A stretch of DNA of 64,000 bases from Silvibacterium bohemicum (GCF_001006305.1 NZ_LBHJ01000014.1:173447-237446), one strand, 5' to 3'; positions 1-64,000 are shown, counted from the stretch's first letter. Notes: generated from the sequence alone by a model not told the origin. Numbers and translations: made by a program.

Positions 1-1
1 A

Positions 2-2284
2 GGCATGAACGCGCTGAAGGCCATCAACGGAGTCAAGCAGAAGCTGCGTGAGATTGCACCGTCACTTCCGCCCGGCGTCCAGATCATGACGGGCTACGAT
101 CGCTCTGATCTAATCGACGCGTCGATCAAAACGCTACAGCGCGATCTGCTCGAAGAAGCAGTTATCGTGAGCCTGGTCATCATCATCTTCCTCTTTCATT
201 TCCGCTCGGCGCTTATCGCAATTGTTGCCTTGCCCATCGCGGTACTGATGTCTTTCATCCCGATGTACTGGCTGGGCGTGAGCTCAAACATCATGTCGCT
301 GGGCGGCATCGCGTTGGCCGTTGGTGTGCTTGTCGATGCCTCTATTGTGATGGTCGAAAATGGCTATCGCCATCTGTCGGAACGGCAGGAAAACGACGCT
401 AACCCGGTATCAGAGCTAGAGCGGCAAAGCATTCTTATCAACTCGGCCAAGCAGGTCGGTCCCGCGCTCTTCTTCTCCCTGATCATCATCATTGTCTCCT
501 TCATGCCGGTCTTCCTGCTCGAAGCGCAGGAAGGACGCATGTTCCGCCCCCTGGCATGGACCAAGACTCTGGCAGTCGGCTCCTCCTCCATTCTTGCGAT
601 CACCCTCGTGCCTGTTTTGATGGTGATGCTGATTCGAGGGCGGCTCAAGCCGGAGAATGCGAATCCAATCTCCCGCGTCACGCAGGCGATTTACCTGCCC
701 ATTCTCAAATTCTGCCTGCGGCACCGCTGGCAGACCATCGTGGTCAATCTGATCTTTCTGCTGGTCACATTTCCACTCGCAACACGCTTGGGCAGCCAGT
801 TCATGCCGGCACTATTTGAGGGCTCCACTCTCTATATGCCGACTGCTCTCCCCGGCATCTCCATCGAGCAGGCGAAGGTGCTCCTGCAGCAGCAGGACCG
901 CATCCTGCGCAGCTTCCCGGAAGTTGCCAGCGTATTCGGTGCTGTCGGTCGCTCGGACAGTGCAACCGACAATGCGCCTCTGGATATGTATGACACCACG
1001 CTGATGCTCAAACCACGGGAGCAATGGCCCGCTGGGATGACCTACGAGAAGCTCATCCATCTGCTGGATGACAAACTACAGTTTCCCGGTCTATCGAATA
1101 CCTGGACAAGTCCGGTCGAAAATCGCCTGGACATGGAGTTGACCGGCATTAAGACACCGCTGGGCATGAAGGTGCAAGGGCCGAATGTGGACGGCATTCA
1201 GCAGTTGGCTTCGCAGCTTCAGATTGTTCTCTCCGGGCTTCCGCAGACGCGATCTGTGTTTGCTGAAAAGGTCGCGCAGGGTTTCTATATCAATGTCGAG
1301 GTCAAGCGGGAGGAGGCGGCCCGCTACGGCCTCACGATCGCGGATGTGCAGACAGCGGTTTCATCGGGCATCGGCGGACAGAATATTGCTGAGAACATCG
1401 AGGGGCGCGAACGCTATCCCATCAATGTTCGATACCAGAGGGACTTCCGCGACAATGTCGAGAAGATGCGTAGCGTGCTGATCGGAACTCCTTCGGGAGC
1501 GCAGATTCCGCTGGGGCAAGTAGCGAAGATCTCCTTCACGCATGGTCCGGCCATGATTCGGGACGAAGACGGTGCGCTAACCGGATACATCTATATCGAT
1601 CTCAAGAACTCCGATTACGGCGGCTTCGTCGCACAGGCCAACAAACTCATTCACGACAAACTGGCCTTGCCTGCAAATTACACCTTCCAATGGTCGGGAG
1701 AATATGAACTTGAACTCCGCGCTAAGCAAAGACTGCAACTTATTCTGCCAGTTGTCTTCTTTGTGATCTTCCTGTTGCTGTACCTGATCTTTCACTCGGT
1801 TGCCGAAGCGCTTGTTCTCATCTTCCCAACCATCTATGCGATGAGTGGAGGGTTGCTCCTGCAATGGCTTCTCCACTACAACTTCAGCGTCGCCGTGGCG
1901 GTCGGTTACATTGCGCTCTTTGGAATCGCAGTAGAGACGGGTGTCGTTATGGTGGTTTATCTCCATGAAGCGCTCGAATACAGACTGCAAAGCGGAAAGC
2001 CGTTGACCAACGCTGATGTGGAAGCCGCGGCCATCGAAGGGGCTGTCCACCGTTTGCGGCCAAAGTTGATGACCGTCTGCGCTGTGCTTGCCAGTCTCGT
2101 TCCAATCCTCTGGGAATCCGGCATCGGCTCCGATGTGATGAAGCCGATTGCCGCGCCTATCGTCGGCGGCATGATTACTTCCACTATCCACGTCCTAATC
2201 CTTGTGCCCGTCTTCTTCGTGATGATGAAGGAACGTGCATTGCGGAAGGGACATCTACAGCCACGGACTTCAGAGAGCATTTAG
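2..2284 (+). CDS. CusA/CzcA-family heavy-metal efflux RND transporter, 5' truncated
   Basis: Inner-membrane pump subunit of a tripartite metal-cation exporter (proton antiport, working with a periplasmic adaptor and an outer-membrane channel). The reading frame is open at the window edge, so about the first 290 of roughly 1040 residues lie outside. Visible are the N-terminal-half membrane bundle, the conserved TM4 stretch GIALAVGVLVDASIVMVEN with the proton-relay aspartate, a large periplasmic loop, and a second membrane bundle ending near the C-terminus (HVLILVPVFFVMM). Length and segment order fit the HME-RND family. The metal (Cu/Ag or Co/Zn/Cd) cannot be fixed because the N-terminal part is missing; the CusA type is slightly favoured by overall resemblance. 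The adaptor and channel genes are probably upstream of the window. Confidence 0.93.
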   Translation, partial: GMNALKAINGVKQKLREIAPSLPPGVQIMTGYDRSDLIDASIKTLQRDLLEEAVIVSLVIIIFLFHFRSALIAIVALPIAVLMSFIPMYWLGVSSNIMSLGGIALAVGVLVDASIVMVENGYRHLSERQENDANPVSELERQSILINSAKQVGPALFFSLIIIIVSFMPVFLLEAQEGRMFRPLAWTKTLAVGSSSILAITLVPVLMVMLIRGRLKPENANPISRVTQAIYLPILKFCLRHRWQTIVVNLIFLLVTFPLATRLGSQFMPALFEGSTLYMPTALPGISIEQAKVLLQQQDRILRSFPEVASVFGAVGRSDSATDNAPLDMYDTTLMLKPREQWPAGMTYEKLIHLLDDKLQFPGLSNTWTSPVENRLDMELTGIKTPLGMKVQGPNVDGIQQLASQLQIVLSGLPQTRSVFAEKVAQGFYINVEVKREEAARYGLTIADVQTAVSSGIGGQNIAENIEGRERYPINVRYQRDFRDNVEKMRSVLIGTPSGAQIPLGQVAKISFTHGPAMIRDEDGALTGYIYIDLKNSDYGGFVAQANKLIHDKLALPANYTFQWSGEYELELRAKQRLQLILPVVFFVIFLLLYLIFHSVAEALVLIFPTIYAMSGGLLLQWLLHYNFSVAVAVGYIALFGIAVETGVVMVVYLHEALEYRLQSGKPLTNADVEAAAIEGAVHRLRPKLMTVCAVLASLVPILWESGIGSDVMKPIAAPIVGGMITSTIHVLILVPVFFVMMKERALRKGHLQPRTSESI

Positions 2285-2291
2285 AAGAGGG

Positions 2292-2320
2292 GGGAGGAAG
2301 CCCCTGAGGGGCCTTCTCCC
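2292..2320. terminator. Hairpin between convergent genes
   Basis: A 13-bp stem with one mismatch and one G-U pair around a TGA loop (gggaggaagcccc / ggggccttctccc). It lies 8 bases after the pump stop codon and before the stop of the facing gene. There is no clear T-run on either side, so it may act as a bidirectional, perhaps Rho-assisted, end signal. Confidence 0.5.
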
Positions 2321-2355
2321 TTCACACCGCTAAGCGTTTCCATCGCCTCTGGAGA

Positions 2356-2910
2356 TCACGGGATTCCAATGAGAAGACCGCCGCTCATACCGATGGATTG
2401 CTGGTGACCTCCTGCAAAGCTGTAGTCGTAAGCCGGTTCAAGATACCATCCGAAGCGGTGTTTTCTCTTTGGCCAGAACATAAAGTCTCCCGCCACCTCT
2501 CCAGCTATGGAGTTGCTAGCCTTTCCATTCTGGTTGAGGTGAACCCACTCGGGACCGACGCCCAGCATGAACTCTGCCGTCCGCGACAGTGTCCACGGTT
2601 TCTTGAAGAGCAGGTCGGTGTCCCACTCTGTAGAGTTGTGAGCGTAGAAGGGCGACACGCCTGCCTCAACTTCCAGCCAATTCTCTATCGGGGTAATCTC
2701 CGCTGCAAGGTTCGGCGCGAACGTCGCCGCGCCTCCGCTGAAGTTCCAGCTCGTGGAGGCGCCAAGCTCAAGGATGGCTACAGGGTCTTTATCCTCGCTG
2801 GCCGCTTGTGAATCGGGGGAGGATGTACCAGGGGAAGTCTGCCCAAGAGCGGGCAGACACAAAAACAGAAACAGGCACGCTTCAGCGAGCGTGAACGACC
2901 GTATACGCAT
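2356..2910 (-). CDS. Secreted, probably outer-membrane beta-barrel protein of unknown function
   Basis: 184 residues with a clear signal peptide (MRIRSFTLAEACLFLFLCLPALGQ), a short Ser/Pro-rich linker, then alternating amphipathic strands typical of small porin-like proteins (LELGASTSWNFSGGAATF; HRFGWYLEPAYDYSF). The C-terminus is glycine-rich. It lies next to the metal pump but on the other strand, last in a minus-strand group with a Cys-rich secreted protein and an arsenate-reductase remnant. A role in metal resistance is inferred from neighbours only. Confidence 0.7.
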   Translation of the reverse strand: MRIRSFTLAEACLFLFLCLPALGQTSPGTSSPDSQAASEDKDPVAILELGASTSWNFSGGAATFAPNLAAEITPIENWLEVEAGVSPFYAHNSTEWDTDLLFKKPWTLSRTAEFMLGVGPEWVHLNQNGKASNSIAGEVAGDFMFWPKRKHRFGWYLEPAYDYSFAGGHQQSIGMSGGLLIGIP

Positions 2911-2963
2911 ATCAGATCTCCAGAGTGAAGTTTGTTCGCGCCAAGGGGCGCAGAGACGTCAAG

Positions 2964-3305
2964 CTAAGAGGAGATTGCTATGCGGGGTGGTCGAAATATG
3001 GGCGAGCGCGGCCCAGGGACAGGTGAAGGCGATTCAGGCCAAACACCTGTGGTCACCACGTTCGCCAGATCCAGGACAGGACGTGCATTCGGGATCCTGC
3101 GAAACCCACAGCACGAGCAGATTCCATTACAGTTACCCGGCGTGGCAGGTAGCGGATGGTTGACATGAGATTGGTGCGAAGACGAGGCAACAAAGTACGG
3201 TCCATCGCACAAATCGCAATGCGGCGAGTGAACTGCCAGGCAAGCCACCACCGCGCACAACAGCCATGCAATAACGCAGGCTCGTGTTGTGATGGGCCCA
3301 TTCAT
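2964..3305 (-). CDS. Small secreted cysteine-rich protein, metal-locus associated
   Basis: 113 residues. The N-terminus has a hydrophobic signal segment (ACVIAWLLCAVVACLAV). It is followed by two cysteine clusters, HCDLCDG and CNGICSCCGF, and a proline-rich tail (PSPVPGPRSPIFRPP). The cysteine clusters could bind a soft metal such as copper. That role is inferred from composition and from the position near the RND pump; no named family is claimed. It starts 5 bases after the end of the arsenate-reductase remnant on the same strand, so the two are probably co-transcribed. Confidence 0.6.
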   Translation of the reverse strand: MNGPITTRACVIAWLLCAVVACLAVHSPHCDLCDGPYFVASSSHQSHVNHPLPATPGNCNGICSCCGFRRIPNARPVLDLANVVTTGVWPESPSPVPGPRSPIFRPPRIAISS

Positions 3306-3310
3306 GCTTC

Positions 3311-3697
3311 TTACGATAAATCTTGGCTGGCTAGATCACCAGTGGCCACTGTGCTTGCCGCGAAATTCGCAATGAGCGATTGCACTCTTTCCTTAATCTC
3401 ATCTCGGATAATACGTACCTCCTCCGGCGTAAGCCCTTTAGGATTGCGGATCGGCCAATCATCTCTCCGTAGACCATGAACATACGTGCACTTGTCACCA
3501 CACCCCATCGTCATAGGTCCACTCATAGAGGTGCCAGCATTGATCGGCTTGGTCAACGTGGCTTCTGGTTTAGACAGCGATATTTTGGGCCAAGGGACAC
3601 AGGCTTTCATGTACGCCCTGTCGAAGATGCCCAATAAATTGTCTCGGCAACGTTGAGACAATTTGCAACCAATCCCACCTGCTACATCCGCTTTCAC
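3311..3697 (-). pseudogene. Arsenate reductase (LMW-phosphatase type), C-terminal remnant
   Basis: The C-terminal half carries the hallmark of ArsC proteins of the low-molecular-weight tyrosine-phosphatase fold: MGCGDKCTYVHGLRRDDWP followed by DPKGL-like NPKGLTPEEVRIIRDEIKERV. The first 60 or so residues do not show the essential N-terminal CxxxxxR(S/Q) phosphate loop, and none is seen just upstream. Length (128 aa) is near normal, but the front part aligns poorly. The simplest reading is a decayed or rearranged arsC. A GTG start overlaps the upstream stop (GTGA), so the fragment could still be translated, but it should lack reductase activity. Confidence 0.55.
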
Positions 3698-4044
3698 CTT
3701 TTGCTACGGTTTAGGATGGTTCGAATCATGGCCTTCATACGCGTTCCCCACTTCGCTAGTTGGTCGAGCAGCTCGTAAGTGGCTGCCTTTACCGGCTCCG
3801 CCAGATCATACTCAACGTAGAGAATATGGTTGCTCGGATCATTTCTCACGATCAACCCGCGGACTGAAGCTTTCTGAGGTTTTCTGCCAATCCTTTTCTT
3901 GAGGCTGAAGGGATAAGGCGTCCCGGCTGACCAAAGCGTATCGGACCACCCGTATGACACACAGAATCTGTATCCTCCACTTTCCATGAAGGGGCTGACC
4001 GCTAATTCTGCAGCACAAGAATACTCAACGGATTTGTCTCGCAT
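3694..4044 (-). CDS. Hypothetical protein, unknown
   Basis: 116 residues from an ATG preceded by GAGAGGA at good spacing. The frame stays open upstream to 4185 and would there add a CPICG zinc-ribbon-like piece, so the start is uncertain. The protein has a basic middle (LKKRIGRKPQK), a hydrophobic beta-rich part (NHILYVEYDL) and a helical, basic C-terminus. I do not recognise a family. Its stop overlaps the GTG of the arsC remnant by 4 bases, suggesting coupling. Confidence 0.42.
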   Translation of the reverse strand: MRDKSVEYSCAAELAVSPFMESGGYRFCVSYGWSDTLWSAGTPYPFSLKKRIGRKPQKASVRGLIVRNDPSNHILYVEYDLAEPVKAATYELLDQLAKWGTRMKAMIRTILNRSKR

Positions 4045-4247
4045 TGCGGATTTTCCTCTCATAGGTAATCTAATTCCGGTCAGTTGCCGCCCACAGATCG
4101 GACAAATCTGAGCGGCTACTAAGAGGTGCAACCGCTCGTTTCCTGCGTCGGGTTTGGGAGAAGTCTGATAAGTGTTCGGCCTCACAGCACAACCAAATTG
4201 AACGGTGCCACGTATCAGAAACTCCTATCTGGAGTCTGCTGATCGAA

Positions 4248-4652
4248 CTAAGAAGCCTGCGGATTCGTAAACATCTCGTTACCGCTCGCTGTCTGGGCGG
4301 CGGATATTTCTTCTTCGAGAACGTCCCAATGTTCTGCGAGCAATCCGTCTTCGATTCGGAAGATGTCCACAGCAATGACGGGTTTGCTAAAAGGGCCGTG
4401 TGCGGAATATCGTCCATGGATCATGACGAGATCGCCCTCTCCGATAATCATTCCAGCTTCGTACTTGAAGTCAGCCGGCACGTTGGCAGCGAGTTCGCGC
4501 AGCCCTTCTCGAAACGGGGGGATGTAGTGGTTGTGTTGTATGTAGTCCTCGGCCCAATACTTATCGAAAGCACTCAAGTCCCGATTCACAAAGACTGCTT
4601 TCATGGCCGTCAAGACGAGAGCTTTGTTTGCTAGAACATCTGTATCGCTCAT
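4248..4652 (-). CDS. SnoaL/NTF2-like protein (ester cyclase family)
   Basis: 134 residues from an ATG with GAAGGGA upstream; a longer in-frame GTG/ATG extension has no such site. The NTF2-like cone fold is indicated by the order: N-terminal helix (NKALVLTAMKAVFVNRD), the YWAEDYIQHN motif typical of SnoaL-like ester cyclases and predicted SnoaL enzymes, IPPFREGL, GDLVMIHGRYSAHG and DIFRIEDGLLAEHWDVLE. Such proteins are small hydrolases, cyclases or binding proteins; the substrate is unknown. It follows the condensation-domain gene by 69 bases on the same strand. Confidence 0.8.
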   Translation of the reverse strand: MSDTDVLANKALVLTAMKAVFVNRDLSAFDKYWAEDYIQHNHYIPPFREGLRELAANVPADFKYEAGMIIGEGDLVMIHGRYSAHGPFSKPVIAVDIFRIEDGLLAEHWDVLEEEISAAQTASGNEMFTNPQAS

Positions 4653-4721
4653 ATGTTTTCCCTTCGTTGGTGATCCAACATTTGTTTTCACGAGTCTGGC
4701 ATTTGAGACTCGCACGATCAT

Positions 4722-5984
4722 TTATGAGCTTGTTGCTAGTGCGGCGGTCAAGATCTCTTTTACGGTTTGCAACATCTCCGGAAACGGATGATGGGCGACA
4801 TGCGTAATTCCAAGCGATCCATTCACCGTCATCGTGGAAAACTTTTGTGTATCTGGCCCCCCGACAAACCCAGCAGTGAAGACCTGGTCAAGCTGCAGTC
4901 CCCTGAAACGTGTACGCACTTGATACGAGCCATAGCTCGTCAGCATGAGATCGTGCACGAACCCGCTATTCAGTAGCAGTCTTAGATGGGTTTGCGGCGA
5001 ATGCTCGTCCTCTACCAAGGAACTGGCTTGGCTCAGGAATTCGTCGATGCTGCTGCGAAGCGAACTTGACTTCATTGAAGAGGTGATCCGCGCTCCAATC
5101 TCCCAGAACTGATCTTCGCGTAGTTCTTCCAGTAGGCAGCGGTGGAGAACGACCAGCTGCCCCACTTGATCGGTCAGCCCGTGAAACGGGCGTATATCGA
5201 CTGGGCTCAGACAACGAATACCATCAGTCCGCCAAACTACGCTTGACCGAAGTCCTGCCAGAGCCAACGCCGTCAAAACGACGCTGTGAACAGAGGCACC
5301 CCGCCGTTTGGCATTGGCTACGAGAGCCTCCGTCTCAGCACTCGACAATTCTGTACGGGTGACGTGGACGGCAGTTGCCGGATGCACGGGAACTGCCTCA
5401 TTTGAAACCTCGGAAAAATGTTCCGTTGTTCGATACTCCGGGCTGTCACGACCGAACAGTTCAGCGACAGATGGGGTGAGCGGCTGCGGTTTTTGCGACG
5501 CGCGTTCCGTCAGCAAACACAACAGGTCGTGGAGCAGGAAGAGATGAGACTTTCCGTCCAATGAAGCATGGTGTGAGGCGATCAGGAACACGCACTTATT
5601 TCCCTGATGAAACAACGCAGACCTCGTTAACGGCTCGCCGTCCGTGAAGGGGTCCGAGAGCTCCTTCTCGATTGCCTCCGTGACTGAAAACGATGACGTA
5701 AGCGGCTCCACGCGCAATGGCATAGGCCGCTCCGGAACGCTATAAAAAAACGGACGTTCTCCTTCAACCTTGCCGATCGACGCTTGTAAAAGCGGATATG
5801 CCTTCTGCAATTCCCGAAGTGCTTCGTGCCAGTTTTCGATTTTTGTCTGACCGCTGATCTCGGCCGCGAGAACATGCCCGCGTCGAGCAACCCGCTCCAT
5901 CAGCCAGAAGTGTTCCTCAAAGGAGTCCAGTTGCCTCAGCACCCTGTTCTTGTCAACTTCGGAGAAGTTCATGTTTTCCGTCAC
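4722..5984 (-). CDS. Condensation-domain / PapA-like acyltransferase
   Basis: 420 residues of the CoA-dependent acyltransferase fold shared by NRPS condensation domains, PapA5-type and alcohol acetyltransferases. The catalytic HHxxxDG motif is HHASLDG at residues 138-144. As in stand-alone acyltransferases, there is no adenylation or carrier domain and none lies nearby. It probably acylates a small or lipid acceptor; donor and acceptor are unknown. The start overlaps the stop of the winged-helix ATPase gene by 4 bases (ATGA), so the regulator and the enzyme are probably translated from one message. Confidence 0.78.
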   Translation of the reverse strand: MTENMNFSEVDKNRVLRQLDSFEEHFWLMERVARRGHVLAAEISGQTKIENWHEALRELQKAYPLLQASIGKVEGERPFFYSVPERPMPLRVEPLTSSFSVTEAIEKELSDPFTDGEPLTRSALFHQGNKCVFLIASHHASLDGKSHLFLLHDLLCLLTERASQKPQPLTPSVAELFGRDSPEYRTTEHFSEVSNEAVPVHPATAVHVTRTELSSAETEALVANAKRRGASVHSVVLTALALAGLRSSVVWRTDGIRCLSPVDIRPFHGLTDQVGQLVVLHRCLLEELREDQFWEIGARITSSMKSSSLRSSIDEFLSQASSLVEDEHSPQTHLRLLLNSGFVHDLMLTSYGSYQVRTRFRGLQLDQVFTAGFVGGPDTQKFSTMTVNGSLGITHVAHHPFPEMLQTVKEILTAALATSS

Positions 5985-8767
5985 AGGGATGCACCTGCAA
6001 AACGAGGAGACTTTTCAAGGAGGGCCTCCGCTCTGCGAAAGTCATACGAATCAAATCCGGCGGCAAAGTCGCTCATCGTCTCCTTGAGCAGGCGCTTCGC
6101 CTGCGTGATCTCGTCGCCAGTTTGAGCCAGCTCAAGGAGTGTGGTTGCTGTCCTCAATTCCCACGAGAGCGCTTGCTGACGTTGCGCAATCTCCAAAGAC
6201 TGCTGCAACAGCCGGCATACATCAGCTCTAGCCTGCGACTCGCCCTCACCATGCATCCGCACGGCTTCTAATCTCAGAACTTCGGGGGCACACCACCACG
6301 AAGGGTCGCTTTTCGCCCGCTGCACTAGGAGGACGGGTGCAAAACCCAGCCCGAGCACACTGAAGTTTTCCCAATGTCGATAATCCCAATGAGATTGTTG
6401 CCTTCCTGCCTTGAATTGACGATCTGTGGATTGGCCTTTCGCTGCTACGGCGCCCAAACGGAACACATCCACGTACTGCTTCCAATACAGAGAATTGGAA
6501 AGACGGGCGTGCTCCTGCAATAGGGACAGATTGCGCTCTGCGTCCTCCAGATTTCGATTCCAAATGTTGATTGGGCATCCCGCAATGGAAAGTGCAAAAC
6601 AGATCGCGACCGACTGCTTCGTTTCCAATGCGGCAGCCACCGATTCTTCGGCGACGCGAACAGCGTCTTCCGGAAAGCCTTGAAGCCACAAAACGCGGGC
6701 CAGGGTTCCCTTGACCAATACTGCCAAGTTATAGTCATAGGCTCCGCGTATGCCGTCATCGGAGATCGTCACCTGATCTTCTATTTCGGACAGAACAGAC
6801 CGACACTCCTTGAGATTTCCCAGATACAAGAGCGACAGAGCTTTCAGCGGATTCCACCATACGTGTTGAGAATCAGCGCCGACGTACTCCTCGATCTGGA
6901 GTGCAACGTCGAGCGACTGGCTATACTCTCCGAGGCCGTGGTGATAACGCCACAGATTATGAAGGGCTCCGCTGATTCCTAGCCGATCATCCAACTGTCT
7001 GGCGAGTTCGAGTGCCCGAGTTGCAGTACCAAATAGCTCCGGTACCGCTCCGAGGGTTTCGTAGAGCGCGGGCCCCCTCGCGAGCAAGAGCCGAAGTTCA
7101 GCCCTAGACGCATTCGGCGTGCCGCTCATGGCTTCTAATGCGCGATCAGCGTGAACTTTGAACTCTTCAAAGAGAGATAGCTGAAACCAGAGATATGCCG
7201 AGGAGGCTATAACCTCAATTCCGAGTTCTGGGTCGCCTTTCGCTGAGAAAGCCCACACAATAGCTGCACGGAGTTCATCCACCATCTTGCTATGGGATTC
7301 CTGGTGAGACTTCACCACAAATCCATTTTTTGGCGCGAGACTTAGAGTTTTATCGCGAATGTATTCGGCATGTAAGCGACGGACAGAGTTCGCGCCAGGG
7401 CCGTCCCCAAGCTTCTCAATGGCATACGCGCGCGTGGAATCCAAGAGCCGGAATACGGGCGTGCTGCCCTGGTTCGACATCACGAGAAGAGACTTCGCGA
7501 CAAGGTTGGGCAGGGACTCCCAAATTCTGCCCTTCGTCATGGCGTGATCCGTTGCGACCATAAGGGCTGCATCGCGATCAAACTCACTTCGAAAGACACT
7601 CAATCGCGCTAGGAGGAGCTGTTCGCCGTCTGAAAGGAGCCCATAGCTCCAATCAAGCGTGGCGCGCAGCGTGCGATGACGCTCTTGCGCCGTACGTCGA
7701 TTGCGGGTTAGGAGCTCAAGACAATCTTCAAGTTGATTGGTGAGCGTTCGGATGTCAAAGAGATCTATGCGGGCAGCGGCTAGTTCTATAGCGAGGGGAA
7801 TTCCGTCGAGCTTGTTGCAGAGAAGTGCCAGGGCCGGTGCATCTTCATCCGTGAGTGAGAAGCCCGCAACGCCTGAAGACGCTCGCTCGACGAAGAGTTG
7901 GACTGCCGGAAAGGCTAGAGCCTCGACAGCGGTGAGCGAGGCATCTCCGAGCGACGGCGCTTGAAGAGGTAATAACCTCTTCACGAACTCTCCCTCGGTT
8001 CGCAACGGCTCTCTGCTTGTGGCAAGGAGATGGACATTCGGGCATTCGCGCAAGACCTTCTCCGCGAATGAGGCGGCAGCCTCAATTACATGTTCACAAT
8101 TGTCGAAGACAATGAGCGTTTCACGCGGTCCCAGATAATCGAAAACCGCCATTTCATCAATGCCCGATGACGCCGGCAGTCGGAGAGAGCTAGTCAAGGC
8201 AAAGGCCAACGGCGAGGAGACTGTGAGAGACGTGAAATCTACAAAGAACACGCCGTCCGGATAGATTTCAATAGCTCTTCCAGCCGTCGCCAACGCAACA
8301 CTGGTCTTGCCAATCCCACCACTGCCCACAATGCTGATGAGCCTACGATCGGCCAGATCCGAAAGAATCTCCTGAATGACTTGATCGCGGCCTATCAGTT
8401 TCGCAAGTAGAGGTGGAACATTGACCCAACTCTTTTGATAATTCTCTGTCTTCCGATGCGTGACCGGCATCGCAAACTGATATCCGCGACCAGGAACCGT
8501 CACGATACATCCATCCGGACAGCCGCCTTCGGATAAGACTTTTCGAACGGCGGCTAGATGCACTCTCAGATTGGCTTCGCCAACGCTTGTGTCCGGCCAT
8601 ATTTGAGCGGTCAATTCAGCCCCGCTCACCACTTTCCCTGCATTCTCTACGAGGATTCTAAGCAGCGAAAACGCCCGACTGCCGAGATGCACAGCTTCCC
8701 CATCACACAGCAGAGCGCTGCGCTCTGGAATCAATTCGAACGTGCCGAAACAAGAAGATGGTTTCAT
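5981..8767 (-). CDS. Winged-helix regulator with NB-type ATPase and TPR-like tail
   Basis: 928 residues from the ATG at 8767, which has GGGAG five bases upstream; the frame extends 20 codons further without a better site. Residues about 8-100 form an OmpR/PhoB-type winged helix (ending TVPGRGYQFA). A STAND/NB-ARC-like ATPase follows with Walker A GSGGIGKTS (about 148-156), Walker B LIVFDNCEH and the sensor-like LLATSREPL. The long helical C-terminal part looks like TPR repeats. This is the COG3903 predicted-ATPase regulator architecture. The ligand is unknown. It sits downstream of an AraC gene and overlaps the acyltransferase gene, its likely target or partner. Confidence 0.88.
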   Translation of the reverse strand: MKPSSCFGTFELIPERSALLCDGEAVHLGSRAFSLLRILVENAGKVVSGAELTAQIWPDTSVGEANLRVHLAAVRKVLSEGGCPDGCIVTVPGRGYQFAMPVTHRKTENYQKSWVNVPPLLAKLIGRDQVIQEILSDLADRRLISIVGSGGIGKTSVALATAGRAIEIYPDGVFFVDFTSLTVSSPLAFALTSSLRLPASSGIDEMAVFDYLGPRETLIVFDNCEHVIEAAASFAEKVLRECPNVHLLATSREPLRTEGEFVKRLLPLQAPSLGDASLTAVEALAFPAVQLFVERASSGVAGFSLTDEDAPALALLCNKLDGIPLAIELAAARIDLFDIRTLTNQLEDCLELLTRNRRTAQERHRTLRATLDWSYGLLSDGEQLLLARLSVFRSEFDRDAALMVATDHAMTKGRIWESLPNLVAKSLLVMSNQGSTPVFRLLDSTRAYAIEKLGDGPGANSVRRLHAEYIRDKTLSLAPKNGFVVKSHQESHSKMVDELRAAIVWAFSAKGDPELGIEVIASSAYLWFQLSLFEEFKVHADRALEAMSGTPNASRAELRLLLARGPALYETLGAVPELFGTATRALELARQLDDRLGISGALHNLWRYHHGLGEYSQSLDVALQIEEYVGADSQHVWWNPLKALSLLYLGNLKECRSVLSEIEDQVTISDDGIRGAYDYNLAVLVKGTLARVLWLQGFPEDAVRVAEESVAAALETKQSVAICFALSIAGCPINIWNRNLEDAERNLSLLQEHARLSNSLYWKQYVDVFRLGAVAAKGQSTDRQFKAGRQQSHWDYRHWENFSVLGLGFAPVLLVQRAKSDPSWWCAPEVLRLEAVRMHGEGESQARADVCRLLQQSLEIAQRQQALSWELRTATTLLELAQTGDEITQAKRLLKETMSDFAAGFDSYDFRRAEALLEKSPRFAGASL

Positions 8768-8924
8768 CGCTCCCAAATTGCGCGACCGCAAGACATTCGC
8801 CACAAAGCGTATGGGGCTCAGAAACAAATGAATTGAGGCGCGGGCAAAACACAGTCAACTCCCGCATCTACCATGCTTTCAAAGCGTAGGCCAGGGGGAC
8901 CGGGAGTGTCTTGGCGAAGACTGT

Positions 8925-9836
8925 TCAAAGATGGCTTTTTCTGCTGCGTCGCCATTCGCCGGGGCTTTCGCCCACAAATCTTCTGAAGAATCTATTTAGG
9001 GAGGGCTGATCGGAGAAACCATATTGAGACGCGATTTCCGCAAGCGATAACCGGGAGGTCAGCAGAAGGTTTTTGACGGCGTCTAGTCGTTGCTCCATCA
9101 GCCACTTATGCGGGGGTTGTCCGAATGTTTTTCGAAAGGCATGAGCAAAGTGGCTTACCGACAAGCCGCATTCGGCTGCGACCGAAGATAGGGAGATGTC
9201 GCCATTCAAATTAGCACTCAGAAGTTCTTTTGCACGACGGGTCTGCCACGGAGCCAGATGTCCTCGATCCGATTTCAACCCGCTGCGGATTCCGCCATAA
9301 GCGAATGTAGCGTGCGCGAGAACCGCTTGGCCCAGGTGGTCAAGAAAAAGTCTGGGGGTCTGATGAGACTGTTGAATAGAGAACAGAAGCGACTTTCCAA
9401 GATGCTTTAGGGTCGTATCCATTTCGCAATGAGGCCACCGTAGCGTGTCGAGCTTGGGCAGGTAATGTTCATAAGCGAATTCCTCTAAAGCGACTCGCGG
9501 TATGTAAAACTGTATAACCTCAATCGGGTTCGGAAAGAACGCAATCGGCTCGTGCTCAAGGTCTAGGATCGTTACCCCCCCGGACGGCCGCTTTCCAGTG
9601 GGCTCTAATTTTCCACCCAACCACAATTGACCCCCCAGGCTGGTTCGAAGATGGAGATGAATTGAGAATGCTTTTTCGACCGGAATCGGATCTGTCGGTG
9701 TAGCGAATCCACGGGGGGCATGCAGGCGAGTCACGACAAGTGCGGAATTACCAGAGCCAAGCGTCGCGTGTACGGGAGAATCTTCGAGGTGTAAGTACCT
9801 CGCCATCCGTTCCGCATAAGCTCCTGTGTCGATCAT
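8925..9836 (-). CDS. AraC-family transcriptional regulator
   Basis: 303 residues, ATG with GGAG nine bases upstream. The C-terminal hundred residues carry two helix-turn-helix units: ISLSSVAAECGLSVSHFAHA followed by FRKTFGQPPHKWL, then LAEIASQYGFSDQPSLNRFF with RRFVGESPGEWR. The N-terminal part (about 1-190) is a diverged sensing domain with no recognised ligand site. It is first of a minus-strand run leading to the winged-helix ATPase and the acyltransferase, and lies just downstream of a secreted hydrolase. Confidence 0.92.
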   Translation of the reverse strand: MIDTGAYAERMARYLHLEDSPVHATLGSGNSALVVTRLHAPRGFATPTDPIPVEKAFSIHLHLRTSLGGQLWLGGKLEPTGKRPSGGVTILDLEHEPIAFFPNPIEVIQFYIPRVALEEFAYEHYLPKLDTLRWPHCEMDTTLKHLGKSLLFSIQQSHQTPRLFLDHLGQAVLAHATFAYGGIRSGLKSDRGHLAPWQTRRAKELLSANLNGDISLSSVAAECGLSVSHFAHAFRKTFGQPPHKWLMEQRLDAVKNLLLTSRLSLAEIASQYGFSDQPSLNRFFRRFVGESPGEWRRSRKSHL

Positions 9837-9995
9837 GGTGTCTAACTCCGGGCCGGGTGCCTGCTGCGCCAGGCTTGTGACTGCCTCCCTCTATTTTCGC
9901 GCAAAGCCTTAGGATTGCGCCAGCATCTCATCGCAGAATCCCGAATGAGGATTAACTCGGTGTGCGACGCCTTGCGCTGGGGATGGGCAAGGCGT

Positions 9996-11144
9996 CTACG
10001 GAAGAGATCGGATGAACTCGGCAACGTGATTTGCCCACAGTTCCGGATGAGCCATCGTCAAATGACCAAAGGTCTGCGCAGATCCTGGTTGGAGTACGAA
10101 GCGCCCGTGCGGTACCTTTGCGATGAGACCATCCATATTCTGAAGTTCTGCTGGGTTGAATGCGTCATCGGAAAAGTTTAGGGCGTAGACGATGGTCTTA
10201 ATGGAGTGCAGTTCAGCTTCTGGATTGTAGTCGGAGGACGAACGGAGGGAGTAGAGGATATCGTTTGCGTCGGTGGGCATCGCTTGCTTTTGCGCCTCAG
10301 CAATGAATCGATCGGCTCCGGCCTGGTCGGGCACGACTTCCTGCAAATGGGGGACGCCGTCGAGCATCATTCTCATAAGCGGAAAAGTCTTTATCCAGCC
10401 GGCCGGAGGACTCGAATAATCGCCTGCCTTATAGTCGGGATCGGATTGAATGGAGTTGATGACGATCCTCCTCCAGAGCAGATTCCTTCCAGAAACCGGA
10501 ATCGGCATCGAGACGACTGGCATGATACCGTCCATGAAATCAGGATGACTCTCGGCCCACTGCCAGGCATTCATTCCGCCCATCGACATGCCCAGGATCG
10601 CGCGAAGATGTTTCACCCCTAACACCTGCGTGAGCAAACGATATTGCAGGTCTACCATGTCGCCATACCCGTACTTCGGGAATTGCGCTCTCAGACCGTC
10701 ACTCGGTTTGCTGGAACGACCGTGTCCGACATTATCGGGAAAGATCAGGAAATAACGTGACGCATCCAATGGCTTGCCGGGGGCAAACAGCGCCTCCATG
10801 TAATTTTTACTCAGAAGCGCGTTGCCGTCTGAACCTGTCCAGTGGACAACGAGCACCGCATTGTCAATTTGTCCGGAATTGTCTCGGTGGGACGTACCGA
10901 GCGTAGCGTAGTGGATACGCACCTCTGGTAGGACTTCGCCATCACGAAACCTGTAGTTCTTGAAGGCCGCGTCGGATTCTGCCGCTCCATCGTTACGTGC
11001 GGCCTGCCAAGGGGATGCCATAGCATTCTGTTGCATAGGAGTGCCTTCCTCCGTAGACTGCGACCAAGCCACATTAACGATGAAGCCAGCTAACGCGACG
11101 ACGACACTGGATATTGGAACGAAGTACCTGACCTTAAATTTCAA
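9996..11144 (-). CDS. Exported alpha/beta hydrolase, homoserine-acetyltransferase-like
   Basis: 382 residues with an N-terminal signal segment (VVVALAGFIVNVAWSQS) that supports the TTG start, which has GGAG eight bases upstream. The fold resembles MetX-type alpha/beta hydrolases: nucleophile elbow GMSMGG, an acidic residue in NFSDDAFNP and the histidine in FGHLTMAHP. The signal peptide and the lack of a met context argue against methionine synthesis; a periplasmic hydrolase or acyltransferase is likelier. It lies 31 bases after the SDR gene on the same strand. Confidence 0.85.
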   Translation of the reverse strand: MKFKVRYFVPISSVVVALAGFIVNVAWSQSTEEGTPMQQNAMASPWQAARNDGAAESDAAFKNYRFRDGEVLPEVRIHYATLGTSHRDNSGQIDNAVLVVHWTGSDGNALLSKNYMEALFAPGKPLDASRYFLIFPDNVGHGRSSKPSDGLRAQFPKYGYGDMVDLQYRLLTQVLGVKHLRAILGMSMGGMNAWQWAESHPDFMDGIMPVVSMPIPVSGRNLLWRRIVINSIQSDPDYKAGDYSSPPAGWIKTFPLMRMMLDGVPHLQEVVPDQAGADRFIAEAQKQAMPTDANDILYSLRSSSDYNPEAELHSIKTIVYALNFSDDAFNPAELQNMDGLIAKVPHGRFVLQPGSAQTFGHLTMAHPELWANHVAEFIRSLP

Positions 11145-11175
11145 TTAGCAACTCCGGCGTGGTTCGTATCCCCAT

Positions 11176-12000
11176 CTATCCCGCGAAAAACGATCGCATC
11201 AGAGCCATGTATTCCGTCTCCGAGGTTTCGCGGCGAGCATGGATCAGCGGCATGATGTCATCGGTGGCCACATAGCGCAGTTGATTTGTTCCATCGGTGA
11301 CTGCTGTATAGATACACTCCGTGACCTGCTCTTCCGTGCCCATTGGACCGGAGCGCATGTTGTCGAACAGGGTCGCCGTGTGGGCCATGAAGGCAGCGTA
11401 ATCCGGCAGCGAATTATTCCCAGCCGCCTCGTCTCCGCTACGTTTGCCGAAGCTTGTCGAGAGGACTCCGCCCGGCTCGATGATCTTCACTTTGATTCCC
11501 AGGGAAGCAAGCTCATAGGAGAGTGCTTCGGAGAAGCCTTCCAGAGCGAATTTACTGGCGCAGTACAGAGAAAGCGCAGGCAGGCCGAATACTCCCGCTC
11601 CCGAGGTGATATTTACGATGATGCCAGCCTTTGCAAACCGGAAGTGCGGCAAAATCGCTCGTATTGTTGCCATTGCGCCGAAGACGTTCACTTCAAACTG
11701 CTGTTGTATCTTCTCCACGGGAGTTGACTCAAACAGACCAAAGAGGCCAAAGCCTGCATTATTGATAAGAGCGTCAATGGCACCAAAACATCCGATTCCA
11801 GCATCGATAGCGCCCTGGATGCTACCTTCGTCTTCCACATCGAGTTCGGTTACGAGAACATTATCGAGGCCGGCGAAGTCGGAATTACCATCAGGTTGTC
11901 TCATGGTGGCAACCACGTTCCAGCCTTTGCGTGCAAAATCCAACGCTGTCGCCCGGCCAAGTCCCGAGGAGCAACCTGTGATCAATACTGTCTGCGGCAT
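11176..12000 (-). CDS. Short-chain dehydrogenase/reductase (SDR)
   Basis: 274 residues. Start at the ATG with AGGAG nine bases upstream; an in-frame TTG two codons earlier is too close to that site. Classical SDR motifs: cofactor loop TGCSSGLG, DVEDEGS, NNAG, serine in NITSGAG and the YxxxK pair in YCASKFALEG. NAD(P)-dependent oxidation or reduction of an unknown alcohol/ketone. It is followed by the exported hydrolase and preceded by an NTF2-like gene, probably one transcript. Confidence 0.93.
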   Translation of the reverse strand: MPQTVLITGCSSGLGRATALDFARKGWNVVATMRQPDGNSDFAGLDNVLVTELDVEDEGSIQGAIDAGIGCFGAIDALINNAGFGLFGLFESTPVEKIQQQFEVNVFGAMATIRAILPHFRFAKAGIIVNITSGAGVFGLPALSLYCASKFALEGFSEALSYELASLGIKVKIIEPGGVLSTSFGKRSGDEAAGNNSLPDYAAFMAHTATLFDNMRSGPMGTEEQVTECIYTAVTDGTNQLRYVATDDIMPLIHARRETSETEYMALMRSFFAG

Positions 12001-12024
12001 TAGCAATTCTCCTTGTGGTTATGA

Positions 12025-12040
12025 CGGACGTGATCGTCCG
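12025..12040. promoter_or_regulatory. 16-base palindrome between NTF2-like and SDR genes
   Basis: CGGACG-TGAT-CGTCCG, a perfect 6-bp inverted repeat with a 4-base loop, 25 bases ahead of the SDR start codon. It could be an operator for a dimeric regulator or a small mRNA hairpin in the intercistronic gap. No matching regulator is identified. Confidence 0.3.
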
Positions 12041-12078
12041 AATTATGATCTCGATCCGCACCGATGGTCGCGAGAACG

Positions 12079-12465
12079 CTACGCACCCGCAAAACGATCC
12101 AACATCGGCACATCGGAGATGTATGTGTCGATGCGCTGGATCTTCTCTCCGCGTAAAGACAAAATGGACGTCAGATATTCATCGAGAATCTTGTCCCCGT
12201 GCTGGCCCGTGTTATGCAGCATGATGGCCACATCCGTCCAGCCATAGAGAACATGCAGCAGGGCGAAATCGACTCCGTGGCTGCCGAGAAACTGGCCTTT
12301 GGCCACGACAGCTTCAGCCCCCTTTGCTTCGCCGCCAACGGCGCTGGTTCCGGGTAGGCTCCATACAGCGTCGTCGGTGAGGACGGACCGTAGTTCAATC
12401 GCATTTCTGGTCTGCAGAGCAGTCAGAAAGGTCAAGGCAATCTCTTTCTTCTTCTCTTCCGTCAC
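12079..12465 (-). CDS. SnoaL/NTF2-like protein
   Basis: 128 residues from a GTG with TAGGAG upstream. NTF2-like order of elements: helix KKEIALTFLTALQTRNAIELRS, strand LTDDAVWSLPG, then VGGEAKGAEAVVAKGQFL, LHVLYGWTDVAIMLHNTG and a C-terminal strand LRGEKIQRIDTYISDVP. Probably a small cytosolic enzyme or binding protein; substrate unknown. Second of five NTF2-like genes between 4.2 and 24.2 kb. Confidence 0.78.
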   Translation of the reverse strand: MTEEKKKEIALTFLTALQTRNAIELRSVLTDDAVWSLPGTSAVGGEAKGAEAVVAKGQFLGSHGVDFALLHVLYGWTDVAIMLHNTGQHGDKILDEYLTSILSLRGEKIQRIDTYISDVPMLDRFAGA

Positions 12466-12531
12466 GACAATTCTCCTAAGTTGATACGTGTCCGGTGCCG
12501 ATCACCTCGATCGACATCGGAGCGTAAATTG

Positions 12532-13119
12532 TTACGGTCTACCCATGACGTGGACATGGGCATAGGGCGAACCCGCCCACATGATGTAAGCACCGGCAGG
12601 CTTGTGCTTCGTCGGCAGTCCGGTTAGCTTGGGATCGAAGGGCCACATGATCATCCAATGCGGCCCGATCTTGATCGGTGGGCTGGTCTTGTCATAGGGG
12701 TCGCTATCGCTGCGCTGCTCTGCGCCCGCAAGCATATAAGTGATCCCTGGAACCGTGTTGAGCGGTTTCGGCAGATGCCGTCGAAACGCGTAATCCCACT
12801 GCATGGAGGCTTTGTCTTCGCACATCGGCGGATCGGCGATACTGTTTGGGTCTCCCGGCATGCAGGTCCACTCGTTTGTCCCCTTACGAATGACCGTCAT
12901 GTTGCCTTTGGCATCCATCTCGGCGATGGTCGCGTCCCGGGTGATGTCCTCCGGCCCGGCAGAGATCGCGCTTGCTATCTTCGCCTGGGTCGATGCGTCA
13001 TTGTTATTCGCTGCGTGTACCGCTGTTCGGGTGCTTGCACAGTAAAGTGCAAGCGCTCCGATGCAGACAGCAACGACAATCCCATAACCTGATTTGTGTA
13101 TCTTCAAGTTGCACCTCAT
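12532..13119 (-). CDS. Secreted protein of unknown function, paralogue of the gene at 13193
   Basis: 195 residues with an N-terminal signal segment (GIVVAVCIGALALYCAS). The mature part shares with the next gene upstream the motifs AGPEDITRDATI, RKGTNEWTCMPG, a MCEDKASMQWDYAF region, GITYMLAGA and IKIGPHWMIMWPFD. The paired cysteines (EWTC and MC) could form a disulphide in the periplasm. No function is known to me. It ends 66 bases before the NTF2-like gene on the same strand. Confidence 0.75.
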   Translation of the reverse strand: MRCNLKIHKSGYGIVVAVCIGALALYCASTRTAVHAANNNDASTQAKIASAISAGPEDITRDATIAEMDAKGNMTVIRKGTNEWTCMPGDPNSIADPPMCEDKASMQWDYAFRRHLPKPLNTVPGITYMLAGAEQRSDSDPYDKTSPPIKIGPHWMIMWPFDPKLTGLPTKHKPAGAYIMWAGSPYAHVHVMGRP

Positions 13120-13192
13120 CTCTTCTCTCTTGCGAGCATTCCGTTCATCTGTAGAAAGGGTCTGCCTTTCACCACTTCCAGACGACGGATGC

Positions 13193-13792
13193 TTAGTGGT
13201 TCATTGGCTCCATTGGCTTCGTCACATAGGGATCGCCCCATTGCTTGATCGGAATGACGAGGAAGAGTCCTGGACGTCCGGGAAGACCATTCACATAGGC
13301 CAGGCCGCCCGTACCATCGCGATTCATCAGCGTCAGCTCGTTGGAATCCGGGGTCACGATCATGATGTGCGGACCGACATGAAAGGCATGGGGATCGTCC
13401 TGGCTGGGATGGTCCTTGGTCCCAAGCCATTTGCCGGCATACATGTAGGACATCCCGACTCGGTCAAGATGCGGTGTTCTTCCCGCCAGGGTGTCCTTGA
13501 TCCACTTAAAGAACGCCGCGTCGTAGCAGCCGGGCTCGTCCTGATGAGCCGCGCCAAGTCCAGGCAGACATGTCCATCCATTCGTTCCGGGACGAAGAAC
13601 GCGATATTCTCCATCCTTTGTTTTGGGCCAATCGACAACGGTTGCATCCTTGGTCACAAACTCAGGGCCGGCCTTCAGCGCGTCTGCGATCTTGTCGGCG
13701 TCGGAACGTGAATCTTTCGGCATACTCATATCGGTCTGTGCGATAGCGCATGCGGAGGCAAAAAGGATGGCGAGGGCGGCGATTCTTTTCAT
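13193..13792 (-). CDS. Secreted protein of unknown function, paralogue of the gene at 12532
   Basis: 199 residues. The ATG at 13792 has AAAGGAG nine bases upstream and opens a clean signal peptide (MKRIAALAILFASACAIAQ); the 48-codon upstream extension of the frame lacks one. Shared with its neighbour are AGPEFVTKDATVVDWP, RPGTNGWTCLPG, the cysteine in EPGCYDAAF, GMSYMYAG and FHVGPHIMIVTPD. Two tandem, diverged copies point to local duplication. Divergent from an NTF2-like gene across a 433-base gap. Confidence 0.78.
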   Translation of the reverse strand: MKRIAALAILFASACAIAQTDMSMPKDSRSDADKIADALKAGPEFVTKDATVVDWPKTKDGEYRVLRPGTNGWTCLPGLGAAHQDEPGCYDAAFFKWIKDTLAGRTPHLDRVGMSYMYAGKWLGTKDHPSQDDPHAFHVGPHIMIVTPDSNELTLMNRDGTGGLAYVNGLPGRPGLFLVIPIKQWGDPYVTKPMEPMNH

Positions 13793-14225
13793 GACAGTAC
13801 TCCTTTGCTTGTTACATCGGTTTTGGTTGAGAACATCAGTGTTCCGTGTGAGCACATCCGCGGCCTTCATCGCTTGCGCCCCGTGCTTCCGAAAGTTATC
13901 TTGCAGCACTGCACAATAGGTCTCCCTGAAAATCATCGTTAATCAGTGCAAAGGACGAAGCGATCGCTCGCCACTTGTCACCCGTAGGCGCACTATTGCT
14001 GCCGACTCAACTGAATCGCAACGAGTTGGAACGTCTCGGCTCGAATCGTTGCACTGCCAAGGCCGTTAACAAAGATTTGCTTCGCTTTGCATCGGGAGGA
14101 CCGAACGTTGGGAGCACACTGAGGCTGCGTGCCTCTCTTGGAGGTTCACCGTTGAAGGCTTGACGCGGGGACCACAAACAGGCAAAGGCCATCGACAACA
14201 CGCACGACACAGAAAGGAATCAACC
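13793..14225. other. Intergenic region between divergent genes
   Basis: 433 bases with no convincing gene on either strand. It holds the two divergent promoters and, at 14063-14080, an 18-base sequence repeated exactly ahead of the SDR gene at 16411. Confidence 0.5.
14063..14080 (+). promoter_or_regulatory. Shared 18-base promoter-region motif, copy 1
   Basis: CCGTTAACAAAGATTTGC, identical to 16307-16324. Both copies lie in divergent intergenic regions and upstream of plus-strand genes (163 and 104 bases before the start codons). A binding site for a shared regulator is plausible; the palindromic GTTAAC core would suit a dimer. Confidence 0.4.
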
Positions 14226-14651
14226 ATGCACCCTCTGCGCAAGTTACGTGAAGCTGGTCCCCCCACCCCCGAGCAAGTCGCCGCAATACTTGCGGAAAAC
14301 GTCGTAATGCACAGCCCCATGCTCATCCGGGCCATTGAAGGACGAGCGAACGTTGCCTTCACGATCTCCAACTCATCAAAGAGCCGGGATAACCCTGGAA
14401 AGTATATTTACGAGGGAAAACTGGATGAGAGAACTACCTTTCTCAGATGGCAAGGCACGGTCGAGGGACATGAGATCGAGAGCCTGGAGTTGCTCACCGA
14501 TGACGAAAATGGTTTGCTCATTGAGCGAACGATCGCATACCGGCCCTTTCCTGCGGTCAAGCTTCTGAGGGATAAGCTGTATATCCTTAACGCTGGAAGG
14601 CTGCCTGACGACATGTGGGACTATGCGCCGGCAGATGCAGGACAAGCATAG
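14226..14651 (+). CDS. SnoaL/NTF2-like protein
   Basis: 141 residues from an ATG with AGAAAGGAATC upstream; an earlier TTG in frame gives a low-complexity leader and is not used. NTF2-like features: HPLRKLREAG, PTPEQVAAILAENVVMHSP (strand with histidine), a GRANVAFTI stretch and the strands FLRWQGTVEGHEIESLELL and GLLIERTIAYRPFP. Cytosolic, function unknown. Faces the secreted NTF2-like gene across a strong hairpin. Confidence 0.72.
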   Translation: MHPLRKLREAGPPTPEQVAAILAENVVMHSPMLIRAIEGRANVAFTISNSSKSRDNPGKYIYEGKLDERTTFLRWQGTVEGHEIESLELLTDDENGLLIERTIAYRPFPAVKLLRDKLYILNAGRLPDDMWDYAPADAGQA

Positions 14652-14669
14652 CGAATTCCGTAGCCACTC

Positions 14670-14717
14670 CGCTCCGATTGATCGACGTTGTTGCAACTAT
14701 GTCGGTCAATCGGAGCG
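14670..14717. terminator. Long hairpin between convergent genes
   Basis: A 17-bp stem with one G-U pair (cgctccgattga...tcaatcggagcg plus five inner pairs) around a 14-base loop, 18 bases after the stop of the plus-strand gene and 42 bases before the stop of the minus-strand gene. No T-run follows, but the symmetry and position suit a bidirectional transcript end. Confidence 0.6.
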
Positions 14718-14759
14718 ACTCACAAAGCAAGCTCGCTTGAGTATCACTGCAGCCAAGGT

Positions 14760-15269
14760 TCACTTTGTAACTGCTGGTTTCGCTGCCTCCGGTGGCACCG
14801 GGATGGGAAGATCGGTGGCCATCTTCCACCCACCCTCCACCTTGACCCAAAGCAGAACCATGATGAATGGGGCTGGCTTGGGATATCCGCCGTAGACTGC
14901 CGTGATGTTTACAGGCACATATGTTTCGGCGACATCTGGTGTCAGATGCACGATCTTTTCGTTCGGATAATCAGGATCGATCTGGAAGTGGGTTTCATAA
15001 AGATCGTGAAAGTGCTGCATCACGTCATCCTTACCCCAGTACCCTTTCCATCCGACAGGCGCCTTGGCAACGAATAGGGTGTTCGGAGAATTCCATACGA
15101 GCTTTTCGACCGCTGACAAATCGTGCCGATTCTCGGCGTCGATCAGATCTTTGTAAGCCTTGCGGACAGCAGCATCGGGTTCTGAGCTACCGTCTTGAGC
15201 CATTGCCAAAGCCGAGAGCACCCCCATGAGGAGGCCGCCGCACACGCACTGCCGTATCAAACGTTTCAT
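14760..15269 (-). CDS. Secreted NTF2-like protein (SnoaL-3/DUF4440 type)
   Basis: 169 residues, ATG with GGGAG upstream. Signal peptide (CVCGGLLMGVLSALAMAQDG), then a typical NTF2-like domain: AVRKAYKDLIDAENRHDLSAVEKLV, GWKGYWGKDDVMQHF, VHLTPDVAETYVPVN and VEGGWKMATDLPIPV. The last motif, with tryptophan before the final strand, is usual for DUF4440-type members. Periplasmic; function unknown. Downstream of the MBL-fold gene on the same strand, 91 bases apart. Confidence 0.8.
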   Translation of the reverse strand: MKRLIRQCVCGGLLMGVLSALAMAQDGSSEPDAAVRKAYKDLIDAENRHDLSAVEKLVWNSPNTLFVAKAPVGWKGYWGKDDVMQHFHDLYETHFQIDPDYPNEKIVHLTPDVAETYVPVNITAVYGGYPKPAPFIMVLLWVKVEGGWKMATDLPIPVPPEAAKPAVTK

Positions 15270-15360
15270 AATTGAGCTCCCATGTCGTTACGGTTCTATT
15301 TCTTTGCTGTTGGTTAGGGTTCATTACTTGTCAAGCCATCACGGATGACAGGCGTAGGGG

Positions 15361-16149
15361 CTATTTATAGAGAAAGCGGCCTTCGTGTTGCAGAAGCCGA
15401 GCGCCGCGGTGATCTGGGAACAGTGCGACCATCTGCCTGTGGAAGGCTTCCGCGCCGTCGGACGTCTTCCATGTCCGCTCGGCGACATCCAGATAGTCCC
15501 TCATATGGGTCCAGAGTGCTGCATCGCCAGGATTCCCATGGCCGGGTAGGAGCGTGCCGAAATTAAGAGTCGAGAAGGTCGAGAGAGCTGCGCGCCAGCT
15601 TTCGAAGGCAAGCTCGCCTACAAATACATGGACCTGATGGTAAAGAAGATCCTGAGTGATCAGAATGTCATGCTCAGGAAGTGCAATTACCAGCGCGTCT
15701 GCGGTCTCGGCATGGCGCAGTGCGACGTGTCGAAGGAGAGTTCCATCAATCCGCTCTTCTCCCTCCTGTACGATCTCGGAAATCCGTTCCGCGTGGTCTG
15801 GAATCCGATCCCCAACCTTGGCGCGCTCCTCGCCGGCAACTCGGTCTCCAACCTGATCGATTTTCCGCGCGACTTCTGCAAGCCCATGAATCGGCAGCCC
15901 GAAGGCAGCCGCTCCAAGGAGGTGATCTGGGTGATAGTGCGTGACATAGAGGCGCGTTATCGGCTTGTTGAGTGTAGCCGCAAACGCTACAACTTCCTCT
16001 GCGAAGTCGAGAGTGTACTGGGCATCGACTACCAGAAGTTGACTCGCTAGCTCAATGATATGAGTGTTCACGACCCAGCCCGCTTCTGGAGCCGCATAGG
16101 TATGCACCTTTAATCCGTTCCTCTGAATGGTGGTTACGCTTCCATGCAT
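15361..16149 (-). CDS. MBL-fold metallo-hydrolase
   Basis: 262 residues from the ATG at 16149 (AGGAG six bases upstream; the GTG just before is too close). Metallo-beta-lactamase fold: strand LLVVDAQYT, the metal motif THYHPDHLLG (HxHxDH), a second histidine in ALRHAETADALVI and PGHGNPGD near the end. Binds one or two Zn/Fe and hydrolyses an ester, lactone or thioester; substrate unknown. No signal peptide. Divergent from the SDR gene at 16411. Confidence 0.88.
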   Translation of the reverse strand: MHGSVTTIQRNGLKVHTYAAPEAGWVVNTHIIELASQLLVVDAQYTLDFAEEVVAFAATLNKPITRLYVTHYHPDHLLGAAAFGLPIHGLAEVARKIDQVGDRVAGEERAKVGDRIPDHAERISEIVQEGEERIDGTLLRHVALRHAETADALVIALPEHDILITQDLLYHQVHVFVGELAFESWRAALSTFSTLNFGTLLPGHGNPGDAALWTHMRDYLDVAERTWKTSDGAEAFHRQMVALFPDHRGARLLQHEGRFLYK

Positions 16150-16306
16150 CACTTTCTCCTGCTAGAGCCATTGAACTGTGCGTCACTGAGCACATAGTGC
16201 CCGATCAACCGACACGGTGCTCGTGAAGAAACGCAAATTCTTGTAAAGCAGCAACCGTTGTCTCTGATGATCCGAATGAATCGCCGAGCGGGTCTCGCCG
16301 AATGCT

Positions 16307-16324
16307 CCGTTAACAAAGATTTGC
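16307..16324 (+). promoter_or_regulatory. Shared 18-base promoter-region motif, copy 2
   Basis: Exact match to 14063-14080, followed here by a T-rich stretch. Lies in the 261-base divergent gap between the MBL-fold gene and the SDR gene. Confidence 0.4.
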
Positions 16325-16410
16325 GCTTTTTTTCCCTTGGATGGCAGTAGTGCAGGGTCAGACTCCATTCAAGGCTTCCGTTCCTACGAGCCTCCATAAG
16401 GAAACTGACA

Positions 16411-17229
16411 ATGGTAGACAAAAGTGCTCTCGGTACAGCTGTCATCACAGGCGCATCGTCGGGCATCGGCGCAGTCTACGCCGAGAGGCTGGCACAGCGG
16501 GGATACGATCTGATCCTGGTGTCCCGAGACCGGGTCAAACTGGAATCAGGCGCGACGCACATCGCTAACGGCACGGGCCGATCCGTGCGAGTCCTGCCCA
16601 CCGATCTCACTGAATGCTATGACATCACCTGCATTGAGGAGTTGCTTCGGTCCGATTCTTCGATCACGATGCTGGTCAATAATGCTGGGTTCGGGTCGAC
16701 CGCTTCAGTCTTGGAAGCAGATGCCGACCGGATGCAGACTCTCATCAACCTCAATGTCACCGCGCTTACGCGGCTTACCTACGCAGCAGTTCCTCAATTC
16801 GTCCAACGCGGGCACGGGACGATCATCAATATCTCTTCCATCGTCGCGATTGCGCCCGAACTTCTGAACGGCGTCTACGGCGGTTCGAAGGCCTTTGTGC
16901 TCGCCTTTACTCAATCTCTGCATCATGAATTGCAGGCAAAAGGTGTTCGCGTTCAAGCGGTACTGCCGCCAGGGACTCGCACGCAATTCTTTTCGGTCGC
17001 GGGAACGCCTATCGAAACGATGACCGAGGAACGACGCAATCGCTTGATGTCACCCGAAGACCTCGTCGATGCTGCGCTCGCCGGACTCGATCAAGGGGAA
17101 CTCGTTACTCTCCCGTCGTTGCCTGATAAGGCCGAGTGGGAGGAATACGAGGCAGCTCGCCAGAGAATGATTCCGAATCTCCTTCGTCCAGAGCCAGCGG
17201 AGCGCTACCGAAGCGCACCGCAGACCTAA
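16411..17229 (+). CDS. Short-chain dehydrogenase/reductase (SDR)
   Basis: 272 residues, ATG with AAGGAAA upstream. Classical SDR: TGASSGIG cofactor loop, DLTECYD, NNAGFGST, serine in NISSIVA and YGGSK as the YxxxK pair. It resembles SDRs of the fatty-acyl/keto-acyl reductase type (COG0300) more than FabG. First gene of a plus-strand run with the cNMP/TrxR-like, MDR, crotonase and PanE-like genes, suggesting one pathway. Confidence 0.92.
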   Translation: MVDKSALGTAVITGASSGIGAVYAERLAQRGYDLILVSRDRVKLESGATHIANGTGRSVRVLPTDLTECYDITCIEELLRSDSSITMLVNNAGFGSTASVLEADADRMQTLINLNVTALTRLTYAAVPQFVQRGHGTIINISSIVAIAPELLNGVYGGSKAFVLAFTQSLHHELQAKGVRVQAVLPPGTRTQFFSVAGTPIETMTEERRNRLMSPEDLVDAALAGLDQGELVTLPSLPDKAEWEEYEAARQRMIPNLLRPEPAERYRSAPQT

Positions 17230-17313
17230 CTTCCGCGCAAGCGTCCGGTTCACGCCCAACTTACAGGCATAAATCAGACCCCGCTCATCAACCCGTTCGC
17301 TGAGGAGTTCGAC

Positions 17314-19005
17314 ATGCAGGAAGATCCGATCCTTACACCGCAACAGATTGCGCGCATCGAGCAGTTTGCAACACACCGCACAGCAGAGGTGGGAGAGATC
17401 CTGTTTGACACCTCAGACCTTGATATACCGTTCTTCCTTGTTCTCAGTGGAAGCATCGCGATTGTGCAGCCTCTGGAAGACGAGGAGAAGAAGGTGGCTA
17501 CCAGAGGGCCCGGCCAATTTACAGGCGAGATGACGATGATCTCAGGACGGAGGTCGATCTTTCGGGGTCGGGTGACAGAGGCGGCCGAACTGCTCGTTGT
17601 TTCCGCTGATCGACTGCGTTCGTTGATCTCACGAGATGCAGAACTAGGCGAGCTAATCATGGCAGCGTTCGTGACGCGCCGCTCCACATTGATAGAAGGA
17701 GGAGACGGGAACGTCGTGCTCCTTGGGACACCGGATTCTTCCAATACGCTGGCACTCCGCGAGTTCCTCACGCGGAATGGACACCCATTCACTTACATCG
17801 ACCTCGAAACAGATAGTTCGGCTAGCGACCTCCTGCGCAGGTTCTCTGTGGGCATGGGAGATATTCCGATCGTAGTCTGCAACAACCGGCATGTGCTAAG
17901 AAACCCTTCCATCCGAGAACTTGCCCAATGCCTCGATCTCAATAGCAACATCGATCAAAATGCTGTCCGGGATCTGATTGTGATTGGCGCCGGTCCGGCT
18001 GGACTTGCCGCAGCGGTCTACGCTGCATCGGAGGGTCTGAGCGTCCTGGTCATCGAAAAGAACGCTCCGGGGGGCCAAGCTGGTTCCAGCTCGAAGATTG
18101 AAAACTATCTCGGCTTCCCCATGGGACTTTCGGGACAGGAATTGGCAAATCGAGCAATAGCGCAGGCCATCAAGTTCGGCGCGAAACTGATGGTTGCTCA
18201 AACCGTCGTACACCTCGACTGCAACCGCAACCCTTATCGCGTCGTCCTCGACTCCGGTATGAAGTTCGGCGCGCGTGCGGTCATCATCGCTACCGGGGCA
18301 CAGTATGCCCGCCTACCCATCGGCAACATTGAGGCTTTCACAGGCAGGGGTATTCATTACAACGCAACCTATATGGAAGCACAGCTCTGCACCTCGGAAG
18401 AGGTCGTCGTTGTCGGCGGTGGCAATTCCGCGGGTCAGGCGGCTATCTTTCTCGCGCGAACGTGTGCGCACGTCCATATTGTTGTGCGGTCGCAGCGATT
18501 AGCAGACTCGATGTCACAGTATTTGGTTGATCGTATCGAGGAGAATCCCAAGATCGACATCCACTATCAAACTGAGATCATTGGGTTGCATGGGAACGCC
18601 CATCTTGAATCGGTCGATTGGCGAGATGGAAAGACCGGGGCAGTAAGCAGCCATCCGCTTCGCTATGTATTTGTGATGGCCGGAGCGTCCCCCCGTACGG
18701 AATGGCTGGAGGACTGCATTGCTCTCGATGAGAAAGGGTTTGTGCTGACCGGCTCCGACTTGCACGCCGGCAGCTCCGACGCTCTGTGGTCATTGCCGCG
18801 GGCTCCGCACATGTTGGAGACAAGTATGCCTGGTGTCTTCGCGGTTGGAGACAGTCGGTCGGGAAATGTGAAGCGCGTGGCATCAGCAGTTGGTGAAGGA
18901 TCTATCGCAATTCATCTCGTGCATCGCTTCCTGGCCGAGACGGCGGACACCGCCAATAGTTCGGCGGTTGAAGCGAGCCAACAGTTTGCAGCGGGAAAAA
19001 TTTAG
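17314..19005 (+). CDS. cNMP-binding domain fused to thioredoxin-reductase-like flavoprotein without CxxC
   Basis: 563 residues, ATG with GAGGAG upstream. Residues about 1-120 form a cyclic-nucleotide-binding-type beta-barrel (FLVLSGSIAIVQP, GEMTMISGRRS). Residues about 132-205 look like a glutaredoxin/thioredoxin fold but with GTPDSSNTL where a CxxC would be. From 221 there is a FAD-binding GAGPAGLAAAVYA site and at 368-374 the NADPH-binding GGGNSAG. The segment where TrxR has its CxxC reads YNATYMEAQL, so the classical disulphide centre is missing. It therefore probably transfers electrons by another route. Such fusions occur in several bacterial phyla; partners unknown. Confidence 0.9.
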   Translation: MQEDPILTPQQIARIEQFATHRTAEVGEILFDTSDLDIPFFLVLSGSIAIVQPLEDEEKKVATRGPGQFTGEMTMISGRRSIFRGRVTEAAELLVVSADRLRSLISRDAELGELIMAAFVTRRSTLIEGGDGNVVLLGTPDSSNTLALREFLTRNGHPFTYIDLETDSSASDLLRRFSVGMGDIPIVVCNNRHVLRNPSIRELAQCLDLNSNIDQNAVRDLIVIGAGPAGLAAAVYAASEGLSVLVIEKNAPGGQAGSSSKIENYLGFPMGLSGQELANRAIAQAIKFGAKLMVAQTVVHLDCNRNPYRVVLDSGMKFGARAVIIATGAQYARLPIGNIEAFTGRGIHYNATYMEAQLCTSEEVVVVGGGNSAGQAAIFLARTCAHVHIVVRSQRLADSMSQYLVDRIEENPKIDIHYQTEIIGLHGNAHLESVDWRDGKTGAVSSHPLRYVFVMAGASPRTEWLEDCIALDEKGFVLTGSDLHAGSSDALWSLPRAPHMLETSMPGVFAVGDSRSGNVKRVASAVGEGSIAIHLVHRFLAETADTANSSAVEASQQFAAGKI

Positions 19006-19068
19006 ACACGCGGCAGTTCAAGCCTGCCATTCGCACCCACTAACGGTAAAAGATTCTCAGGAGAGGAA

Positions 19069-20073
19069 ATGAAAGCACTCATCTTTAGCAACACCGGCGA
19101 TCCCCACGAAGTACTGCAACTTGGCGAGCTTCCTGACCCCAAACCCGGAAAGGGAGAGGTGCTCGTCCGTATGGTGCTCAGCCCTATCAACCCATCCGAT
19201 CTTCATATGATTCGGGGCCGGTATGGCTATCAACCGGAATTGCCAGCGAGCCCAGGCGCGGAGGGCGTCGGAGTCGTTGAGCGACTCGGGGAGGGGGTCG
19301 AAACTCTTGCTCCCGGCAACCGGGTAATGTTTCTTCGTACATGGAACCTCTGGCGAGAGCTCGTCATATGTCGAGCGGAGGACTTATTTCCAATTCCCCT
19401 GACCTTGTCTGACGAGACCGCAGCTATCGCATATACCAACCCTGTGACCGCATGGGCGCTCACTCGCTCCAGCCATAGTCTTCAAGAAGGCGATTGGCTC
19501 CTTCAGACGGCGGCTGCCTCAAGCGTGGGTAAGCTCGTCCTACAGCTAGCTCAGGTTCACAAGTTCCGGACGATCAATGTGGTCCGTCGGCGAGAACAAG
19601 AAGAGATCGTCCGGTCTTTAGGTGGGGACGAAGTCGTTTGTACCGCGGACGAGGATTTGCGCAGCCGCATGACTGAATTGACCGATGGCCACGGTGTTAC
19701 CCACGCGATTGATTGCGTCGCCGGAGAACTCGGAGCTGAAGTGACTCGGGGTCTTGCTCCCGGAGGAACACTCCTTGTCTATGGAGCACTATCTACCCAC
19801 CGACAGACTGATCCGGCCAAATTCACGATGCCAATCTTCAGCCCCAAACTGATCTACACCACCGCGAAGGTGCAAGGCTGGTGGATCGTACGTTGGACCG
19901 CTGCGCAGCCTACATCTGTATTGCGAGCTTGTGTCGGGGAGATTCTATCTTTGCTCGGCTCCGGAACACTCACGGTCCCAGAGGTGCACGTGTTTCCAGT
20001 TAGCGAGTATCGAGCCGCGCTACGTGTCGCAGATGGCGAAGCGGGAGACAAAAAGATCCTGGTACGCTTCTGA
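19069..20073 (+). CDS. MDR-family reductase (2-enoyl thioester / quinone reductase type)
   Basis: 334 residues, ATG with AGGAGAGGAA upstream. N-terminal GroES-like domain (VLSPINPSDLHMIRGRYG, PGAEGVGVVERLG, PGNRV) and a Rossmann domain with AAASSVGKLVLQLA in place of the zinc-ADH GxGxxG. No catalytic zinc ligands are seen. This pattern fits MECR/ETR-like NADPH-dependent enoyl-thioester reductases and related quinone reductases. A crotonase gene follows, so a CoA-ester substrate is plausible. Confidence 0.9.
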   Translation: MKALIFSNTGDPHEVLQLGELPDPKPGKGEVLVRMVLSPINPSDLHMIRGRYGYQPELPASPGAEGVGVVERLGEGVETLAPGNRVMFLRTWNLWRELVICRAEDLFPIPLTLSDETAAIAYTNPVTAWALTRSSHSLQEGDWLLQTAAASSVGKLVLQLAQVHKFRTINVVRRREQEEIVRSLGGDEVVCTADEDLRSRMTELTDGHGVTHAIDCVAGELGAEVTRGLAPGGTLLVYGALSTHRQTDPAKFTMPIFSPKLIYTTAKVQGWWIVRWTAAQPTSVLRACVGEILSLLGSGTLTVPEVHVFPVSEYRAALRVADGEAGDKKILVRF

Positions 20074-20145
20074 GCATCTCGAAACCCACAGGCTCCTAAT
20101 GATGACGGTCTTCGCCGTCCAGCACCGTATCCCGGAGGTTACCGT

Positions 20146-20976
20146 ATGCCGTTTGCGCATCTAGCGATTGGCGGCTCGATCGCCACAATATCTCTCGATC
20201 ATCCGAAGGGCAACCGTATCAATTTCGCCATGCGAGAAGAGTTGCTCGCAACAATTCGCCAGGTCGCGGACAGCGATGCTCGCGTCCTTATGATCCGTGC
20301 AGAAGGCGACGATTTCTGTTTAGGTGGCGATGTGCGTGATTGGCTGGGCATTCCGGCACGCGAGTTGCGCCCCAAGATCGAGACATTTGCGGAGGCATTG
20401 AATCAGCTAGAGGGACTATCGATTCCGACAGTTGCAGCCGTGCAGGGACGCTGCATGGGAGGCGGCCTGGAACTCATCCTGAGCTGCGACTTGGTTGTCG
20501 CCGGGGAATCCGCAGTGTTCAGTTGCCCAGAAGCATTGCTAGGCATCGTTACGTTGCAGGGTGGAGTCATCCAGCTTGCAGAGCGCATCGGTCGCGCGCG
20601 GGCGCTTGAATTTGCATTTCTAAGTGATCCATATGGGGCGGACGAGATGGCGCGACTCGATTTGATCAATCGCGTTGTTCCTGACGAGCAGCTCGAAGAC
20701 GCAGCCCGAGCCCTCGTAGACAGGCTTGCATCGGGGCCTCCAGCTGCCTACGCCACGACGAAACTTCTGATGCGAACATGGGCCGCGGGCGGGATCGCTG
20801 CGGCGAGGTCGATTCTGTACGACGTCTCTATGCCTCTGTTCGAGACGGAGGAAGTTCAGGCGGTTCTACAAGGCGCTGCTGCAGCTGCCAAGGAAGGCAG
20901 GCGGTTTCCTAAGCATGAGTTTAGCCAGCCTAGAAACCTATCAGCGAAACCGCAGAACAACGGGAGCATCGAATGA
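20146..20976 (+). CDS. Enoyl-CoA hydratase/isomerase (crotonase) family
   Basis: 276 residues, ATG with CGGAGG upstream. Crotonase features: DHPKGNRINFAM, the oxyanion-hole residues in GDDFCLGGDV and in QGRCMGGGLELILSCDLVVA, and PEALLGIVTLQGGV. The two glutamates of true hydratases are only partly matched (PEALLG present), so isomerase or another crotonase chemistry is possible. The stop overlaps the next start by 4 bases (ATGA). Confidence 0.9.
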   Translation: MPFAHLAIGGSIATISLDHPKGNRINFAMREELLATIRQVADSDARVLMIRAEGDDFCLGGDVRDWLGIPARELRPKIETFAEALNQLEGLSIPTVAAVQGRCMGGGLELILSCDLVVAGESAVFSCPEALLGIVTLQGGVIQLAERIGRARALEFAFLSDPYGADEMARLDLINRVVPDEQLEDAARALVDRLASGPPAAYATTKLLMRTWAAGGIAAARSILYDVSMPLFETEEVQAVLQGAAAAAKEGRRFPKHEFSQPRNLSAKPQNNGSIE

Positions 20977-21998
20977 CAAACACCATGGGACACAGGATTG
21001 TTCTGGCCGCCAGGCCTCACGGCACGGTTACGCTTGATGATTTCCGCACCGAGGCTTTTGAACCTCGTGATCTGAAGGCAGGCGAGCTTCTGCTTGAAGT
21101 GAACTACCTGTCGCTTGATCCTTATATGCGTAGTCGCATGGACGACAGGAAATCTTACGCAGATCCGTTGAAGATCGGCGAAGTAATGAGAGGTGAAAGT
21201 GTCAGCACCGTGCTTGCCTCCAAGAACTCTGCTTATCATGCAGGCGATTTCGTCCTGGCCCATACAGGCTGGCAGACGCACGCAGTCTTATCGGGAGACA
21301 GTGTACGAAAGATCGATCCTCAGCTGGCCCCAGTGACCACAAGGCTCGGTGTCATGGGAATGCCGGGGTTTACCGCCTACGCTGGAATGATGGCAATTGG
21401 AAAACCCGCCAGAGGGGAGACCGTAGTCGTAGCGGCCGCAAGTGGGCCGGTTGGTTCGTTAGTGGGTCAGCTTGCTCAAATCTCTGGAGCTCGCGCAGTC
21501 GGTATCGCGGGCGGCAGCACAAAGTGCGCTTATCTTCGCAGCGAGCTCCACTTTGATGCCGCGGTCGATCACCTGGCCAAAGACTTCGATAAGGCACTCG
21601 CATCCGCGTGCCCCTCTGGTATCGATGTCTATTTTGAGAACGTCGGAGGACGGATATGGCATTCTGTCCTTCCCCTTCTTAATCGTTTCGCCCGTATACC
21701 GGTGTGTGGACTTGTGGCTGAATACGATGGCAATAATAGCGATCTAGCCCGTGACTATTTGCCGGCAACAATGCGGCAAATCCTCAATCAGCGGATGGTC
21801 ATACAGGGATTTTTGAACTATGACTTAGCGGAACGGTATTACGACGATTTCATTAAAGATGTTTCCGCGTGGATCGCCGAAGGCAAGGTCAAGTACAAGG
21901 AAGACATTGTCGAAGGTCTCGAAAACGCGCCGCAAGCATTTATCGGGATGCTCGCAGGCCGGAACTTCGGCAAACTCCTAGTCCATGTGGCTCGGTGA
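20973..21998 (+). CDS. NADP-dependent oxidoreductase, LTB4-dehydrogenase/CurA type
   Basis: 341 residues; ATG overlaps the crotonase stop, with GGGAG upstream. MDR superfamily member of the leukotriene-B4 12-hydroxydehydrogenase / prostaglandin-15-keto reductase group: LEVNYLSLDPYMRSRM near the N-terminus, GMPGFTAYAGM, the NADP loop AASGPVGSLVGQLAQ, and the family's FENVGG and QRMVIQGFLNYD motifs. Reduces the double bond of an enone with NADPH. No zinc sites, as expected. Confidence 0.93.
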   Translation: MTNTMGHRIVLAARPHGTVTLDDFRTEAFEPRDLKAGELLLEVNYLSLDPYMRSRMDDRKSYADPLKIGEVMRGESVSTVLASKNSAYHAGDFVLAHTGWQTHAVLSGDSVRKIDPQLAPVTTRLGVMGMPGFTAYAGMMAIGKPARGETVVVAAASGPVGSLVGQLAQISGARAVGIAGGSTKCAYLRSELHFDAAVDHLAKDFDKALASACPSGIDVYFENVGGRIWHSVLPLLNRFARIPVCGLVAEYDGNNSDLARDYLPATMRQILNQRMVIQGFLNYDLAERYYDDFIKDVSAWIAEGKVKYKEDIVEGLENAPQAFIGMLAGRNFGKLLVHVAR

Positions 21999-22092
21999 TG
22001 TTTGTCGCTGGATGGGCATTCGGACATCCTTCGCAGGAGCGATTCACGAACGTTACCAATCTGTTTGCAAAGGTATTGACCGAGGTAAATTG

Positions 22093-23028
22093 ATGCGAGT
22101 TCTAGTTGTAGGTGCTGGTGCAGTGGGTGGCTACTTCGGTGCACGTTTAGCTCAGGCGGGACGAGACGTCACCTTTCTCGTCCGGGGTGAGCGTGCAAAT
22201 CAATTGAAGGCCGACGGCATACGTCTCACGAGCCCCCATGGCGATCTCACAATGCCAGTAAAAGCCGCAGTAGCCGACGAACTCAGGGAACCTTTCGACA
22301 TCATCTTTCTGAGCATGAAAGGCTTCGCGCTGGACCAAGCTATGAATGATCTTGCGGCAGCCGTTGGCCCCAATACAACGATTCTGCCGATCCTCAATGG
22401 GATGCGTCATATGGAGACTCTGGGCAACCGATTTGGTAGGGAGTCTCTCATCGGTGGAGTTTGTATGGTGTCGATGGAAATGGACAAGAACGGGCGGATC
22501 GTGCAGTTGTCGGAAGTGCAAAAGCTCTCGTACGGAGAGCTCAATCGACAGCTCACTCCCCGAATCGAAGAAGCGGACGAGGTGTTTCGAGACGCCGGCT
22601 TTGATACTCAATTGTCCACTCATATCGTCCAAGACATGTGGGAGAAGTGGGTGCAGCTCGCGGCAGCAGGAGCGATCACATGCCTCATGCGCGGTGATAT
22701 TGGCGAGGTTGCGAGAGCGCCGGGAGGCGTTGCGTTTTCCCGCGCGATCCTCTTGGAATGCATAGCAATCGCCACTGTTTGCGGGCACAGACCTTCACCG
22801 CATTTTCAGCAGCAACAGATCACCACGTTGACGGCAGAGGATTCTACATTCACGACATCTCTCTACCGGGACCTCCTCCGGGGTAATCGTATCGAGGTGG
22901 ACACCATTCTCGGAGACCTCCTCAAACATGCGGAGGCCCACAATGTTGAGGCGCCGTTATTGCGCGCGGCCTATACCCATCTCACGGTATACGAAAGCAG
23001 TAAGCAGCAATCGCCTCGGAAAGCATAG
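22093..23028 (+). CDS. Ketopantoate-reductase-like (ApbA/PanE family)
   Basis: 311 residues from the ATG at 22093, with GAGG upstream; a 36-codon extension overlapping the previous gene is rejected because the Rossmann loop GAGAVGGYFGARLAQAG should be at the N-terminus. The family's ILPILNGMRHMETL, lysine in MWEKWVQLAA and the C-terminal LRGNRIEVDTILGD motif are present. PanE makes pantoate for CoA, but members inside catabolic clusters often reduce other 2-keto or hydroxy acids. The location here suggests the latter. Confidence 0.9.
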   Translation: MRVLVVGAGAVGGYFGARLAQAGRDVTFLVRGERANQLKADGIRLTSPHGDLTMPVKAAVADELREPFDIIFLSMKGFALDQAMNDLAAAVGPNTTILPILNGMRHMETLGNRFGRESLIGGVCMVSMEMDKNGRIVQLSEVQKLSYGELNRQLTPRIEEADEVFRDAGFDTQLSTHIVQDMWEKWVQLAAAGAITCLMRGDIGEVARAPGGVAFSRAILLECIAIATVCGHRPSPHFQQQQITTLTAEDSTFTTSLYRDLLRGNRIEVDTILGDLLKHAEAHNVEAPLLRAAYTHLTVYESSKQQSPRKA

Positions 23029-23110
23029 TTTGCTTTCGGCTGAAACACGCGCGTCACACACGCCACATAAAGAACTCGAGTGTTCGTTCATTCAGAGATA
23101 GGTAGACACC

Positions 23111-23605
23111 ATGCAGACCGTCACAGTTGAAAGCCAGGTTAGACACGTTACCGTATCGACAGAGATGCAGTACGAATCCGTTAAGACGAGAATCGAAGCT
23201 GAAGTTCATCGTCTGGATGACAGCTTCCGCCGATTGCTTGCGGAGAACAAGATCGAGGAACTGAGAGAGAAGTTAGAAGAAGCCTCCCGTCCACACGGCC
23301 TTATGATCCACTACGTTGCGACGCATGGAGACTGGCTCGCGCTGACTGGTAAGCAGCGGCGGCGGGGTGTCGTTTATCACATCGGGAACGTCTTGATGGC
23401 TATCCGAATGACCCAACATTCATTTGGCGCGGGACTCTATGCTCCACTCCGCCTGGCCGTCTATGAAAATGCCAGCGGTGGGACGAACTTTGAATACGAT
23501 CTGCCATCAACCCAAGTCGGTTTGTTCCAGAATGCACAGATCGATGAGGTGGCAAAGAAGCTTGATGCGAGATTGATTGCCCTCATCGAAAGAATCAGCT
23601 CATAG
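23111..23605 (+). CDS. DUF302-family protein
   Basis: 164 residues, ATG with AGGTAGACACC upstream. The DUF302 fold is indicated by LMIHYVATHGDWL, HIGNVLMAIRMTQHSFGAGLY, APLRLAVYENASGGTNFEYD and LPSTQVGLF. An N-terminal coiled-coil-like stretch (FRRLLAENKIEELREKLEE) comes first. Small soluble protein; DUF302 proteins have no settled function. A hairpin with a T-run follows the gene. Confidence 0.82.
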   Translation: MQTVTVESQVRHVTVSTEMQYESVKTRIEAEVHRLDDSFRRLLAENKIEELREKLEEASRPHGLMIHYVATHGDWLALTGKQRRRGVVYHIGNVLMAIRMTQHSFGAGLYAPLRLAVYENASGGTNFEYDLPSTQVGLFQNAQIDEVAKKLDARLIALIERISS

Positions 23606-23633
23606 CCAAGAAAGGACGATGCTCTCCCGATAG

Positions 23634-23671
23634 AGGAAGGATGAACACGGTGCCGTTTTGCCCTTCCTTTT
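23634..23671 (+). terminator. Probable Rho-independent terminator
   Basis: AGGAAGG and CCTTCCT arms, with a small inner ACGG/CCGT stem, followed by TTTTG. It lies 29 bases after the DUF302 stop codon. Confidence 0.55.
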
Positions 23672-23748
23672 GCTGAAGCTCGTCAGCGATAATCTGAACC
23701 AACCGGATAACGAGAACCGAGTGCATAGCAAGCGTTGTAGGAGGATGA

Positions 23749-24144
23749 ATGGCAGACACTAAGACCCTTATTGAGCAGGCGTACTCCGCATTCAACAAGC
23801 GGGACATCGACGGTGCATTAGCACTGATGACGCAGGACGTGAGCTGGCCCAAAGCTTCGGAGGGCGGCAAGGTCGTCGGAAAAGAAGAGATCCGCGACTA
23901 TTGGATTCGACAATGGGGTGAGTTCGATCCCCACGTCGAACCGCTGGCAATCACCGAGGAAGACGGAGGCAAGACCCGCGTCAGGGTGCACCAACTCGTC
24001 AAGAGCCTTCAAGGTGATGTTCTTTCGGACAGCGAGGTTCTTCACGTGTTCACCGTGAAGAGCGGTCTCATTGCAGCCATGGACCTTGGAGATGAGGCCG
24101 ATTCTATCGCCGGTCCGTCTGCCGCATTCGCACATCGATCCTGA
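23749..24144 (+). CDS. SnoaL/NTF2-like protein
   Basis: 131 residues, ATG with GGAGG upstream. NTF2-like: LIEQAYSAFNKRDIDGALALM, TQDVSWPKASEGGKVVGKEEIRDYW, DVLSDSEVLHVFTVKSGLIAAMDLG. Members of this subgroup are common in soil bacteria; function unknown. A 14-base palindrome (ACCGGATATCCGGT, 24144-24157) begins at the last base of the stop codon. Confidence 0.8.
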   Translation: MADTKTLIEQAYSAFNKRDIDGALALMTQDVSWPKASEGGKVVGKEEIRDYWIRQWGEFDPHVEPLAITEEDGGKTRVRVHQLVKSLQGDVLSDSEVLHVFTVKSGLIAAMDLGDEADSIAGPSAAFAHRS

Positions 24145-24311
24145 CCGGATATCCGGTGTGGAAGCGCGTGAGAGTTGGCCCAAGCCTCGAAAGTTCTATG
24201 AACGGGTTAGCAGACCACGTTCTCAGCGCAATGGGAGCGAAATGCTGGCCATCCTAGTCTTGCATCTGCGGTTGTTTGGAAGATCGTTCTGCAACGATAT
24301 TCAAATGCTGA

Positions 24312-26189
24312 CTAGTGGTTTGTGCTGCTGAACAAATTAGGAATTCGGACACCGATGCCGAGCGCGATGGCGTTCGTCCAGTATGTTTTGGTCACCGGCG
24401 TTGGCGGAGCGGACGCGCAAGCCGGCGGATCATTTCCCGCCGGAGCGCCGTAGACGCAATAGATTTGCCCCGGCGCTTCTCCCTGCGTCAGGTGGGTGGA
24501 ATGACCGAGATGGTAGAGAGGACTAATCATGATAGACCGCCAGGAGAAGCTAAGACCGCCAGCAAATTCTGGAAGCGTGTTGTAAGGATTGAGTGCAACG
24601 GCCAATGTCGCATAACTTGCGAATCGCCGTTGGTCGGGCCACGCGCGTTCTCTGAACAGGCGGTAATTTGCGGCGACATAAGGTAGCACTTCAGGATGTG
24701 TGGTGGTCTTAACGATTTTGATATTAACCGGCGTTGGCGTGCCGTTAGGACTGATGCTTACCGTCGTCACGTTGGCGAAGGAACGGTTTGCCAATGAGGA
24801 GAAGAACGCGCCGCTTGAAACCTCGAAATGCGGATCAGCATAAAGCGCCGTAATTGTTACTATCGCGGTCTTTTGAGCCGTGGTAGCAACGGAGGCCGAT
24901 GACGTTGCGACCTGATTTACAACGTTCACGGAATAGGTAATCTGACGCCCGAGCGCTTTGTAAGGGGCAACGTACTGGATGAGGCTCTTATCCTTTGAAG
25001 TCGGATCAGGAATTCTTCCCAGAAACATTGGTTCGTCGCTGAACTTGTCCGAGTCAAGCGGGATCTTCGTCAGGTCTGTCTCACCAGTCCATTGACTAAT
25101 GTTCCAGTAATACGACTGCAGATCGGCTAAGACTTTAGTAAAGCTCACCGTGTCTGCGAGAAGTCCAGCCAGGATATTCGTTTTCTGATCGGTCAGTTTT
25201 TTCAACTTAGCCTGAAGGGTTTTCTTGTCATCTTCATTGGTCAGAGCGTTGATTGCTGCCTGAGCCTTCGGAAGCTCGGTATCAAAGCCTGTCGTGTCGA
25301 AGACACAACTTGGCACTGTACACGTCGCTAGCGTGCTCGCATCCTTGGGAGGAATTGGCAAAGTCATTTGGAGGGCTGTTATTCCGCCTATTGCATTCGT
25401 CGGAGCGCTATCGGAAGGGATCGGACCCAGAGTAACGGTGTCGTAGTCATCTCCATTTAACTCATACAGCAGAGTTCCGCGCCACTTCTTGTATTCGATT
25501 GTTTGATTGATCTTGGCGTCAGGGTTCTGGCCTTGATAGGGCCACGGCTTCGGTGTCCACCGCGGTACGCCTAGCCCCCTCTTCTCCTCTTCGCTATCCT
25601 TCTTAACCGGGCGCGGCACGGCGATCTGAACTTCTTTCAGCTGGGCATAGATGATCGTGACGTCGTCGATCTGTTTTTGTACCTTCGTCGCAGCCACGCC
25701 GGCCTCCGCTTTCAGGTCGGCCCGCAGTTTGTCCAGTTCATCTTGAACTGCTTTCGCCGCCTTCGCATCTGCCGCCTGTTTAGCGGTAAGTTGCGCTCCC
25801 TCTTTAGGGCCCACAAATGCAAAATCGCGGAGAGCCAAATCATACCCCTGAACGGCCGTTGACCCGACAAATCCTTTGAAGTTCGGAATTGCGGAAGTCA
25901 CGAGACCAGCTCCTTGATCCGTTCCTTCGAAGGCCTGAGCGGTTGTTGGATCGAGGGAAACAGTTTCGAAGTGAAAGGCGTCATAGAGCACGACGACGAT
26001 GTGCTTTCCCGGACGCATAGGAAAGGTCGGCATGATGATGGGAAATTTACGATCGATGAAGACCGCGCAATCTTCGCTGTTAATTTTCTCGGTTGAGCAT
26101 TTTGGCAGCTTCGAGAAATCATCCGCATATGCGAAGAGAGAAGAAGTCAGAAGGAGATAAAGGGCATAGAACAATCGGGGACAGGGCAT
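24312..26189 (-). CDS. Large secreted protein of unknown function
   Basis: 625 residues. ATG at 26189 with GAGGA nine bases upstream opens a signal peptide (MPCPRLFYALYLLLTSSLFA); another ATG six codons earlier is possible. The mature part has a strand-rich N-terminal domain (residues about 30-125), a charged helical stretch likely to form a coiled coil (AKQAADAKAAKAVQDELDKL), a threonine/serine-rich centre, and a C-terminal region with beta-barrel-like strands (GGLSFSWRSIMISPLYHLG) and a CVYGAPAGNDPPACA disulphide candidate. It probably lies at the outer membrane. No family recognised; it has its own transcription unit. Confidence 0.75.
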   Translation of the reverse strand: MPCPRLFYALYLLLTSSLFAYADDFSKLPKCSTEKINSEDCAVFIDRKFPIIMPTFPMRPGKHIVVVLYDAFHFETVSLDPTTAQAFEGTDQGAGLVTSAIPNFKGFVGSTAVQGYDLALRDFAFVGPKEGAQLTAKQAADAKAAKAVQDELDKLRADLKAEAGVAATKVQKQIDDVTIIYAQLKEVQIAVPRPVKKDSEEEKRGLGVPRWTPKPWPYQGQNPDAKINQTIEYKKWRGTLLYELNGDDYDTVTLGPIPSDSAPTNAIGGITALQMTLPIPPKDASTLATCTVPSCVFDTTGFDTELPKAQAAINALTNEDDKKTLQAKLKKLTDQKTNILAGLLADTVSFTKVLADLQSYYWNISQWTGETDLTKIPLDSDKFSDEPMFLGRIPDPTSKDKSLIQYVAPYKALGRQITYSVNVVNQVATSSASVATTAQKTAIVTITALYADPHFEVSSGAFFSSLANRSFANVTTVSISPNGTPTPVNIKIVKTTTHPEVLPYVAANYRLFRERAWPDQRRFASYATLAVALNPYNTLPEFAGGLSFSWRSIMISPLYHLGHSTHLTQGEAPGQIYCVYGAPAGNDPPACASAPPTPVTKTYWTNAIALGIGVRIPNLFSSTNH

Positions 26190-26605
26190 CTCAGTGGTCC
26201 TCTGCATTGGATTTTCCGCAATTTGTCAGGGCCCAGTGCTCGTCCAACCGGTGCGCGGTCCACACATTCCTGCTGCACCTCTATCGCATCGGTGGCGTCA
26301 CAATTATTTTGGAACGCGGTCAGTATATGTCCCTACAGACGTCACCTTTTATGAATTGGAGCTGCGGCTGTTATCTAACCAATGACATCCTCGCCATGAG
26401 GAAGCGAGTTTGACTCGCCCCCGAATCATTGGTATTGCCGACAACCCGATCAAAACGGCGGAAAACCTTGGTGACGCTGGTCCATCTCTTGGTTATCAGC
26501 CTCTGGGTTCTTCATACATATGGCTTCACCCAGCTTCAGAGTTGTGTAATCGCAAAGACGAGGGACAACAAGCTTGTTTCCGGCGATTGGCATTCTTTAT
26601 TCGCG
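26190..26605. other. Intergenic region, nothing recognised
   Basis: 416 bases between the promoter of the secreted-protein gene and the 3' end of the alpha/beta hydrolase gene. Short plus-strand frames here (for example 26429-26686) have poor starts and overlap the hydrolase; no gene, hairpin or repeat is supported. Confidence 0.4.
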
Positions 26606-27397
26606 CTAGTTCCGCATAAGAAATGTTTCGATTGCTGTGGCGAACGCCTCGGGTTGCTCAAGTGCAGCGAGATGCCCTGTTGCTAACTCCGTGTACTCTG
26701 CCTCTGGGATCGTTGCAGCGAGCAATTGTGGGTGCCTCACCGGAACGATGCAGTCATGCGTGCATCCAATTACGAGTGTCGGGCGAGTGATGGATCGAAC
26801 ATGGTCGCGAACATCCAGCGTTAGATCCAACTCGACCTGGCGTGCAAGTCCATCCCAATTCGTTTCTGCAACGATAGAAGATGCGCTTGCTTCGATCTCA
26901 GCCTCGCTAAGATTTGCGAGGAAGCCATGTGATACGCCTGTCAGCAGAAACAGACGTGCGAGAGCGGGCCGGTTTTGGACAATCAGCTCACGCCAGAGAG
27001 AAAACTCCAGCTTCAAATACGAGTCGGTAGAATCTGCAAATCCTGCAATAAGGACTAAGGAGCGGACAAGGTCTGGAGCGCGGGCTGCGACCACTACGGC
27101 CACAGCCGCACCAAGGGAGAAGCCCACAAGGTCAAATGGCACCTTGCCCGCCGCCTTTGCTGCTGCGAGAACCTGCCCGGCCAGTTGCTCCACGGAAAAA
27201 GAACCGCCCGCATCGGTTGTATTGCCGGAGCCGGAGTAGTTGGGGCGAATGACTGTCCAGTGCCGTGCGAACCGGTCAACGAGATGGCCCCAATTCGCTT
27301 CGGCGCTTCCACCTGTCCCGTGTACGAGAACCAGTCCCGGCCCTGAGCCATCCACCAGGTATTCCACTACCGACTTTTCTATCTCTACTATCGCCAC
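26606..27397 (-). CDS. Alpha/beta hydrolase
   Basis: 263 residues from a GTG with GAGG eight bases upstream. Alpha/beta-hydrolase fold with HGTGGS (oxyanion region), nucleophile elbow GFSLGA, acid in CTHDCIVP and histidine in TGHLAALEQP. Cytosolic, no signal peptide. It resembles esterases and C-C hydrolases of the MhpC group, but the substrate is unknown. Possibly transcribed alone. Confidence 0.9.
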   Translation of the reverse strand: MAIVEIEKSVVEYLVDGSGPGLVLVHGTGGSAEANWGHLVDRFARHWTVIRPNYSGSGNTTDAGGSFSVEQLAGQVLAAAKAAGKVPFDLVGFSLGAAVAVVVAARAPDLVRSLVLIAGFADSTDSYLKLEFSLWRELIVQNRPALARLFLLTGVSHGFLANLSEAEIEASASSIVAETNWDGLARQVELDLTLDVRDHVRSITRPTLVIGCTHDCIVPVRHPQLLAATIPEAEYTELATGHLAALEQPEAFATAIETFLMRN

Positions 27398-27564
27398 GCT
27401 TCGGACCTCAGAATTTAAAGTGCAAGATTAAGAGCGATCGTGACTCCAGTGTCCAGGCCGAATGAAGGAATAGACGCAGACAGACCAGAGAGTCAGGCGA
27501 ACGTGTGCGGCCAGAAAAGGCGGGCCTTTATTCCCTGCAGTACCGTGGGAATACAAATCCGGCA

Positions 27565-27942
27565 CTAGCTCTTATGAACAACCTCGAACGAATATCCGTC
27601 CGGGTCCAAGACATCAGCGGCGTAGTATCCCGGGTAGTATTCGACCCTCGCTCGCGGCGAGATATTGTCCTTTGCGCCGGCGGCCATCGCCGCCCGATAG
27701 AAGTCATCGACCCTCGTATTGCTCTCGGCCTTGAATCCCCAATGGATCGATCCTGGATCGGGCTTGCCCTGCTTCAACCAGAAGCAGGCTCGTTCCCCAT
27801 CACCGAATCCCCACAGGTCGGGATGACCATCTTCACCCTTGTAAGGCATGAAGAAGCGGATGCTCAGGGGTTTTAGGGCCGCCTCGTAAAAGGCCAGCGA
27901 CCGCTCGACGTCGCTTACTGTCAAAATGATGTGATCCAACAT
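27565..27942 (-). CDS. VOC-family (glyoxalase/bleomycin-resistance-like) protein
   Basis: 125 residues from the ATG with AGGAG upstream; the frame extends upstream into the azoreductase gene but without a start site. VOC fold: DHIILTVSDVERSLAFYEAAL, HPDLWGFGDGE, IHWGFKAESNTRVDDFY, YYAADVLDPDGYSFEVVH. Metal ligands are plausible at H4 and at the glutamate near the end. Twelve bases after the azoreductase gene, so likely co-transcribed. Confidence 0.88.
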   Translation of the reverse strand: MLDHIILTVSDVERSLAFYEAALKPLSIRFFMPYKGEDGHPDLWGFGDGERACFWLKQGKPDPGSIHWGFKAESNTRVDDFYRAAMAAGAKDNISPRARVEYYPGYYAADVLDPDGYSFEVVHKS

Positions 27943-27953
27943 TGTTCTCTCCT

Positions 27954-28562
27954 TCAAATTACGAGTGATTCGATAGATTTTTCGCCATCGGGAATTGCCT
28001 GGTCGGAAAGCCCCGGTATATTCATGCCCTGAGCGCGCACAGTCTGAACGTCGGTGATTCCGATGAAACCCAGAATCAAGCGGAGGTAAGGTTCTTCCGT
28101 ATCCCACGATTTCCAAGGTCCCTGAGTAAAGACCCCACCAGAGGCAAGCACCAGGATCGCCTTCTTTTCACGGGCAAGCCCTTCAGCTCCATCTGCTGTA
28201 TAACGGAACGTCTTCCCGGGCCGAACAATATGATCCACCCATGCCTTCAAGGAGGATGGCAGTCCAAAATTCCACATCGGAGAGGCGATAACTAGAAGAT
28301 CCGCCGACAACACTTCCTCTGTGACTTGATCTGACAGTCGAAGTGCTTCCTGCAAAGATTCAGCTTCCGTCTGATCTCTTGTAAAGATGGCCTTAACCGT
28401 TCGGTAATCCAGATGAGGAAGAGGGTCTTTTGCCAGATCACGCTCTGTGATCTCGGCATTTGGATATAGGACTCTCAGGCGGGTTCTCAATTTGGCCGTC
28501 AATCGCCGGCTCGCAGACTCAGCTTCACGTGGGCTCGATTCGATGATCAAGATTCGCTGCAT
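27954..28562 (-). CDS. azoR: FMN-dependent NADH-azoreductase
   Basis: 202 residues, ATG with GAGGA upstream. Flavodoxin-like fold of the AzoR/acyl-carrier phosphodiesterase family: IIESSPREAESASRRL (phosphate loop), ADLLVIASPMWNFGLPSSLKAWVDHIVRPGKTF, LVLASGGVF and LRLILGFIGITDV are all characteristic. Two-electron reduction of azo and quinone compounds with NADH and FMN. Upstream of the VOC gene, in a group with dps and a hydrolase that suggests redox or xenobiotic stress. Confidence 0.94.
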   Translation of the reverse strand: MQRILIIESSPREAESASRRLTAKLRTRLRVLYPNAEITERDLAKDPLPHLDYRTVKAIFTRDQTEAESLQEALRLSDQVTEEVLSADLLVIASPMWNFGLPSSLKAWVDHIVRPGKTFRYTADGAEGLAREKKAILVLASGGVFTQGPWKSWDTEEPYLRLILGFIGITDVQTVRAQGMNIPGLSDQAIPDGEKSIESLVI

Positions 28563-28607
28563 TTCAGGTTCCTCTTTCTTCCTAATCGTTGAAGGTTTTT
28601 CGGTAGA

Positions 28608-29135
28608 TTAGTTCCGACCGTGCACCGTCTCATGCAGGAACCACGTGCGGCGTTCAGCTTCATCTATCCAGACTTCGAGCAGACTTGCCGTGGCTACATC
28701 TTTGAATTCTTCGCAGACATCATGAGCTGCACGCATGAGCTTCGTTAAACAACGGCTATCGGCGACCAGTTCTTCGAGCATGCTCTCAGCTGTCGCAGAT
28801 TGTTCGTTGTTATCGAGCAATCGCTGATGTTGCGCAATGTCGCCAATGGATCGCAGTGTTGTGCCGCCGATCTTGCGAGCCCTTTCCGCGATTGGGTCCG
28901 TCATCGCAAAAATTTCCTCAGCCTGTTCGTCGAGGAGCAAGTGGTAGTCGCGAAAATGAGGCCCACTCATGTGCCAATGAAAATTCTTTGTCTTCACATA
29001 AAGCACAAAGACGTCTGCGAGCAATTGCCGCAACATTTCAGAAATTGCCGCGACGGCAGCCGGCGAAAGATCCGTCCGAATATCAAGGTTCACAATTCCT
29101 CCTTTTAGGGGCTTTCTCATTTGCCTGGATGTCAT
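28608..29135 (-). CDS. dps: Dps-like DNA-binding ferritin
   Basis: 175 residues, ATG with AGGAG upstream. Dps signature: VKTKNFHWHMSGPHFRDYH, LLLDEQAEEIFAMTDPIAE, IGGTTLRSIGDIAQH. The ferroxidase ligands (His in NFHWH, Asp and Glu in DEQAEE) are present. Forms a dodecamer that oxidises Fe(II) with peroxide and protects DNA. The N-terminus (about 15 residues) is short and basic, as in DNA-binding members. Forty-five bases upstream of azoR. Confidence 0.95.
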   Translation of the reverse strand: MTSRQMRKPLKGGIVNLDIRTDLSPAAVAAISEMLRQLLADVFVLYVKTKNFHWHMSGPHFRDYHLLLDEQAEEIFAMTDPIAERARKIGGTTLRSIGDIAQHQRLLDNNEQSATAESMLEELVADSRCLTKLMRAAHDVCEEFKDVATASLLEVWIDEAERRTWFLHETVHGRN

Positions 29136-29195
29136 TCTTCTCTCCTGATTTGGTAGTTGCTCTGCTCAAGAAGAGGCTTGCAAGTGCGAAGGAGA

Positions 29196-29218
29196 GGGGC
29201 CCGTGCGATGCGGGCCCC
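29196..29218 (-). terminator. GC-rich hairpin between hydrolase and dps
   Basis: Perfect 8-bp stem GGGGCCCG / CGGGCCCC with a 7-base loop, eight bases past the hydrolase stop. No T-run follows on the minus strand, but the position fits a transcript end or a stabilising 3' hairpin. Confidence 0.5.
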
Positions 29219-29226
29219 GCAGGGGT

Positions 29227-30234
29227 TCAGCTTCGGATGAAAGCCAGGAGGTCTGCATTGATCACATCCGCATGCACGGTCATCAGGCCGTGAGGATAGC
29301 CGGGGTAGACCTTGAGCGTGCCATGCTTGAGCAACTTGGCCTGCAGCAAGGAAGCATCCTTGTAGGGCACAACCTGGTCATCGTCGCCCTGCATCACGAG
29401 AGTCGGCACCGTGATTTCTTTCAGATCGTCCGTCTGGTCTGTCTCGGAGAAAGCCTTTATGCCTTCATAGTGGGCCAGCGCGCTGCCCATCATTCCCTGC
29501 CGCCACCAGTTCTGGATAATTCCCTGCGAGACCTTCGCGCCAGGCCGGTTGAAGCCGTAAAACGGTCCCGTAGGAACATCGAGAAAGAACTGCGCCCGGT
29601 TGGCAGCCAGCGCCTTCCGGAAACCGTCGAATACTTCGATCGGAGTGCCGCCGGGGTTCGACTCGGTCTTCACCATAAGCGGGGGGACGGAGGCGAGCAG
29701 CACGGCCTTGGCTACGCGGCCCTGAGGCTGGCCGTACTTCGCAACATAGCGCGCCACCTCGCCACCACCTGTCGAATGGCCCACATGGACAGCATTTCGC
29801 AGATCGAGATTCTCGGCCACAGCTGAGGCGTCGGACGCGTAATGGTCCATGTCGTGGCCGGTGTCCACCTGCGAGGAACGGCCGTGACCACGCCGGTCAT
29901 GTGCGACGACGCGATAGCCGCTGGCAAGGAAGAACAGCATCTGATTGTCCCAGTCATCCGAGCTGAGCGGCCAGCCGTGATGAAATACGATGGGCTGCGC
30001 GTCCTTCGGACCCCAGTCCTTGTAGAAAATCTGTGTGCCGTCTTTGGTCGTTATCGTTCCGCCCGTCCTCATATTTCCCTCCTGTACGTCCGTCTTCCGA
30101 GTTGATAAAGCGTTGGCTCGTTTGCTAAAGCTGGATGCCATGAGTCCCGCAGCTCCAGCCGCAAACAGCAACGCACGACGCGTGGTGGTGCCTTTAACGC
30201 GTGCCGATTGAGGCTGTGTCCGACCTTCGATCAT
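29227..30234 (-). CDS. Tat-exported alpha/beta hydrolase, non-haem chloroperoxidase-like
   Basis: 335 residues from the ATG at 30234 with GGGAGG upstream. The N-terminus has a twin-arginine signal ([19 protein letters not shown]). The catalytic domain matches cofactor-free haloperoxidase/esterase proteins: [31 protein letters not shown], nucleophile GHSTGG, acid in QGDDDQVVP and histidine in YPGYPHGL. Known members are esterases with perhydrolase side activity. Divergent from the AraC gene at 30421. Confidence 0.92.
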
Positions 30235-30236
30235 TC

Positions 30237-30332
30237 TGACCTCCCAGATGTCACTTCTAGAGCGACCTGGCAAATCAAAATGTACGTTGGCGAATGTTTA
30301 GCGGTCTTGGACATTTCGGGCACAGCTAGGAC
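30237..30332 (-). repeat. Upstream leader element, copy A
   Basis: The leader of the chloroperoxidase-like gene. Its first 25 bases (tgacctcccagatgtcactt...) and the part at about 30302-30332 (gtcttggacatttcgggc) match the leader of the histidine-kinase gene (32376-32453), with a less conserved middle. See copy B. Confidence 0.5.
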
Positions 30333-30420
30333 ATTCAGTTCACTGATCATCGGGACGTTGCGCGCTGGATAACCCGGCGTATAACATTCGGAGAAGCGCC
30401 CATGTCCTTGGAAACGAGAG

Positions 30421-31347
30421 ATGACCACGAATCCTGAAGAAATCTCAGAACCGTTCGAAGTTCCCGGCTTCGTAAGCGAGAGCCGTCCCGAATTTCAAAA
30501 TGTCCGTTCGGTTTCAAATCGCTCTGAGCGACCGCTCTTCGTTGCGAGATTTCGACACGACAAACCGAATCTCGGACTGCTAGAACCCACTCCTCTTGCG
30601 GATCAAATCATGGTATCGGTGGAACTACGCCCCTTCCGGCCGATTAACGTGTTCTGCGATGGCCATCACAAGCAAAAACCAGAATCCAAATCTGGCGCCC
30701 TGCATCTTTATGACTTGCGCAGGTCGTGGTGTGCGGACATTCGAGATCCGTTTGATACCTTGCATGCCTTCCTTCCGATCAGCAGCTTTCGTGATTTTGC
30801 GACGGAGCATGGCAGCACCTTTCTCGAATTGCGCTATGAGACGGGAGACCTCTACTACGATTCGGTCATGCTGCACATGATGCAAGCAATGATGCCTGCG
30901 CTGGAGCGACCGCACGAGGTCAGTGCGCTGTACCTGGATTCCATGTTTCTAGCAGTGCGTGACCACATTGCCGCGACATACGGCATATTCGACACAAAAG
31001 CGACAAGTAACAAGTTGGGTCTCACTGCCCGTCAGCTTCGTCATGCTTTGGAATACATCGAGGCCAATCTGAGCAAAGATGTTGGTCTTGCTGAGGTGGC
31101 GAATGCATCTGCCACCTCGGTCAGCTCGCTTACCCGCGGTTTCAAAACTTCACTTGGTATTTCACCGCATCGCTGGGTGTTAAACCGGCGAATTGCCTTG
31201 GCACAGCGCCTGATCTATGAAGGCACCACACCACTCAGCGATGTTGCTGCTTCTTGTGGGTTCGCCGATCAGAGTCATCTGACACGCGTGTTTGTGCAGA
31301 AAGTTGGGAGCTCTCCCGCTACGTGGCGACGTAAGGCCCAACGGTAA
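30421..31347 (+). CDS. AraC-family transcriptional regulator
   Basis: 308 residues, ATG with a weak GGAAACGAG site. The C-terminal domain has two helix-turn-helix units (VGLAEVANASATSVSSLTRG / FKTSLGISPHRWVL and LSDVAASCGFADQSHLTRVF / VQKVGSSPATWR). The N-terminal half is a sensing domain of the AraC-binding/cupin kind without recognisable ligand residues. It is divergent from the chloroperoxidase-like gene, its most likely target. Confidence 0.92.
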   Translation: MTTNPEEISEPFEVPGFVSESRPEFQNVRSVSNRSERPLFVARFRHDKPNLGLLEPTPLADQIMVSVELRPFRPINVFCDGHHKQKPESKSGALHLYDLRRSWCADIRDPFDTLHAFLPISSFRDFATEHGSTFLELRYETGDLYYDSVMLHMMQAMMPALERPHEVSALYLDSMFLAVRDHIAATYGIFDTKATSNKLGLTARQLRHALEYIEANLSKDVGLAEVANASATSVSSLTRGFKTSLGISPHRWVLNRRIALAQRLIYEGTTPLSDVAASCGFADQSHLTRVFVQKVGSSPATWRRKAQR

Positions 31348-31479
31348 GCAAACGCGACCGGGAGACTCCACGGGAAATTCGAAGCATTCCTGAGCTGATC
31401 TCGTATGATTATCTGTTCTGCAAAGCCTCTAATACGGTTAATCAGGTTCTCGGCGAGCCAGCAAGAGGGCTTGTTTCAC

Positions 31480-32373
31480 CTATGCACTTTCGAGTTCGGC
31501 TATTAGCGTTGCTCTGTTAACTGTCAGATGGTCAGGCTCTGAAACAAAAGCATCCGGTCTGCCCCTACTTGGCTTGGGAAGCCTCACAACAAAGCTTGTA
31601 TTTCCCGGTCTCGATTCTTCGAGGTAGACCTCACCTCCGTGTTCTCGCACAATGCTCTTCACAATCGTTAATCCAAGTCCTGTCCCTTTACGATCGGCTG
31701 AGCTAACAAAGGGCTGAAAGAGGGTCTTCTGAATTGTCATGGTAACTCCATGGCCACTATCGGTAACGCGGATAAAGACGTAGTGGTGGTTGTGATGGCA
31801 CGCAATCCTGACCTCTCTCAACTCAGGGCTAAGCTGAACAGCCTGGCACGCGTTGAGCAAGAGATTGAAAATTGCACTGCAGAGCCAAGTAGAATCCACA
31901 CACACTTCGAGGAGGGACATGTCTCCCTGAATAAACTCGACCTTGTCAGCATCGGGATGTGATCGAACCATCTGAGCGGCCTTATCAATAATCATCTTGA
32001 GAGGTTCAAGTCGAAGGTGAAACATACAGCCGGTCTTCGATTGAAGAAGAAGAGAGTCCAGCACCTCCGTCATACAGATAACAGCCGTTCTTATCTCCTC
32101 AAACATCTCTTCACGTTCTGATTGCACATAGCTTGTATTGCACATCAATTCTGCATTTGCATAGATGGCAGACAGGTGATGACGAAAATCATGAGCGATA
32201 AAGCCAGCCATCCTATCGAATGTTTCTAATGATCGCGGTTCAGTAGGCTCTTCCAGCGTCATCATGTTGGAGTGGGTATCGCCAAAGACTGAAAAAGGAA
32301 GGTTGCTGGGGTTCTTGTCTGTCTTCGGCATGAGTTGAGGAACAGCGGCAATCGATGGCTGACTAGGAAACAT
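31480..32373 (-). CDS. Orphan sensor histidine kinase
   Basis: 297 residues from the second of two adjacent ATGs (GGGAGG five bases upstream). A short N-terminal region without membrane segments or a sensor domain leads to the H-box FIAHDFRHHLSAIYANAEL. A HATPase domain follows with N-box LLLNACQAV, G1 DSGHGV and G2 KGTGLGL. No response regulator is adjacent. Soluble, so it is probably controlled by a partner. A paralogue lies at 41052. Its leader resembles that of the gene at 29227. Confidence 0.9.
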   Translation of the reverse strand: MFPSQPSIAAVPQLMPKTDKNPSNLPFSVFGDTHSNMMTLEEPTEPRSLETFDRMAGFIAHDFRHHLSAIYANAELMCNTSYVQSEREEMFEEIRTAVICMTEVLDSLLLQSKTGCMFHLRLEPLKMIIDKAAQMVRSHPDADKVEFIQGDMSLLEVCVDSTWLCSAIFNLLLNACQAVQLSPELREVRIACHHNHHYVFIRVTDSGHGVTMTIQKTLFQPFVSSADRKGTGLGLTIVKSIVREHGGEVYLEESRPGNTSFVVRLPKPSRGRPDAFVSEPDHLTVNRATLIAELESA

Positions 32374-32375
32374 CA

Positions 32376-32453
32376 TGACCTCCCAAATGTCATTCCTAGA
32401 TGTACAGGGATGGATGCCTTACCGTCTTGATCATTTCGGGCAGGGTTGGGATA
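32376..32453 (-). repeat. Upstream leader element, copy B
   Basis: Matches copy A (30237-30332): the first 25 bases differ at about four positions, and gtcttgatcatttcgggc recurs about 45 bases further. Both copies sit directly ahead of start codons and include the ribosome-binding site, so part of the match may be a conserved 5' leader. Confidence 0.5.
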
Positions 32454-32536
32454 ATCTCGTCAATCGCCAGAAGTGGGTGTGGTGAGGCAACAACTAATCT
32501 CTCTGATCGGCCAGGCAACTCCCCAACAAACTTTCC

Positions 32537-35500
32537 CTATGGAAGCTTTGCATACTCGGCTTTGGCCTGTTTGTAGATGGGGATGTCGGGATCGGCATTT
32601 TTCCAGAGGTTCAAAAACTCCTGGTACGAAATTCGGGCACCGCTGTTGTTGCCCATCATTGCCTGCGCACGGCCCAGTTGCAGACGCGCGAGTGCCCCCG
32701 TCACTTCGTCTCCGACGATTGCTGGATGATCGATAAGCTTCTGGAACTCTGTTGCAGCCAAGCGCCCTTCGCCTAACTGAAGATAAGCAAGGCCCCGAAC
32801 ATATGCAGGGTAAACACTGCGGAAGAAATCCGGATATCCAAGATCGTACTTTTCTGCCGGCCGCAAGATCGTGATCGCGCTGGCTGGATCATTCTCGCGG
32901 AGTTTGATTGCCGCGCGAACTGTGGGCAGACCATAGTGTTGCACCAGTGTGTCCTCTGGGGAGGTTTGATTGACTCTCTTGGCCAGTTTCTCAGCTTGCT
33001 CGATGTTGCCAATTCGCGCGAATGTCAGATCCTTGTCGATTGCCAGTCGGTCAGACAGCAGACCAGGGGGCACCGGCCCAAAACGCTTTTGATAGAAATC
33101 TAGAGCGTCCTTCATTAGTCGATCCGCACCCACGGTATCCCCAGCTTCAGCTTCGTGGAGTGAGAGATTCACTGCAAAGAACAGCAGATCGATCGGCAAG
33201 TCGGCATTTGTTGCGACGTTCTCAGCTTGCTGCAGTAGACGGCGCGCGTCATCGAACTGTCCATAATAGGTATCAACCGTCGCTTTTTTCGATAAAGATG
33301 AGATGTTGTGCCTGGCATCCCTGAGCCACGTCTCCTGGTCACGCATGGCGGATGCGTCATGCTGTAGAAATGCGACAAGGTGTCGCCACTCATGTGTATT
33401 CGCGGTATCGGCTTTTCTGGAACTCGCCTCCCTAAAGATGGCCTTCGCCTCTTCCAACCTATTAGCTGTAGTCAGCATGATCATGATGTTGTCATAGCTT
33501 CCCACACCCCGCATCGGCATGAGGCGAAATGCCTCTCGATCTTCAGCGATGGCTTGATCATAGTGCCCTAAACGCTGTAGGCAGTCCGCGAAATTGTGAT
33601 GTGCTACTCCATCCAGAGGATAGGTATCTACCCATTGCTGATAAACCGGGTAAGATCTTTCCATATCTCCGAGGCCAACCGAAAGATACAGCGTCTCGAC
33701 CAAGAATCTCAGTTGACCGACCAATCTCTCGCGTAGGTCATAGGCCTTTTTCTCAGCGGCTAACGCCTCGGTCTTTTTATCTTGCGCCAGGAACATTGTT
33801 CCGACGGAAGCATAAGCCAAAGCAAACGATGGATCGATCTCAATGGCGCGCTGGTAGTACGAGATAGTCGTGTCGATATCCGGGGATAGATGATGCTTGA
33901 ACCCGTTGGCCAACATCTGCATGGCTTCGGGTGACCACGACATTTCCAAATCGAACGGCTTATTGAATTTTTTCAAAGTGGAGTCAGGTTCGCCCATCCT
34001 GCTGCGCAACTGGGCAGCTGCTATGCCTAATGAATGAACGATCTCACTGCGGAGAGTCACATCTTGCTCAGCATGTGCGAAGGTCTGACCGCTTTGACAA
34101 TTGATTCCGCTTAACTGGATGCGAAAGTGGTTCCCCACATCGGCAATGGAACTGGCAACCACGGCTCTGCTGTTGGTCTTTAGGCAAATCTCTCGCGCAA
34201 TCTTCGGGGTCACCTTCGCATCCATCGGGTAGTTCAGCTGTTGCAGGGTTTCCCGTATCTTGTCCTGCGCGAGCACCTGCAGAAAGGGCGTCTGCGCCAG
34301 TCCAAGGGGCAGAGCCGTGTTCAAGGCATCATCGAGCACGGGGTCGCTGGTCTGGTTGGTAAGGTCGGCGATCAAAATGGTGTCTTTGGCTGACAGCTGA
34401 AAACGGTGAAGATAGCGCCAATAAGCCACGGCTCCCGCAGCAACGACCAGAATTAGCGTGAGAACCCCGAGCCATTTACGAATACGGCGAAACCGCAGTA
34501 GCCCTGGGGTTGGGACTAATTCCAGATCTGCTCGCATCTCGGCTGCGGACTGGTAGCGGTTGACACAATCTTTTTGCAGCGCCTTGGCAATAACCGCTTC
34601 TAGGGCGGATGGAACTCCTGGATTCAGCTGACGGACAGGAATTGGGGCCCGATTGAGAACTTCTTCATATACCTCAGTAATGCTCTCGCCTGCAAATGCA
34701 CGCTGTCCAGACGCCATCTCGTATAACACAAGGCCAAACGAAAACAGGTCAGAGCGGGCATCCAGCTTTTCCTTCCGTATCTGTTCGGGCGACATGTAGC
34801 TGGCCGTTCCCATTGCTCGTCCCGTGCGTGTGAGGCCGGTTTCCGTTGCCACCGATACTCTTGACGTCAAGAGAGGTCCGCTTGATCGAGGATCGTCCTC
34901 CTCTTGCTCATCCATTTTGACCAATTTGGCCAATCCAAAATCCAATATCTTTGCCGGTCCATGGTTCGTAAGGAAGATGTTGGCAGGTTTGATGTCGCGA
35001 TGAATAATTCCTTTTGAATGAGCTGCTTTTAGCCCGTCACAAGTTTGCAGTGCGACGCCAAGCAGTTGCTCTAAAGGCAACTTCTTCGAACTGAGAGCCT
35101 TGAGATGGTCGCGTAGCGTCTCCCCATCCAGCAACTCCATGACGATAATAGGCTGTCCCTCATATTCCTCGATTTCATGGATTGTGCAGATATTAGGGTG
35201 GTTCAGGGAAGATGCCGCCTGCGCCTCCCGTTCAAAACGTCTGAGAGCGACCGGATCGCTCGCCATTTCCTCGGGTAAGAATTTCAAGGCCACCGGGCGG
35301 GCCAGCTTCAGGTCTTCGGCCTTATAAACCATTCCCATCCCGCCTCCGCCAATGACCTCAAGCACACGGAAATGAGAGACTTTTTTGCCGATCATGGTGG
35401 CATTCGCCGAACGTATTGCCGCCCCATCGGCGGCTGAGGTGTCTTTAGCCTCAATTTCGATTGGAGCTTCGGCTGCTTCCACCCACTGCGGGCGCACCAT

Positions 35501-35827
35501 CAGACGGTAGCCTCGTCGAGGCACCGTTTCGATATATTTGGGTTCGCCTGCAGAATCGTCCAGCGCACGACGAATGGTCCCGATAGCTACGTTAATGCTG
35601 TGATCGAAATCGACGATCGTATCGTTCGGCCACAGCTGCCTCTTGATTTCTGAGCGGCTGACAACTTCACCTTCAAACTCGATCAGCATTCGGAGCACCC
35701 GGAACGGCTGCTCCTGAAGGAACACTCTGCGTGCGCCGTTACCGGCCTCTGTAGAACGCAGTTCTCCATTCTTCAGGTCAAGTTCAAACGATCCGAACCT
35801 CGCACGGATTGGCTTATCGGGTTTCAT
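32537..35827 (-). CDS. Winged-helix DNA-binding / Ser-Thr kinase / TPR fusion protein
   Basis: 1096 residues from the ATG at 35827 (GAAGG upstream; a TTG five codons earlier is less likely). Residues about 10-115 form an OmpR-type winged helix ending TVPRRGYRL. A Hanks-type kinase follows: glycine loop GGGGMGMVY, lysine in VALKFLPEE, HRDIKPANI (about 276) and DFGLAK (about 296). Then comes one membrane segment (WLGVLTLILVVAAGAVAYW) and a TPR-rich tail. This cytosol-membrane-periplasm design is typical of Acidobacteriota. It diverges from the small membrane protein gene and may bind the repeats at 35916. Confidence 0.95.
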   Translation of the reverse strand: MKPDKPIRARFGSFELDLKNGELRSTEAGNGARRVFLQEQPFRVLRMLIEFEGEVVSRSEIKRQLWPNDTIVDFDHSINVAIGTIRRALDDSAGEPKYIETVPRRGYRLMVRPQWVEAAEAPIEIEAKDTSAADGAAIRSANATMIGKKVSHFRVLEVIGGGGMGMVYKAEDLKLARPVALKFLPEEMASDPVALRRFEREAQAASSLNHPNICTIHEIEEYEGQPIIVMELLDGETLRDHLKALSSKKLPLEQLLGVALQTCDGLKAAHSKGIIHRDIKPANIFLTNHGPAKILDFGLAKLVKMDEQEEDDPRSSGPLLTSRVSVATETGLTRTGRAMGTASYMSPEQIRKEKLDARSDLFSFGLVLYEMASGQRAFAGESITEVYEEVLNRAPIPVRQLNPGVPSALEAVIAKALQKDCVNRYQSAAEMRADLELVPTPGLLRFRRIRKWLGVLTLILVVAAGAVAYWRYLHRFQLSAKDTILIADLTNQTSDPVLDDALNTALPLGLAQTPFLQVLAQDKIRETLQQLNYPMDAKVTPKIAREICLKTNSRAVVASSIADVGNHFRIQLSGINCQSGQTFAHAEQDVTLRSEIVHSLGIAAAQLRSRMGEPDSTLKKFNKPFDLEMSWSPEAMQMLANGFKHHLSPDIDTTISYYQRAIEIDPSFALAYASVGTMFLAQDKKTEALAAEKKAYDLRERLVGQLRFLVETLYLSVGLGDMERSYPVYQQWVDTYPLDGVAHHNFADCLQRLGHYDQAIAEDREAFRLMPMRGVGSYDNIMIMLTTANRLEEAKAIFREASSRKADTANTHEWRHLVAFLQHDASAMRDQETWLRDARHNISSLSKKATVDTYYGQFDDARRLLQQAENVATNADLPIDLLFFAVNLSLHEAEAGDTVGADRLMKDALDFYQKRFGPVPPGLLSDRLAIDKDLTFARIGNIEQAEKLAKRVNQTSPEDTLVQHYGLPTVRAAIKLRENDPASAITILRPAEKYDLGYPDFFRSVYPAYVRGLAYLQLGEGRLAATEFQKLIDHPAIVGDEVTGALARLQLGRAQAMMGNNSGARISYQEFLNLWKNADPDIPIYKQAKAEYAKLP

Positions 35828-35915
35828 TTTGCATACCTTCAATCGGGGCTGATTATATACCTGAGGGCGACAAAATATCCCGTAGAATCAACGACTTCCG
35901 GGATTTGAGGTCGAT

Positions 35916-35936
35916 TTGACATTCAATTGACATTCA
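35916..35936. promoter_or_regulatory. Tandem 10-base direct repeats at 11-base spacing, copy 1
   Basis: TTGACATTCA-A-TTGACATTCA in the 172-base divergent region between the winged-helix kinase and the small membrane protein. Tandem half-sites spaced 10-11 bases apart are the usual target of OmpR/PhoB winged helices, so the kinase fusion is a candidate binder. Either TTGACA could also be a -35 box for the plus-strand gene. A similar pair is at 42092. Confidence 0.5.
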
Positions 35937-35999
35937 GTGCATTTATTTCACCCTCGTTCGCGCTCACACTCAGACCCAAAATATCTGCCGGAGTTTTTT

Positions 36000-36401
36000 A
36001 TGACGCTGACAGTAGACGATATTCACGGACTATTCAAAAGCTATGAATCTGGCGAGGGGGGAAGTGTTTCGGGCCCTCTGTCGGAACCCATTGATTGGAT
36101 CGTACGGGAACCGCACCCCTTAGCGGGTCATTTCAGATCGAAGGATAATTCCCTCGCTGGCGCTCTCGCGAAGCAGAACAAAGTTCTGTACCAGAGGGCA
36201 CAACTGAAGGCGGGACATGTTCTAGTCAGCGGGAACCAGGCTGTCATCGGCGGCCGACATTCCCGCGCTACTGCGAGAACAGTCTTCGTCTCGGCAACCG
36301 GTACTGCTGACTCTATCGGTTTACTGGCGGCGAGATCGTTCAGGTTCGCGCCTATCTTGATTCTGCTGCTTCTAGCAGAACTCTCAAAAAACTCAATTTA
36401 G
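36000..36401 (+). CDS. Small protein with C-terminal membrane segment, unknown (copy 1)
   Basis: 133 residues from an ATG with GGAG seven bases upstream. The N-terminal 110 residues are soluble and unrecognised. The C-terminus is one hydrophobic helix, RFAPILILLLLAELSKNSI. A shortened copy at 42176 keeps the N-terminus and this helix, and several base changes between the copies are synonymous, which supports coding. First gene of the plus-strand run leading to ubiD, across 84 bases. Unknown function; a small tail-anchored partner of the divergent kinase is possible. Confidence 0.55.
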   Translation: MTLTVDDIHGLFKSYESGEGGSVSGPLSEPIDWIVREPHPLAGHFRSKDNSLAGALAKQNKVLYQRAQLKAGHVLVSGNQAVIGGRHSRATARTVFVSATGTADSIGLLAARSFRFAPILILLLLAELSKNSI

Positions 36402-36485
36402 CAGAGCACTTCTGAGCGGGTTGCCAAATGGCCCATCAGGTTAACCATTCACCGTTTCACTAGATGCACCGATAAGGAGTGGAAA

Positions 36486-38084
36486 ATGCCTCAACAATCG
36501 TTATCAGAATATGTCGACGCACTCGAAAAAGCAGGCTTGCTCAAACGGATCAAGGAAGAGAAACGAGTGGATGAGCTGCCGCGAATTATGGAAGACAACC
36601 CGGATGTGGCGGTTTTGGTTGAAAAGGTCAAAGATAGCCAATTTCCTTTTTTCGCCAATGGTTACGGTGTACGTCCGATGTATGCGCTCGCCCTTGAATG
36701 CGATTACAAGGATGTGGGCATTGAGATCGCCAAACGTTCCGCACTTCGAGAGAAACCGCAACTCGTCGATAAGGCTCCCGTAAAAGACGTCATTCTCAAA
36801 GGCGATGATATCGATCTGACCATTTTCCCGCTTTTTCATCATCATCCCGGTGACGGACACGCCTATCTCAACGACACCAACGTCGTAACTCGGAATCCCG
36901 ATACCGGCCTGATCGACCAGGGCATTTACCGGTTCATGTACCGTTCCAAGAATCAGACGAACATCGACATGCGCAATGACACACATGGCGCGCGTATCAA
37001 TGCCAAACGCTATCGGGAATTGGGCAAAGACATGCCAATCGCCGTCATTATTGGCGGTCCGACACTCGACAAAATCGCCTCGATGGTGAGCTTTCCAGGC
37101 GTTGACGATTGGGATATCCTGGGCGGCTTTTACGGAGAGTCGGCGAAACTGGTGAAATGTGAAACCAATGACCTGACAGTCCCAGCAAATGCGGAAATCG
37201 TGATTGAGGGCAGGGTCATCACCACCGAAGGCTGGATTCACGATGAGGGCCCGTATGGCGAATATACCGGAACTTACGGCGGTGGCCTCCCGCATAACAA
37301 TCGTTTTGAAGTGGACTGTATTACCTATCGCAAAGGCGCCATATATCAGTACGCGACCATTGGTGGTCTGCATCCGGGACGCACAGACATGTATGCTTTT
37401 CAGCCCGCGATCGAAGGCGATCTTTACCTTGCGATGCAACGAGCAGGAATTCTTGTGCAGAACGTCTATCTGCCATATGCAGGATGCTCAAACATTGCAT
37501 ATGCAAGCATCAAGACACGCGGCGGAGGCGACGCGAAGCAAGCGCTCGCTCTCATGCTGGCTGGTTCACGTCAATGGATGCCTAAGGTCGCCTACGTCTT
37601 CGATCACGACGTAGACATCTACAACGACGAGCGGGTCAAGTGGGCTCAGGCATGGCGATTCAACCCGGCGAAAGGAACCATGATTTTGCCTGATCAGAAC
37701 ATGCTGCCTCTCGATCCAAGTCTCGGAACCGATCATCCTCCCGTGAGCGTCTCGAAGATTGGCTTCGACTGCACGATTCCTCTCGTAGGCCAAGTAGATC
37801 CACTCGCATATGCCGCGGCTACTGTTTCCGACCCGATCGATCAACCAACGAATGTGAAGGTCCTTGGCGAGGCTGAAGTGGTCAAGGAGATGGAGGCTCT
37901 GATTCGAGAGAAACCTCGCACTTGGCGTGAATTGACCACTCATTTCGCTGGTCAACCGTACCCGATTCTCTATCGCGCGTTCGGTCAGCTTCGACCGAAG
38001 CTTGGACGCATGGCCGATCTACGTCCCGACTACCCCTACACATTTGCTGAGACGAACTTTGTCTACGGGAACGGCCAGAAGTGA
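36486..38084 (+). CDS. ubiD: UbiD-family prenylated-FMN-dependent decarboxylase
   Basis: 532 residues, ATG with AAGGAG upstream. UbiD fold: N-terminal LSEYVDALEKAGLLKRIKEE, GIYRFMYRSKNQTN, MPIAVIIGGP, and the active-site DEGPYGEYTGTYGG, where the two glutamates of the EGPxGE motif hold the prFMN chemistry. C-terminal region KIGFDCTIPL is typical. Reversible non-oxidative decarboxylation of an aromatic or alpha,beta-unsaturated acid; the substrate is not readable. The flavin prenyltransferase ubiX lies three genes downstream, as expected for cofactor supply. Confidence 0.95.
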   Translation: MPQQSLSEYVDALEKAGLLKRIKEEKRVDELPRIMEDNPDVAVLVEKVKDSQFPFFANGYGVRPMYALALECDYKDVGIEIAKRSALREKPQLVDKAPVKDVILKGDDIDLTIFPLFHHHPGDGHAYLNDTNVVTRNPDTGLIDQGIYRFMYRSKNQTNIDMRNDTHGARINAKRYRELGKDMPIAVIIGGPTLDKIASMVSFPGVDDWDILGGFYGESAKLVKCETNDLTVPANAEIVIEGRVITTEGWIHDEGPYGEYTGTYGGGLPHNNRFEVDCITYRKGAIYQYATIGGLHPGRTDMYAFQPAIEGDLYLAMQRAGILVQNVYLPYAGCSNIAYASIKTRGGGDAKQALALMLAGSRQWMPKVAYVFDHDVDIYNDERVKWAQAWRFNPAKGTMILPDQNMLPLDPSLGTDHPPVSVSKIGFDCTIPLVGQVDPLAYAAATVSDPIDQPTNVKVLGEAEVVKEMEALIREKPRTWRELTTHFAGQPYPILYRAFGQLRPKLGRMADLRPDYPYTFAETNFVYGNGQK

Positions 38085-38114
38085 AGCTCCCATGGAACCA
38101 CTCAGGAGGAATGC

Positions 38115-39230
38115 ATGAAGCTCGGAGCACTACTGATGCCCTCACATCCTCCTGAGCGTTCCATTCGGGAAGGGCAACGTTGGGACATCGAGGAGATCAC
38201 TCGTCTCGATGCCCTAGGCTTTTCGGAAGCTTGGATAGGGGAACACTTCACTGCGGCCTGGGAACCTTGTCCGGCTCCCGATCTGCTGATCGCACAAGCC
38301 CTGCAGAGAACCGAACGAATTCGGCTGGGTCCTCTTGGGCACCTTCTTCCCTACCACCATCCCGTAGAACTGGCTCACCGTATCGCTTATCTCGACCATA
38401 TGGCCGAGGGCAGATATCAGCTGGGGGTCGGCATCAGTGCATTACCCACCGACCATCAACTCTTTGATATCGATGGCGCGATAGGAACGAACCGGCGCAT
38501 GACCTTTGAGTCCATTGAGATTATGACAGAGCTATGGAAACAGGGAGCTCACAGTAGGCGCGGGGAATTCTGGTCGATGGGCGAACCAGCCACGACTTAT
38601 CGAAACCTCGGCTATCACCTCAAGCCCTATCAAGAGCCACATCCTCCGATTGCCATTGCGGGTCTGACCCCGGGATCGGCAAATCATAAGCTCGCCGGAG
38701 AGAAGGGCTACATCCCTGTCAGTTTGAGCATTAGCCCCGACGCTTCCATCACAGCACGACATTGGGACGCCGTAGTTGATGGCGCGTCGAGCGCGGGTAG
38801 AACTGCGGATCGAAATGAATGGAGAGTAATCCGCGACGTGTATGTCGCTCCAACTGACCGGGAGGCGAGGGACCTCGCGATCAACGGCATCATGGGCCGG
38901 TGCTGGAAGGAGTTTCTGCTCCCCCTCTATCTCGGGTTAGGCCTAGGTCCAATGCTGAAACTCGATCCTTCGATGCCCGATTCGGCAATCGATCTTGACT
39001 ACCTGACCAATCACCTCTGGTTCGTCGGTTCCCCAGAGACAGTTGCGGAGCGAATTCGTACCCTGCAGACCGCTACCGGAGGCTTTGGTTATTTGCTGAT
39101 GACTTCCTATGACGCGGGAGATGAGCGATCGGCGTGGGAGCGGAGCCTGCGTCTTCTCGTCGACGAGGTCCTGCCCCGGTTCCAGACAGGGGACACTCAT
39201 TTCAGCGCATTCGCAGGAGAACGAGCATGA
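38115..39230 (+). CDS. Luciferase-like (LLM) flavin monooxygenase
   Basis: 371 residues, ATG with AGGAGG upstream. Bacterial-luciferase fold: ALGFSEAWIGEHF, RIRLGPLGHLLPYHHPVELAHRIAYLD, GRYQLGVGISA, and PPIAIAGLTPGSANHKLAGEKG. It resembles LimB-type and alkane-sulphonate-type monooxygenases that use FMNH2 from a separate reductase. No reductase gene is in the operon. Lies between ubiD (30 bases away) and the VOC gene (ATGA overlap), so it probably acts on the same compound as UbiD. Confidence 0.93.
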   Translation: MKLGALLMPSHPPERSIREGQRWDIEEITRLDALGFSEAWIGEHFTAAWEPCPAPDLLIAQALQRTERIRLGPLGHLLPYHHPVELAHRIAYLDHMAEGRYQLGVGISALPTDHQLFDIDGAIGTNRRMTFESIEIMTELWKQGAHSRRGEFWSMGEPATTYRNLGYHLKPYQEPHPPIAIAGLTPGSANHKLAGEKGYIPVSLSISPDASITARHWDAVVDGASSAGRTADRNEWRVIRDVYVAPTDREARDLAINGIMGRCWKEFLLPLYLGLGLGPMLKLDPSMPDSAIDLDYLTNHLWFVGSPETVAERIRTLQTATGGFGYLLMTSYDAGDERSAWERSLRLLVDEVLPRFQTGDTHFSAFAGERA

Positions 39231-39595
39231 GCTATTTGGCTTTAGTTACCAACAATTTCGACGAAGTGTCGCACTTCTACGAGACGAGCTTGGGCTTTCC
39301 CATTGTTGAACAGTGGGACCGCGAACATGGTCGCGGCCATCGTTTCGATATCGGTGGAATGCGGCTGGAGATTCTGGATAACGCCAGAGAACGGCATCCC
39401 TTATGGGTGTTTTACCCGAGCGAGCGATTTCAGATTGTGGTCGAAGTTTCCGATATCGAAGCAGCACATGAACGCATCGCCGTCAGCGCACCTAAACCTG
39501 AGGCTACCTCTTGGGGAGCTACTCTCTTCCAAGTCCGCGATCCGGACGGCGTACCCGTCACATTCTTGCAATGGAATGAAGGAGGTGCAGCATGA
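39227..39595 (+). CDS. VOC-family protein in the ubiD operon
   Basis: 122 residues; start overlaps the monooxygenase stop and its stop overlaps the ubiX start (both ATGA). VOC fold: LVTNNFDEVSHFYETSLGFPI, RGHRFDIGGMRLEILD, FQIVVEVSDIEAAHERI, FQVRDPDGVPVTFLQW. The usual N-terminal metal histidine is not obvious (ALVTNNF), so it may bind a ligand rather than act as a metalloenzyme. Tight coupling to both neighbours suggests equal expression with them. Confidence 0.88.
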   Translation: MSYLALVTNNFDEVSHFYETSLGFPIVEQWDREHGRGHRFDIGGMRLEILDNARERHPLWVFYPSERFQIVVEVSDIEAAHERIAVSAPKPEATSWGATLFQVRDPDGVPVTFLQWNEGGAA

Positions 39596-40236
39596 AGCGA
39601 GTAATTATTGGAATATCCGGAGCAACCGGCGCGACCTATGGAATCCGGCTGCTCGAAGTACTGAAGAATCTCCGCGATGTCGAAACACATCTGGTGTTAA
39701 CTCCTGCAGCACGCAGAACCATCGCACTAGAGACAGATTTTACTATCGAGCAGATCGAAGCGATGGCACATAGTGTCCACAAGCCGGGAGACATCGCCGC
39801 ATCTATTTCTTCGGGTTCTTTTCGAGCAGCTGGCATGATCGTTGCGCCTTGTTCCATGAAGACTGTCTCAGGCATCGCCACTTCTTATTCTGAGAACCTT
39901 CTTTTGCGAGCAGCGGACGTCATTCTCAAGGAGCGCCGTCCTCTCGTCCTCCTCGTGAGGGAAACGCCGATGCATCTCGGTCATCTACGCCTCCTGGTGC
40001 AGGTAGCGGAAATGGGCGCGATCGTAATGCCGCCGGTCCCTGCTTTTTATCACCGCCCCCAGACTCTGGCCGACGTAGTCGACCAAACCGTCAACCGTGC
40101 GCTGGATCTGATGGGAATCGAACTTGATCAGGATTTGTTTCCTCGCTGGCAGGGAGCCGTCGGCAACACAGCACTGAAGACGCCTGGCTTCGAGAGCCGT
40201 TGTTGCGAGACCGCAACGGCAGTAGCTGCGGACTGA
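39592..40236 (+). CDS. ubiX: UbiX-family flavin prenyltransferase
   Basis: 214 residues; ATG overlaps the previous stop. UbiX signature: IIGISGATGATYGIRLLEVL, SGSFRAAGMIVAPCSMKT, GIATSYSENLLLRAADVILKERRPLVLLVRETP, and LRLLVQVAEMGAIVMPPVPAFYHRP. Joins dimethylallyl phosphate to FMN to make prFMN for UbiD. Length and motifs are those of an active enzyme. The C-terminal 25 residues are longer than usual and unconserved. Confidence 0.95.
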   Translation: MKRVIIGISGATGATYGIRLLEVLKNLRDVETHLVLTPAARRTIALETDFTIEQIEAMAHSVHKPGDIAASISSGSFRAAGMIVAPCSMKTVSGIATSYSENLLLRAADVILKERRPLVLLVRETPMHLGHLRLLVQVAEMGAIVMPPVPAFYHRPQTLADVVDQTVNRALDLMGIELDQDLFPRWQGAVGNTALKTPGFESRCCETATAVAAD

Positions 40237-40307
40237 TGTAATTTCCACCCAAATAGTTGTCAATCGCTGGATCAACAATCAACAAACAATCGAAAGGATA
40301 CAAGGAC

Positions 40308-40730
40308 ATGGCAACGACTGCGCATAAAATTACCATTGATGCTCCTCAAGAGCAGGTATATCAGGCTCTCGCCACTATCGACGGCCTCAAAGGCTGGTAC
40401 ACCCCAAATGTAGAAGGACGCGTTGGCAAGAACGAGGAAGCGACCTTCACCTTCAAGGACAAAGAACCGTTCAAATGGAGATTCACGGATCTGAAACCAA
40501 ATTCACTGGTCCGTTGGACCTGCGTCGAAGGCCCTGGAGCAGCGGCGGGCACGACCGTGACTTTCAAGGTGTCGGAGAAGAGCAAGCATCAGACAGTTGT
40601 CGAATGTGATCACGAGGACTGGCCGGATGGTCACGGAGCACTCAAGACCTGTAATACACTTTGGGGCATCCTGATGGGGCACCTCAAGGAATACTCCGAG
40701 ACCAGAGTGCCCTCTCCAGCCTTTAACTAG
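40308..40730 (+). CDS. SRPBCC (START/Aha1-like) domain protein, copy 1
   Basis: 140 residues; ATG 71 bases after ubiX. Helix-grip fold: ITIDAPQEQVYQALATIDGLKGWYTP, KWRFTDLKPNSLVRWTCVEGPG, DWPDGHGALKTCNTLWGILMGHLKEY. Such proteins bind hydrophobic ligands; some are cyclases or act on aromatic compounds. A paralogue of identical length with long identical stretches lies at 43098. Last gene of the ubiD operon, followed by a strong hairpin. Confidence 0.9.
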   Translation: MATTAHKITIDAPQEQVYQALATIDGLKGWYTPNVEGRVGKNEEATFTFKDKEPFKWRFTDLKPNSLVRWTCVEGPGAAAGTTVTFKVSEKSKHQTVVECDHEDWPDGHGALKTCNTLWGILMGHLKEYSETRVPSPAFN

Positions 40731-40747
40731 CTCAATTCCCATTTGAC

Positions 40748-40777
40748 GCGGTGGATGGTGCGGTCACCATCCACCGC
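40748..40777. terminator. Strong hairpin after the ubiD operon
   Basis: Perfect 13-bp stem GCGGTGGATGGTG / CACCATCCACCGC with a CGGT loop, 17 bases after the SRPBCC stop. It ends the operon; no T-run follows. The rest of the gap to 41051 holds no supported gene. Confidence 0.7.
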
Positions 40778-41051
40778 TCAGCGATAAACGCTACTCGCCA
40801 TGTCGTTGCACATAGTGCCGCCTTAGTTGATGTGACTGTCGTGTAATCCCGCCATTCGATGGGAAGACGTGAGGGCTTTGCCGGCTGAGCAGGGACGCTG
40901 GTTCGATCCGGCCCGTGACTCTCGAGGTCGCTGGTTCTGATATGAGGGTGGGGATGAATCTTGAACGAGCGAAAAGAAATTTCTTTGAGCGTTTTGAACG
41001 GCATGGTTTCCAATGTTGGACACTTGCCGATCTGACAAAGGGAGTCGATCC

Positions 41052-41852
41052 ATGCATCAGCTCACGTCAGTCAATGGCAAAAGCAGTCTAGATACCATGA
41101 ATATCCTTACCTCCGCCAATGTATCGCGGTTAGAAGGGATGCAACACACTCGATGCTCCATGAATGCGACACGTTACGGATCTTCAGCAACATTGATAGC
41201 GTCGTTGCTATCACACGATATTCGACATCATCTTACGGTCGTCTATTGTAACGCTGAATTCTTGAGCGAGCCGGAAACTCTAGAAGAAGACCGCAAACAG
41301 CTCTTTGAAGAAGTCAAGCTGGCAATCGCAGATGCAACAAGGGTGCTCGATTTCATCCTCTTTCACGCAAAAAGTGATCTTTCAGTGCAGAACACCGTGG
41401 AATCATTCAACGATCTCATTGAGCGAACGGTTTCAGCAATTCGACCCCATCCACATGCGGAGGGGGTAACTATCACCATTTGTGAGTCCCCATCGGTCTA
41501 TGCCCGGTTCAACCAGACAATCGTCAGCAGTGCCGTTTATAACCTGATGCTAAATGCCTGTTTCGCGGCGCAGCGAGCCAGTGGGCCGGGGAAGGTCGAG
41601 ATTTCGTTTCATGATGAACATCAATTCGTTTGCATTGTTGTGAAAGACAATGGTCCAGGTGTTCCTGCTGGGATGCTACAAGATCTTTTCCAACCGTTTG
41701 GGAAGTCGGATAAGCAGGACGGTACTGGCCTGGGTATCACAATCGCAAGTTATGTCGCACATGAGTACGGAGGCAGCCTTCGTATTGAAAGCAGTTCTCC
41801 GGGTTGTACGATTTTCGCTTTAAGACTTTTAAAGCGATTTTCCCAATTCTGA
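41052..41852 (+). CDS. Orphan sensor histidine kinase, paralogue of 31480
   Basis: 266 residues from the ATG with GGGAG upstream. No membrane or sensor domain. H-box LLSHDIRHHLTVVYCNAEFL, N-box LMLNACFAA, G1 DNGPGV, G2 DGTGLGI. The H-box, the lack of a sensor and the whole layout match the kinase at 31480. No response regulator beside it. It abuts a winged-helix remnant in opposite orientation, as expected if the neighbourhood was duplicated and rearranged. Confidence 0.9.
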   Translation: MHQLTSVNGKSSLDTMNILTSANVSRLEGMQHTRCSMNATRYGSSATLIASLLSHDIRHHLTVVYCNAEFLSEPETLEEDRKQLFEEVKLAIADATRVLDFILFHAKSDLSVQNTVESFNDLIERTVSAIRPHPHAEGVTITICESPSVYARFNQTIVSSAVYNLMLNACFAAQRASGPGKVEISFHDEHQFVCIVVKDNGPGVPAGMLQDLFQPFGKSDKQDGTGLGITIASYVAHEYGGSLRIESSSPGCTIFALRLLKRFSQF

Positions 41853-41869
41853 AACACGCCTCGTGCTTG

Positions 41870-42012
41870 ATACCTCGATCAGTATTAGAGGCACCCTGAA
41901 TGGCTTACTGAGGAAACACTCTGCGCCCGCTATTACCTGCCTCATACAGCATAGTTTTTGATTCCTCACGATCAAGATCGAACTATCCAAACCGGGCCTG
42001 TGGCTTAATTCG
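41870..42012 (-). pseudogene. Winged-helix stub of a second kinase-fusion gene
   Basis: About 140 bases that align with the start of the kinase-fusion gene (about 35680-35828), in the same strand and with few gaps: ctcgatcagtattagag against ctcgatcagcattcgg, and aacactctgcgcccgct against aacactctgcgtgcgcc. Stops and frameshifts have built up, and the kinase and TPR parts are gone. Non-functional. Confidence 0.6.
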
Positions 42013-42091
42013 TATGTACTAAGTTGGGCTTGCTTTATATGGATCTCGAAGCAATCCATGTTAAATCAATGACTTATGGGTTGAGGTCGAT

Positions 42092-42112
42092 TTGACATTC
42101 AATTGACCTTCG
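42092..42112. promoter_or_regulatory. Tandem direct repeats at 11-base spacing, copy 2
   Basis: TTGACATTCA-A-TTGACCTTCG, the counterpart of 35916-35936 inside the duplicated block. The first half-site is identical and the second has two changes, although the neighbouring winged-helix gene is dead. Selection for regulation by the surviving kinase is possible. Confidence 0.45.
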
Positions 42113-42175
42113 ATGCATTTATTTCATCGCAGTTCGCGTTCAGACTGAGGCCACAATACGTGCCGGAGGTTTCTT

Positions 42176-42379
42176 GTGGTGACGACAATAGAGAGTATTC
42201 ACAGACCCATTCAAGATCCACGAATCTGGCGAGAGAAAAGAATTCTTTGGGTATCTATGGCAAAACGTTGCACCGGCGCTGCTGAGTCTGCCGGTTTGCT
42301 GGCGGCGAGTTTGCTCAGGTTTGCGCCTATCTTGATTTTGCTGCTTGTAGCACACCTCTTTAAAGAGAACCCAATTTAG
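42176..42379 (+). CDS. Small membrane protein, shortened copy of the gene at 36000
   Basis: 67 residues from a GTG (two in a row) with GGAGG upstream. N-terminus VTTIESIHRPIQD matches TLTVDDIHGLFKS of copy 1, then about 66 codons are missing, and the C-terminal AGLLAASLLRFAPILILLLVAHL helix is kept. The match runs on for about 45 bases past the stop. It may still be expressed as a single-helix membrane peptide, or be a decaying copy. Confidence 0.42.
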   Translation: MVTTIESIHRPIQDPRIWREKRILWVSMAKRCTGAAESAGLLAASLLRFAPILILLLVAHLFKENPI

Positions 42380-42459
42380 CAAAGCACTCCTGAGCGGCCT
42401 CCTGATTGGTCCCTTAGGTAACCCACAGAAACTCGGTCAAGGAGCCCGTGAGGACAAAC

Positions 42460-42846
42460 ATGAATATCGATCGCATCGACCATGTGGTACTGACTGTCAA
42501 AGACATCCAACAAACCTGCGATTTTTACGAGAACGTGTTAGGTTTCGAGGTTGTTGTTTTCAAACAGGGACGAACGGCGCTTCATTTTGGGGAGCAGAAG
42601 CTCAACCTCCATCAACGCGGCAACGAGTTCGAACCGAAAGCAGCTGCACCCACGCCAGGGTCTGTCGATCTCTGCTTCATCGCAGAAACTCCAATCGAAA
42701 CCGTCCGGCGCGAGCTTGAGGCCAAAGGGGTGTCTGTTGAAGTGGGGCCTGTAGAGCAAATTGGTGCTGTCGGCAAGCTGCTCTCTGTGTATCTACGAGA
42801 TCCAGATCGTAACTTGATCGAAATTGCGAACTATGTTCCTGGGTGA
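42460..42846 (+). CDS. VOC-family protein, glyoxalase-like
   Basis: 128 residues from the ATG with GAGGA five bases upstream (a GTG four codons earlier is closer to another AAGGAG). VOC fold with plausible metal ligands: IDHVVLTVKDIQQTCDFYENVLGFEVV (histidine), ALHFGEQKLNLHQRG (histidine), VDLCFIAETP (acid) and LRDPDRNLIEIANY (glutamate). It resembles small VOC dioxygenase/glyoxalase proteins often annotated as virulence-type VOC proteins. It is not a close relative of the VOC protein at 39227. Confidence 0.9.
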   Translation: MNIDRIDHVVLTVKDIQQTCDFYENVLGFEVVVFKQGRTALHFGEQKLNLHQRGNEFEPKAAAPTPGSVDLCFIAETPIETVRRELEAKGVSVEVGPVEQIGAVGKLLSVYLRDPDRNLIEIANYVPG

Positions 42847-43097
42847 TGCTTTGTGATTCGGCCTTTGTGAAGCAGTGCACTTCATTCGGAAGGTGTCGTC
42901 AAACGGTCAATCGTGTTTCTGACATGGACGGAATCGAGTTCGATCACTACTTGGCCCCCGTTGGCGAGGGACATCGTCTGTCGGTCTCGGGTACTCCAAC
43001 CGAGCCATACACCCACATTGCAAGGACTAGAGCGAAATTTCTACAGATTAAACATTTCAACACCAACACTGACCAGTTAGGTCAAAGGAGAACTCAC

Positions 43098-43520
43098 ATG
43101 GCATCGACTCAGCACAAAATCACAGTTAACGCTCCGGCTGCCAAGATCTTCAACGCCATATCGACAATTGAAGGACTTAAAGGATGGTATACGCCAACAA
43201 TAGAAGGTAATACGGCCAAAGGACAGGAAGCCACCTTTCTTTTCAGCGGGAAGAAGTCATTTCGATGGAAATTTGTCGAGATCAAGCCTTTTACGCATGT
43301 GAAATGGGAGTGTCTGGAAGGGCCCGGAGCAGCTCGTGGCACCTCGGTGTCGTTCAGTATCGAGGAGAAAGGTCCCCATCAAGCCTCGGTGGATTGCGAC
43401 CACGATAACTGGCCTGACGGACATGGAGCGATCAAGACGTGCAATACGCTCTGGGGCATTCTCATGGGGCACCTGAAGCAGTACGCGGAGTCGGGCCACC
43501 CGGACCCCGCATTCAGCTAA
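43098..43520 (+). CDS. SRPBCC domain protein, copy 2
   Basis: 140 residues; ATG with AAGGAG upstream. Same length and motifs as the protein at 40308: MASTQHKITVNAP, EGLKGWYTPTIEG, EGPGAARGTSVSF, DNWPDGHGAIKTCNTLWG, ILMGHLKQY. The frame is open for a further 85 codons upstream, but alignment with the paralogue and the ribosome site fix the start here. The two copies probably bind similar ligands. A hairpin follows. Confidence 0.9.
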   Translation: MASTQHKITVNAPAAKIFNAISTIEGLKGWYTPTIEGNTAKGQEATFLFSGKKSFRWKFVEIKPFTHVKWECLEGPGAARGTSVSFSIEEKGPHQASVDCDHDNWPDGHGAIKTCNTLWGILMGHLKQYAESGHPDPAFS

Positions 43521-43528
43521 ACATCGAA

Positions 43529-43570
43529 AGGGACTGAAGGGAAAACACTATCTCCCTCACGTCCCTGTTT
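43529..43570 (+). terminator. Probable Rho-independent terminator
   Basis: AGGGAC/GTCCCT and AGGGA/TCCCT arms separated by a 3x3 internal loop, followed by GTTT. It starts nine bases after the SRPBCC stop and precedes the thrE start. Confidence 0.55.
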
Positions 43571-43587
43571 CAATCGGAGCCTCGGAA

Positions 43588-44907
43588 ATGAGTGCAAGCG
43601 CGGCGAATGCGATCAGAGCAGCTGAAGCGGGAGAGTTGTCTCTTATGATTGCCGCACTTCTACTCGTGAATGGCGCAGAGACGAGACAGATCTACAAGTC
43701 ACTCACGGACGCCGGCAGTGCTCTAGGTTACGAAGTTAACATCATCATCACGCTTGAAACATTGATTGTCCATACGGAGGTGGACGGGGTCGCAGCTATT
43801 CGGATCGGGCACCACTTGCCGGCGCCCATCGTCAACATGACCCTGATCGATTGTGTGAATCAAGCAATAGAAACAATTAAAAACGATCCCTCTGAGTGGC
43901 GCAGCGTGATATGCCGCCTCGAGAAGTTACAAAATATCAAAGCACTCTATTCAGCAAATGTCATCGCCGTTGGGATCGGCATGTCTGCTGCATCCCTCTC
44001 ACACATATTCGGAGGAGACTGGTACATTTTCTCGATTGTCTTTATTGCTGCCACCGTTGGAACGTTGGTGCGTCAACGATTCGTTCAACTCGGTCTTAAT
44101 GGTCTGGTCGTGCCTTTCTTAGCGGCTCTCAGCAGTGGCATCGTGGGCGGAATCGGAATTCACATTCACCATAGTTATAACGACTATCTGTCGCTTGTCG
44201 CGCCCGCAATGCTCTTGGTACCCGGCGTTCCCCTGATCAATGGAATACGCGACGCGCTAGGAAATAATATTCATCTTGCCGAATCTCGACTAACGTTCTT
44301 CACCTGCGTCACCGGAAGTATAGCCTTAGGCCTCTTTGTGGCCACTTGGATTACAGGAGTACGAATTCCGGTTGTGGGCTCAATGACGCTTCTGCCACTC
44401 CTAGAAGATGCCTTGTTCACGGCGATCACCACAGTTGGGTTCGTGTTTCTATTCAATGTCGGCTACCGCGTTGCATGGGGCTGCATTATCTGCGGACTAT
44501 GTGGGCACACTTTGCGCAACGCCCTGATGCACGTCGGTCTGGATATGGTGTGCGCTACTCTGGTCGCGTCCAGCGTATCGGGAACGATGGCACAGTTGTT
44601 TGCAAGACAATATGCGACACCGGCCTCTACGTTTGCTTTCCCCGCCGTTCTTGCCATGGTTCCCGGCGTATTCGCGTTTCGGTTTGTCATCGGCTTTCTT
44701 CAAATCACGCACCTGCAAGGGCACGCCTCCGCCGAATTACAGGCAGAAACTTTAGCCGCACTTGGAACTACTGCTTTGCTTGCGCTCGCCATCTCCGTCG
44801 GTCTCGCAATTCCCCTGTTCTTTTCTGTCAAGCCGCATCCGCATGGATTTCGACCAATCTTTTCACCGCAAGCAAAATGCCATGGACGGAGCGTAGATGC
44901 GGCCTAG
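43588..44907 (+). CDS. thrE: ThrE-family threonine/serine exporter
   Basis: 439 residues, ATG with CGGAG upstream. The N-terminal soluble part (AAEAGELSLMIAALLLVNGAETRQIYKSL) leads to a ten-helix membrane domain made of the DUF1212 and DUF3815 halves fused in one chain; the fingerprints PAMLLVPGVPLINGIRDALGNN and LAMVPGVFAFRFVIGFLQ are present in the two halves. Proton-driven export of threonine and serine in Corynebacterium; in other phyla the substrate is often unknown. Stands apart from the efflux operon that follows by 90 bases. Confidence 0.9.
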   Translation: MSASAANAIRAAEAGELSLMIAALLLVNGAETRQIYKSLTDAGSALGYEVNIIITLETLIVHTEVDGVAAIRIGHHLPAPIVNMTLIDCVNQAIETIKNDPSEWRSVICRLEKLQNIKALYSANVIAVGIGMSAASLSHIFGGDWYIFSIVFIAATVGTLVRQRFVQLGLNGLVVPFLAALSSGIVGGIGIHIHHSYNDYLSLVAPAMLLVPGVPLINGIRDALGNNIHLAESRLTFFTCVTGSIALGLFVATWITGVRIPVVGSMTLLPLLEDALFTAITTVGFVFLFNVGYRVAWGCIICGLCGHTLRNALMHVGLDMVCATLVASSVSGTMAQLFARQYATPASTFAFPAVLAMVPGVFAFRFVIGFLQITHLQGHASAELQAETLAALGTTALLALAISVGLAIPLFFSVKPHPHGFRPIFSPQAKCHGRSVDAA

Positions 44908-44997
44908 ACAATACCATGCATTTGCCGCAGTGCTGTCGAGAACACGAGGCGACCTTACGCTCGAATTCTTTACTAAGCGTGATGGACTTATCAACTT

Positions 44998-46479
44998 ATG
45001 AGCATGAATGCACTGCTTCACAAAGGACGTACGTGTAGGTTTGGTAGCGGCGTACTCATTGTTATCGTGCTGGCGGCCTTAGCTATGGTTAGGTCCGGAA
45101 TAGCTCAGAGTGCACCCGAATTGCCGAATGCGCCGTGGCACGCACCGATCGAATTGAGTGTTGCAAAGCAAGCACATTTAACACCGGATGCCATACTTGC
45201 GCCGGATACGAAAAAGACGTACTCGCTTGCTGAGCTTATAGACCTTGCGGAGTCTAACAACCCAGAAACACGGCTCGCCTGGGAGCGAGCTCGTACTCAG
45301 GCAGAGGCACTTGGAGTTGCAAAAAGCGAACTCTACCCAACTCTCGCGACTCTGGCGATCGCAGATGCGAACCGTGACCAGGTATATCTGGACACACGCT
45401 TTTATCGCCAGACAAATGCGGCCATAGAAGTGCCGCTGGATTTGAATTACACCATTTTCGATTTTGGGGCACGATCTGGTCGTATCGATGCCGCACGAGG
45501 GGACTTGTTAGCGGCCAACTTTTCGTTCAACGATGTGCATAGGCGGCTGATCTACGAAGCGTCGACTTCTTACTACCAACTACTCAACGCGACCGGGCAG
45601 GTGGCGGCTGCCCAAGCAGCTTTGGCGAATGCACAGGCGGTCCAGCAGGCAGCCGAGGCTCGGCTGGGAAACGGGTTGGCTACATCGCCTGACGTGCTCG
45701 AAGCGCGTGCCGTCACTGCACAATCGGCCTACGATTTGCAGGCTGCAATTGGCGCCGAGGAGGTAGCCCGCGGAAACCTCCTAACCGTATTGGGAAACTC
45801 TCCAGCTTCGACCATCATTGTGCAGCCAATCGATGAGCTCAATATTCCAGATTCCGTGGAAAGTTCAGTTGACAGCCTCATCGATCGCGCGCTGGAGCAA
45901 CGTCCAGACCTGATGCAGCGGATTGCAGCGATTCGCTCGGCGACAGCGCGTTTAAAAGAGACGCGAGCGGCATATTATCCCTCGCTGCGAGTCCACGCCT
46001 ATCCCGATCCGCAGGCCTTGTATAGTCTTCAGCAAACCTTTCCTTGGGGATTTACAGCTGGTTTGAATGGAGATGTCAGCTTTCAGTTGGAATGGAACTT
46101 GTTCGATGGTGGCGCGCGCAGGCACCGGACAGCAGAAGCTGCCGCTCAGCTTCATGCTGAGCAGGCAAACGCTGCGGTGACACGGGACAAAGTGGAAAAC
46201 GAAGTCTGGACCGCCTATTCAAATCTCAAGACCGCATTCCGCCAACGTGAGGCGGCATCTGCTCTGTTGACAGCAGCCGATCAGTCGTACACCGCCGAGT
46301 TCACCTCCTATCATGCCGGTGTCCGCAACTTGCTCGATGTAACTGAAGCGCAGCAAACACTAGCTCGCGCCCGCTCAACGGACGTGCTTGCACGCACGCA
46401 GGTCCTCACAGCACTCGCCGCACTTGCCTTCGAAACAGCGGAAACGATTCAGCCCAAATACTCGAGGTCACACCCATGA
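44998..46479 (+). CDS. mdtP: TolC-family outer-membrane efflux channel (MdtP-like)
   Basis: 493 residues with an N-terminal export signal (VLIVIVLAALAMVRSGIAQS). Two repeats of the OEP fold: YSLAELIDLAESNNPETRLAWERARTQAEALGVAKSELYPT, then FQLEWNLFDGG and the second FRQREAASALLTAADQSYTAEF. The start ATG shows no clear Shine-Dalgarno. It overlaps ytcA by 4 bases. Forms the outer-membrane exit of the efflux set with the following genes. Confidence 0.92.
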   Translation: MSMNALLHKGRTCRFGSGVLIVIVLAALAMVRSGIAQSAPELPNAPWHAPIELSVAKQAHLTPDAILAPDTKKTYSLAELIDLAESNNPETRLAWERARTQAEALGVAKSELYPTLATLAIADANRDQVYLDTRFYRQTNAAIEVPLDLNYTIFDFGARSGRIDAARGDLLAANFSFNDVHRRLIYEASTSYYQLLNATGQVAAAQAALANAQAVQQAAEARLGNGLATSPDVLEARAVTAQSAYDLQAAIGAEEVARGNLLTVLGNSPASTIIVQPIDELNIPDSVESSVDSLIDRALEQRPDLMQRIAAIRSATARLKETRAAYYPSLRVHAYPDPQALYSLQQTFPWGFTAGLNGDVSFQLEWNLFDGGARRHRTAEAAAQLHAEQANAAVTRDKVENEVWTAYSNLKTAFRQREAASALLTAADQSYTAEFTSYHAGVRNLLDVTEAQQTLARARSTDVLARTQVLTALAALAFETAETIQPKYSRSHP

Positions 46480-46739
46480 AGCGAACACCGGGGGCACGGC
46501 GGATCTGGGTAATAGTTTTCTACTGCGTCTGTCTCGACGGCTGTTCGCAGGCTCCCGCGTATGACGTCATGGGCTCGCTGTTTCCAGCGTGGCTTGTCTG
46601 TATCGCAACAGGAGGACTGCTGTCGCTGATCGCACGAATAATTTTGTTGCGACTGCGAGTCAACCTACCCTTCCCGTTCTTGGCGTATCCCTGCCTAGCG
46701 GCTGCCTTCACCTTTGGTATCTGGCTGATTTTTTATTGA
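46476..46739 (+). CDS. ytcA: YtcA-family small membrane protein
   Basis: 87 residues; ATG overlaps the channel gene's stop. An N-terminal hydrophobic lipoprotein-like segment with a cysteine (YCVCLDGCSQAP), the YtcA-like VMGSLFPAWLVCIATGGLLSLIARIILLR and a second membrane helix ending LIFY. In E. coli ytcA is next to mdtNOP; its role in efflux is unknown. The same association here supports a shared function. Confidence 0.8.
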   Translation: MKRTPGARRIWVIVFYCVCLDGCSQAPAYDVMGSLFPAWLVCIATGGLLSLIARIILLRLRVNLPFPFLAYPCLAAAFTFGIWLIFY

Positions 46740-46755
46740 TTCTTGAGGAGGGAAC

Positions 46756-47973
46756 ATGGTACCACCGACGTTGGAAAAGACTGCCTACCGTCCACTCGAG
46801 AGATGGGGCACGTTCATTATTATGGCCTTTGCATTGTTGCTTGGACTTACTGTCCTATGGCGCTCGGATCATCACCCGCGCACTGATGATGCGGAGGTAT
46901 TCGCCAACTTCATCGGCATAGCTCCTCAGGTGGAAGGGCCGATTCTACAGCTGAATGTCCGCGACAATCAGTTTGTAAAGAAGGGCGATTTGCTCTTTGC
47001 GATTGATTCACGGCCGTACCAATATGCATATGAGCGTACTTTGTCACTACAGGCAATTCTGGAAGGACAGATTCAGGACGAACAACGCCGCATTGCAGCG
47101 CAGGTAAGTGGCGTTTCCGTAGCGAAGGCAGGCATTGACACTGCCGAAGCGGATGTCAAGCACTGGGCTGCAGCGATCGAGGAAGCCAACGCCGACGTAA
47201 CTCACGCCGAGCAGGGTGTTGCAAGGGCAAAGGCAGAATGGACCTATGCGAGTGACAATCTGCAGCGGCTGGAGCCGTTGCTCCAACGGCAGTTCGTAAC
47301 GGTGGACCAGGTCGATCGCGCACGTAGCGTTGAGACCGCACAGGCAGAAGCGCTGAAGCAAGCTCAGTCACAGCTGGTGATGGCGCAGGCCGAAGTTAAG
47401 TCGGCAGCAGCCCAATACTCGCACGCTGTTGCCGCGGTCGAACAAAGCCACGCGCAGCATCAGCAAGCACAACATTCCGTTCTAACCCTCGATCCATTGA
47501 TAAGCCAGCGCGGCGAACGTGCAGCGGAAACAAAAACTGCTCGATACAACCTCGATAATTGCGCCATCTATGCGCCTTTCGACGCTTTTGTTACTAATCT
47601 CACCATCTCAGAAGGAGAGTATGCCCATGTTGGGCAACAGGTTTTTGTTTTGATCGATGCACGTAAATGGTGGGTCTTGGCAAACTTCCGAGAAGGGCAA
47701 CTTCGTCACATCCGTCCCGGCATGGCTGCTGATGTCTATATCTTGTCGCGGCCTCACGAGCGCTTTCAAGGTGTAGTAGACAGCATCGGCTTCGGCGTGA
47801 CGCCGGACGCGGATGTGCTGGGTCATCTTGGGCCCGGATTACCCGACGTCCAACGCACACTTAACTGGGTACACCTGGCCGCACGGTATCCGGTGCGGAT
47901 ACGTGTTGAGAATCCACCCCGGGATCTATTTCGAATCGGGGAAACCGCAGTAACCACGATTCGCGGGTACTGA
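46756..47973 (+). CDS. mdtN: HlyD-family membrane-fusion protein (MdtN-like)
   Basis: 405 residues, ATG with GAGGAGGGAAC upstream. One N-terminal membrane helix (FIIMAFALLLGLTVLW), then TDDAEVFANFIGIAPQVEGPI and the lipoyl-like half, an alpha-helical hairpin of over 150 residues rich in Ala/Gln/Glu, and the second half IYAPFDAFVTNLTISEGEY. Periplasmic adaptor joining the FUSC pump to the TolC channel. Confidence 0.93.
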   Translation: MVPPTLEKTAYRPLERWGTFIIMAFALLLGLTVLWRSDHHPRTDDAEVFANFIGIAPQVEGPILQLNVRDNQFVKKGDLLFAIDSRPYQYAYERTLSLQAILEGQIQDEQRRIAAQVSGVSVAKAGIDTAEADVKHWAAAIEEANADVTHAEQGVARAKAEWTYASDNLQRLEPLLQRQFVTVDQVDRARSVETAQAEALKQAQSQLVMAQAEVKSAAAQYSHAVAAVEQSHAQHQQAQHSVLTLDPLISQRGERAAETKTARYNLDNCAIYAPFDAFVTNLTISEGEYAHVGQQVFVLIDARKWWVLANFREGQLRHIRPGMAADVYILSRPHERFQGVVDSIGFGVTPDADVLGHLGPGLPDVQRTLNWVHLAARYPVRIRVENPPRDLFRIGETAVTTIRGY

Positions 47974-47975
47974 AT

Positions 47976-50132
47976 ATGATCGTCGATGCACAACGTTCCG
48001 CTGTTGCACAAGCCACGCCCTTGGCATGGCTCAGGAGTTTGCTCCGCGAGGAACTCGCACCTTATCCAGGGCGAGGAGCGCTGGTGGCTCGCATGGTGAT
48101 TGCAGCTACCATCGTAATGCTGATAACGATGATCTTCCGCATTCCTTATGGCGCGTATGGAGCTATCTTTGCGCTCACAATTACGCGCGAAAGTCCCGAA
48201 ACAACTGTTGAGGCCGTCAAGGTTTTGGTTCTCGGCTTTGCCGCAGCAGTAGCGATCGTCTTGCTGGGGGCGATCATCGTTTCCGGGGAGCCTATATTAC
48301 GTCTGGTTTGGGTACTGTGTATATTCTTTTTGATTTTCTTTGCTCTCAGCGCGATGTCAAATTCCGGCGCGGCTGCTCGCTTCGGATATCTCATCATCAT
48401 CACCACACCGCTTTGGGATCAACATGTCTCTTCTGAGAAAAAGGTGGAAAGTACACTCTGGGCTATCGGCGTCATCTCTTTTGCCACCATCATCACGGCT
48501 GTAATTGAGATAGTCTATGCCCGCCTTCAGCCGATCGACGTTGTGACCGTGTCGCTGATCGAACGGCTCGAGGGAACCGCGTCCCTATTGCGATCGTTTT
48601 CCGCGGACATCTCGGACAGCCCCAGTGAATCGAATGTAGAAAGATTGAGCATGCTAGGAACATCGCGTATGCGGCGCGATCTCCAGCGCTCAGGTTACTC
48701 CCGGGGCTACGTGCAGCAGATGGGAGCTGTTGTCGCACTCGTCGGAAGGCTGGTCGACCTTGCCTCGACCGTCCCTCAAATACTGGGCAATCCTTCCCCA
48801 GCTTCCCGAACGCAGATGAAGAGGTTGGCCAGTCATCTACAAACCATGGTCGATTATTTGCTCGGGAACTCAATCACCTTGCCGAGACCAATTCAGGGAA
48901 CGACTGACAATGCCGACATCGTGCCGCTTCTGTCTGAGATGGAACTTACTACGGCACTGATTATCGAGACTCTTTCGGGCGCAGAGGCGCCAGATTATTT
49001 GGCGCTGATACAGAAAGATGAACCACATCATAAGCTGTTCTTACCTGATGCATTTTCAAACCCCGACCACATCCGCTTCGCTATAGGCGGAGGGCTCGCA
49101 GCCTGCACATGCTATCTCGCCTACAACCTAATCGACTGGGCCGGTATCAGCACAGCAGTAACCACTTGTTTCCTCACTGCACTAACGACAGTTGGCGCGT
49201 CGCGGCAAAAGCAAGTTCTCCGGTTCAGCGGTGCGATCGTAGGCGGAATCCTCCTTGGATTCGGTGCCCAGATGTTTGTTTTGCCAGCAATGGACTCTAT
49301 CACCGGTTTTCTCCTGCTGTTTATCGCAGTATCGATCGTGGGCGCTTGGTTTGCTACGGCCAGCCCGCGGGTATCTTACTTTGGGAACCAGATGACTATC
49401 GCGTTCTACCTGATAAACCTGGAAGAATTTAGGTTCCAGACTTCGCTGATCGTAGCCCGAGACCGAGTCGTCGGAATTCTCCTCGGTTTATCCGCGATGT
49501 GGTTAATCTTTGACAAATTGGCCGGCCGAACGGCTGCAATGGCAATGAAAAACACGTTTGTCTCTACACTGAGGCTAATGGGAAAGCTCATGCAGGAGCC
49601 TGTTACGAGCGATCGGCGGGAGGGAATAGAACGAACCTATACTCTTCGGGAAACGATCAACTCCAATTTTGAGAAGCTGCGGCAGCTCGCGGACGGCGTG
49701 ACACTCGAGTTCGGACCGTCGCGTGATCGTGATCTTGCACTCAGACGCCAATTGCTTGGCTGGCAACTTCGACTCCGTCTATTGTTCCTCGCACGTGTCA
49801 ATCTATTGAAATACCGGCTCCGGCTCCCTGGCTTCGAATTGCCCGCGTCTGTTGACAATCTTCAAAAGACATTCGATGCAAGAATCGCTGGAATCTTTGC
49901 GGCTATGGCTGACCGTGTCGATGGTCGCGCCGATCACGTGGACGAGGATGCAGAGGTGCTTCTTTTGCAATTGGAGCGAGCCGTCAGTGAATACCAATCC
50001 GAACAGTCCGGCTATTCGACGGAAAACCGGATGCAGACGTTCTTGTCTTTGTCGCGCCGAATAATCGAGATCGCGCGATCTCTCGATCAAGAGATGGAAT
50101 ACATCGAAGTTGCGGAGCAAACCCATGCCTGA
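47976..50132 (+). CDS. mdtO: FUSC-family inner-membrane efflux protein (MdtO/AaeB-like)
   Basis: 718 residues. Two membrane blocks (about 40-190 and 355-490) alternate with large cytosolic domains, as in AaeB, YccS and MdtO. The FUSC hallmarks LVARMVIAATIVMLITMIFRIPYGAYG and RDRVVGILLGLSAMWLIFDK are present. Starts two bases after the adaptor gene. AaeB exports hydroxylated aromatic acids in E. coli, which fits the ubiD/ubiX genes upstream, but that is inference. Confidence 0.93.
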   Translation: MIVDAQRSAVAQATPLAWLRSLLREELAPYPGRGALVARMVIAATIVMLITMIFRIPYGAYGAIFALTITRESPETTVEAVKVLVLGFAAAVAIVLLGAIIVSGEPILRLVWVLCIFFLIFFALSAMSNSGAAARFGYLIIITTPLWDQHVSSEKKVESTLWAIGVISFATIITAVIEIVYARLQPIDVVTVSLIERLEGTASLLRSFSADISDSPSESNVERLSMLGTSRMRRDLQRSGYSRGYVQQMGAVVALVGRLVDLASTVPQILGNPSPASRTQMKRLASHLQTMVDYLLGNSITLPRPIQGTTDNADIVPLLSEMELTTALIIETLSGAEAPDYLALIQKDEPHHKLFLPDAFSNPDHIRFAIGGGLAACTCYLAYNLIDWAGISTAVTTCFLTALTTVGASRQKQVLRFSGAIVGGILLGFGAQMFVLPAMDSITGFLLLFIAVSIVGAWFATASPRVSYFGNQMTIAFYLINLEEFRFQTSLIVARDRVVGILLGLSAMWLIFDKLAGRTAAMAMKNTFVSTLRLMGKLMQEPVTSDRREGIERTYTLRETINSNFEKLRQLADGVTLEFGPSRDRDLALRRQLLGWQLRLRLLFLARVNLLKYRLRLPGFELPASVDNLQKTFDARIAGIFAAMADRVDGRADHVDEDAEVLLLQLERAVSEYQSEQSGYSTENRMQTFLSLSRRIIEIARSLDQEMEYIEVAEQTHA

Positions 50133-50166
50133 GATCACATCACCAAGGAAAGAGAGGATTAGAGAA

Positions 50167-50817
50167 ATGCAATTGATTAGCCACAGTTTCAAAGATGGAG
50201 AGCCCATTCCCGGAGAGTTTGCCTTTGCGGTCATCGACCCTCAACACCATATCGCTCTCAGCGCAAACCGCAATCCTCACCTTATGTGGAGCGACGTGCC
50301 TCCGGGAACGATGTCCTTTGCTTTGATTTGTCACGATTATGATGTTCCCGTGCTTGTCGAGGACGTGAATAAAGAAGGACGCTCAATACCAATCTCTCAG
50401 CCCCGTGACACCTTCTTTCATTGGATACTAGTGGACTTACCGGCCAACGTACGCGAAATCCCCGCTGGCAGTCACAGCAACGGAATCACTCCACATGGAA
50501 AGCCGGGACCCGAAGCCCCACAAAACGCCCTTCACGGAATTAACGATTACACGAAGTGGTTCGCTTCCGATGAAAACATGAAGGGGGCATACCACGGCTA
50601 CGACGGGCCATGTCCTCCATGGAATGATCTTCTCATCCACCACTACGTTTTCACGTTATTCGCGCTCGACGTATCCCACCTTGAGATAAAGGGAGAAATC
50701 ACCGGGCAGAGTGCCCGGAGCGCGTTGAACGGACATGTTTTGGGCAGTGCGTCATTGACTGGAACTTATTCTCTCAATCCGGAGGTTAGCCAACGAACGC
50801 TGGATATGAGAGGTTGA
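50167..50817 (+). CDS. YbhB/YbcL-type phosphatidylethanolamine-binding-like protein
   Basis: 216 residues from the ATG with GAGAGGA upstream. A longer start at 50125 with GGAG overlaps the pump gene by 8 bases and is possible. Raf-kinase-inhibitor/PEBP-like fold: NPHLMWSDVPPGTMSFALICHDYDVP, TFFHWILVDLPANVREIPAGS, GYDGPCPPWNDLLIHHYVFTLFALDV. The ligand and function in bacteria are unsettled. No signal peptide. Probably the last gene of the efflux operon. Confidence 0.9.
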   Translation: MQLISHSFKDGEPIPGEFAFAVIDPQHHIALSANRNPHLMWSDVPPGTMSFALICHDYDVPVLVEDVNKEGRSIPISQPRDTFFHWILVDLPANVREIPAGSHSNGITPHGKPGPEAPQNALHGINDYTKWFASDENMKGAYHGYDGPCPPWNDLLIHHYVFTLFALDVSHLEIKGEITGQSARSALNGHVLGSASLTGTYSLNPEVSQRTLDMRG

Positions 50818-51029
50818 AGACCTTTGCGAAGAGATGCAGAGTGAGCAAACAGCCACTAAAGAAAGGCTCCATGCGGAAGCATTGGATGCCTATTTCGGGT
50901 AGGAGCACGTTAGTTAGCAATTTCTTTGCATGATGAGCAATAACGCCTATGCGTGCTATTGCGATAAGCATGTCGGGCCTTTCTACGACAGACCAGTAGC
51001 TGGCCCGTACTTGCAGTTGGGGTCCGATT

Positions 51030-51947
51030 ATGCGGCGGCTAAGAGTAACTATGGACGGTCAGATCGCCGTCCTCGCAGTAGCGGAAAAAGGCTCCTTCGA
51101 AGCAGCCAGTAAATATCTCGGGATAGGTAGATCCGCCGTGCGTAAACGCGTTCAGAGTGTGGAAGCCGAAATTGGGACTTCTGTGTTTCGGGTCATGGGA
51201 AAGCGAATGGTGCCGACCGAAGCTGGCAGTCTCTATCTCCCGTCGGCGCAGGAATCAGTCAGACAGGCATGGATCGGCATGGATCGCGTGCAGGCGTTCG
51301 TCCGGGTACTCACGAACGATCTGCGCGTCGGCTACTCGACGTACCTAAACACTAAGCTGCTCGATATAGTACGGCGTATCCGACCAGAAAGCATGGGCTC
51401 TTTGACGGTGACGAGAGAGAGCCTGATGACGTACCAAGCAGTCGCCGGAGTTTTACAGGGAGACCTCCATGTCGGATTTGGAATCCTTCCGGTCCTAGAA
51501 CCTGACTTGTCAACTCGTCTGCTCTTTGAAGAGCCTCTTATGGCATGTCTGCCTGTCGGACACCGCCTTGCGACCAGATCGACGATTCGGCCAGAAGACC
51601 TTGAGAGAGAGAATCTGGTGTCTCTATCACGCAAAGGACTCCCTGGCAGGCATCAGGACATCGTGACGCACTTCGAGAGCCTCGGTGTATCTCTCAAATT
51701 CGCAACTGATGCTTACTCAGTAAAGGAAGCTCTATGGCTCGTGACACAAGGGACTGGCATCTCACTCATGACAAGATTCTCCGCTTCGGCATATCGCTAC
51801 GATGTTGTGGTAAGACCGATCTCCGACCGACTGCTCACAGTAAAGAGTGGGATATTCACTCGCCGAGATCACAGCCAGAAACTGATCAGCGACTTCGTGG
51901 ATTTGGCATGGGCAGAGACTGCGTCTCTGCGTGCAAATCCAAATTGA
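51030..51947 (+). CDS. LysR-family transcriptional regulator
   Basis: 305 residues; ATG at 51051 (MDGQIAV) is an alternative start that places the helix-turn-helix closer to the N-terminus. Winged helix: VLAVAEKGSFEAASKYLGIGRSAVRKRVQSVEAEIGTSVFRV, followed by a periplasmic-binding-like effector domain (LRVGYSTYLNTKLLDIVRRIRP, GILPVLEPDLSTRLLFEEPLMACLP). On the same strand as the efflux operon, 212 bases downstream, so it may regulate that operon or stand alone. Confidence 0.9.
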   Translation: MRRLRVTMDGQIAVLAVAEKGSFEAASKYLGIGRSAVRKRVQSVEAEIGTSVFRVMGKRMVPTEAGSLYLPSAQESVRQAWIGMDRVQAFVRVLTNDLRVGYSTYLNTKLLDIVRRIRPESMGSLTVTRESLMTYQAVAGVLQGDLHVGFGILPVLEPDLSTRLLFEEPLMACLPVGHRLATRSTIRPEDLERENLVSLSRKGLPGRHQDIVTHFESLGVSLKFATDAYSVKEALWLVTQGTGISLMTRFSASAYRYDVVVRPISDRLLTVKSGIFTRRDHSQKLISDFVDLAWAETASLRANPN

Positions 51948-52003
51948 CCCAGGCAGTCCAACTGCAATTAACGACAACTAAACCAATACTTCGGAGGACA
52001 TCT

Positions 52004-52636
52004 ATGCGACGCTTCTTTCTCTCCCCTGTTGCAGGTTTGCTCATCCTAACCGCATGCAGCAGTGTGAATAAACCGAATGATACAAACTTCAAAATCGCCA
52101 TCAACCGCTATCTGACGAAACATGGCGAAGCCTGTACAGAAACTGGTAAGCAGTTTCCGGTGGATGTGACCGAGACTGAGCAGAGACTTCAGGCTGGTAC
52201 TGCTTCACAGATGGCAGTGTTGGAACAGGCGGGCCTGGTGCGTTCGAGCAATACGACAGCGGTCGTTCATGGGATGACAAATACCTTACGTGGCCTGGCT
52301 CCTCCGCAACCCGTTAAACGCTACGAGCTCACATCCGAAGGACAGAAATATTTCCGGCAGACCTCCGGCATGTTCGGGCAAACAGCCAGCTTCTGCTACG
52401 GAGAGAAAACGGTCGAGTCAATTGTGAAATGGACAGAGCCTGTGACGATGGGTGCTGCGACGCAAACCGAGGTCACGTACACCTACAAAATCGCAGACCT
52501 GGCACCCTGGGCGGAGCGACCCGATGTACAGCGCGAGTTTGGGGACATGCGATCGATCATTAATGGAATATCGAGGTCGAACGAAATCGCAGACCTCCAG
52601 TTGACCAATCAAGGCTGGGAAGTTCTAGGACAATGA
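52004..52636 (+). CDS. Lipoprotein of unknown function
   Basis: 210 residues from an ATG with GGAGG upstream. Lipobox at the signal end, LLILTAC-SS, so it should be lipidated. The mature part has LVRSSNTTAVVHGM, a strand-rich VKRYELTSEGQKYFRQTSG and ETEVTYTYKIADLAPWA. The longer open frame upstream is not used. No family recognised. It meets the start of the mobile module end-to-end, with 19 bases between stops. Confidence 0.75.
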   Translation: MRRFFLSPVAGLLILTACSSVNKPNDTNFKIAINRYLTKHGEACTETGKQFPVDVTETEQRLQAGTASQMAVLEQAGLVRSSNTTAVVHGMTNTLRGLAPPQPVKRYELTSEGQKYFRQTSGMFGQTASFCYGEKTVESIVKWTEPVTMGAATQTEVTYTYKIADLAPWAERPDVQREFGDMRSIINGISRSNEIADLQLTNQGWEVLGQ

Positions 52637-52655
52637 CATCGACCCGGTTGTTACC

Positions 52656-53576
52656 TTACTTCTCGGCGATGAATTCATGCGGCGTGCGAATCTCCGCGAC
52701 GTGACGCCATCCGTCCTGGTTCACCACTTGCACGATCACGTCGATGGACCGGTCACACTCCTCCTCGACGTCGTGCAAGGGAACACCTCCTCCTGAACCA
52801 CGCATGGCAAGCTGCGCCAGGCGCCGCAGTGCATCAGTGGCGCTATTGGCATGGATGGTTGTGATCGACCCACGATGCCCTGTATTCAAAGCATCGAGGA
52901 AGACGCGCGCCTCGGGACCGCGAATCTCGCCGACGATGATGCGGTCGGGGCGATGCCGGAGCGCGGCCTTAAGCAAATCCGCGAATCCAATCTGACTCTT
53001 GTGGGTATCGAGCTGGGCTTCGGCGGAGATGACGTGCGGCTTCTTTATATATAGTTCGGCGACATCTTCGAGGATCAGGATGCGGTCGTCGTCTGGGATG
53101 AAATCGGCGAGTACATTGGTGAGCGTCGTCTTGCCCGATGAGGTACTTCCTGAGATCAGGAGATTGTCTCCGCGCTTCACAGAGTTCGTCAGAGTCTCGG
53201 CCTGTGCTTCCGTCAGTGCCTTCCGGTTGATCAGGTCATCAATGGTGAAGTTCCGCGAGGTGAACTTGCGGATGGTCATCATCGGACTTGGGTTGACTAC
53301 CGGAGGGATGAGCGCCGCCATGCGGCTGCCATCCGGCAGACGTAGGTTCATGATAGGTGAGTCGGCGTCGAGCTTCTTGCCGAAGCGATTGGCGATCACT
53401 TCAAGACCTGTTAACAACGCTCCGTCATCAAACCGGACGCCATGCTGCAACACAATGTGACCCTTCTCTTCGATCCAGACCGAGCCGTCAGGATTGACCA
53501 TGATCTCGGAGATGGTCGTATTCATCAGCAGATGCTCAATCGGCTTTAGGAACGGGATGATAATTTCAAAACTCAT
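52656..53576 (-). CDS. virB11: VirB11/CpaF-type secretion ATPase
   Basis: 306 residues. N-terminal EIMVNPDGSVWIEEKG, then the ATPase core: Walker A GSTSSGKTTL, Asp-box ILEDVAEL, Walker B RIIVGEIRGPEA and the His-box TIHANSATDAL. Hexameric cytosolic motor of type IV secretion/conjugation; also similar to TrbB and CpaF. It overlaps the virD4-like gene by 4 bases. No virB4, B6 or B8-B10 in the window, so it either serves a machine encoded elsewhere or is a remnant. Confidence 0.93.
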   Translation of the reverse strand: MSFEIIIPFLKPIEHLLMNTTISEIMVNPDGSVWIEEKGHIVLQHGVRFDDGALLTGLEVIANRFGKKLDADSPIMNLRLPDGSRMAALIPPVVNPSPMMTIRKFTSRNFTIDDLINRKALTEAQAETLTNSVKRGDNLLISGSTSSGKTTLTNVLADFIPDDDRILILEDVAELYIKKPHVISAEAQLDTHKSQIGFADLLKAALRHRPDRIIVGEIRGPEARVFLDALNTGHRGSITTIHANSATDALRRLAQLAMRGSGGGVPLHDVEEECDRSIDVIVQVVNQDGWRHVAEIRTPHEFIAEK

Positions 53577-55609
53577 GCAGGTATCCTCTCCGGGTCGAAT
53601 GCGATCTGTTCCTGGTCGAACCAGCTCATATCGATAGGCAGGAAGTCGGGTTTGAGGTAGCAGTAGGTCGGCGGCAATGGGCTGATGCCGTCGAAGGCTA
53701 CGACGATGGATTGTGCATTCTTCAGGTCGAAGAAGACTTTTTCCTCGAAGAGCGGTTCTTTATGTTTTTGGTACTGCTTCGAGGCGGAGACTGAGCCTTT
53801 GCTGGATGACGTCCGGCCCGAGAGCAGACCGACATTGGCATTGGTGCTGGATTCGGAGACGATGTAACTGATATGGGTGCGGTCCTCTTTGCCGCACAGC
53901 TCCGATGCGTAGCGTGCGGTCTCTGGGTCGGAGGTGGTAAGGAAGACTTTGGTGCGGAACGCCTGCAGCAGAGTCTTCACACCGTCATTGGTTAACGCTT
54001 CCTTGAGACTCGACACGCTCTGCGTAGCGACGATGGGGATGCACTTCGGCTGGCGGGAGAGACTGAGGAAACGTTCATCGCCATTGGGATTGTCGCCGCC
54101 GACCGTGGCGAAGTTCTGGTATTCGTCGCAGATGAAGACGGTCGGGCGGTAATGCCTGTCAGGTTCGGCGTCCATCCTGGGGATGCGTAGCTGCACAGCC
54201 CGTTGATAGTCCACCTTCATCATGGTGCCGATGGTCTTCGCCAGTGCCGGGTTCAGGGCGACGGGAAAGTTCAGGCCCACGACCGCGCCCGATTCGATAA
54301 GGTCATCGAACGCTGGAAGGACCCTACCATTGGGGTCCGCAGCGCAGGGCTTGCCTTCGTACATATCTTTTGGCGGGCAGAAGACACGGCGTACCTGCGG
54401 GTCTGTTTCAAATAAGGAGAGGAAGACGACGATGCCCTGGATGATCGAGGTCTTGACCTCGGAGCGAAAGAACTTCCAGTGCTCCCAATACCAATACCGG
54501 ACGCTCTCGAAGCGGTCGCGCTGATCCGGTCGATATGGTTTGCGGGTATAGACTCCGAACTCCGCAGAGGTCTGCTGGACAAGCAACTGTTCTAACTCGT
54601 CGGTCCAGCCAACAAGGTAGAGGTCCACGTCCTGGCGCCACTCGAAGCCAAGCGGAGATAGGAAGGATTCATATTCTCGATATGCGTCTCTACTGATGCC
54701 GATGTAGCTGGCCGTGCTGAAGCGTGAGCCAACCTCGTTCAGCATCTGTTCGAGCGTCCCGGCGCTGATGACGGTGCGGAAGAGATCGACCATCGTGAGG
54801 TATCCATCGCGGATGCGGTGCAACAGGATGACGTAGCGCATGAGGTCGGTATAGGACTGCTGCCAGAAGGGTTCCCGGCCCTTGCCCCATATCGAGGTGA
54901 TGATGGAGGCGATGTTGAACGCCTGCGCGTAAGGATCGAGCGAGTTGTTCAACGGGTTGTAGCGGATGTCACCGGTAAGCGAGACCTCGACATAGTCCTG
55001 TTCGCGTCCGCACCATTTAAGGATGCGCTGAAGCTGGCGGCAGAGATCGCCTTTGACTTCGAGGACGATACCGGAGAGCTTTCGTTCCGGGTCGTCGGCG
55101 CGATATGCGAACAACTGGCGCATCGCCGGTAAAATCAGCCCATAAGTTTTGCCACTCCCTATAGAGCCGAAGGATGCGATGCCGGTGTAGAGACCGCGCT
55201 CAGGGATCGTGAGCCAGTATGGAAACGGGCCGGGGTTGGGCACGAGCTGCCGATGCACCTCCCCCAGAACAAGAGAGAGTTTCCGACGCGTGCGGGGATC
55301 GGAATAAGTAGGAAGGACCCCAAACTCCAGTTCCGAATCTTTCCTATAGAGGTGAACGTAGGCCAGCGAGAACAGGAGGGAGAAGAACAGAAACGGCGTG
55401 GTGTAGAGGAACAGATCGTAGCCTTGCACCATTATGCGGAAGGTCGTTGGCTGCTCGTATGCGATCAGGTGCAGCAATGGATCGTCTATACGGGCCGGAT
55501 AGAGGGTATGGAGAACGATGCCGCAGGCCAGGCTGAGGCCGATGGAGAGCAGCAGGCGATACTCGACCAGCAGCCGGACGAACTTCTGAAGACGTGGAGA
55601 CTCGCGCAT
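53573..55609 (-). CDS. virD4: VirD4/TraG-type coupling protein
   Basis: 678 residues, ATG with AGGAGG upstream. N-terminal membrane helices (LLVEYRLLLSIGLSLACGIVL; FLYTTPFLFFSLLFSLAYV), Walker A FGSIGSGKTYGLILP, Walker B VFICDEYQNFATV, and the TraG-like QSVSSLKEAL and FRTKVFLTTSDPETARY. Brings the DNA-relaxase complex to the transfer channel. No relaxase gene is recognisable here, although three unknown genes lie upstream. Confidence 0.94.
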   Translation of the reverse strand: MRESPRLQKFVRLLVEYRLLLSIGLSLACGIVLHTLYPARIDDPLLHLIAYEQPTTFRIMVQGYDLFLYTTPFLFFSLLFSLAYVHLYRKDSELEFGVLPTYSDPRTRRKLSLVLGEVHRQLVPNPGPFPYWLTIPERGLYTGIASFGSIGSGKTYGLILPAMRQLFAYRADDPERKLSGIVLEVKGDLCRQLQRILKWCGREQDYVEVSLTGDIRYNPLNNSLDPYAQAFNIASIITSIWGKGREPFWQQSYTDLMRYVILLHRIRDGYLTMVDLFRTVISAGTLEQMLNEVGSRFSTASYIGISRDAYREYESFLSPLGFEWRQDVDLYLVGWTDELEQLLVQQTSAEFGVYTRKPYRPDQRDRFESVRYWYWEHWKFFRSEVKTSIIQGIVVFLSLFETDPQVRRVFCPPKDMYEGKPCAADPNGRVLPAFDDLIESGAVVGLNFPVALNPALAKTIGTMMKVDYQRAVQLRIPRMDAEPDRHYRPTVFICDEYQNFATVGGDNPNGDERFLSLSRQPKCIPIVATQSVSSLKEALTNDGVKTLLQAFRTKVFLTTSDPETARYASELCGKEDRTHISYIVSESSTNANVGLLSGRTSSSKGSVSASKQYQKHKEPLFEEKVFFDLKNAQSIVVAFDGISPLPPTYCYLKPDFLPIDMSWFDQEQIAFDPERIPA

Positions 55610-55621
55610 ATGATGAACCTC

Positions 55622-55909
55622 CTACGCGTGGGTTGATGCGCTCGTTGGCGACGGTTCGGACTTTGCCGGAGACGGCTTCGCGATGGCGGCGGGGCGAGAA
55701 GTATTAGTGGAGGCGCTGACCTTGTACTTCTGGAAGTCCTCTTCCTGGGTGAGTGCGAAGCGCAGCAGCTCGTTGACGACATAGTTGGTTTCGTTGTTCG
55801 ACCACTCGGCCATCAACTCGACGTCGTCGGCGATGGTCTGATCGATGGAGGATTGCAGCTTGGCACGCCGAATCCTGCTGATGCCGTGTTCCAGTTTCAG
55901 TTTGCTCAT
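55622..55909 (-). CDS. Small basic/acidic protein, ribbon-helix-helix-like
   Basis: 95 residues, ATG with AGGAG upstream. Residues 20-62 (SIDQTIADDVELMAEWSNN...NYVVNELLRFAL) resemble ribbon-helix-helix DNA-binding proteins; the rest is a Ser/Pro/Thr-rich tail. Twelve bases upstream of the coupling protein gene. RHH proteins near a coupling protein are often relaxosome accessory factors, so that is the likely role. Assignment to a named family is not certain. Confidence 0.6.
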   Translation of the reverse strand: MSKLKLEHGISRIRRAKLQSSIDQTIADDVELMAEWSNNETNYVVNELLRFALTQEEDFQKYKVSASTNTSRPAAIAKPSPAKSEPSPTSASTHA

Positions 55910-56042
55910 GGAGTTCTCCTGTGGATCAAGTTGGAATCTGTTATGTATCCGTTCCGGCTGCGATATGGATCAGCGACGAATGCTGAACTGATCCGGTTTG
56001 TATCCAGCGCGGATGACCGGAATATCTGCGCTGGATACTTGG

Positions 56043-56124
56043 TGTGCGTGAGGTGGGAGCGACCAGCGCGGCGGAGCCGACGCGGGAGGTGCGAAGCACC
56101 GGGGTCGCTCCCACCTCACGCACA
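56043..56124. repeat. 22-bp perfect inverted repeat with 38-base inner region
   Basis: Arms at 56043-56064 and 56103-56124 are fully complementary (tgtgcgtgaggtgggagc...). The inner part carries a further small hairpin GGTGC-GAA-GCACC. It lies in the 299-base gap ahead of the RHH/virD4/virB11 operon. Candidates are a REP-type palindrome, an attenuator or an origin-of-transfer structure. Confidence 0.65.
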
Positions 56125-56208
56125 TACTTTCCCTAACCCCGCCTATCTGCGTAACTCGTTGTACCTGCATTAGTAAGCTCCTTTCCCGCGTGTCCGTTCG
56201 CGTGCCCG

Positions 56209-57219
56209 CTACCGTGCCCACTCGCCCTCGTGTACTGGCTGGTTATGTTGCACCGCCGAAGTCGGATAGCTATATGGAAGAACCACGGTGGAGAACGTTG
56301 CACGCATGGATGTCTGAAGAAAACGCTGCCGTATTTTCTCCTCACTGGAGCTTCCCATCTTCCATGCCGCGTAGAGTGCCTGGTGTTCGAGCGAGGTGTA
56401 CAGCCCCTCTCCCTCGCGCAGGGTCTTAAGATCACTCGAAAGAACACCTTGCCCACCCACCTCGGACTGTTGCCGGACCGCGAGAAACCGGATGAAGTGA
56501 TCAACACCGAGCGGCGTCATTGGCGTCACACCGCGCATCTGGTCCGCAGGAAGAAAGCGACCGAAGGCAGCTTTCGCCCGCGCGGAGTTGCTCTCATTGT
56601 CCGCAACAAAGACCAGCTCAAACTCGCCGAGCGCGGCAAACAGCGGCTGGTACTGTTTGAGGTAGCGCTCGAAGCGAGTTGCCGTCACCTGGCCTTCGTC
56701 GAAGAAGACGAAGCTGGGGACGCCGGTGTTCGAGACCAGGATGGGGAAGCCATCGGGGAAATACATCAGGCGTCCGGCGTAGCTCCGGGGCAGTAGCTCG
56801 GAACGGACACCGCACTGCGTCGTGAAGAAATCGACCTTGCTTGCCTCGTCTTCCAGGATGTTCGCGCTCAGATGTGCGAGGACGATGTCGAGCACCATGA
56901 GCCGGGACTTAATATAGTTATCGCCCTTGATGCGGCGGTTCTGCGAGTCGGGGCGCCCCACCGCTTCATAGACCGGCTTCGAGGCAAGGTGATAGATGTG
57001 CCGTCCCTGGCCGCACTCGATCACGCGGAGATGGTGAAGTCGGGACGCTTTTTCAAGGAAACGCGTGGGCATGGCCCCGCGATCGCACTGGACAAACTGG
57101 CTGTACTGCCGCCGCAGGAAGTAGCCAGAGTGTACGGCGACCAGATATAGGAACGATGCTTCGCGTTCGAGATAGCCGACAGCTTCGAGGGATGAGATTG
57201 GGTCGTAGTCGATTGTCAT
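56209..57219 (-). CDS. Unknown protein of the mobile module, winged-helix-like
   Basis: 336 residues. ATG overlaps the previous stop by 4 bases. Residues about 20-90 look like a winged helix (AVHSGYFLRRQYSQFVQCDRG...). The rest has mixed strands and a YFPDGFPILVS...FVFFDEGQVTATRF pattern, which recalls PD-(D/E)xK nuclease-like folds; this resemblance is my own reading and weak. Its neighbour at 57216 has a similar layout, and both may relate to the replication-relaxation group. No confident function. Confidence 0.65.
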   Translation of the reverse strand: MTIDYDPISSLEAVGYLEREASFLYLVAVHSGYFLRRQYSQFVQCDRGAMPTRFLEKASRLHHLRVIECGQGRHIYHLASKPVYEAVGRPDSQNRRIKGDNYIKSRLMVLDIVLAHLSANILEDEASKVDFFTTQCGVRSELLPRSYAGRLMYFPDGFPILVSNTGVPSFVFFDEGQVTATRFERYLKQYQPLFAALGEFELVFVADNESNSARAKAAFGRFLPADQMRGVTPMTPLGVDHFIRFLAVRQQSEVGGQGVLSSDLKTLREGEGLYTSLEHQALYAAWKMGSSSEEKIRQRFLQTSMRATFSTVVLPYSYPTSAVQHNQPVHEGEWAR

Positions 57220-58268
57220 AGGTCCAGAATGTCCTCCATCAAACCGTGGTCGTCTTCGATCTTGGCCGTGAGCGAGGCGCGGTCGGAGGCCGAGGCGTAG
57301 TTGCGGAAGCCTGCCTGCGCTTTAGCGCGCAGGTGACCCGCGTGATACGCGGCGGTAAGAACCTCGATGTCCTCATGGCCGGTGCGCGACCCTTGGCTGG
57401 CATCTTGCCCCTCTTGGCGCGGGAGGTCGTAGTCGATCCGCGCGTCGGGAATCTGAATCTTTCCATCGACCAAGGGGAGCTCGAATCGCTCGGCCACTTC
57501 CTCTTTAATCTCTGCCATGTCGCGCTTCGGATCGGCTTTGCGCTCGGCATAGATGGCCTTCTGCACATCAGACTTGATCTCGAAGTCGAGGCGCACGCGC
57601 AGGTTGCTGCCGCCCCTGCCCTCGATGCGTTCGGCTTCCTTCTGATACGCGCGATAAATCTGTGAGTCGTGTTCGGCCTCGCGAGGCTTGACCAGACCGG
57701 CGTAGACCCACTGGTCTTTGGGCAGGTCGCCCTGCTTCAGCAGCAGGCGGCGACCGTCTTTGGTGAGCGTGACGACTTCGACGCGTTCGATCGTGCGCCG
57801 CTGTCCGTCACGGCGCAGGTTGACATGCGTGGTCTCCACAAGCCCCTTGTCGCGGAGATACCGGAGGTCATTCTCCAGCGGACGAGCTTTGCCGTTGTAC
57901 AGCGTCTCGCGGAGGTCCGCCGTGCGGACGACGCGAAAGCGCCCAGCTTCGCGCAGGAGTTGTTTCTCCTCGGGGCGCAGCTCCAGACCGACGATGTTGC
58001 CGATGGATCGTGCCGGACGGCGCGGGTCCGGCGAAGCAACGGGACGGCGGCGCTGGCGCGGCACATCGCGCGGTTGCTCCGCACGCTTGCGCGCCGCCTC
58101 GGGGCGCGGTGGGCGACGGTCCGCAGAGCGATCCTCCAGAGACTTTAGGCGATGGAGGATGGGATTTTCGGGCGGCTTGCGCGTGACGTTGCGATCACCC
58201 GACGATCCCGAAGCGGTGTCGCTCCCCTCGCGGCGCCGGGGCTGTTCGTGCGGAATATCCAGTCTCAT
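57216..58268 (-). CDS. Unknown winged-helix protein of the mobile module
   Basis: 350 residues. The first 95 residues are Arg/Pro-rich and disordered. A winged helix follows (LREAGRFRVVRTADLRETLY...ENDLRYLRDKGLVETTHVN). The C-terminal domain has EHDSQIYRAYQKEA, LRVRLDFEIKSDV, IQIPDARIDYDL and HEDIEVLTAAYHAGHLRAK, which looks like the replication-relaxation / PD-(D/E)xK-like arrangement. Overlaps both neighbours by 4 bases, so one coupled message. Likely binds or processes element DNA; unproven. Confidence 0.68.
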   Translation of the reverse strand: MRLDIPHEQPRRREGSDTASGSSGDRNVTRKPPENPILHRLKSLEDRSADRRPPRPEAARKRAEQPRDVPRQRRRPVASPDPRRPARSIGNIVGLELRPEEKQLLREAGRFRVVRTADLRETLYNGKARPLENDLRYLRDKGLVETTHVNLRRDGQRRTIERVEVVTLTKDGRRLLLKQGDLPKDQWVYAGLVKPREAEHDSQIYRAYQKEAERIEGRGGSNLRVRLDFEIKSDVQKAIYAERKADPKRDMAEIKEEVAERFELPLVDGKIQIPDARIDYDLPRQEGQDASQGSRTGHEDIEVLTAAYHAGHLRAKAQAGFRNYASASDRASLTAKIEDDHGLMEDILDL

Positions 58269-58537
58269 GCACCCTCCCCGTCATCGGCGCGCTCCGCAGG
58301 CGCAGGCGCAAACTCTATCGAAGTCTGGGCCGGTGCTGATTTCGCGACGGACCTTTTCGGTCGCTCAACGGCAGGAGAAACCGGCGGTGCCTTCGGCCCG
58401 TGGCCGACGATACGACGCACGTCGTAGTCGGCCACGCAGGTAAAGCGGTCCATCTCTCTGTCGGCGGCTTCGCGCATCGCGCGGACCTTGGCGACAAGGT
58501 CGGGCGTGCGGTCGAGGTACTGGTCTTCCGACTGCAT
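58265..58537 (-). CDS. Small unknown protein of the mobile module
   Basis: 90 residues. Helical N-terminus (LDRTPDLVAKVRAMREAADREMDRF), then a Pro/Ala-rich tail (VSPAVERPKRSVAKSAPAQ). Overlaps the winged-helix gene by 4 bases and follows the membrane gene by 2 bases. No known family. Confidence 0.6.
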   Translation of the reverse strand: MQSEDQYLDRTPDLVAKVRAMREAADREMDRFTCVADYDVRRIVGHGPKAPPVSPAVERPKRSVAKSAPAQTSIEFAPAPAERADDGEGA

Positions 58538-58539
58538 GG

Positions 58540-58845
58540 CTACTGTCCCTCCTCATCACCGAAGCGCGAACGTATCTCGTCAGATAGCTCGTTCTTCCCG
58601 GTATGGATCTCCTGATCAAAGTGCCTGAGTTTGCGGCCTGTGTCGCGCAGGAAGAATTTGCGCTCGATCCAGATGGTGAGGCCGAGGATGTTAGCGAAGA
58701 GCAGAGCGCAATAGAGCGCGATGCTCTTGAGGTAGCTGTGGACAATCAGGCTGCGCCACGGCGTGAGGAAGTGGAGCGTGTGCATCGACCAGAAGCCAAG
58801 CGCAAGAAAGATCAACGTGGCAACAAAGGCGGCGTTGGCGATCAT
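58540..58845 (-). CDS. Small membrane protein of the mobile module
   Basis: 101 residues with two membrane helices (ANAAFVATLIFLALGFWSM; SIALYCALLFANILGLTIWI) and a charged cytosolic tail (RKLRHFDQEIHTGKNELSDEI). Could be a small subunit of the transfer machinery, or an exclusion or anchor protein. First gene of the operon after the terminator at 58883. Confidence 0.62.
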   Translation of the reverse strand: MIANAAFVATLIFLALGFWSMHTLHFLTPWRSLIVHSYLKSIALYCALLFANILGLTIWIERKFFLRDTGRKLRHFDQEIHTGKNELSDEIRSRFGDEEGQ

Positions 58846-58882
58846 CGGTATCCCTTCCGCCGCGAACGGTGCGCGGCATCGT

Positions 58883-58914
58883 CAGAAGAAAAGTGGAGAG
58901 GCGTCAACCTCTCC
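58883..58914 (-). terminator. Rho-independent terminator of the recombinase/SSB unit
   Basis: GGAGAGG / CCTCTCC perfect 7-bp stem, loop of six, followed on the minus strand by ACTTTTCTT. It lies 21 bases after the SSB remnant stop. Confidence 0.6.
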
Positions 58915-58934
58915 GCGAAAAAGGGAGGATTGTG

Positions 58935-59416
58935 TTAGCCTCCCTCGCCGAAATCGACCAGTGCTTCGGGACGATCCAGCTTTTGAATGCGGATGGCATG
59001 AACGGCATAGTTGGTTTTGCTGACCGAATGGGACTCGCCCGCTACGACGACCGTTCGGGGCTGATCCTGGCTGCGAAGCTCGCCTTCGATTTCGAGGTAA
59101 TCGCCGCGCCTCATCCCACGAACCATTCCGCAGAAGAATGGACCAGGACAGATGATGCGATGCCAGTCGGTGCGCGGGGTCCACTCATTGGTGAGAGGTC
59201 CCAGATGCCGGACACTGTTGCCAGCAGTAGGACCGCGTAAGCATCTTCGGCGATTCCATCCGAAGGGGGCGCCTCGGCGTTTTTGCCGAGGAACCCGCGA
59301 AGCGTGACGGTGTTGGTTATGTGGAATTGGGGCGGTTTTGCCAGCGCGATTTGCCGCGTCGCCTCTGGCCCCCAGGCGCCTGCTACCGCAGATGTCACGA
59401 TGAGTTGGGTCAGCAT
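58935..59416 (-). pseudogene. SSB-like gene with a frameshift
   Basis: Frame one (from 59416) reads NTVTLRGFLGKNAEAPPSDG...YAVLLLATVSGIWD. The SSB continues in the next frame as TNEWTPRTDWHRIICPGPFFCG and RGDYLEIEGELRS. The shift is near 59185-59210. Together they match single-strand DNA-binding proteins of the kind seen intact at 62854. The N-terminal 32 codons come from the inverted repeat at 59321-59408. Its start overlaps the large recombinase stop as TAATG. A single error in the assembly, or true decay, could explain the shift. Confidence 0.65.
59321..59408. repeat. Inverted repeat, arm A of the recombinase cassette
   Basis: 88 bases nearly identical, in reverse orientation, to 62711-62799 (two substitutions and one indel by eye). 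Includes tgacatctgcggtagcaggc (as read on the minus strand). Weaker similarity extends about ten bases further out. Confidence 0.85.
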
Positions 59417-61629
59417 TATTCTTCTCTTTCACTGAGCCGCATGGCTGGCGCGGCTTCGATTTGCAGCAGACGGTCTGGAGTCGGCACATCCCGAAGATTT
59501 GCGATGAGCTTTTCGTAAGCGGCCAGACCATCCTCGACCGCGGCCAGTTCAGGCTCAGAGAGCGGGATATCTTGTCTCAGTCTCAGCAGATTGGCTTTGG
59601 CTTCGAGGATTTGCGCGCGTGTGGACTCCTTTGCCACATAGAACGAACACTGCGCACACGCCATGCGATGGGGGCATTGATCGAAGAAGTCGTAGGTGCA
59701 GTATCCGTGGCCGAGATCGAAGAACTTCCATGCCTCCTCGGCGGCCAGTCCTTTGCGAACAACATCCTGATCGATCAGCACTTCGATCGCACGGATATTG
59801 CGTTCGAAGTAGCCGGCCTTTTCGTAGGATTTGGTCAGCTTCGATGGATTGATCTTCGCGTAGTGCTGTGTTGAGGACGGATGCTTGTGACCCAGCCATG
59901 CCTGGAGTTCGAAGAGCGACATCGGTTCACGCGCATTGAAGAGCTGCGTGGCGATGGTGCTGCGCGCCCGGTGACTGGTAATACGGCCGCGGACATCCTT
60001 GTCGGGGATGCCCGCTTTGGCGCACAGTACGGGGATCAGCGTGTTGTTCAGATACGCGCAGCCAAGTGCTTTTGAACGATACGCGAACAGGTAATCGACC
60101 AGTTCGCCAGTCTTTGGATCGATGATTTTCATCTGTGTGGGCCGGTCTTTTTCCCAGGCTTCGATCACTTCACCAACGACTGTATCCACAGGCTTTGAAA
60201 ATGCCGTGCTTGTTTTGCTGATGGGGATGGACAGCAGACAGACGCGTTCGCCCGGCGCGTTTTCCTGCCAACGTATACATCCCAGCCGAAGCCTGCGTAT
60301 CTCATCCCAGCGCAGTCCAGCGAACAACCATACGACTGATAGCGCCCGCACCAGTGGCAAGGGATAGAAATAGGTGTCATTATTGCCTGGGTTACCACGG
60401 AAGGGCAGGTCCTTTGCAGCGATGTTCAAGCCCGCCCAGATCAACTTGGCCCACACATCATCTGCTATAACGCGGGGATCAGTGCCGATGAGCGCTCGCA
60501 GAGAGCGCGGAAGACGGAACGCGACGTGTGGATCAAAAGACCGTGGGATAGTCTCCCAGTACTGCAGGTCACGGAAGAAGGTCCGCAGCGAGGAGAGAAC
60601 GCTGGCCTTGCTCCTCGCGAGCATGGGCTTACCGGCGCTGTGGAACCAGCTCTTTGTTGTGCTGTGCGCCCATTCGCAGTTTTTGAGATTGAGGCACATC
60701 ACCACGGCTTCGGCTGCAACGGCGCGGGTCCACTGCGCCGGGCCTTCGATATGGGGGCGCGTCGCATGGAGCCATCGCCCTACCGAGAGAAGCTGACAGT
60801 AGATCCGGCTCCGAGAGGTGCGAGACAGAGTGGATGTTTCATGCCAGTACTTCGCCAAGCGTTCCCACTCGTAAGGGACATTGGCGAGGATGGCCTCGGG
60901 GGCTTTGTCTGCCAGCTTCGACTTGAGTCCAGGCCGACGAACTGGCTGCTCGATGATTCCATCCGACGCCAGCAAGCGAGCTAGCGCGATCACGCACTTC
61001 TCTAACACGCCATTCCGCTCTTGAAGTTGAAGCAGAGCTACCTCGGTGATGTCTTCTATGCGGGGCGACCGCGTGATCAGCATCAACTGAGCCAGCGTGA
61101 GCGGCACCTTCCGCAGTGTGCGCGGTCCATAGCCCGACTCCGACAACCTGGCGCTGATCTTTTTCTTGACGGCAGCGAACCTCTTGAACCCGAAGATCTG
61201 GAGGGCCAGATACGAAGAGAACTGCCGCCGCTTGGGGAAGTTCATTAGTCCCTCAAAGCCCCGCAGCAGGAAGGCCGCTGCGATGATGGGATTGCCCTCG
61301 TGTCTGCGGCGCTCTACGACTTCGATCCACTCCGCATCACTCCATGCCCACAGGGAGCGATCCCGGCGGCCCATCTCTTCCAGCAAGTAGAAAACGAGAG
61401 ACCGGCGCCTTACCCCTCTGATCTCGATGTGATCTAAAACGTCGTGCATAGGGCGCACGAGCCGTTCAACAACATCGAGCGATGGTTGCCGGGTCTTACT
61501 GGACTTAATGCGCGACGGTAGTTCCACCGTAAGGAAGAGTCGCTCTTTCGCAGTCAGGCCGTGTGCTTGATCGTATTGACTTGCGTCGATCGGCCAGGTC
61601 CATGTATCTGTTCTTTTTCTCACGCTCAT
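59416..61629 (-). CDS. Large tyrosine recombinase (TnpB-of-Tn554-like)
   Basis: 737 residues from the ATG at 61629, which overlaps the upstream stop (ATGA). The long open extension before it is not used. C-terminal catalytic domain: arginine in FAGLRWDEIRRLRLG, SHRARSTIATQLFN (HxxR), LGHKHPSSTQHYAKI (His and the likely nucleophile Tyr). A cysteine cluster near the end (CTYDFFDQCPHRMACAQC) is typical of the large paired recombinases. Works with the 340-residue enzyme in integration/excision. Confidence 0.9.
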   Translation of the reverse strand: MSVRKRTDTWTWPIDASQYDQAHGLTAKERLFLTVELPSRIKSSKTRQPSLDVVERLVRPMHDVLDHIEIRGVRRRSLVFYLLEEMGRRDRSLWAWSDAEWIEVVERRRHEGNPIIAAAFLLRGFEGLMNFPKRRQFSSYLALQIFGFKRFAAVKKKISARLSESGYGPRTLRKVPLTLAQLMLITRSPRIEDITEVALLQLQERNGVLEKCVIALARLLASDGIIEQPVRRPGLKSKLADKAPEAILANVPYEWERLAKYWHETSTLSRTSRSRIYCQLLSVGRWLHATRPHIEGPAQWTRAVAAEAVVMCLNLKNCEWAHSTTKSWFHSAGKPMLARSKASVLSSLRTFFRDLQYWETIPRSFDPHVAFRLPRSLRALIGTDPRVIADDVWAKLIWAGLNIAAKDLPFRGNPGNNDTYFYPLPLVRALSVVWLFAGLRWDEIRRLRLGCIRWQENAPGERVCLLSIPISKTSTAFSKPVDTVVGEVIEAWEKDRPTQMKIIDPKTGELVDYLFAYRSKALGCAYLNNTLIPVLCAKAGIPDKDVRGRITSHRARSTIATQLFNAREPMSLFELQAWLGHKHPSSTQHYAKINPSKLTKSYEKAGYFERNIRAIEVLIDQDVVRKGLAAEEAWKFFDLGHGYCTYDFFDQCPHRMACAQCSFYVAKESTRAQILEAKANLLRLRQDIPLSEPELAAVEDGLAAYEKLIANLRDVPTPDRLLQIEAAPAMRLSEREE

Positions 61630-62648
61630 CGAAACAGCCTCCCCATCCCTTCGAGGCGCTGCTGATGCAGTTGCGCCATTGTGGCGTTGAACTTGGCCGC
61701 CAGGTCGCGTGCGCTCAGATGCACGTAGATCATGGTGGTCTCTATGCTGCGATGGCCGGCGAAGGTTGCGATCTCGTGGATGTCCCAGTCCGCTCGCGCC
61801 AGATCGGTCAGACACAGATGCCGCAGCGTGTGAGGCGTGAAGCCCGCGGCGTCGGCGCGCCTTGCGATGGCGGTGACGATCTTGGACCACGCCCAGATCG
61901 AGACGGGTTGTGCGCGGTTGCGCGGTGACTGCGACAGGAACAGTCGCCCGCGCTGCCGGCTCAGTGTGCGGCGGTGTTCAAGATACTGCCCATACAGCTC
62001 ATCCGTTGTTACCGAGTAAGGCAGGACACGCGACCTGCGATTCTTGGTGGTCTCGGCACGGACGTGGATGGTGCGACGCGATGGATCGATGTCGCTTGTT
62101 TCAAGCAGACACAACTCTTCCCGCCGAAGTCCGGCATCGTAGCTCATCGCCAGCATCAGGCGATTGCGAATAGGCTCTTTCGCAGTCTCGCTGAGAACAC
62201 GACACCATTCTTCCTCTGTTGGAATGGTGGGCAGCTTGTGTTCTCGTCTTACCAGTGGCAGCGATGAGCGGCCGTCACCACGGCGGTATGGATTCCTTGT
62301 GCAGCGCCCCTCTTCCACCAAAAAGTCGTAGAACATCCGCAACGCAGCGAGGTGCTGTTGGATCGTCGCATTCGCCATGCGGATGTCCGGCTCCTCCGGC
62401 GCAGCGGATGGCTTCACTAAATCGCGCAGATAAGCTCCAACGATTTCCTGCCCGATCTCATGAGGTCTTTTGTCATAAGAGTTGAGGAACCGCAGGTATC
62501 GCTCCAGATTGCGGCCGTAGGCACTTAGCGTGTTGAGAGCAAGCCCACGGCACGCCTGGAAGCCAAGCCATGCACGAGCGTCTTTCTCGCCCTCTACAAG
62601 TGGAATGCGGTCCCATTGAACTTCACTGATGAGTTGGTTAGATTTCAC
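61626..62648 (-). CDS. Tyrosine recombinase, XerD/TnpA-like
   Basis: 340 residues from a GTG with GGAG ten bases upstream; the frame stays open upstream through the inverted repeat but without the family's start. N-terminal SAM-like core-binding domain (WLGFQACRGLALNTLSAYGRNLERYLRFL), then catalytic AMSYDAGLRREELCLL, TPHTLRHLCLTDLARAD and GHRSIETTMIYVHL with its tyrosine. Upstream partner of the large recombinase. Confidence 0.92.
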   Translation of the reverse strand: MKSNQLISEVQWDRIPLVEGEKDARAWLGFQACRGLALNTLSAYGRNLERYLRFLNSYDKRPHEIGQEIVGAYLRDLVKPSAAPEEPDIRMANATIQQHLAALRMFYDFLVEEGRCTRNPYRRGDGRSSLPLVRREHKLPTIPTEEEWCRVLSETAKEPIRNRLMLAMSYDAGLRREELCLLETSDIDPSRRTIHVRAETTKNRRSRVLPYSVTTDELYGQYLEHRRTLSRQRGRLFLSQSPRNRAQPVSIWAWSKIVTAIARRADAAGFTPHTLRHLCLTDLARADWDIHEIATFAGHRSIETTMIYVHLSARDLAAKFNATMAQLHQQRLEGMGRLFR

Positions 62649-62710
62649 TCTGTTCTTCTCCACGGCGTGATTTGTCGATTGAGCGAGCCTTCTGGGCCGC
62701 TCGTCGGCAG

Positions 62711-62799
62711 CCAACTCATCGTGACATCTGCGGTAGCAGGCGCCTGGGGGCCAGGGGCGACGCGGCAAATCGCGCTGACTAAAACCGCCCCAATTCCAC
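62711..62799. repeat. Inverted repeat, arm B of the recombinase cassette
   Basis: 89-base partner of 59321-59408 in reverse orientation, 63 bases upstream of the smaller recombinase start. It may also hold the recombinase promoter. Confidence 0.85.
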
Positions 62800-62838
62800 G
62801 TAACTAATATGAAGAGTGTCATGATTGCACCTCCCAGG

Positions 62839-62872
62839 GGAGGACAACGCGGTCTAAGCCGCGTCGTCCTCC
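62839..62872 (-). terminator. Strong hairpin across the ssb stop codon
   Basis: GGAGGAC-A-ACGCGG / CCGCGT-C-GTCCTCC, 13 paired bases with one mismatch around TCTAAG, which contains the stop codon. No T-run after it on the minus strand. Likely ends or processes the ssb message. Confidence 0.55.
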
Positions 62873-63261
62873 GTGATGGGCTCGGCGTCGGGGTTCTGGC
62901 CCGAGACCGGCTTTGCCAGCTTCTTGACGATGCTGGCGCGTACCTCCCAACCACGGCGCTTGACCGTGGTCTTCTTCTTGCCCTCGCCGACCTCGGCATC
63001 GTACTCGGTGCTGCGCAGCTCGCCTTCGATCTCGACGTAGTCGCCCTTCTTCAGGTTCTTTGCGAAGTCGGCGGGTTTGCCGAAGGCGACGATGCGGTGC
63101 CACTCGGTGTGGTTGACCCACTGCTGGGTCTGCTTGTCCTTGTAGCCGGACTTGGTGGAGAGCGAGAGAACGGTGAAGGTCTTCTGCTGTTTGGTTGCGA
63201 AGTTCTCGGCGTCCTTGCCGATGAAGCCCTTCAGCTTGATGTTGTTTTCGTAGAGTGCCAT
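62854..63261 (-). CDS. ssb: Single-stranded DNA-binding protein
   Basis: 135 residues, ATG with AAGGAG upstream. OB-fold SSB: MALYENNIKLKGFIGKDAE, FTVLSLSTKSGYKD, WVNHTEWHRIVAFGK, GDYVEIEGELRSTEYD. The tail PVSGQNPDAEPITEDDAA is acidic but lacks the DDxxPF tip of housekeeping SSB, so it is an element-borne type. Preceded by a long, hairpin-rich leader. Confidence 0.93.
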   Translation of the reverse strand: MALYENNIKLKGFIGKDAENFATKQQKTFTVLSLSTKSGYKDKQTQQWVNHTEWHRIVAFGKPADFAKNLKKGDYVEIEGELRSTEYDAEVGEGKKKTTVKRRGWEVRASIVKKLAKPVSGQNPDAEPITEDDAA

Positions 63262-63842
63262 TGTGTTTCTCCTTGTTTGTATTTGCCCGGATTGCCCTCG
63301 GGACACTCTTGCGCGAAGCGACGCGAGTGTGCCCCGCTCCCAAGGCAAGAGCTGCATTTTCTGGAAGGGGACCCAACGCACCTGGTTGGGGGAGGAGTCC
63401 AGAAAAAGCAGAAGCTCGCAGTCCGCAGAATCGGGGTCCCCGGCACGCTGCTTTTGCGTGCTGGGGTGATGTGGCGCGGGATCAGCACCTAAGCGAGTGA
63501 CCGAGGGTGAGCAGGGAAAATACGAGGAGGGATGGCGCTGTACGGAAACACTTGCATGAAGGACAGCACGGCGTTCAGGATGCCGGTGCAACCGGGCAGC
63601 AGTGGGACCATAACCTCTCGTCTCCCACCAATCGGGCTGCAAAAGCAGGCAGTGGGTGAACCACACCGTCCACCCTCCATCGTCCTCCGCACCCTGCCAT
63701 GCGAAGAACCTGTGCCTGGGCGACGAAGTAGAAGGCGAGCTGCACAGCGCCAACTCCGGGGCAGTGAGGGCAAGAAGAAGACCTGCCTCTCTCAGTGGTC
63801 GGGAGGTATGCGATTGTATCGCTTGAATGTGCGCCCGCTGGC
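63262..63842. other. 581-base region without a gene; structured leader of ssb
   Basis: No supported coding frame. Three hairpins lie at 63300-63470. Beyond 63470 I see nothing convincing; the open frames there are shadow-like, with rare residues and no start signals. Confidence 0.5.
63299..63466 (-). promoter_or_regulatory. Hairpin-rich 5' leader of ssb
   Basis: Three stem-loops in 168 bases: ACACTC/GAGTGT (63303-63330, extended by GGG/CCC outside), CCCAAC/GTTGGG (63372-63390), and an 11-bp CCCCGGCACGC / GCGTGCTGGGG stem with one mismatch (63438-63466). Transcribed toward ssb, they would form a folded leader that ends about 30 bases before the start codon. Could regulate ssb, or be a replication or transfer site. 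Confidence 0.5.
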
Positions 63843-64000
63843 TCACCGGACCCTCCCGGCGCCGGGACCATCACGGAGGATCGCATCGACGGCTGTGATG
63901 CGATCCCCGATCCAGCGCATGACAGGAACCGCCATCGAGTTGCCGAGCGCCTTGTAGCGGGGGCCATCGGCTGCCGGCTTGCCGCGATACTCAACCAGCG
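63843..64000 (-). CDS. DNA (cytosine-5-)methyltransferase, C-terminal part
   Basis: Partial; 51 codons then TGA, cut by the window edge. The C-terminal motif YKALGNSMAVPVMRWIGDRI (motif X, GNSMAVPVM) is characteristic of C5-methyltransferases such as Dcm. Too short for prediction of sequence specificity or a partner endonuclease. Often carried by mobile elements against host restriction. It was missed by start-codon searches because its start is outside the window. Confidence 0.85.
   Translation of the reverse strand, partial: LVEYRGKPAADGPRYKALGNSMAVPVMRWIGDRITAVDAILRDGPGAGRVR

Follow-up and report, generated by a model that had tools for sequence, protein, structure and literature searches.

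A site-specific, broadly Tn554-related element of Silvibacterium bohemicum with long terminal repeats that appear to evolve in concert

In the stretch of Silvibacterium bohemicum DNA analysed here (the window, 64,000 nucleotides), two tyrosine recombinase genes lie between near-identical inverted repeats (Table 1). The genes overlap by ATGA and each product has a complete catalytic set in invariant columns of the family alignment: R174, K201, H272, R275, H298 and Y307 in the TnpA-like protein, and R440, K472, H553, R556, H581 and Y590 in the TnpB-like protein. The latter has a C-terminal cluster, GYC-CPHxxACxxC, that matches Tn554-type TnpB in pairwise comparison, and in the predicted structure (pTM 0.40) its N-terminal half is all-helical. 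The preliminary description of this DNA had reported overlapping recombinase genes and inverted arms of 88 and 89 nt that differ by two substitutions and one indel. Both observations are confirmed, the arms being the core of a longer repeat in which 59313-59408 aligns with 62807-62711 (96 and 97 nt) with four substitutions and one indel. The longest exact match between the arms is 44 nt, compared with 17 nt or fewer in shuffled windows.

Table 1. Features of the element and its insertion site (positions counted from the first base of the window)
Feature	Position	Strand	Details
Whole element	59317..62809	-	3493 bp; tnpA side = 62809, tnpB side = 59317; from junctions compared with empty ssb1-ssb2 loci, five other ssb-inserted elements and six other elements with terminal inverted repeats
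U arm (tnpA-side terminal inverted repeat)	62711..62803	-	outer end TTACGTGGAATTGGG
D arm (tnpB-side terminal inverted repeat)	59317..59408	+	outer end TTATGTGGAATTGGG
6-mer TATTAG adjoining the U end	62804..62809	-	apparently element-carried; family consensus TATAAG; near-constant over 71 tnpA-side ends, target bases vary
TnpA-like tyrosine recombinase	61626..62648	-	340 aa, GTG start; Phage_integrase 1.7e-31
TnpB-like long tyrosine recombinase	59416..61629	-	737 aa, ATG start; Phage_integrase 2.2e-12
Open frame through the D arm	59317..59416	-	ATG at 59416 overlaps the tnpB stop (TAATG); MLTQLIV...KPPQFHI, in frame into the ssb2 body
ssb2 5' fragment	62810..62822	-	ATG ACA CTC TTC A; frame reads through the U arm into tnpA
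ssb2 3' fragment	58935..59316	-	resumes at CC AAC ACC GTC; one-base deletion near 59190-59200 breaks the frame
ssb1, intact upstream neighbour	62854..63261	-	Pfam SSB 2.8e-17

The order on the minus strand is ssb1, the start of ssb2, the element and the remainder of ssb2 (CC AAC ACC GTC ACG). The insertion lies after codon 4 of ssb2, a gene for a DNA-binding protein, and target duplication is absent. The same two flanks are contiguous, with ssb2 uninterrupted, in ten other loci, including two on other contigs of the same genome. Excision of 59317-62809 in silico gives M-T-L-F-T-N-T-V-T-L-R-G, in agreement with the empty loci, with no bases duplicated or lost. It was from these empty sites and from relatives that the element ends were corrected to 59317 and 62809, a placement by comparison that is precise to about one base, giving arms proper of 92 and 93 bp; the outermost four matching bases of the aligned repeats are target on one side and part of the element's 6-mer on the other. 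The segment has conserved ends and variable flanks, and empty sites are found in related genomes and in its own; it appears to be the mobile unit that had been proposed. The arm sequence has exactly two matches genome-wide, both at this locus, and the genome holds a single copy of the element. Downstream of the insertion ssb2 has lost one base and, as it reads in the assembly, is now a pseudogene, unless the lost base is a sequencing error. This copy may be old, since it is the only one in the genome and the adjacent ssb2 is frameshifted.

Relatives at 41-52% identity are found in at least six phyla, including Actinomycetota, Chloroflexota, Pseudomonadota, Bacteroidota, Nitrospirota and other Acidobacteriota; the viral contigs scanned contained none. 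A short and a long recombinase of the 340 + 737 aa type form the constant unit throughout this family. Many of its elements are minimal, at 3.35-3.6 kb, and some have cargo. A shared end motif, TTAYGTGGAAT, occurs with no more than one mismatch at 62 tnpA-side and 52 tnpB-side ends; the ends were located by searching for the motif, so these counts are not blind, and a rough calculation puts the frequency of chance matches within 300 bp at well below 1% of loci. A high-coverage contig of Mycobacterium helveticum was considered as proof of a multicopy element and set aside, its end being found only in that contig and the copy number coming from coverage alone.

In every readable case the junctions follow one rule, target / N6 TTAYGTGGAAT ... 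ATTCCACATAA / target, where the slashes mark the limits of the element. When rejoined, the ssb targets read MTLFTNTV, MNIFKNVV, MYSNKV, MFNKV and MYQNKV, which are regular SSB sequences with no base duplicated or lost, and the parB target reads ...DQ/CLDG..., a regular ParB sequence as in the empty loci. A pair of IncN plasmids with flanks that are 100% identical follows the same rule: the empty mucB has CTTCGCC/AGGTAATTACGG, and the filled gene has TCTATG-TTATTTGGAATT ... ATTCCACATAA between the two halves.

The six bases at the tnpA-side end are close to constant, with majority bases T (65), A (51), T (42), A (41), A (62) and G (69) over 71 ends, and the six bases outside the tnpB-side end vary between elements. 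Because N6 is near-constant while the target bases vary, it seems to travel with the element. In SE and Tn554-type elements the donor spacer is reported to end at the far side (PMC10214605, PMC12486829), whereas the spacer of the present family appears to be element-borne and on the tnpA side; this pattern, which comes from sequence comparison, points in the opposite direction to that of the strict Tn554 family. Treating the 6-mer as a fingerprint of the donor site, as in SE elements, is not favoured, given its constancy across 71 ends with different targets. Such an origin is conceivable for the parB subclade described below, where TGTAAG is similar to codons of parB, but it is at odds with the ssb and mucB cases. 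An element-borne 6-mer was not found in the open-access literature searched.

Long repeats are confined to a small part of the family. Of 397 genomes of the order searched, 27 have TnpB relatives, and at each locus the sequence upstream of tnpA was tested for inverted repeats against that downstream of tnpB. This gave ten further elements with inverted arms of 49 to 95 bp (scores of 39-92, compared with about 16 or less in shuffles), including the degenerate L074. L116, which has cargo, came from a later genome scan. There are therefore 11 clear elements and one degenerate one, with arms of 49-97 bp that start at the element ends and share the same outer end; the eleven are a small, related sample, and the genomes include many drafts and metagenome bins. 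Their targets, across different genomes, are ssb, parB-like or yhcG-like genes. The window element, L060, L061, L062, L063 and L025 (one end of which is off its contig) form an ssb subclade located at the ssb gene start. L018, L065, L067 and L069 belong to a parB subclade and are inserted in parB-like genes at a Cys codon; the target of L018 carries ParB_N and HTH_ParB, and L116 appears to be inserted in a parB-like gene as well. The target of L064 has a YhcG PDDEXK nuclease domain. One genome, G580, carries two copies, the second in a paralogue of the parB-like gene, its arm sequence identical up to the contig limit.

In a TnpB tree of 94 rows, the elements with long repeats fall within one acidobacterial clade (15 rows, support 99), which includes the ssb and parB subclades (6 and 8 rows, support 100 each). 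The repeats are absent from L017, one of the basal pair in the parB subclade, so that they were either gained once and lost once or gained twice. No long inverted repeat starting at the element ends was found in the elements examined outside this clade, and nine plasmid relatives likewise lacked long repeats. At actinobacterial loci, inverted repeats of 24-62 bp occur outside the element ends, apparently belong to host ISL3-type IS, and were excluded from the count.

The arms of the ssb subclade also carry open reading frames. The frame through the D arm, which has an ATG where tnpB terminates and overlaps it, is open and in frame with ssb in all six elements, compared with four of six and none of six for the other two frames. 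On the opposite side, the tnpA frame is open upstream across the whole U arm in 5/5 elements and joins the ssb start codon in frame in four of these, so TnpA could be translated in continuation of the ssb start. The pattern of frames suggests that the element uses the start codon of its target and supplies the target with a new one. The downstream ssb is intact in L060, L061, L062, L063 and L025 and broken at the window locus, where the element adjoins an ssb2 fragment that has been frameshifted since the insertion.

It had been suggested that the near-identity of the arms is a sign of recent activity. This is not upheld, since arms are kept alike in every measured member with long repeats: the two arms of one element are 89-99% identical, even where the arms of one element differ from those of another by up to 38%, and arms of different elements are 62-92% identical. 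Each of the 22 arms is closer to its own partner, at the opposite end of the element, than to any arm of another element. Of the variable columns, 33 of 48 in the ssb subclade and 18 of 26 in the parB subclade (51/74) show precisely matching changes in the two arms. By this comparison, the arms are undergoing concerted evolution. The terminal inverted repeats of a single IS of Wolbachia recombine in bacteria, a step that conversion requires (PMC3004938); that element differs in being an ordinary DNA-transposon IS, for which inversions were reported and no family-wide concerted evolution. Long, concertedly evolving repeats, and concerted arm evolution in a tyrosine-recombinase element, were not found in the open-access literature searched.

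The origin of the symmetry can be sought in a short word, [TG]CAA[GC], near position 20. Outside the elements with long repeats it is present at 29 of 52 tnpB-side ends and at 1 of 62 tnpA-side ends (p about 8e-12, Fisher's test with relatedness ignored), the sole tnpA-side case being L068, a member of the clade that has long repeats. In the parB subclade the elements with long repeats have GCAAG on both sides. Because both of their arms carry a word that their kin have at the tnpB side only, the tnpA side probably received a copy of the tnpB-side end. In the ssb subclade the word is absent from both sides, and the copying argument therefore does not extend directly to those elements.

Gene conversion, proposed in the preliminary description to account for the likeness of the arms, is still among the live explanations, alongside selection for matching arms and the repair of an intermediate that has folded back. 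Tentatively, the likeness may be a by-product of transposition, in which a single-strand-joined or single-stranded intermediate folds on its inverted ends and repair of the resulting duplex gives one arm the sequence of the other in each move. If so, both the copying of the tnpB-side end and the lock-step evolution would be explained, and the arms would be a record of the route of Tn554-type transposition.

Selection acting base by base, either for binding by fast-evolving recombinases or for pairing in the single strand, could in principle keep the arms matched with no copying at all. Where the two arms within an element differ, the change is usually a transition (29 to 6, compared with 397 to 305 between elements; p 0.002), as would fit pairing that tolerates wobble, although low divergence by itself raises the share of transitions, and the direction of wobble, counted by eye in the arm alignment, has no clear strand bias. 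Homogenisation is also incomplete: a 1-nt difference in length between the U and D arms, about 16-24 nt from the end, is retained in 10 of 11 elements, which indicates that selection acts on the arms. To explain the whole pattern, however, selection would have to produce matching substitutions in both arms at those 51 of 74 columns, over 60-90 bp, when relatives that lack long repeats manage with about 11 shared bases. As a full account it is rather unlikely.

Among known systems, a Listeria tnpABC set has homology to both recombinases (E 1e-18 for TnpA and 4e-8 for TnpB). From this remote homology the element is, on sequence grounds, Tn554-related in the broad sense: a short TnpA-type and a long TnpB-type gene are adjacent on the same strand, and insertion is site-specific with no target duplication. 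TnpC is needed for transposition of Tn554. The third gene of the Listeria control was detected as DUF6262, and no third gene lies between tnpB and the D arm, 11 bp away, in the window element. The strict Tn554 family (tnpABC; Tn554, Tn558, Tn6188, Tn6674) has the same TnpA and TnpB homology and gene order, and is likewise site-specific, with no target duplication and a short spacer beside the ends, but it has TnpC/DUF6262, whereas the window element has long near-perfect repeats. SE and GInt elements also pair one ordinary with one large recombinase and have fixed targets, with a 6-bp spacer in SE, but they have four core genes, including a TnpC-like protein, and only short terminal motifs; the window element has two genes. 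It therefore lies outside the strict Tn554 family for want of TnpC, and outside the SE/GInt and RIT groups because of its gene number.

The closest counterparts may be pairs already on record. Van Houdt et al. (2012) reported pairs related to Tn554, most of them actinobacterial, in which an extremely long recombinase accompanies one of ordinary length and TnpC is in some cases absent (PMC3414803); in architecture the window element belongs with these. The Famint41/Famint36 pairs in that account resemble the window element in their adjacent long and ordinary recombinase genes and in the absence of TnpC, and are found on plasmids of Streptomyces and Rhodococcus, where relatives identified here also occur. 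These relatives are presumably the Famint41/Famint36 proteins. The published account gives no ends, target rule or long inverted repeats, and the actinobacterial relatives read here have a short end motif with no long repeat starting at the element ends.

The preliminary description had raised the prospect of a two-gene form with long repeats, which is borne out, and of an architecture mixed between RIT and Tn554, which is not: the pair is of the Tn554 type, short plus long, and the long repeats belong to one acidobacterial clade of that lineage. RIT elements do have overlapping recombinase genes and 34-bp terminal inverted repeats (PMC10214605, PMC3414803), so the window element might be a degraded RIT that has lost one of its three recombinases. 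RIT elements consist, however, of three ordinary-size enzymes of 315-410 aa (ritA, ritB, ritC) and no long TnpB, and the 340 + 737 aa pair is unlike a remnant of these; the Cys/His cluster of the long recombinase is common to Tn554-type TnpB, and the repeats, compared by length, are 92/93 bp against about 34 bp, with an unrelated family distribution. This origin is highly improbable, and was rejected on gene number and the long TnpB. Equally improbable is a locus-bound invertible cassette, with recombinases that control gene expression by inverting the DNA between the repeats. Recombinase genes between inverted repeats are the usual make-up of such switches, but the elements with long repeats are oriented like their target gene in all cases readable from the assemblies, empty sites exist, and the targets differ (ssb, parB, yhcG-like).

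The element is very likely an IS-like, site-specific, Tn554-related transposon with concertedly evolving long ends, a judgement that extends to the steps of transposition set out here. Sequence comparison supplies the two recombinases, the shared end motif, insertion early in ssb in one orientation with no target duplication, and the concerted repeats. TnpA and TnpB would bind TTAYGTGGAAT at both ends and join these into a circle, or a single-strand-joined form, with the 6-bp spacer from the tnpA side; the predicted circle junction is CCACATAA-TATTAG-TTACGTGG. A single-strand-joined form has been proposed for Tn554-type and SE elements. On insertion of the circle at a gene-specific site, the spacer would remain on the tnpA side, and the opposite end would come to adjoin the 6 bp that belong to the target. 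Symmetric ends probably arose in the acidobacterial clade through copying of the tnpB-side end to the tnpA side, and the arms may later have been homogenised by conversion between them, either by recombination in the host or when a transposition intermediate that had folded back was repaired. The arms of the ssb clade would also keep frames open, such that the target's start can run into tnpA and the ATG at the tnpB end into the target.

The kin group of this element is widespread and little described. The present analysis gives ends, an insertion rule and a host range of at least six phyla for a large IS-like group that has been annotated only as 'site-specific integrase'. Its members with short asymmetric ends and those with long symmetric ends provide a natural comparison, from which it may be learned how Tn554-type elements distinguish their ends and whether a single-stranded form occurs.

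The element lies in ssb2, next to the intact ssb1, and both genes belong to a conjugation-type block that also encodes a VirB11-like ATPase, a VirD4/TraG-like coupling protein and two ORFs, for which searches of Pfam, PHROG and NCBIfam returned zero matches. The ssb1-ssb2 pair occurs in three copies within the S. bohemicum genome (contigs 6, 10 and 13). A perfect 22-bp inverted repeat (56043-56064 and 56103-56124, 38-nt loop) is present in the window, distant from the element.

Coordinates of the surrounding block and of insertions at related loci
Feature	Sequence	Position	Strand
Conjugation-type block	window	52656-63261	minus
ORF of block	window	56209-57219	minus
ORF of block	window	57216-58268	minus
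6.3-kb relative inside mucB, IncN E. coli plasmid	L013	2811-9126	
parB-like gene, interruption	L018	560-3999	
parB-like gene, interruption	L018	~4575-8635	

By annotation, the mucB relative carries as cargo an isocitrate lyase/PEP mutase family protein, an alpha/beta hydrolase and a LysR regulator; uninterrupted mucB is present in many plasmids. In genome G202, one parB-like gene, at locus L018, carries two insertions. One is GInt/Tn554-like and encodes a DUF6262 protein, two catalytic recombinases and a third long ORF; the other is the pair of recombinases with long terminal inverted repeats.

Eight relatives (L133, L146, L150, L161, L172, L173, L174 and L179) take up nearly the full length of their draft contigs, which are 3.4-3.6 kb long; the titles of some of these contigs state high coverage. 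These element-only contigs are probably collapsed multicopy elements.

Inverted repeats of 24-62 bp, external to the element ends, flank the actinobacterial relatives L010, L138, L153, L158 and L159, and an ISL3-family transposase adjoins L010. The left end of an ISL3-type IS may be the preferred target of these actinobacterial relatives.
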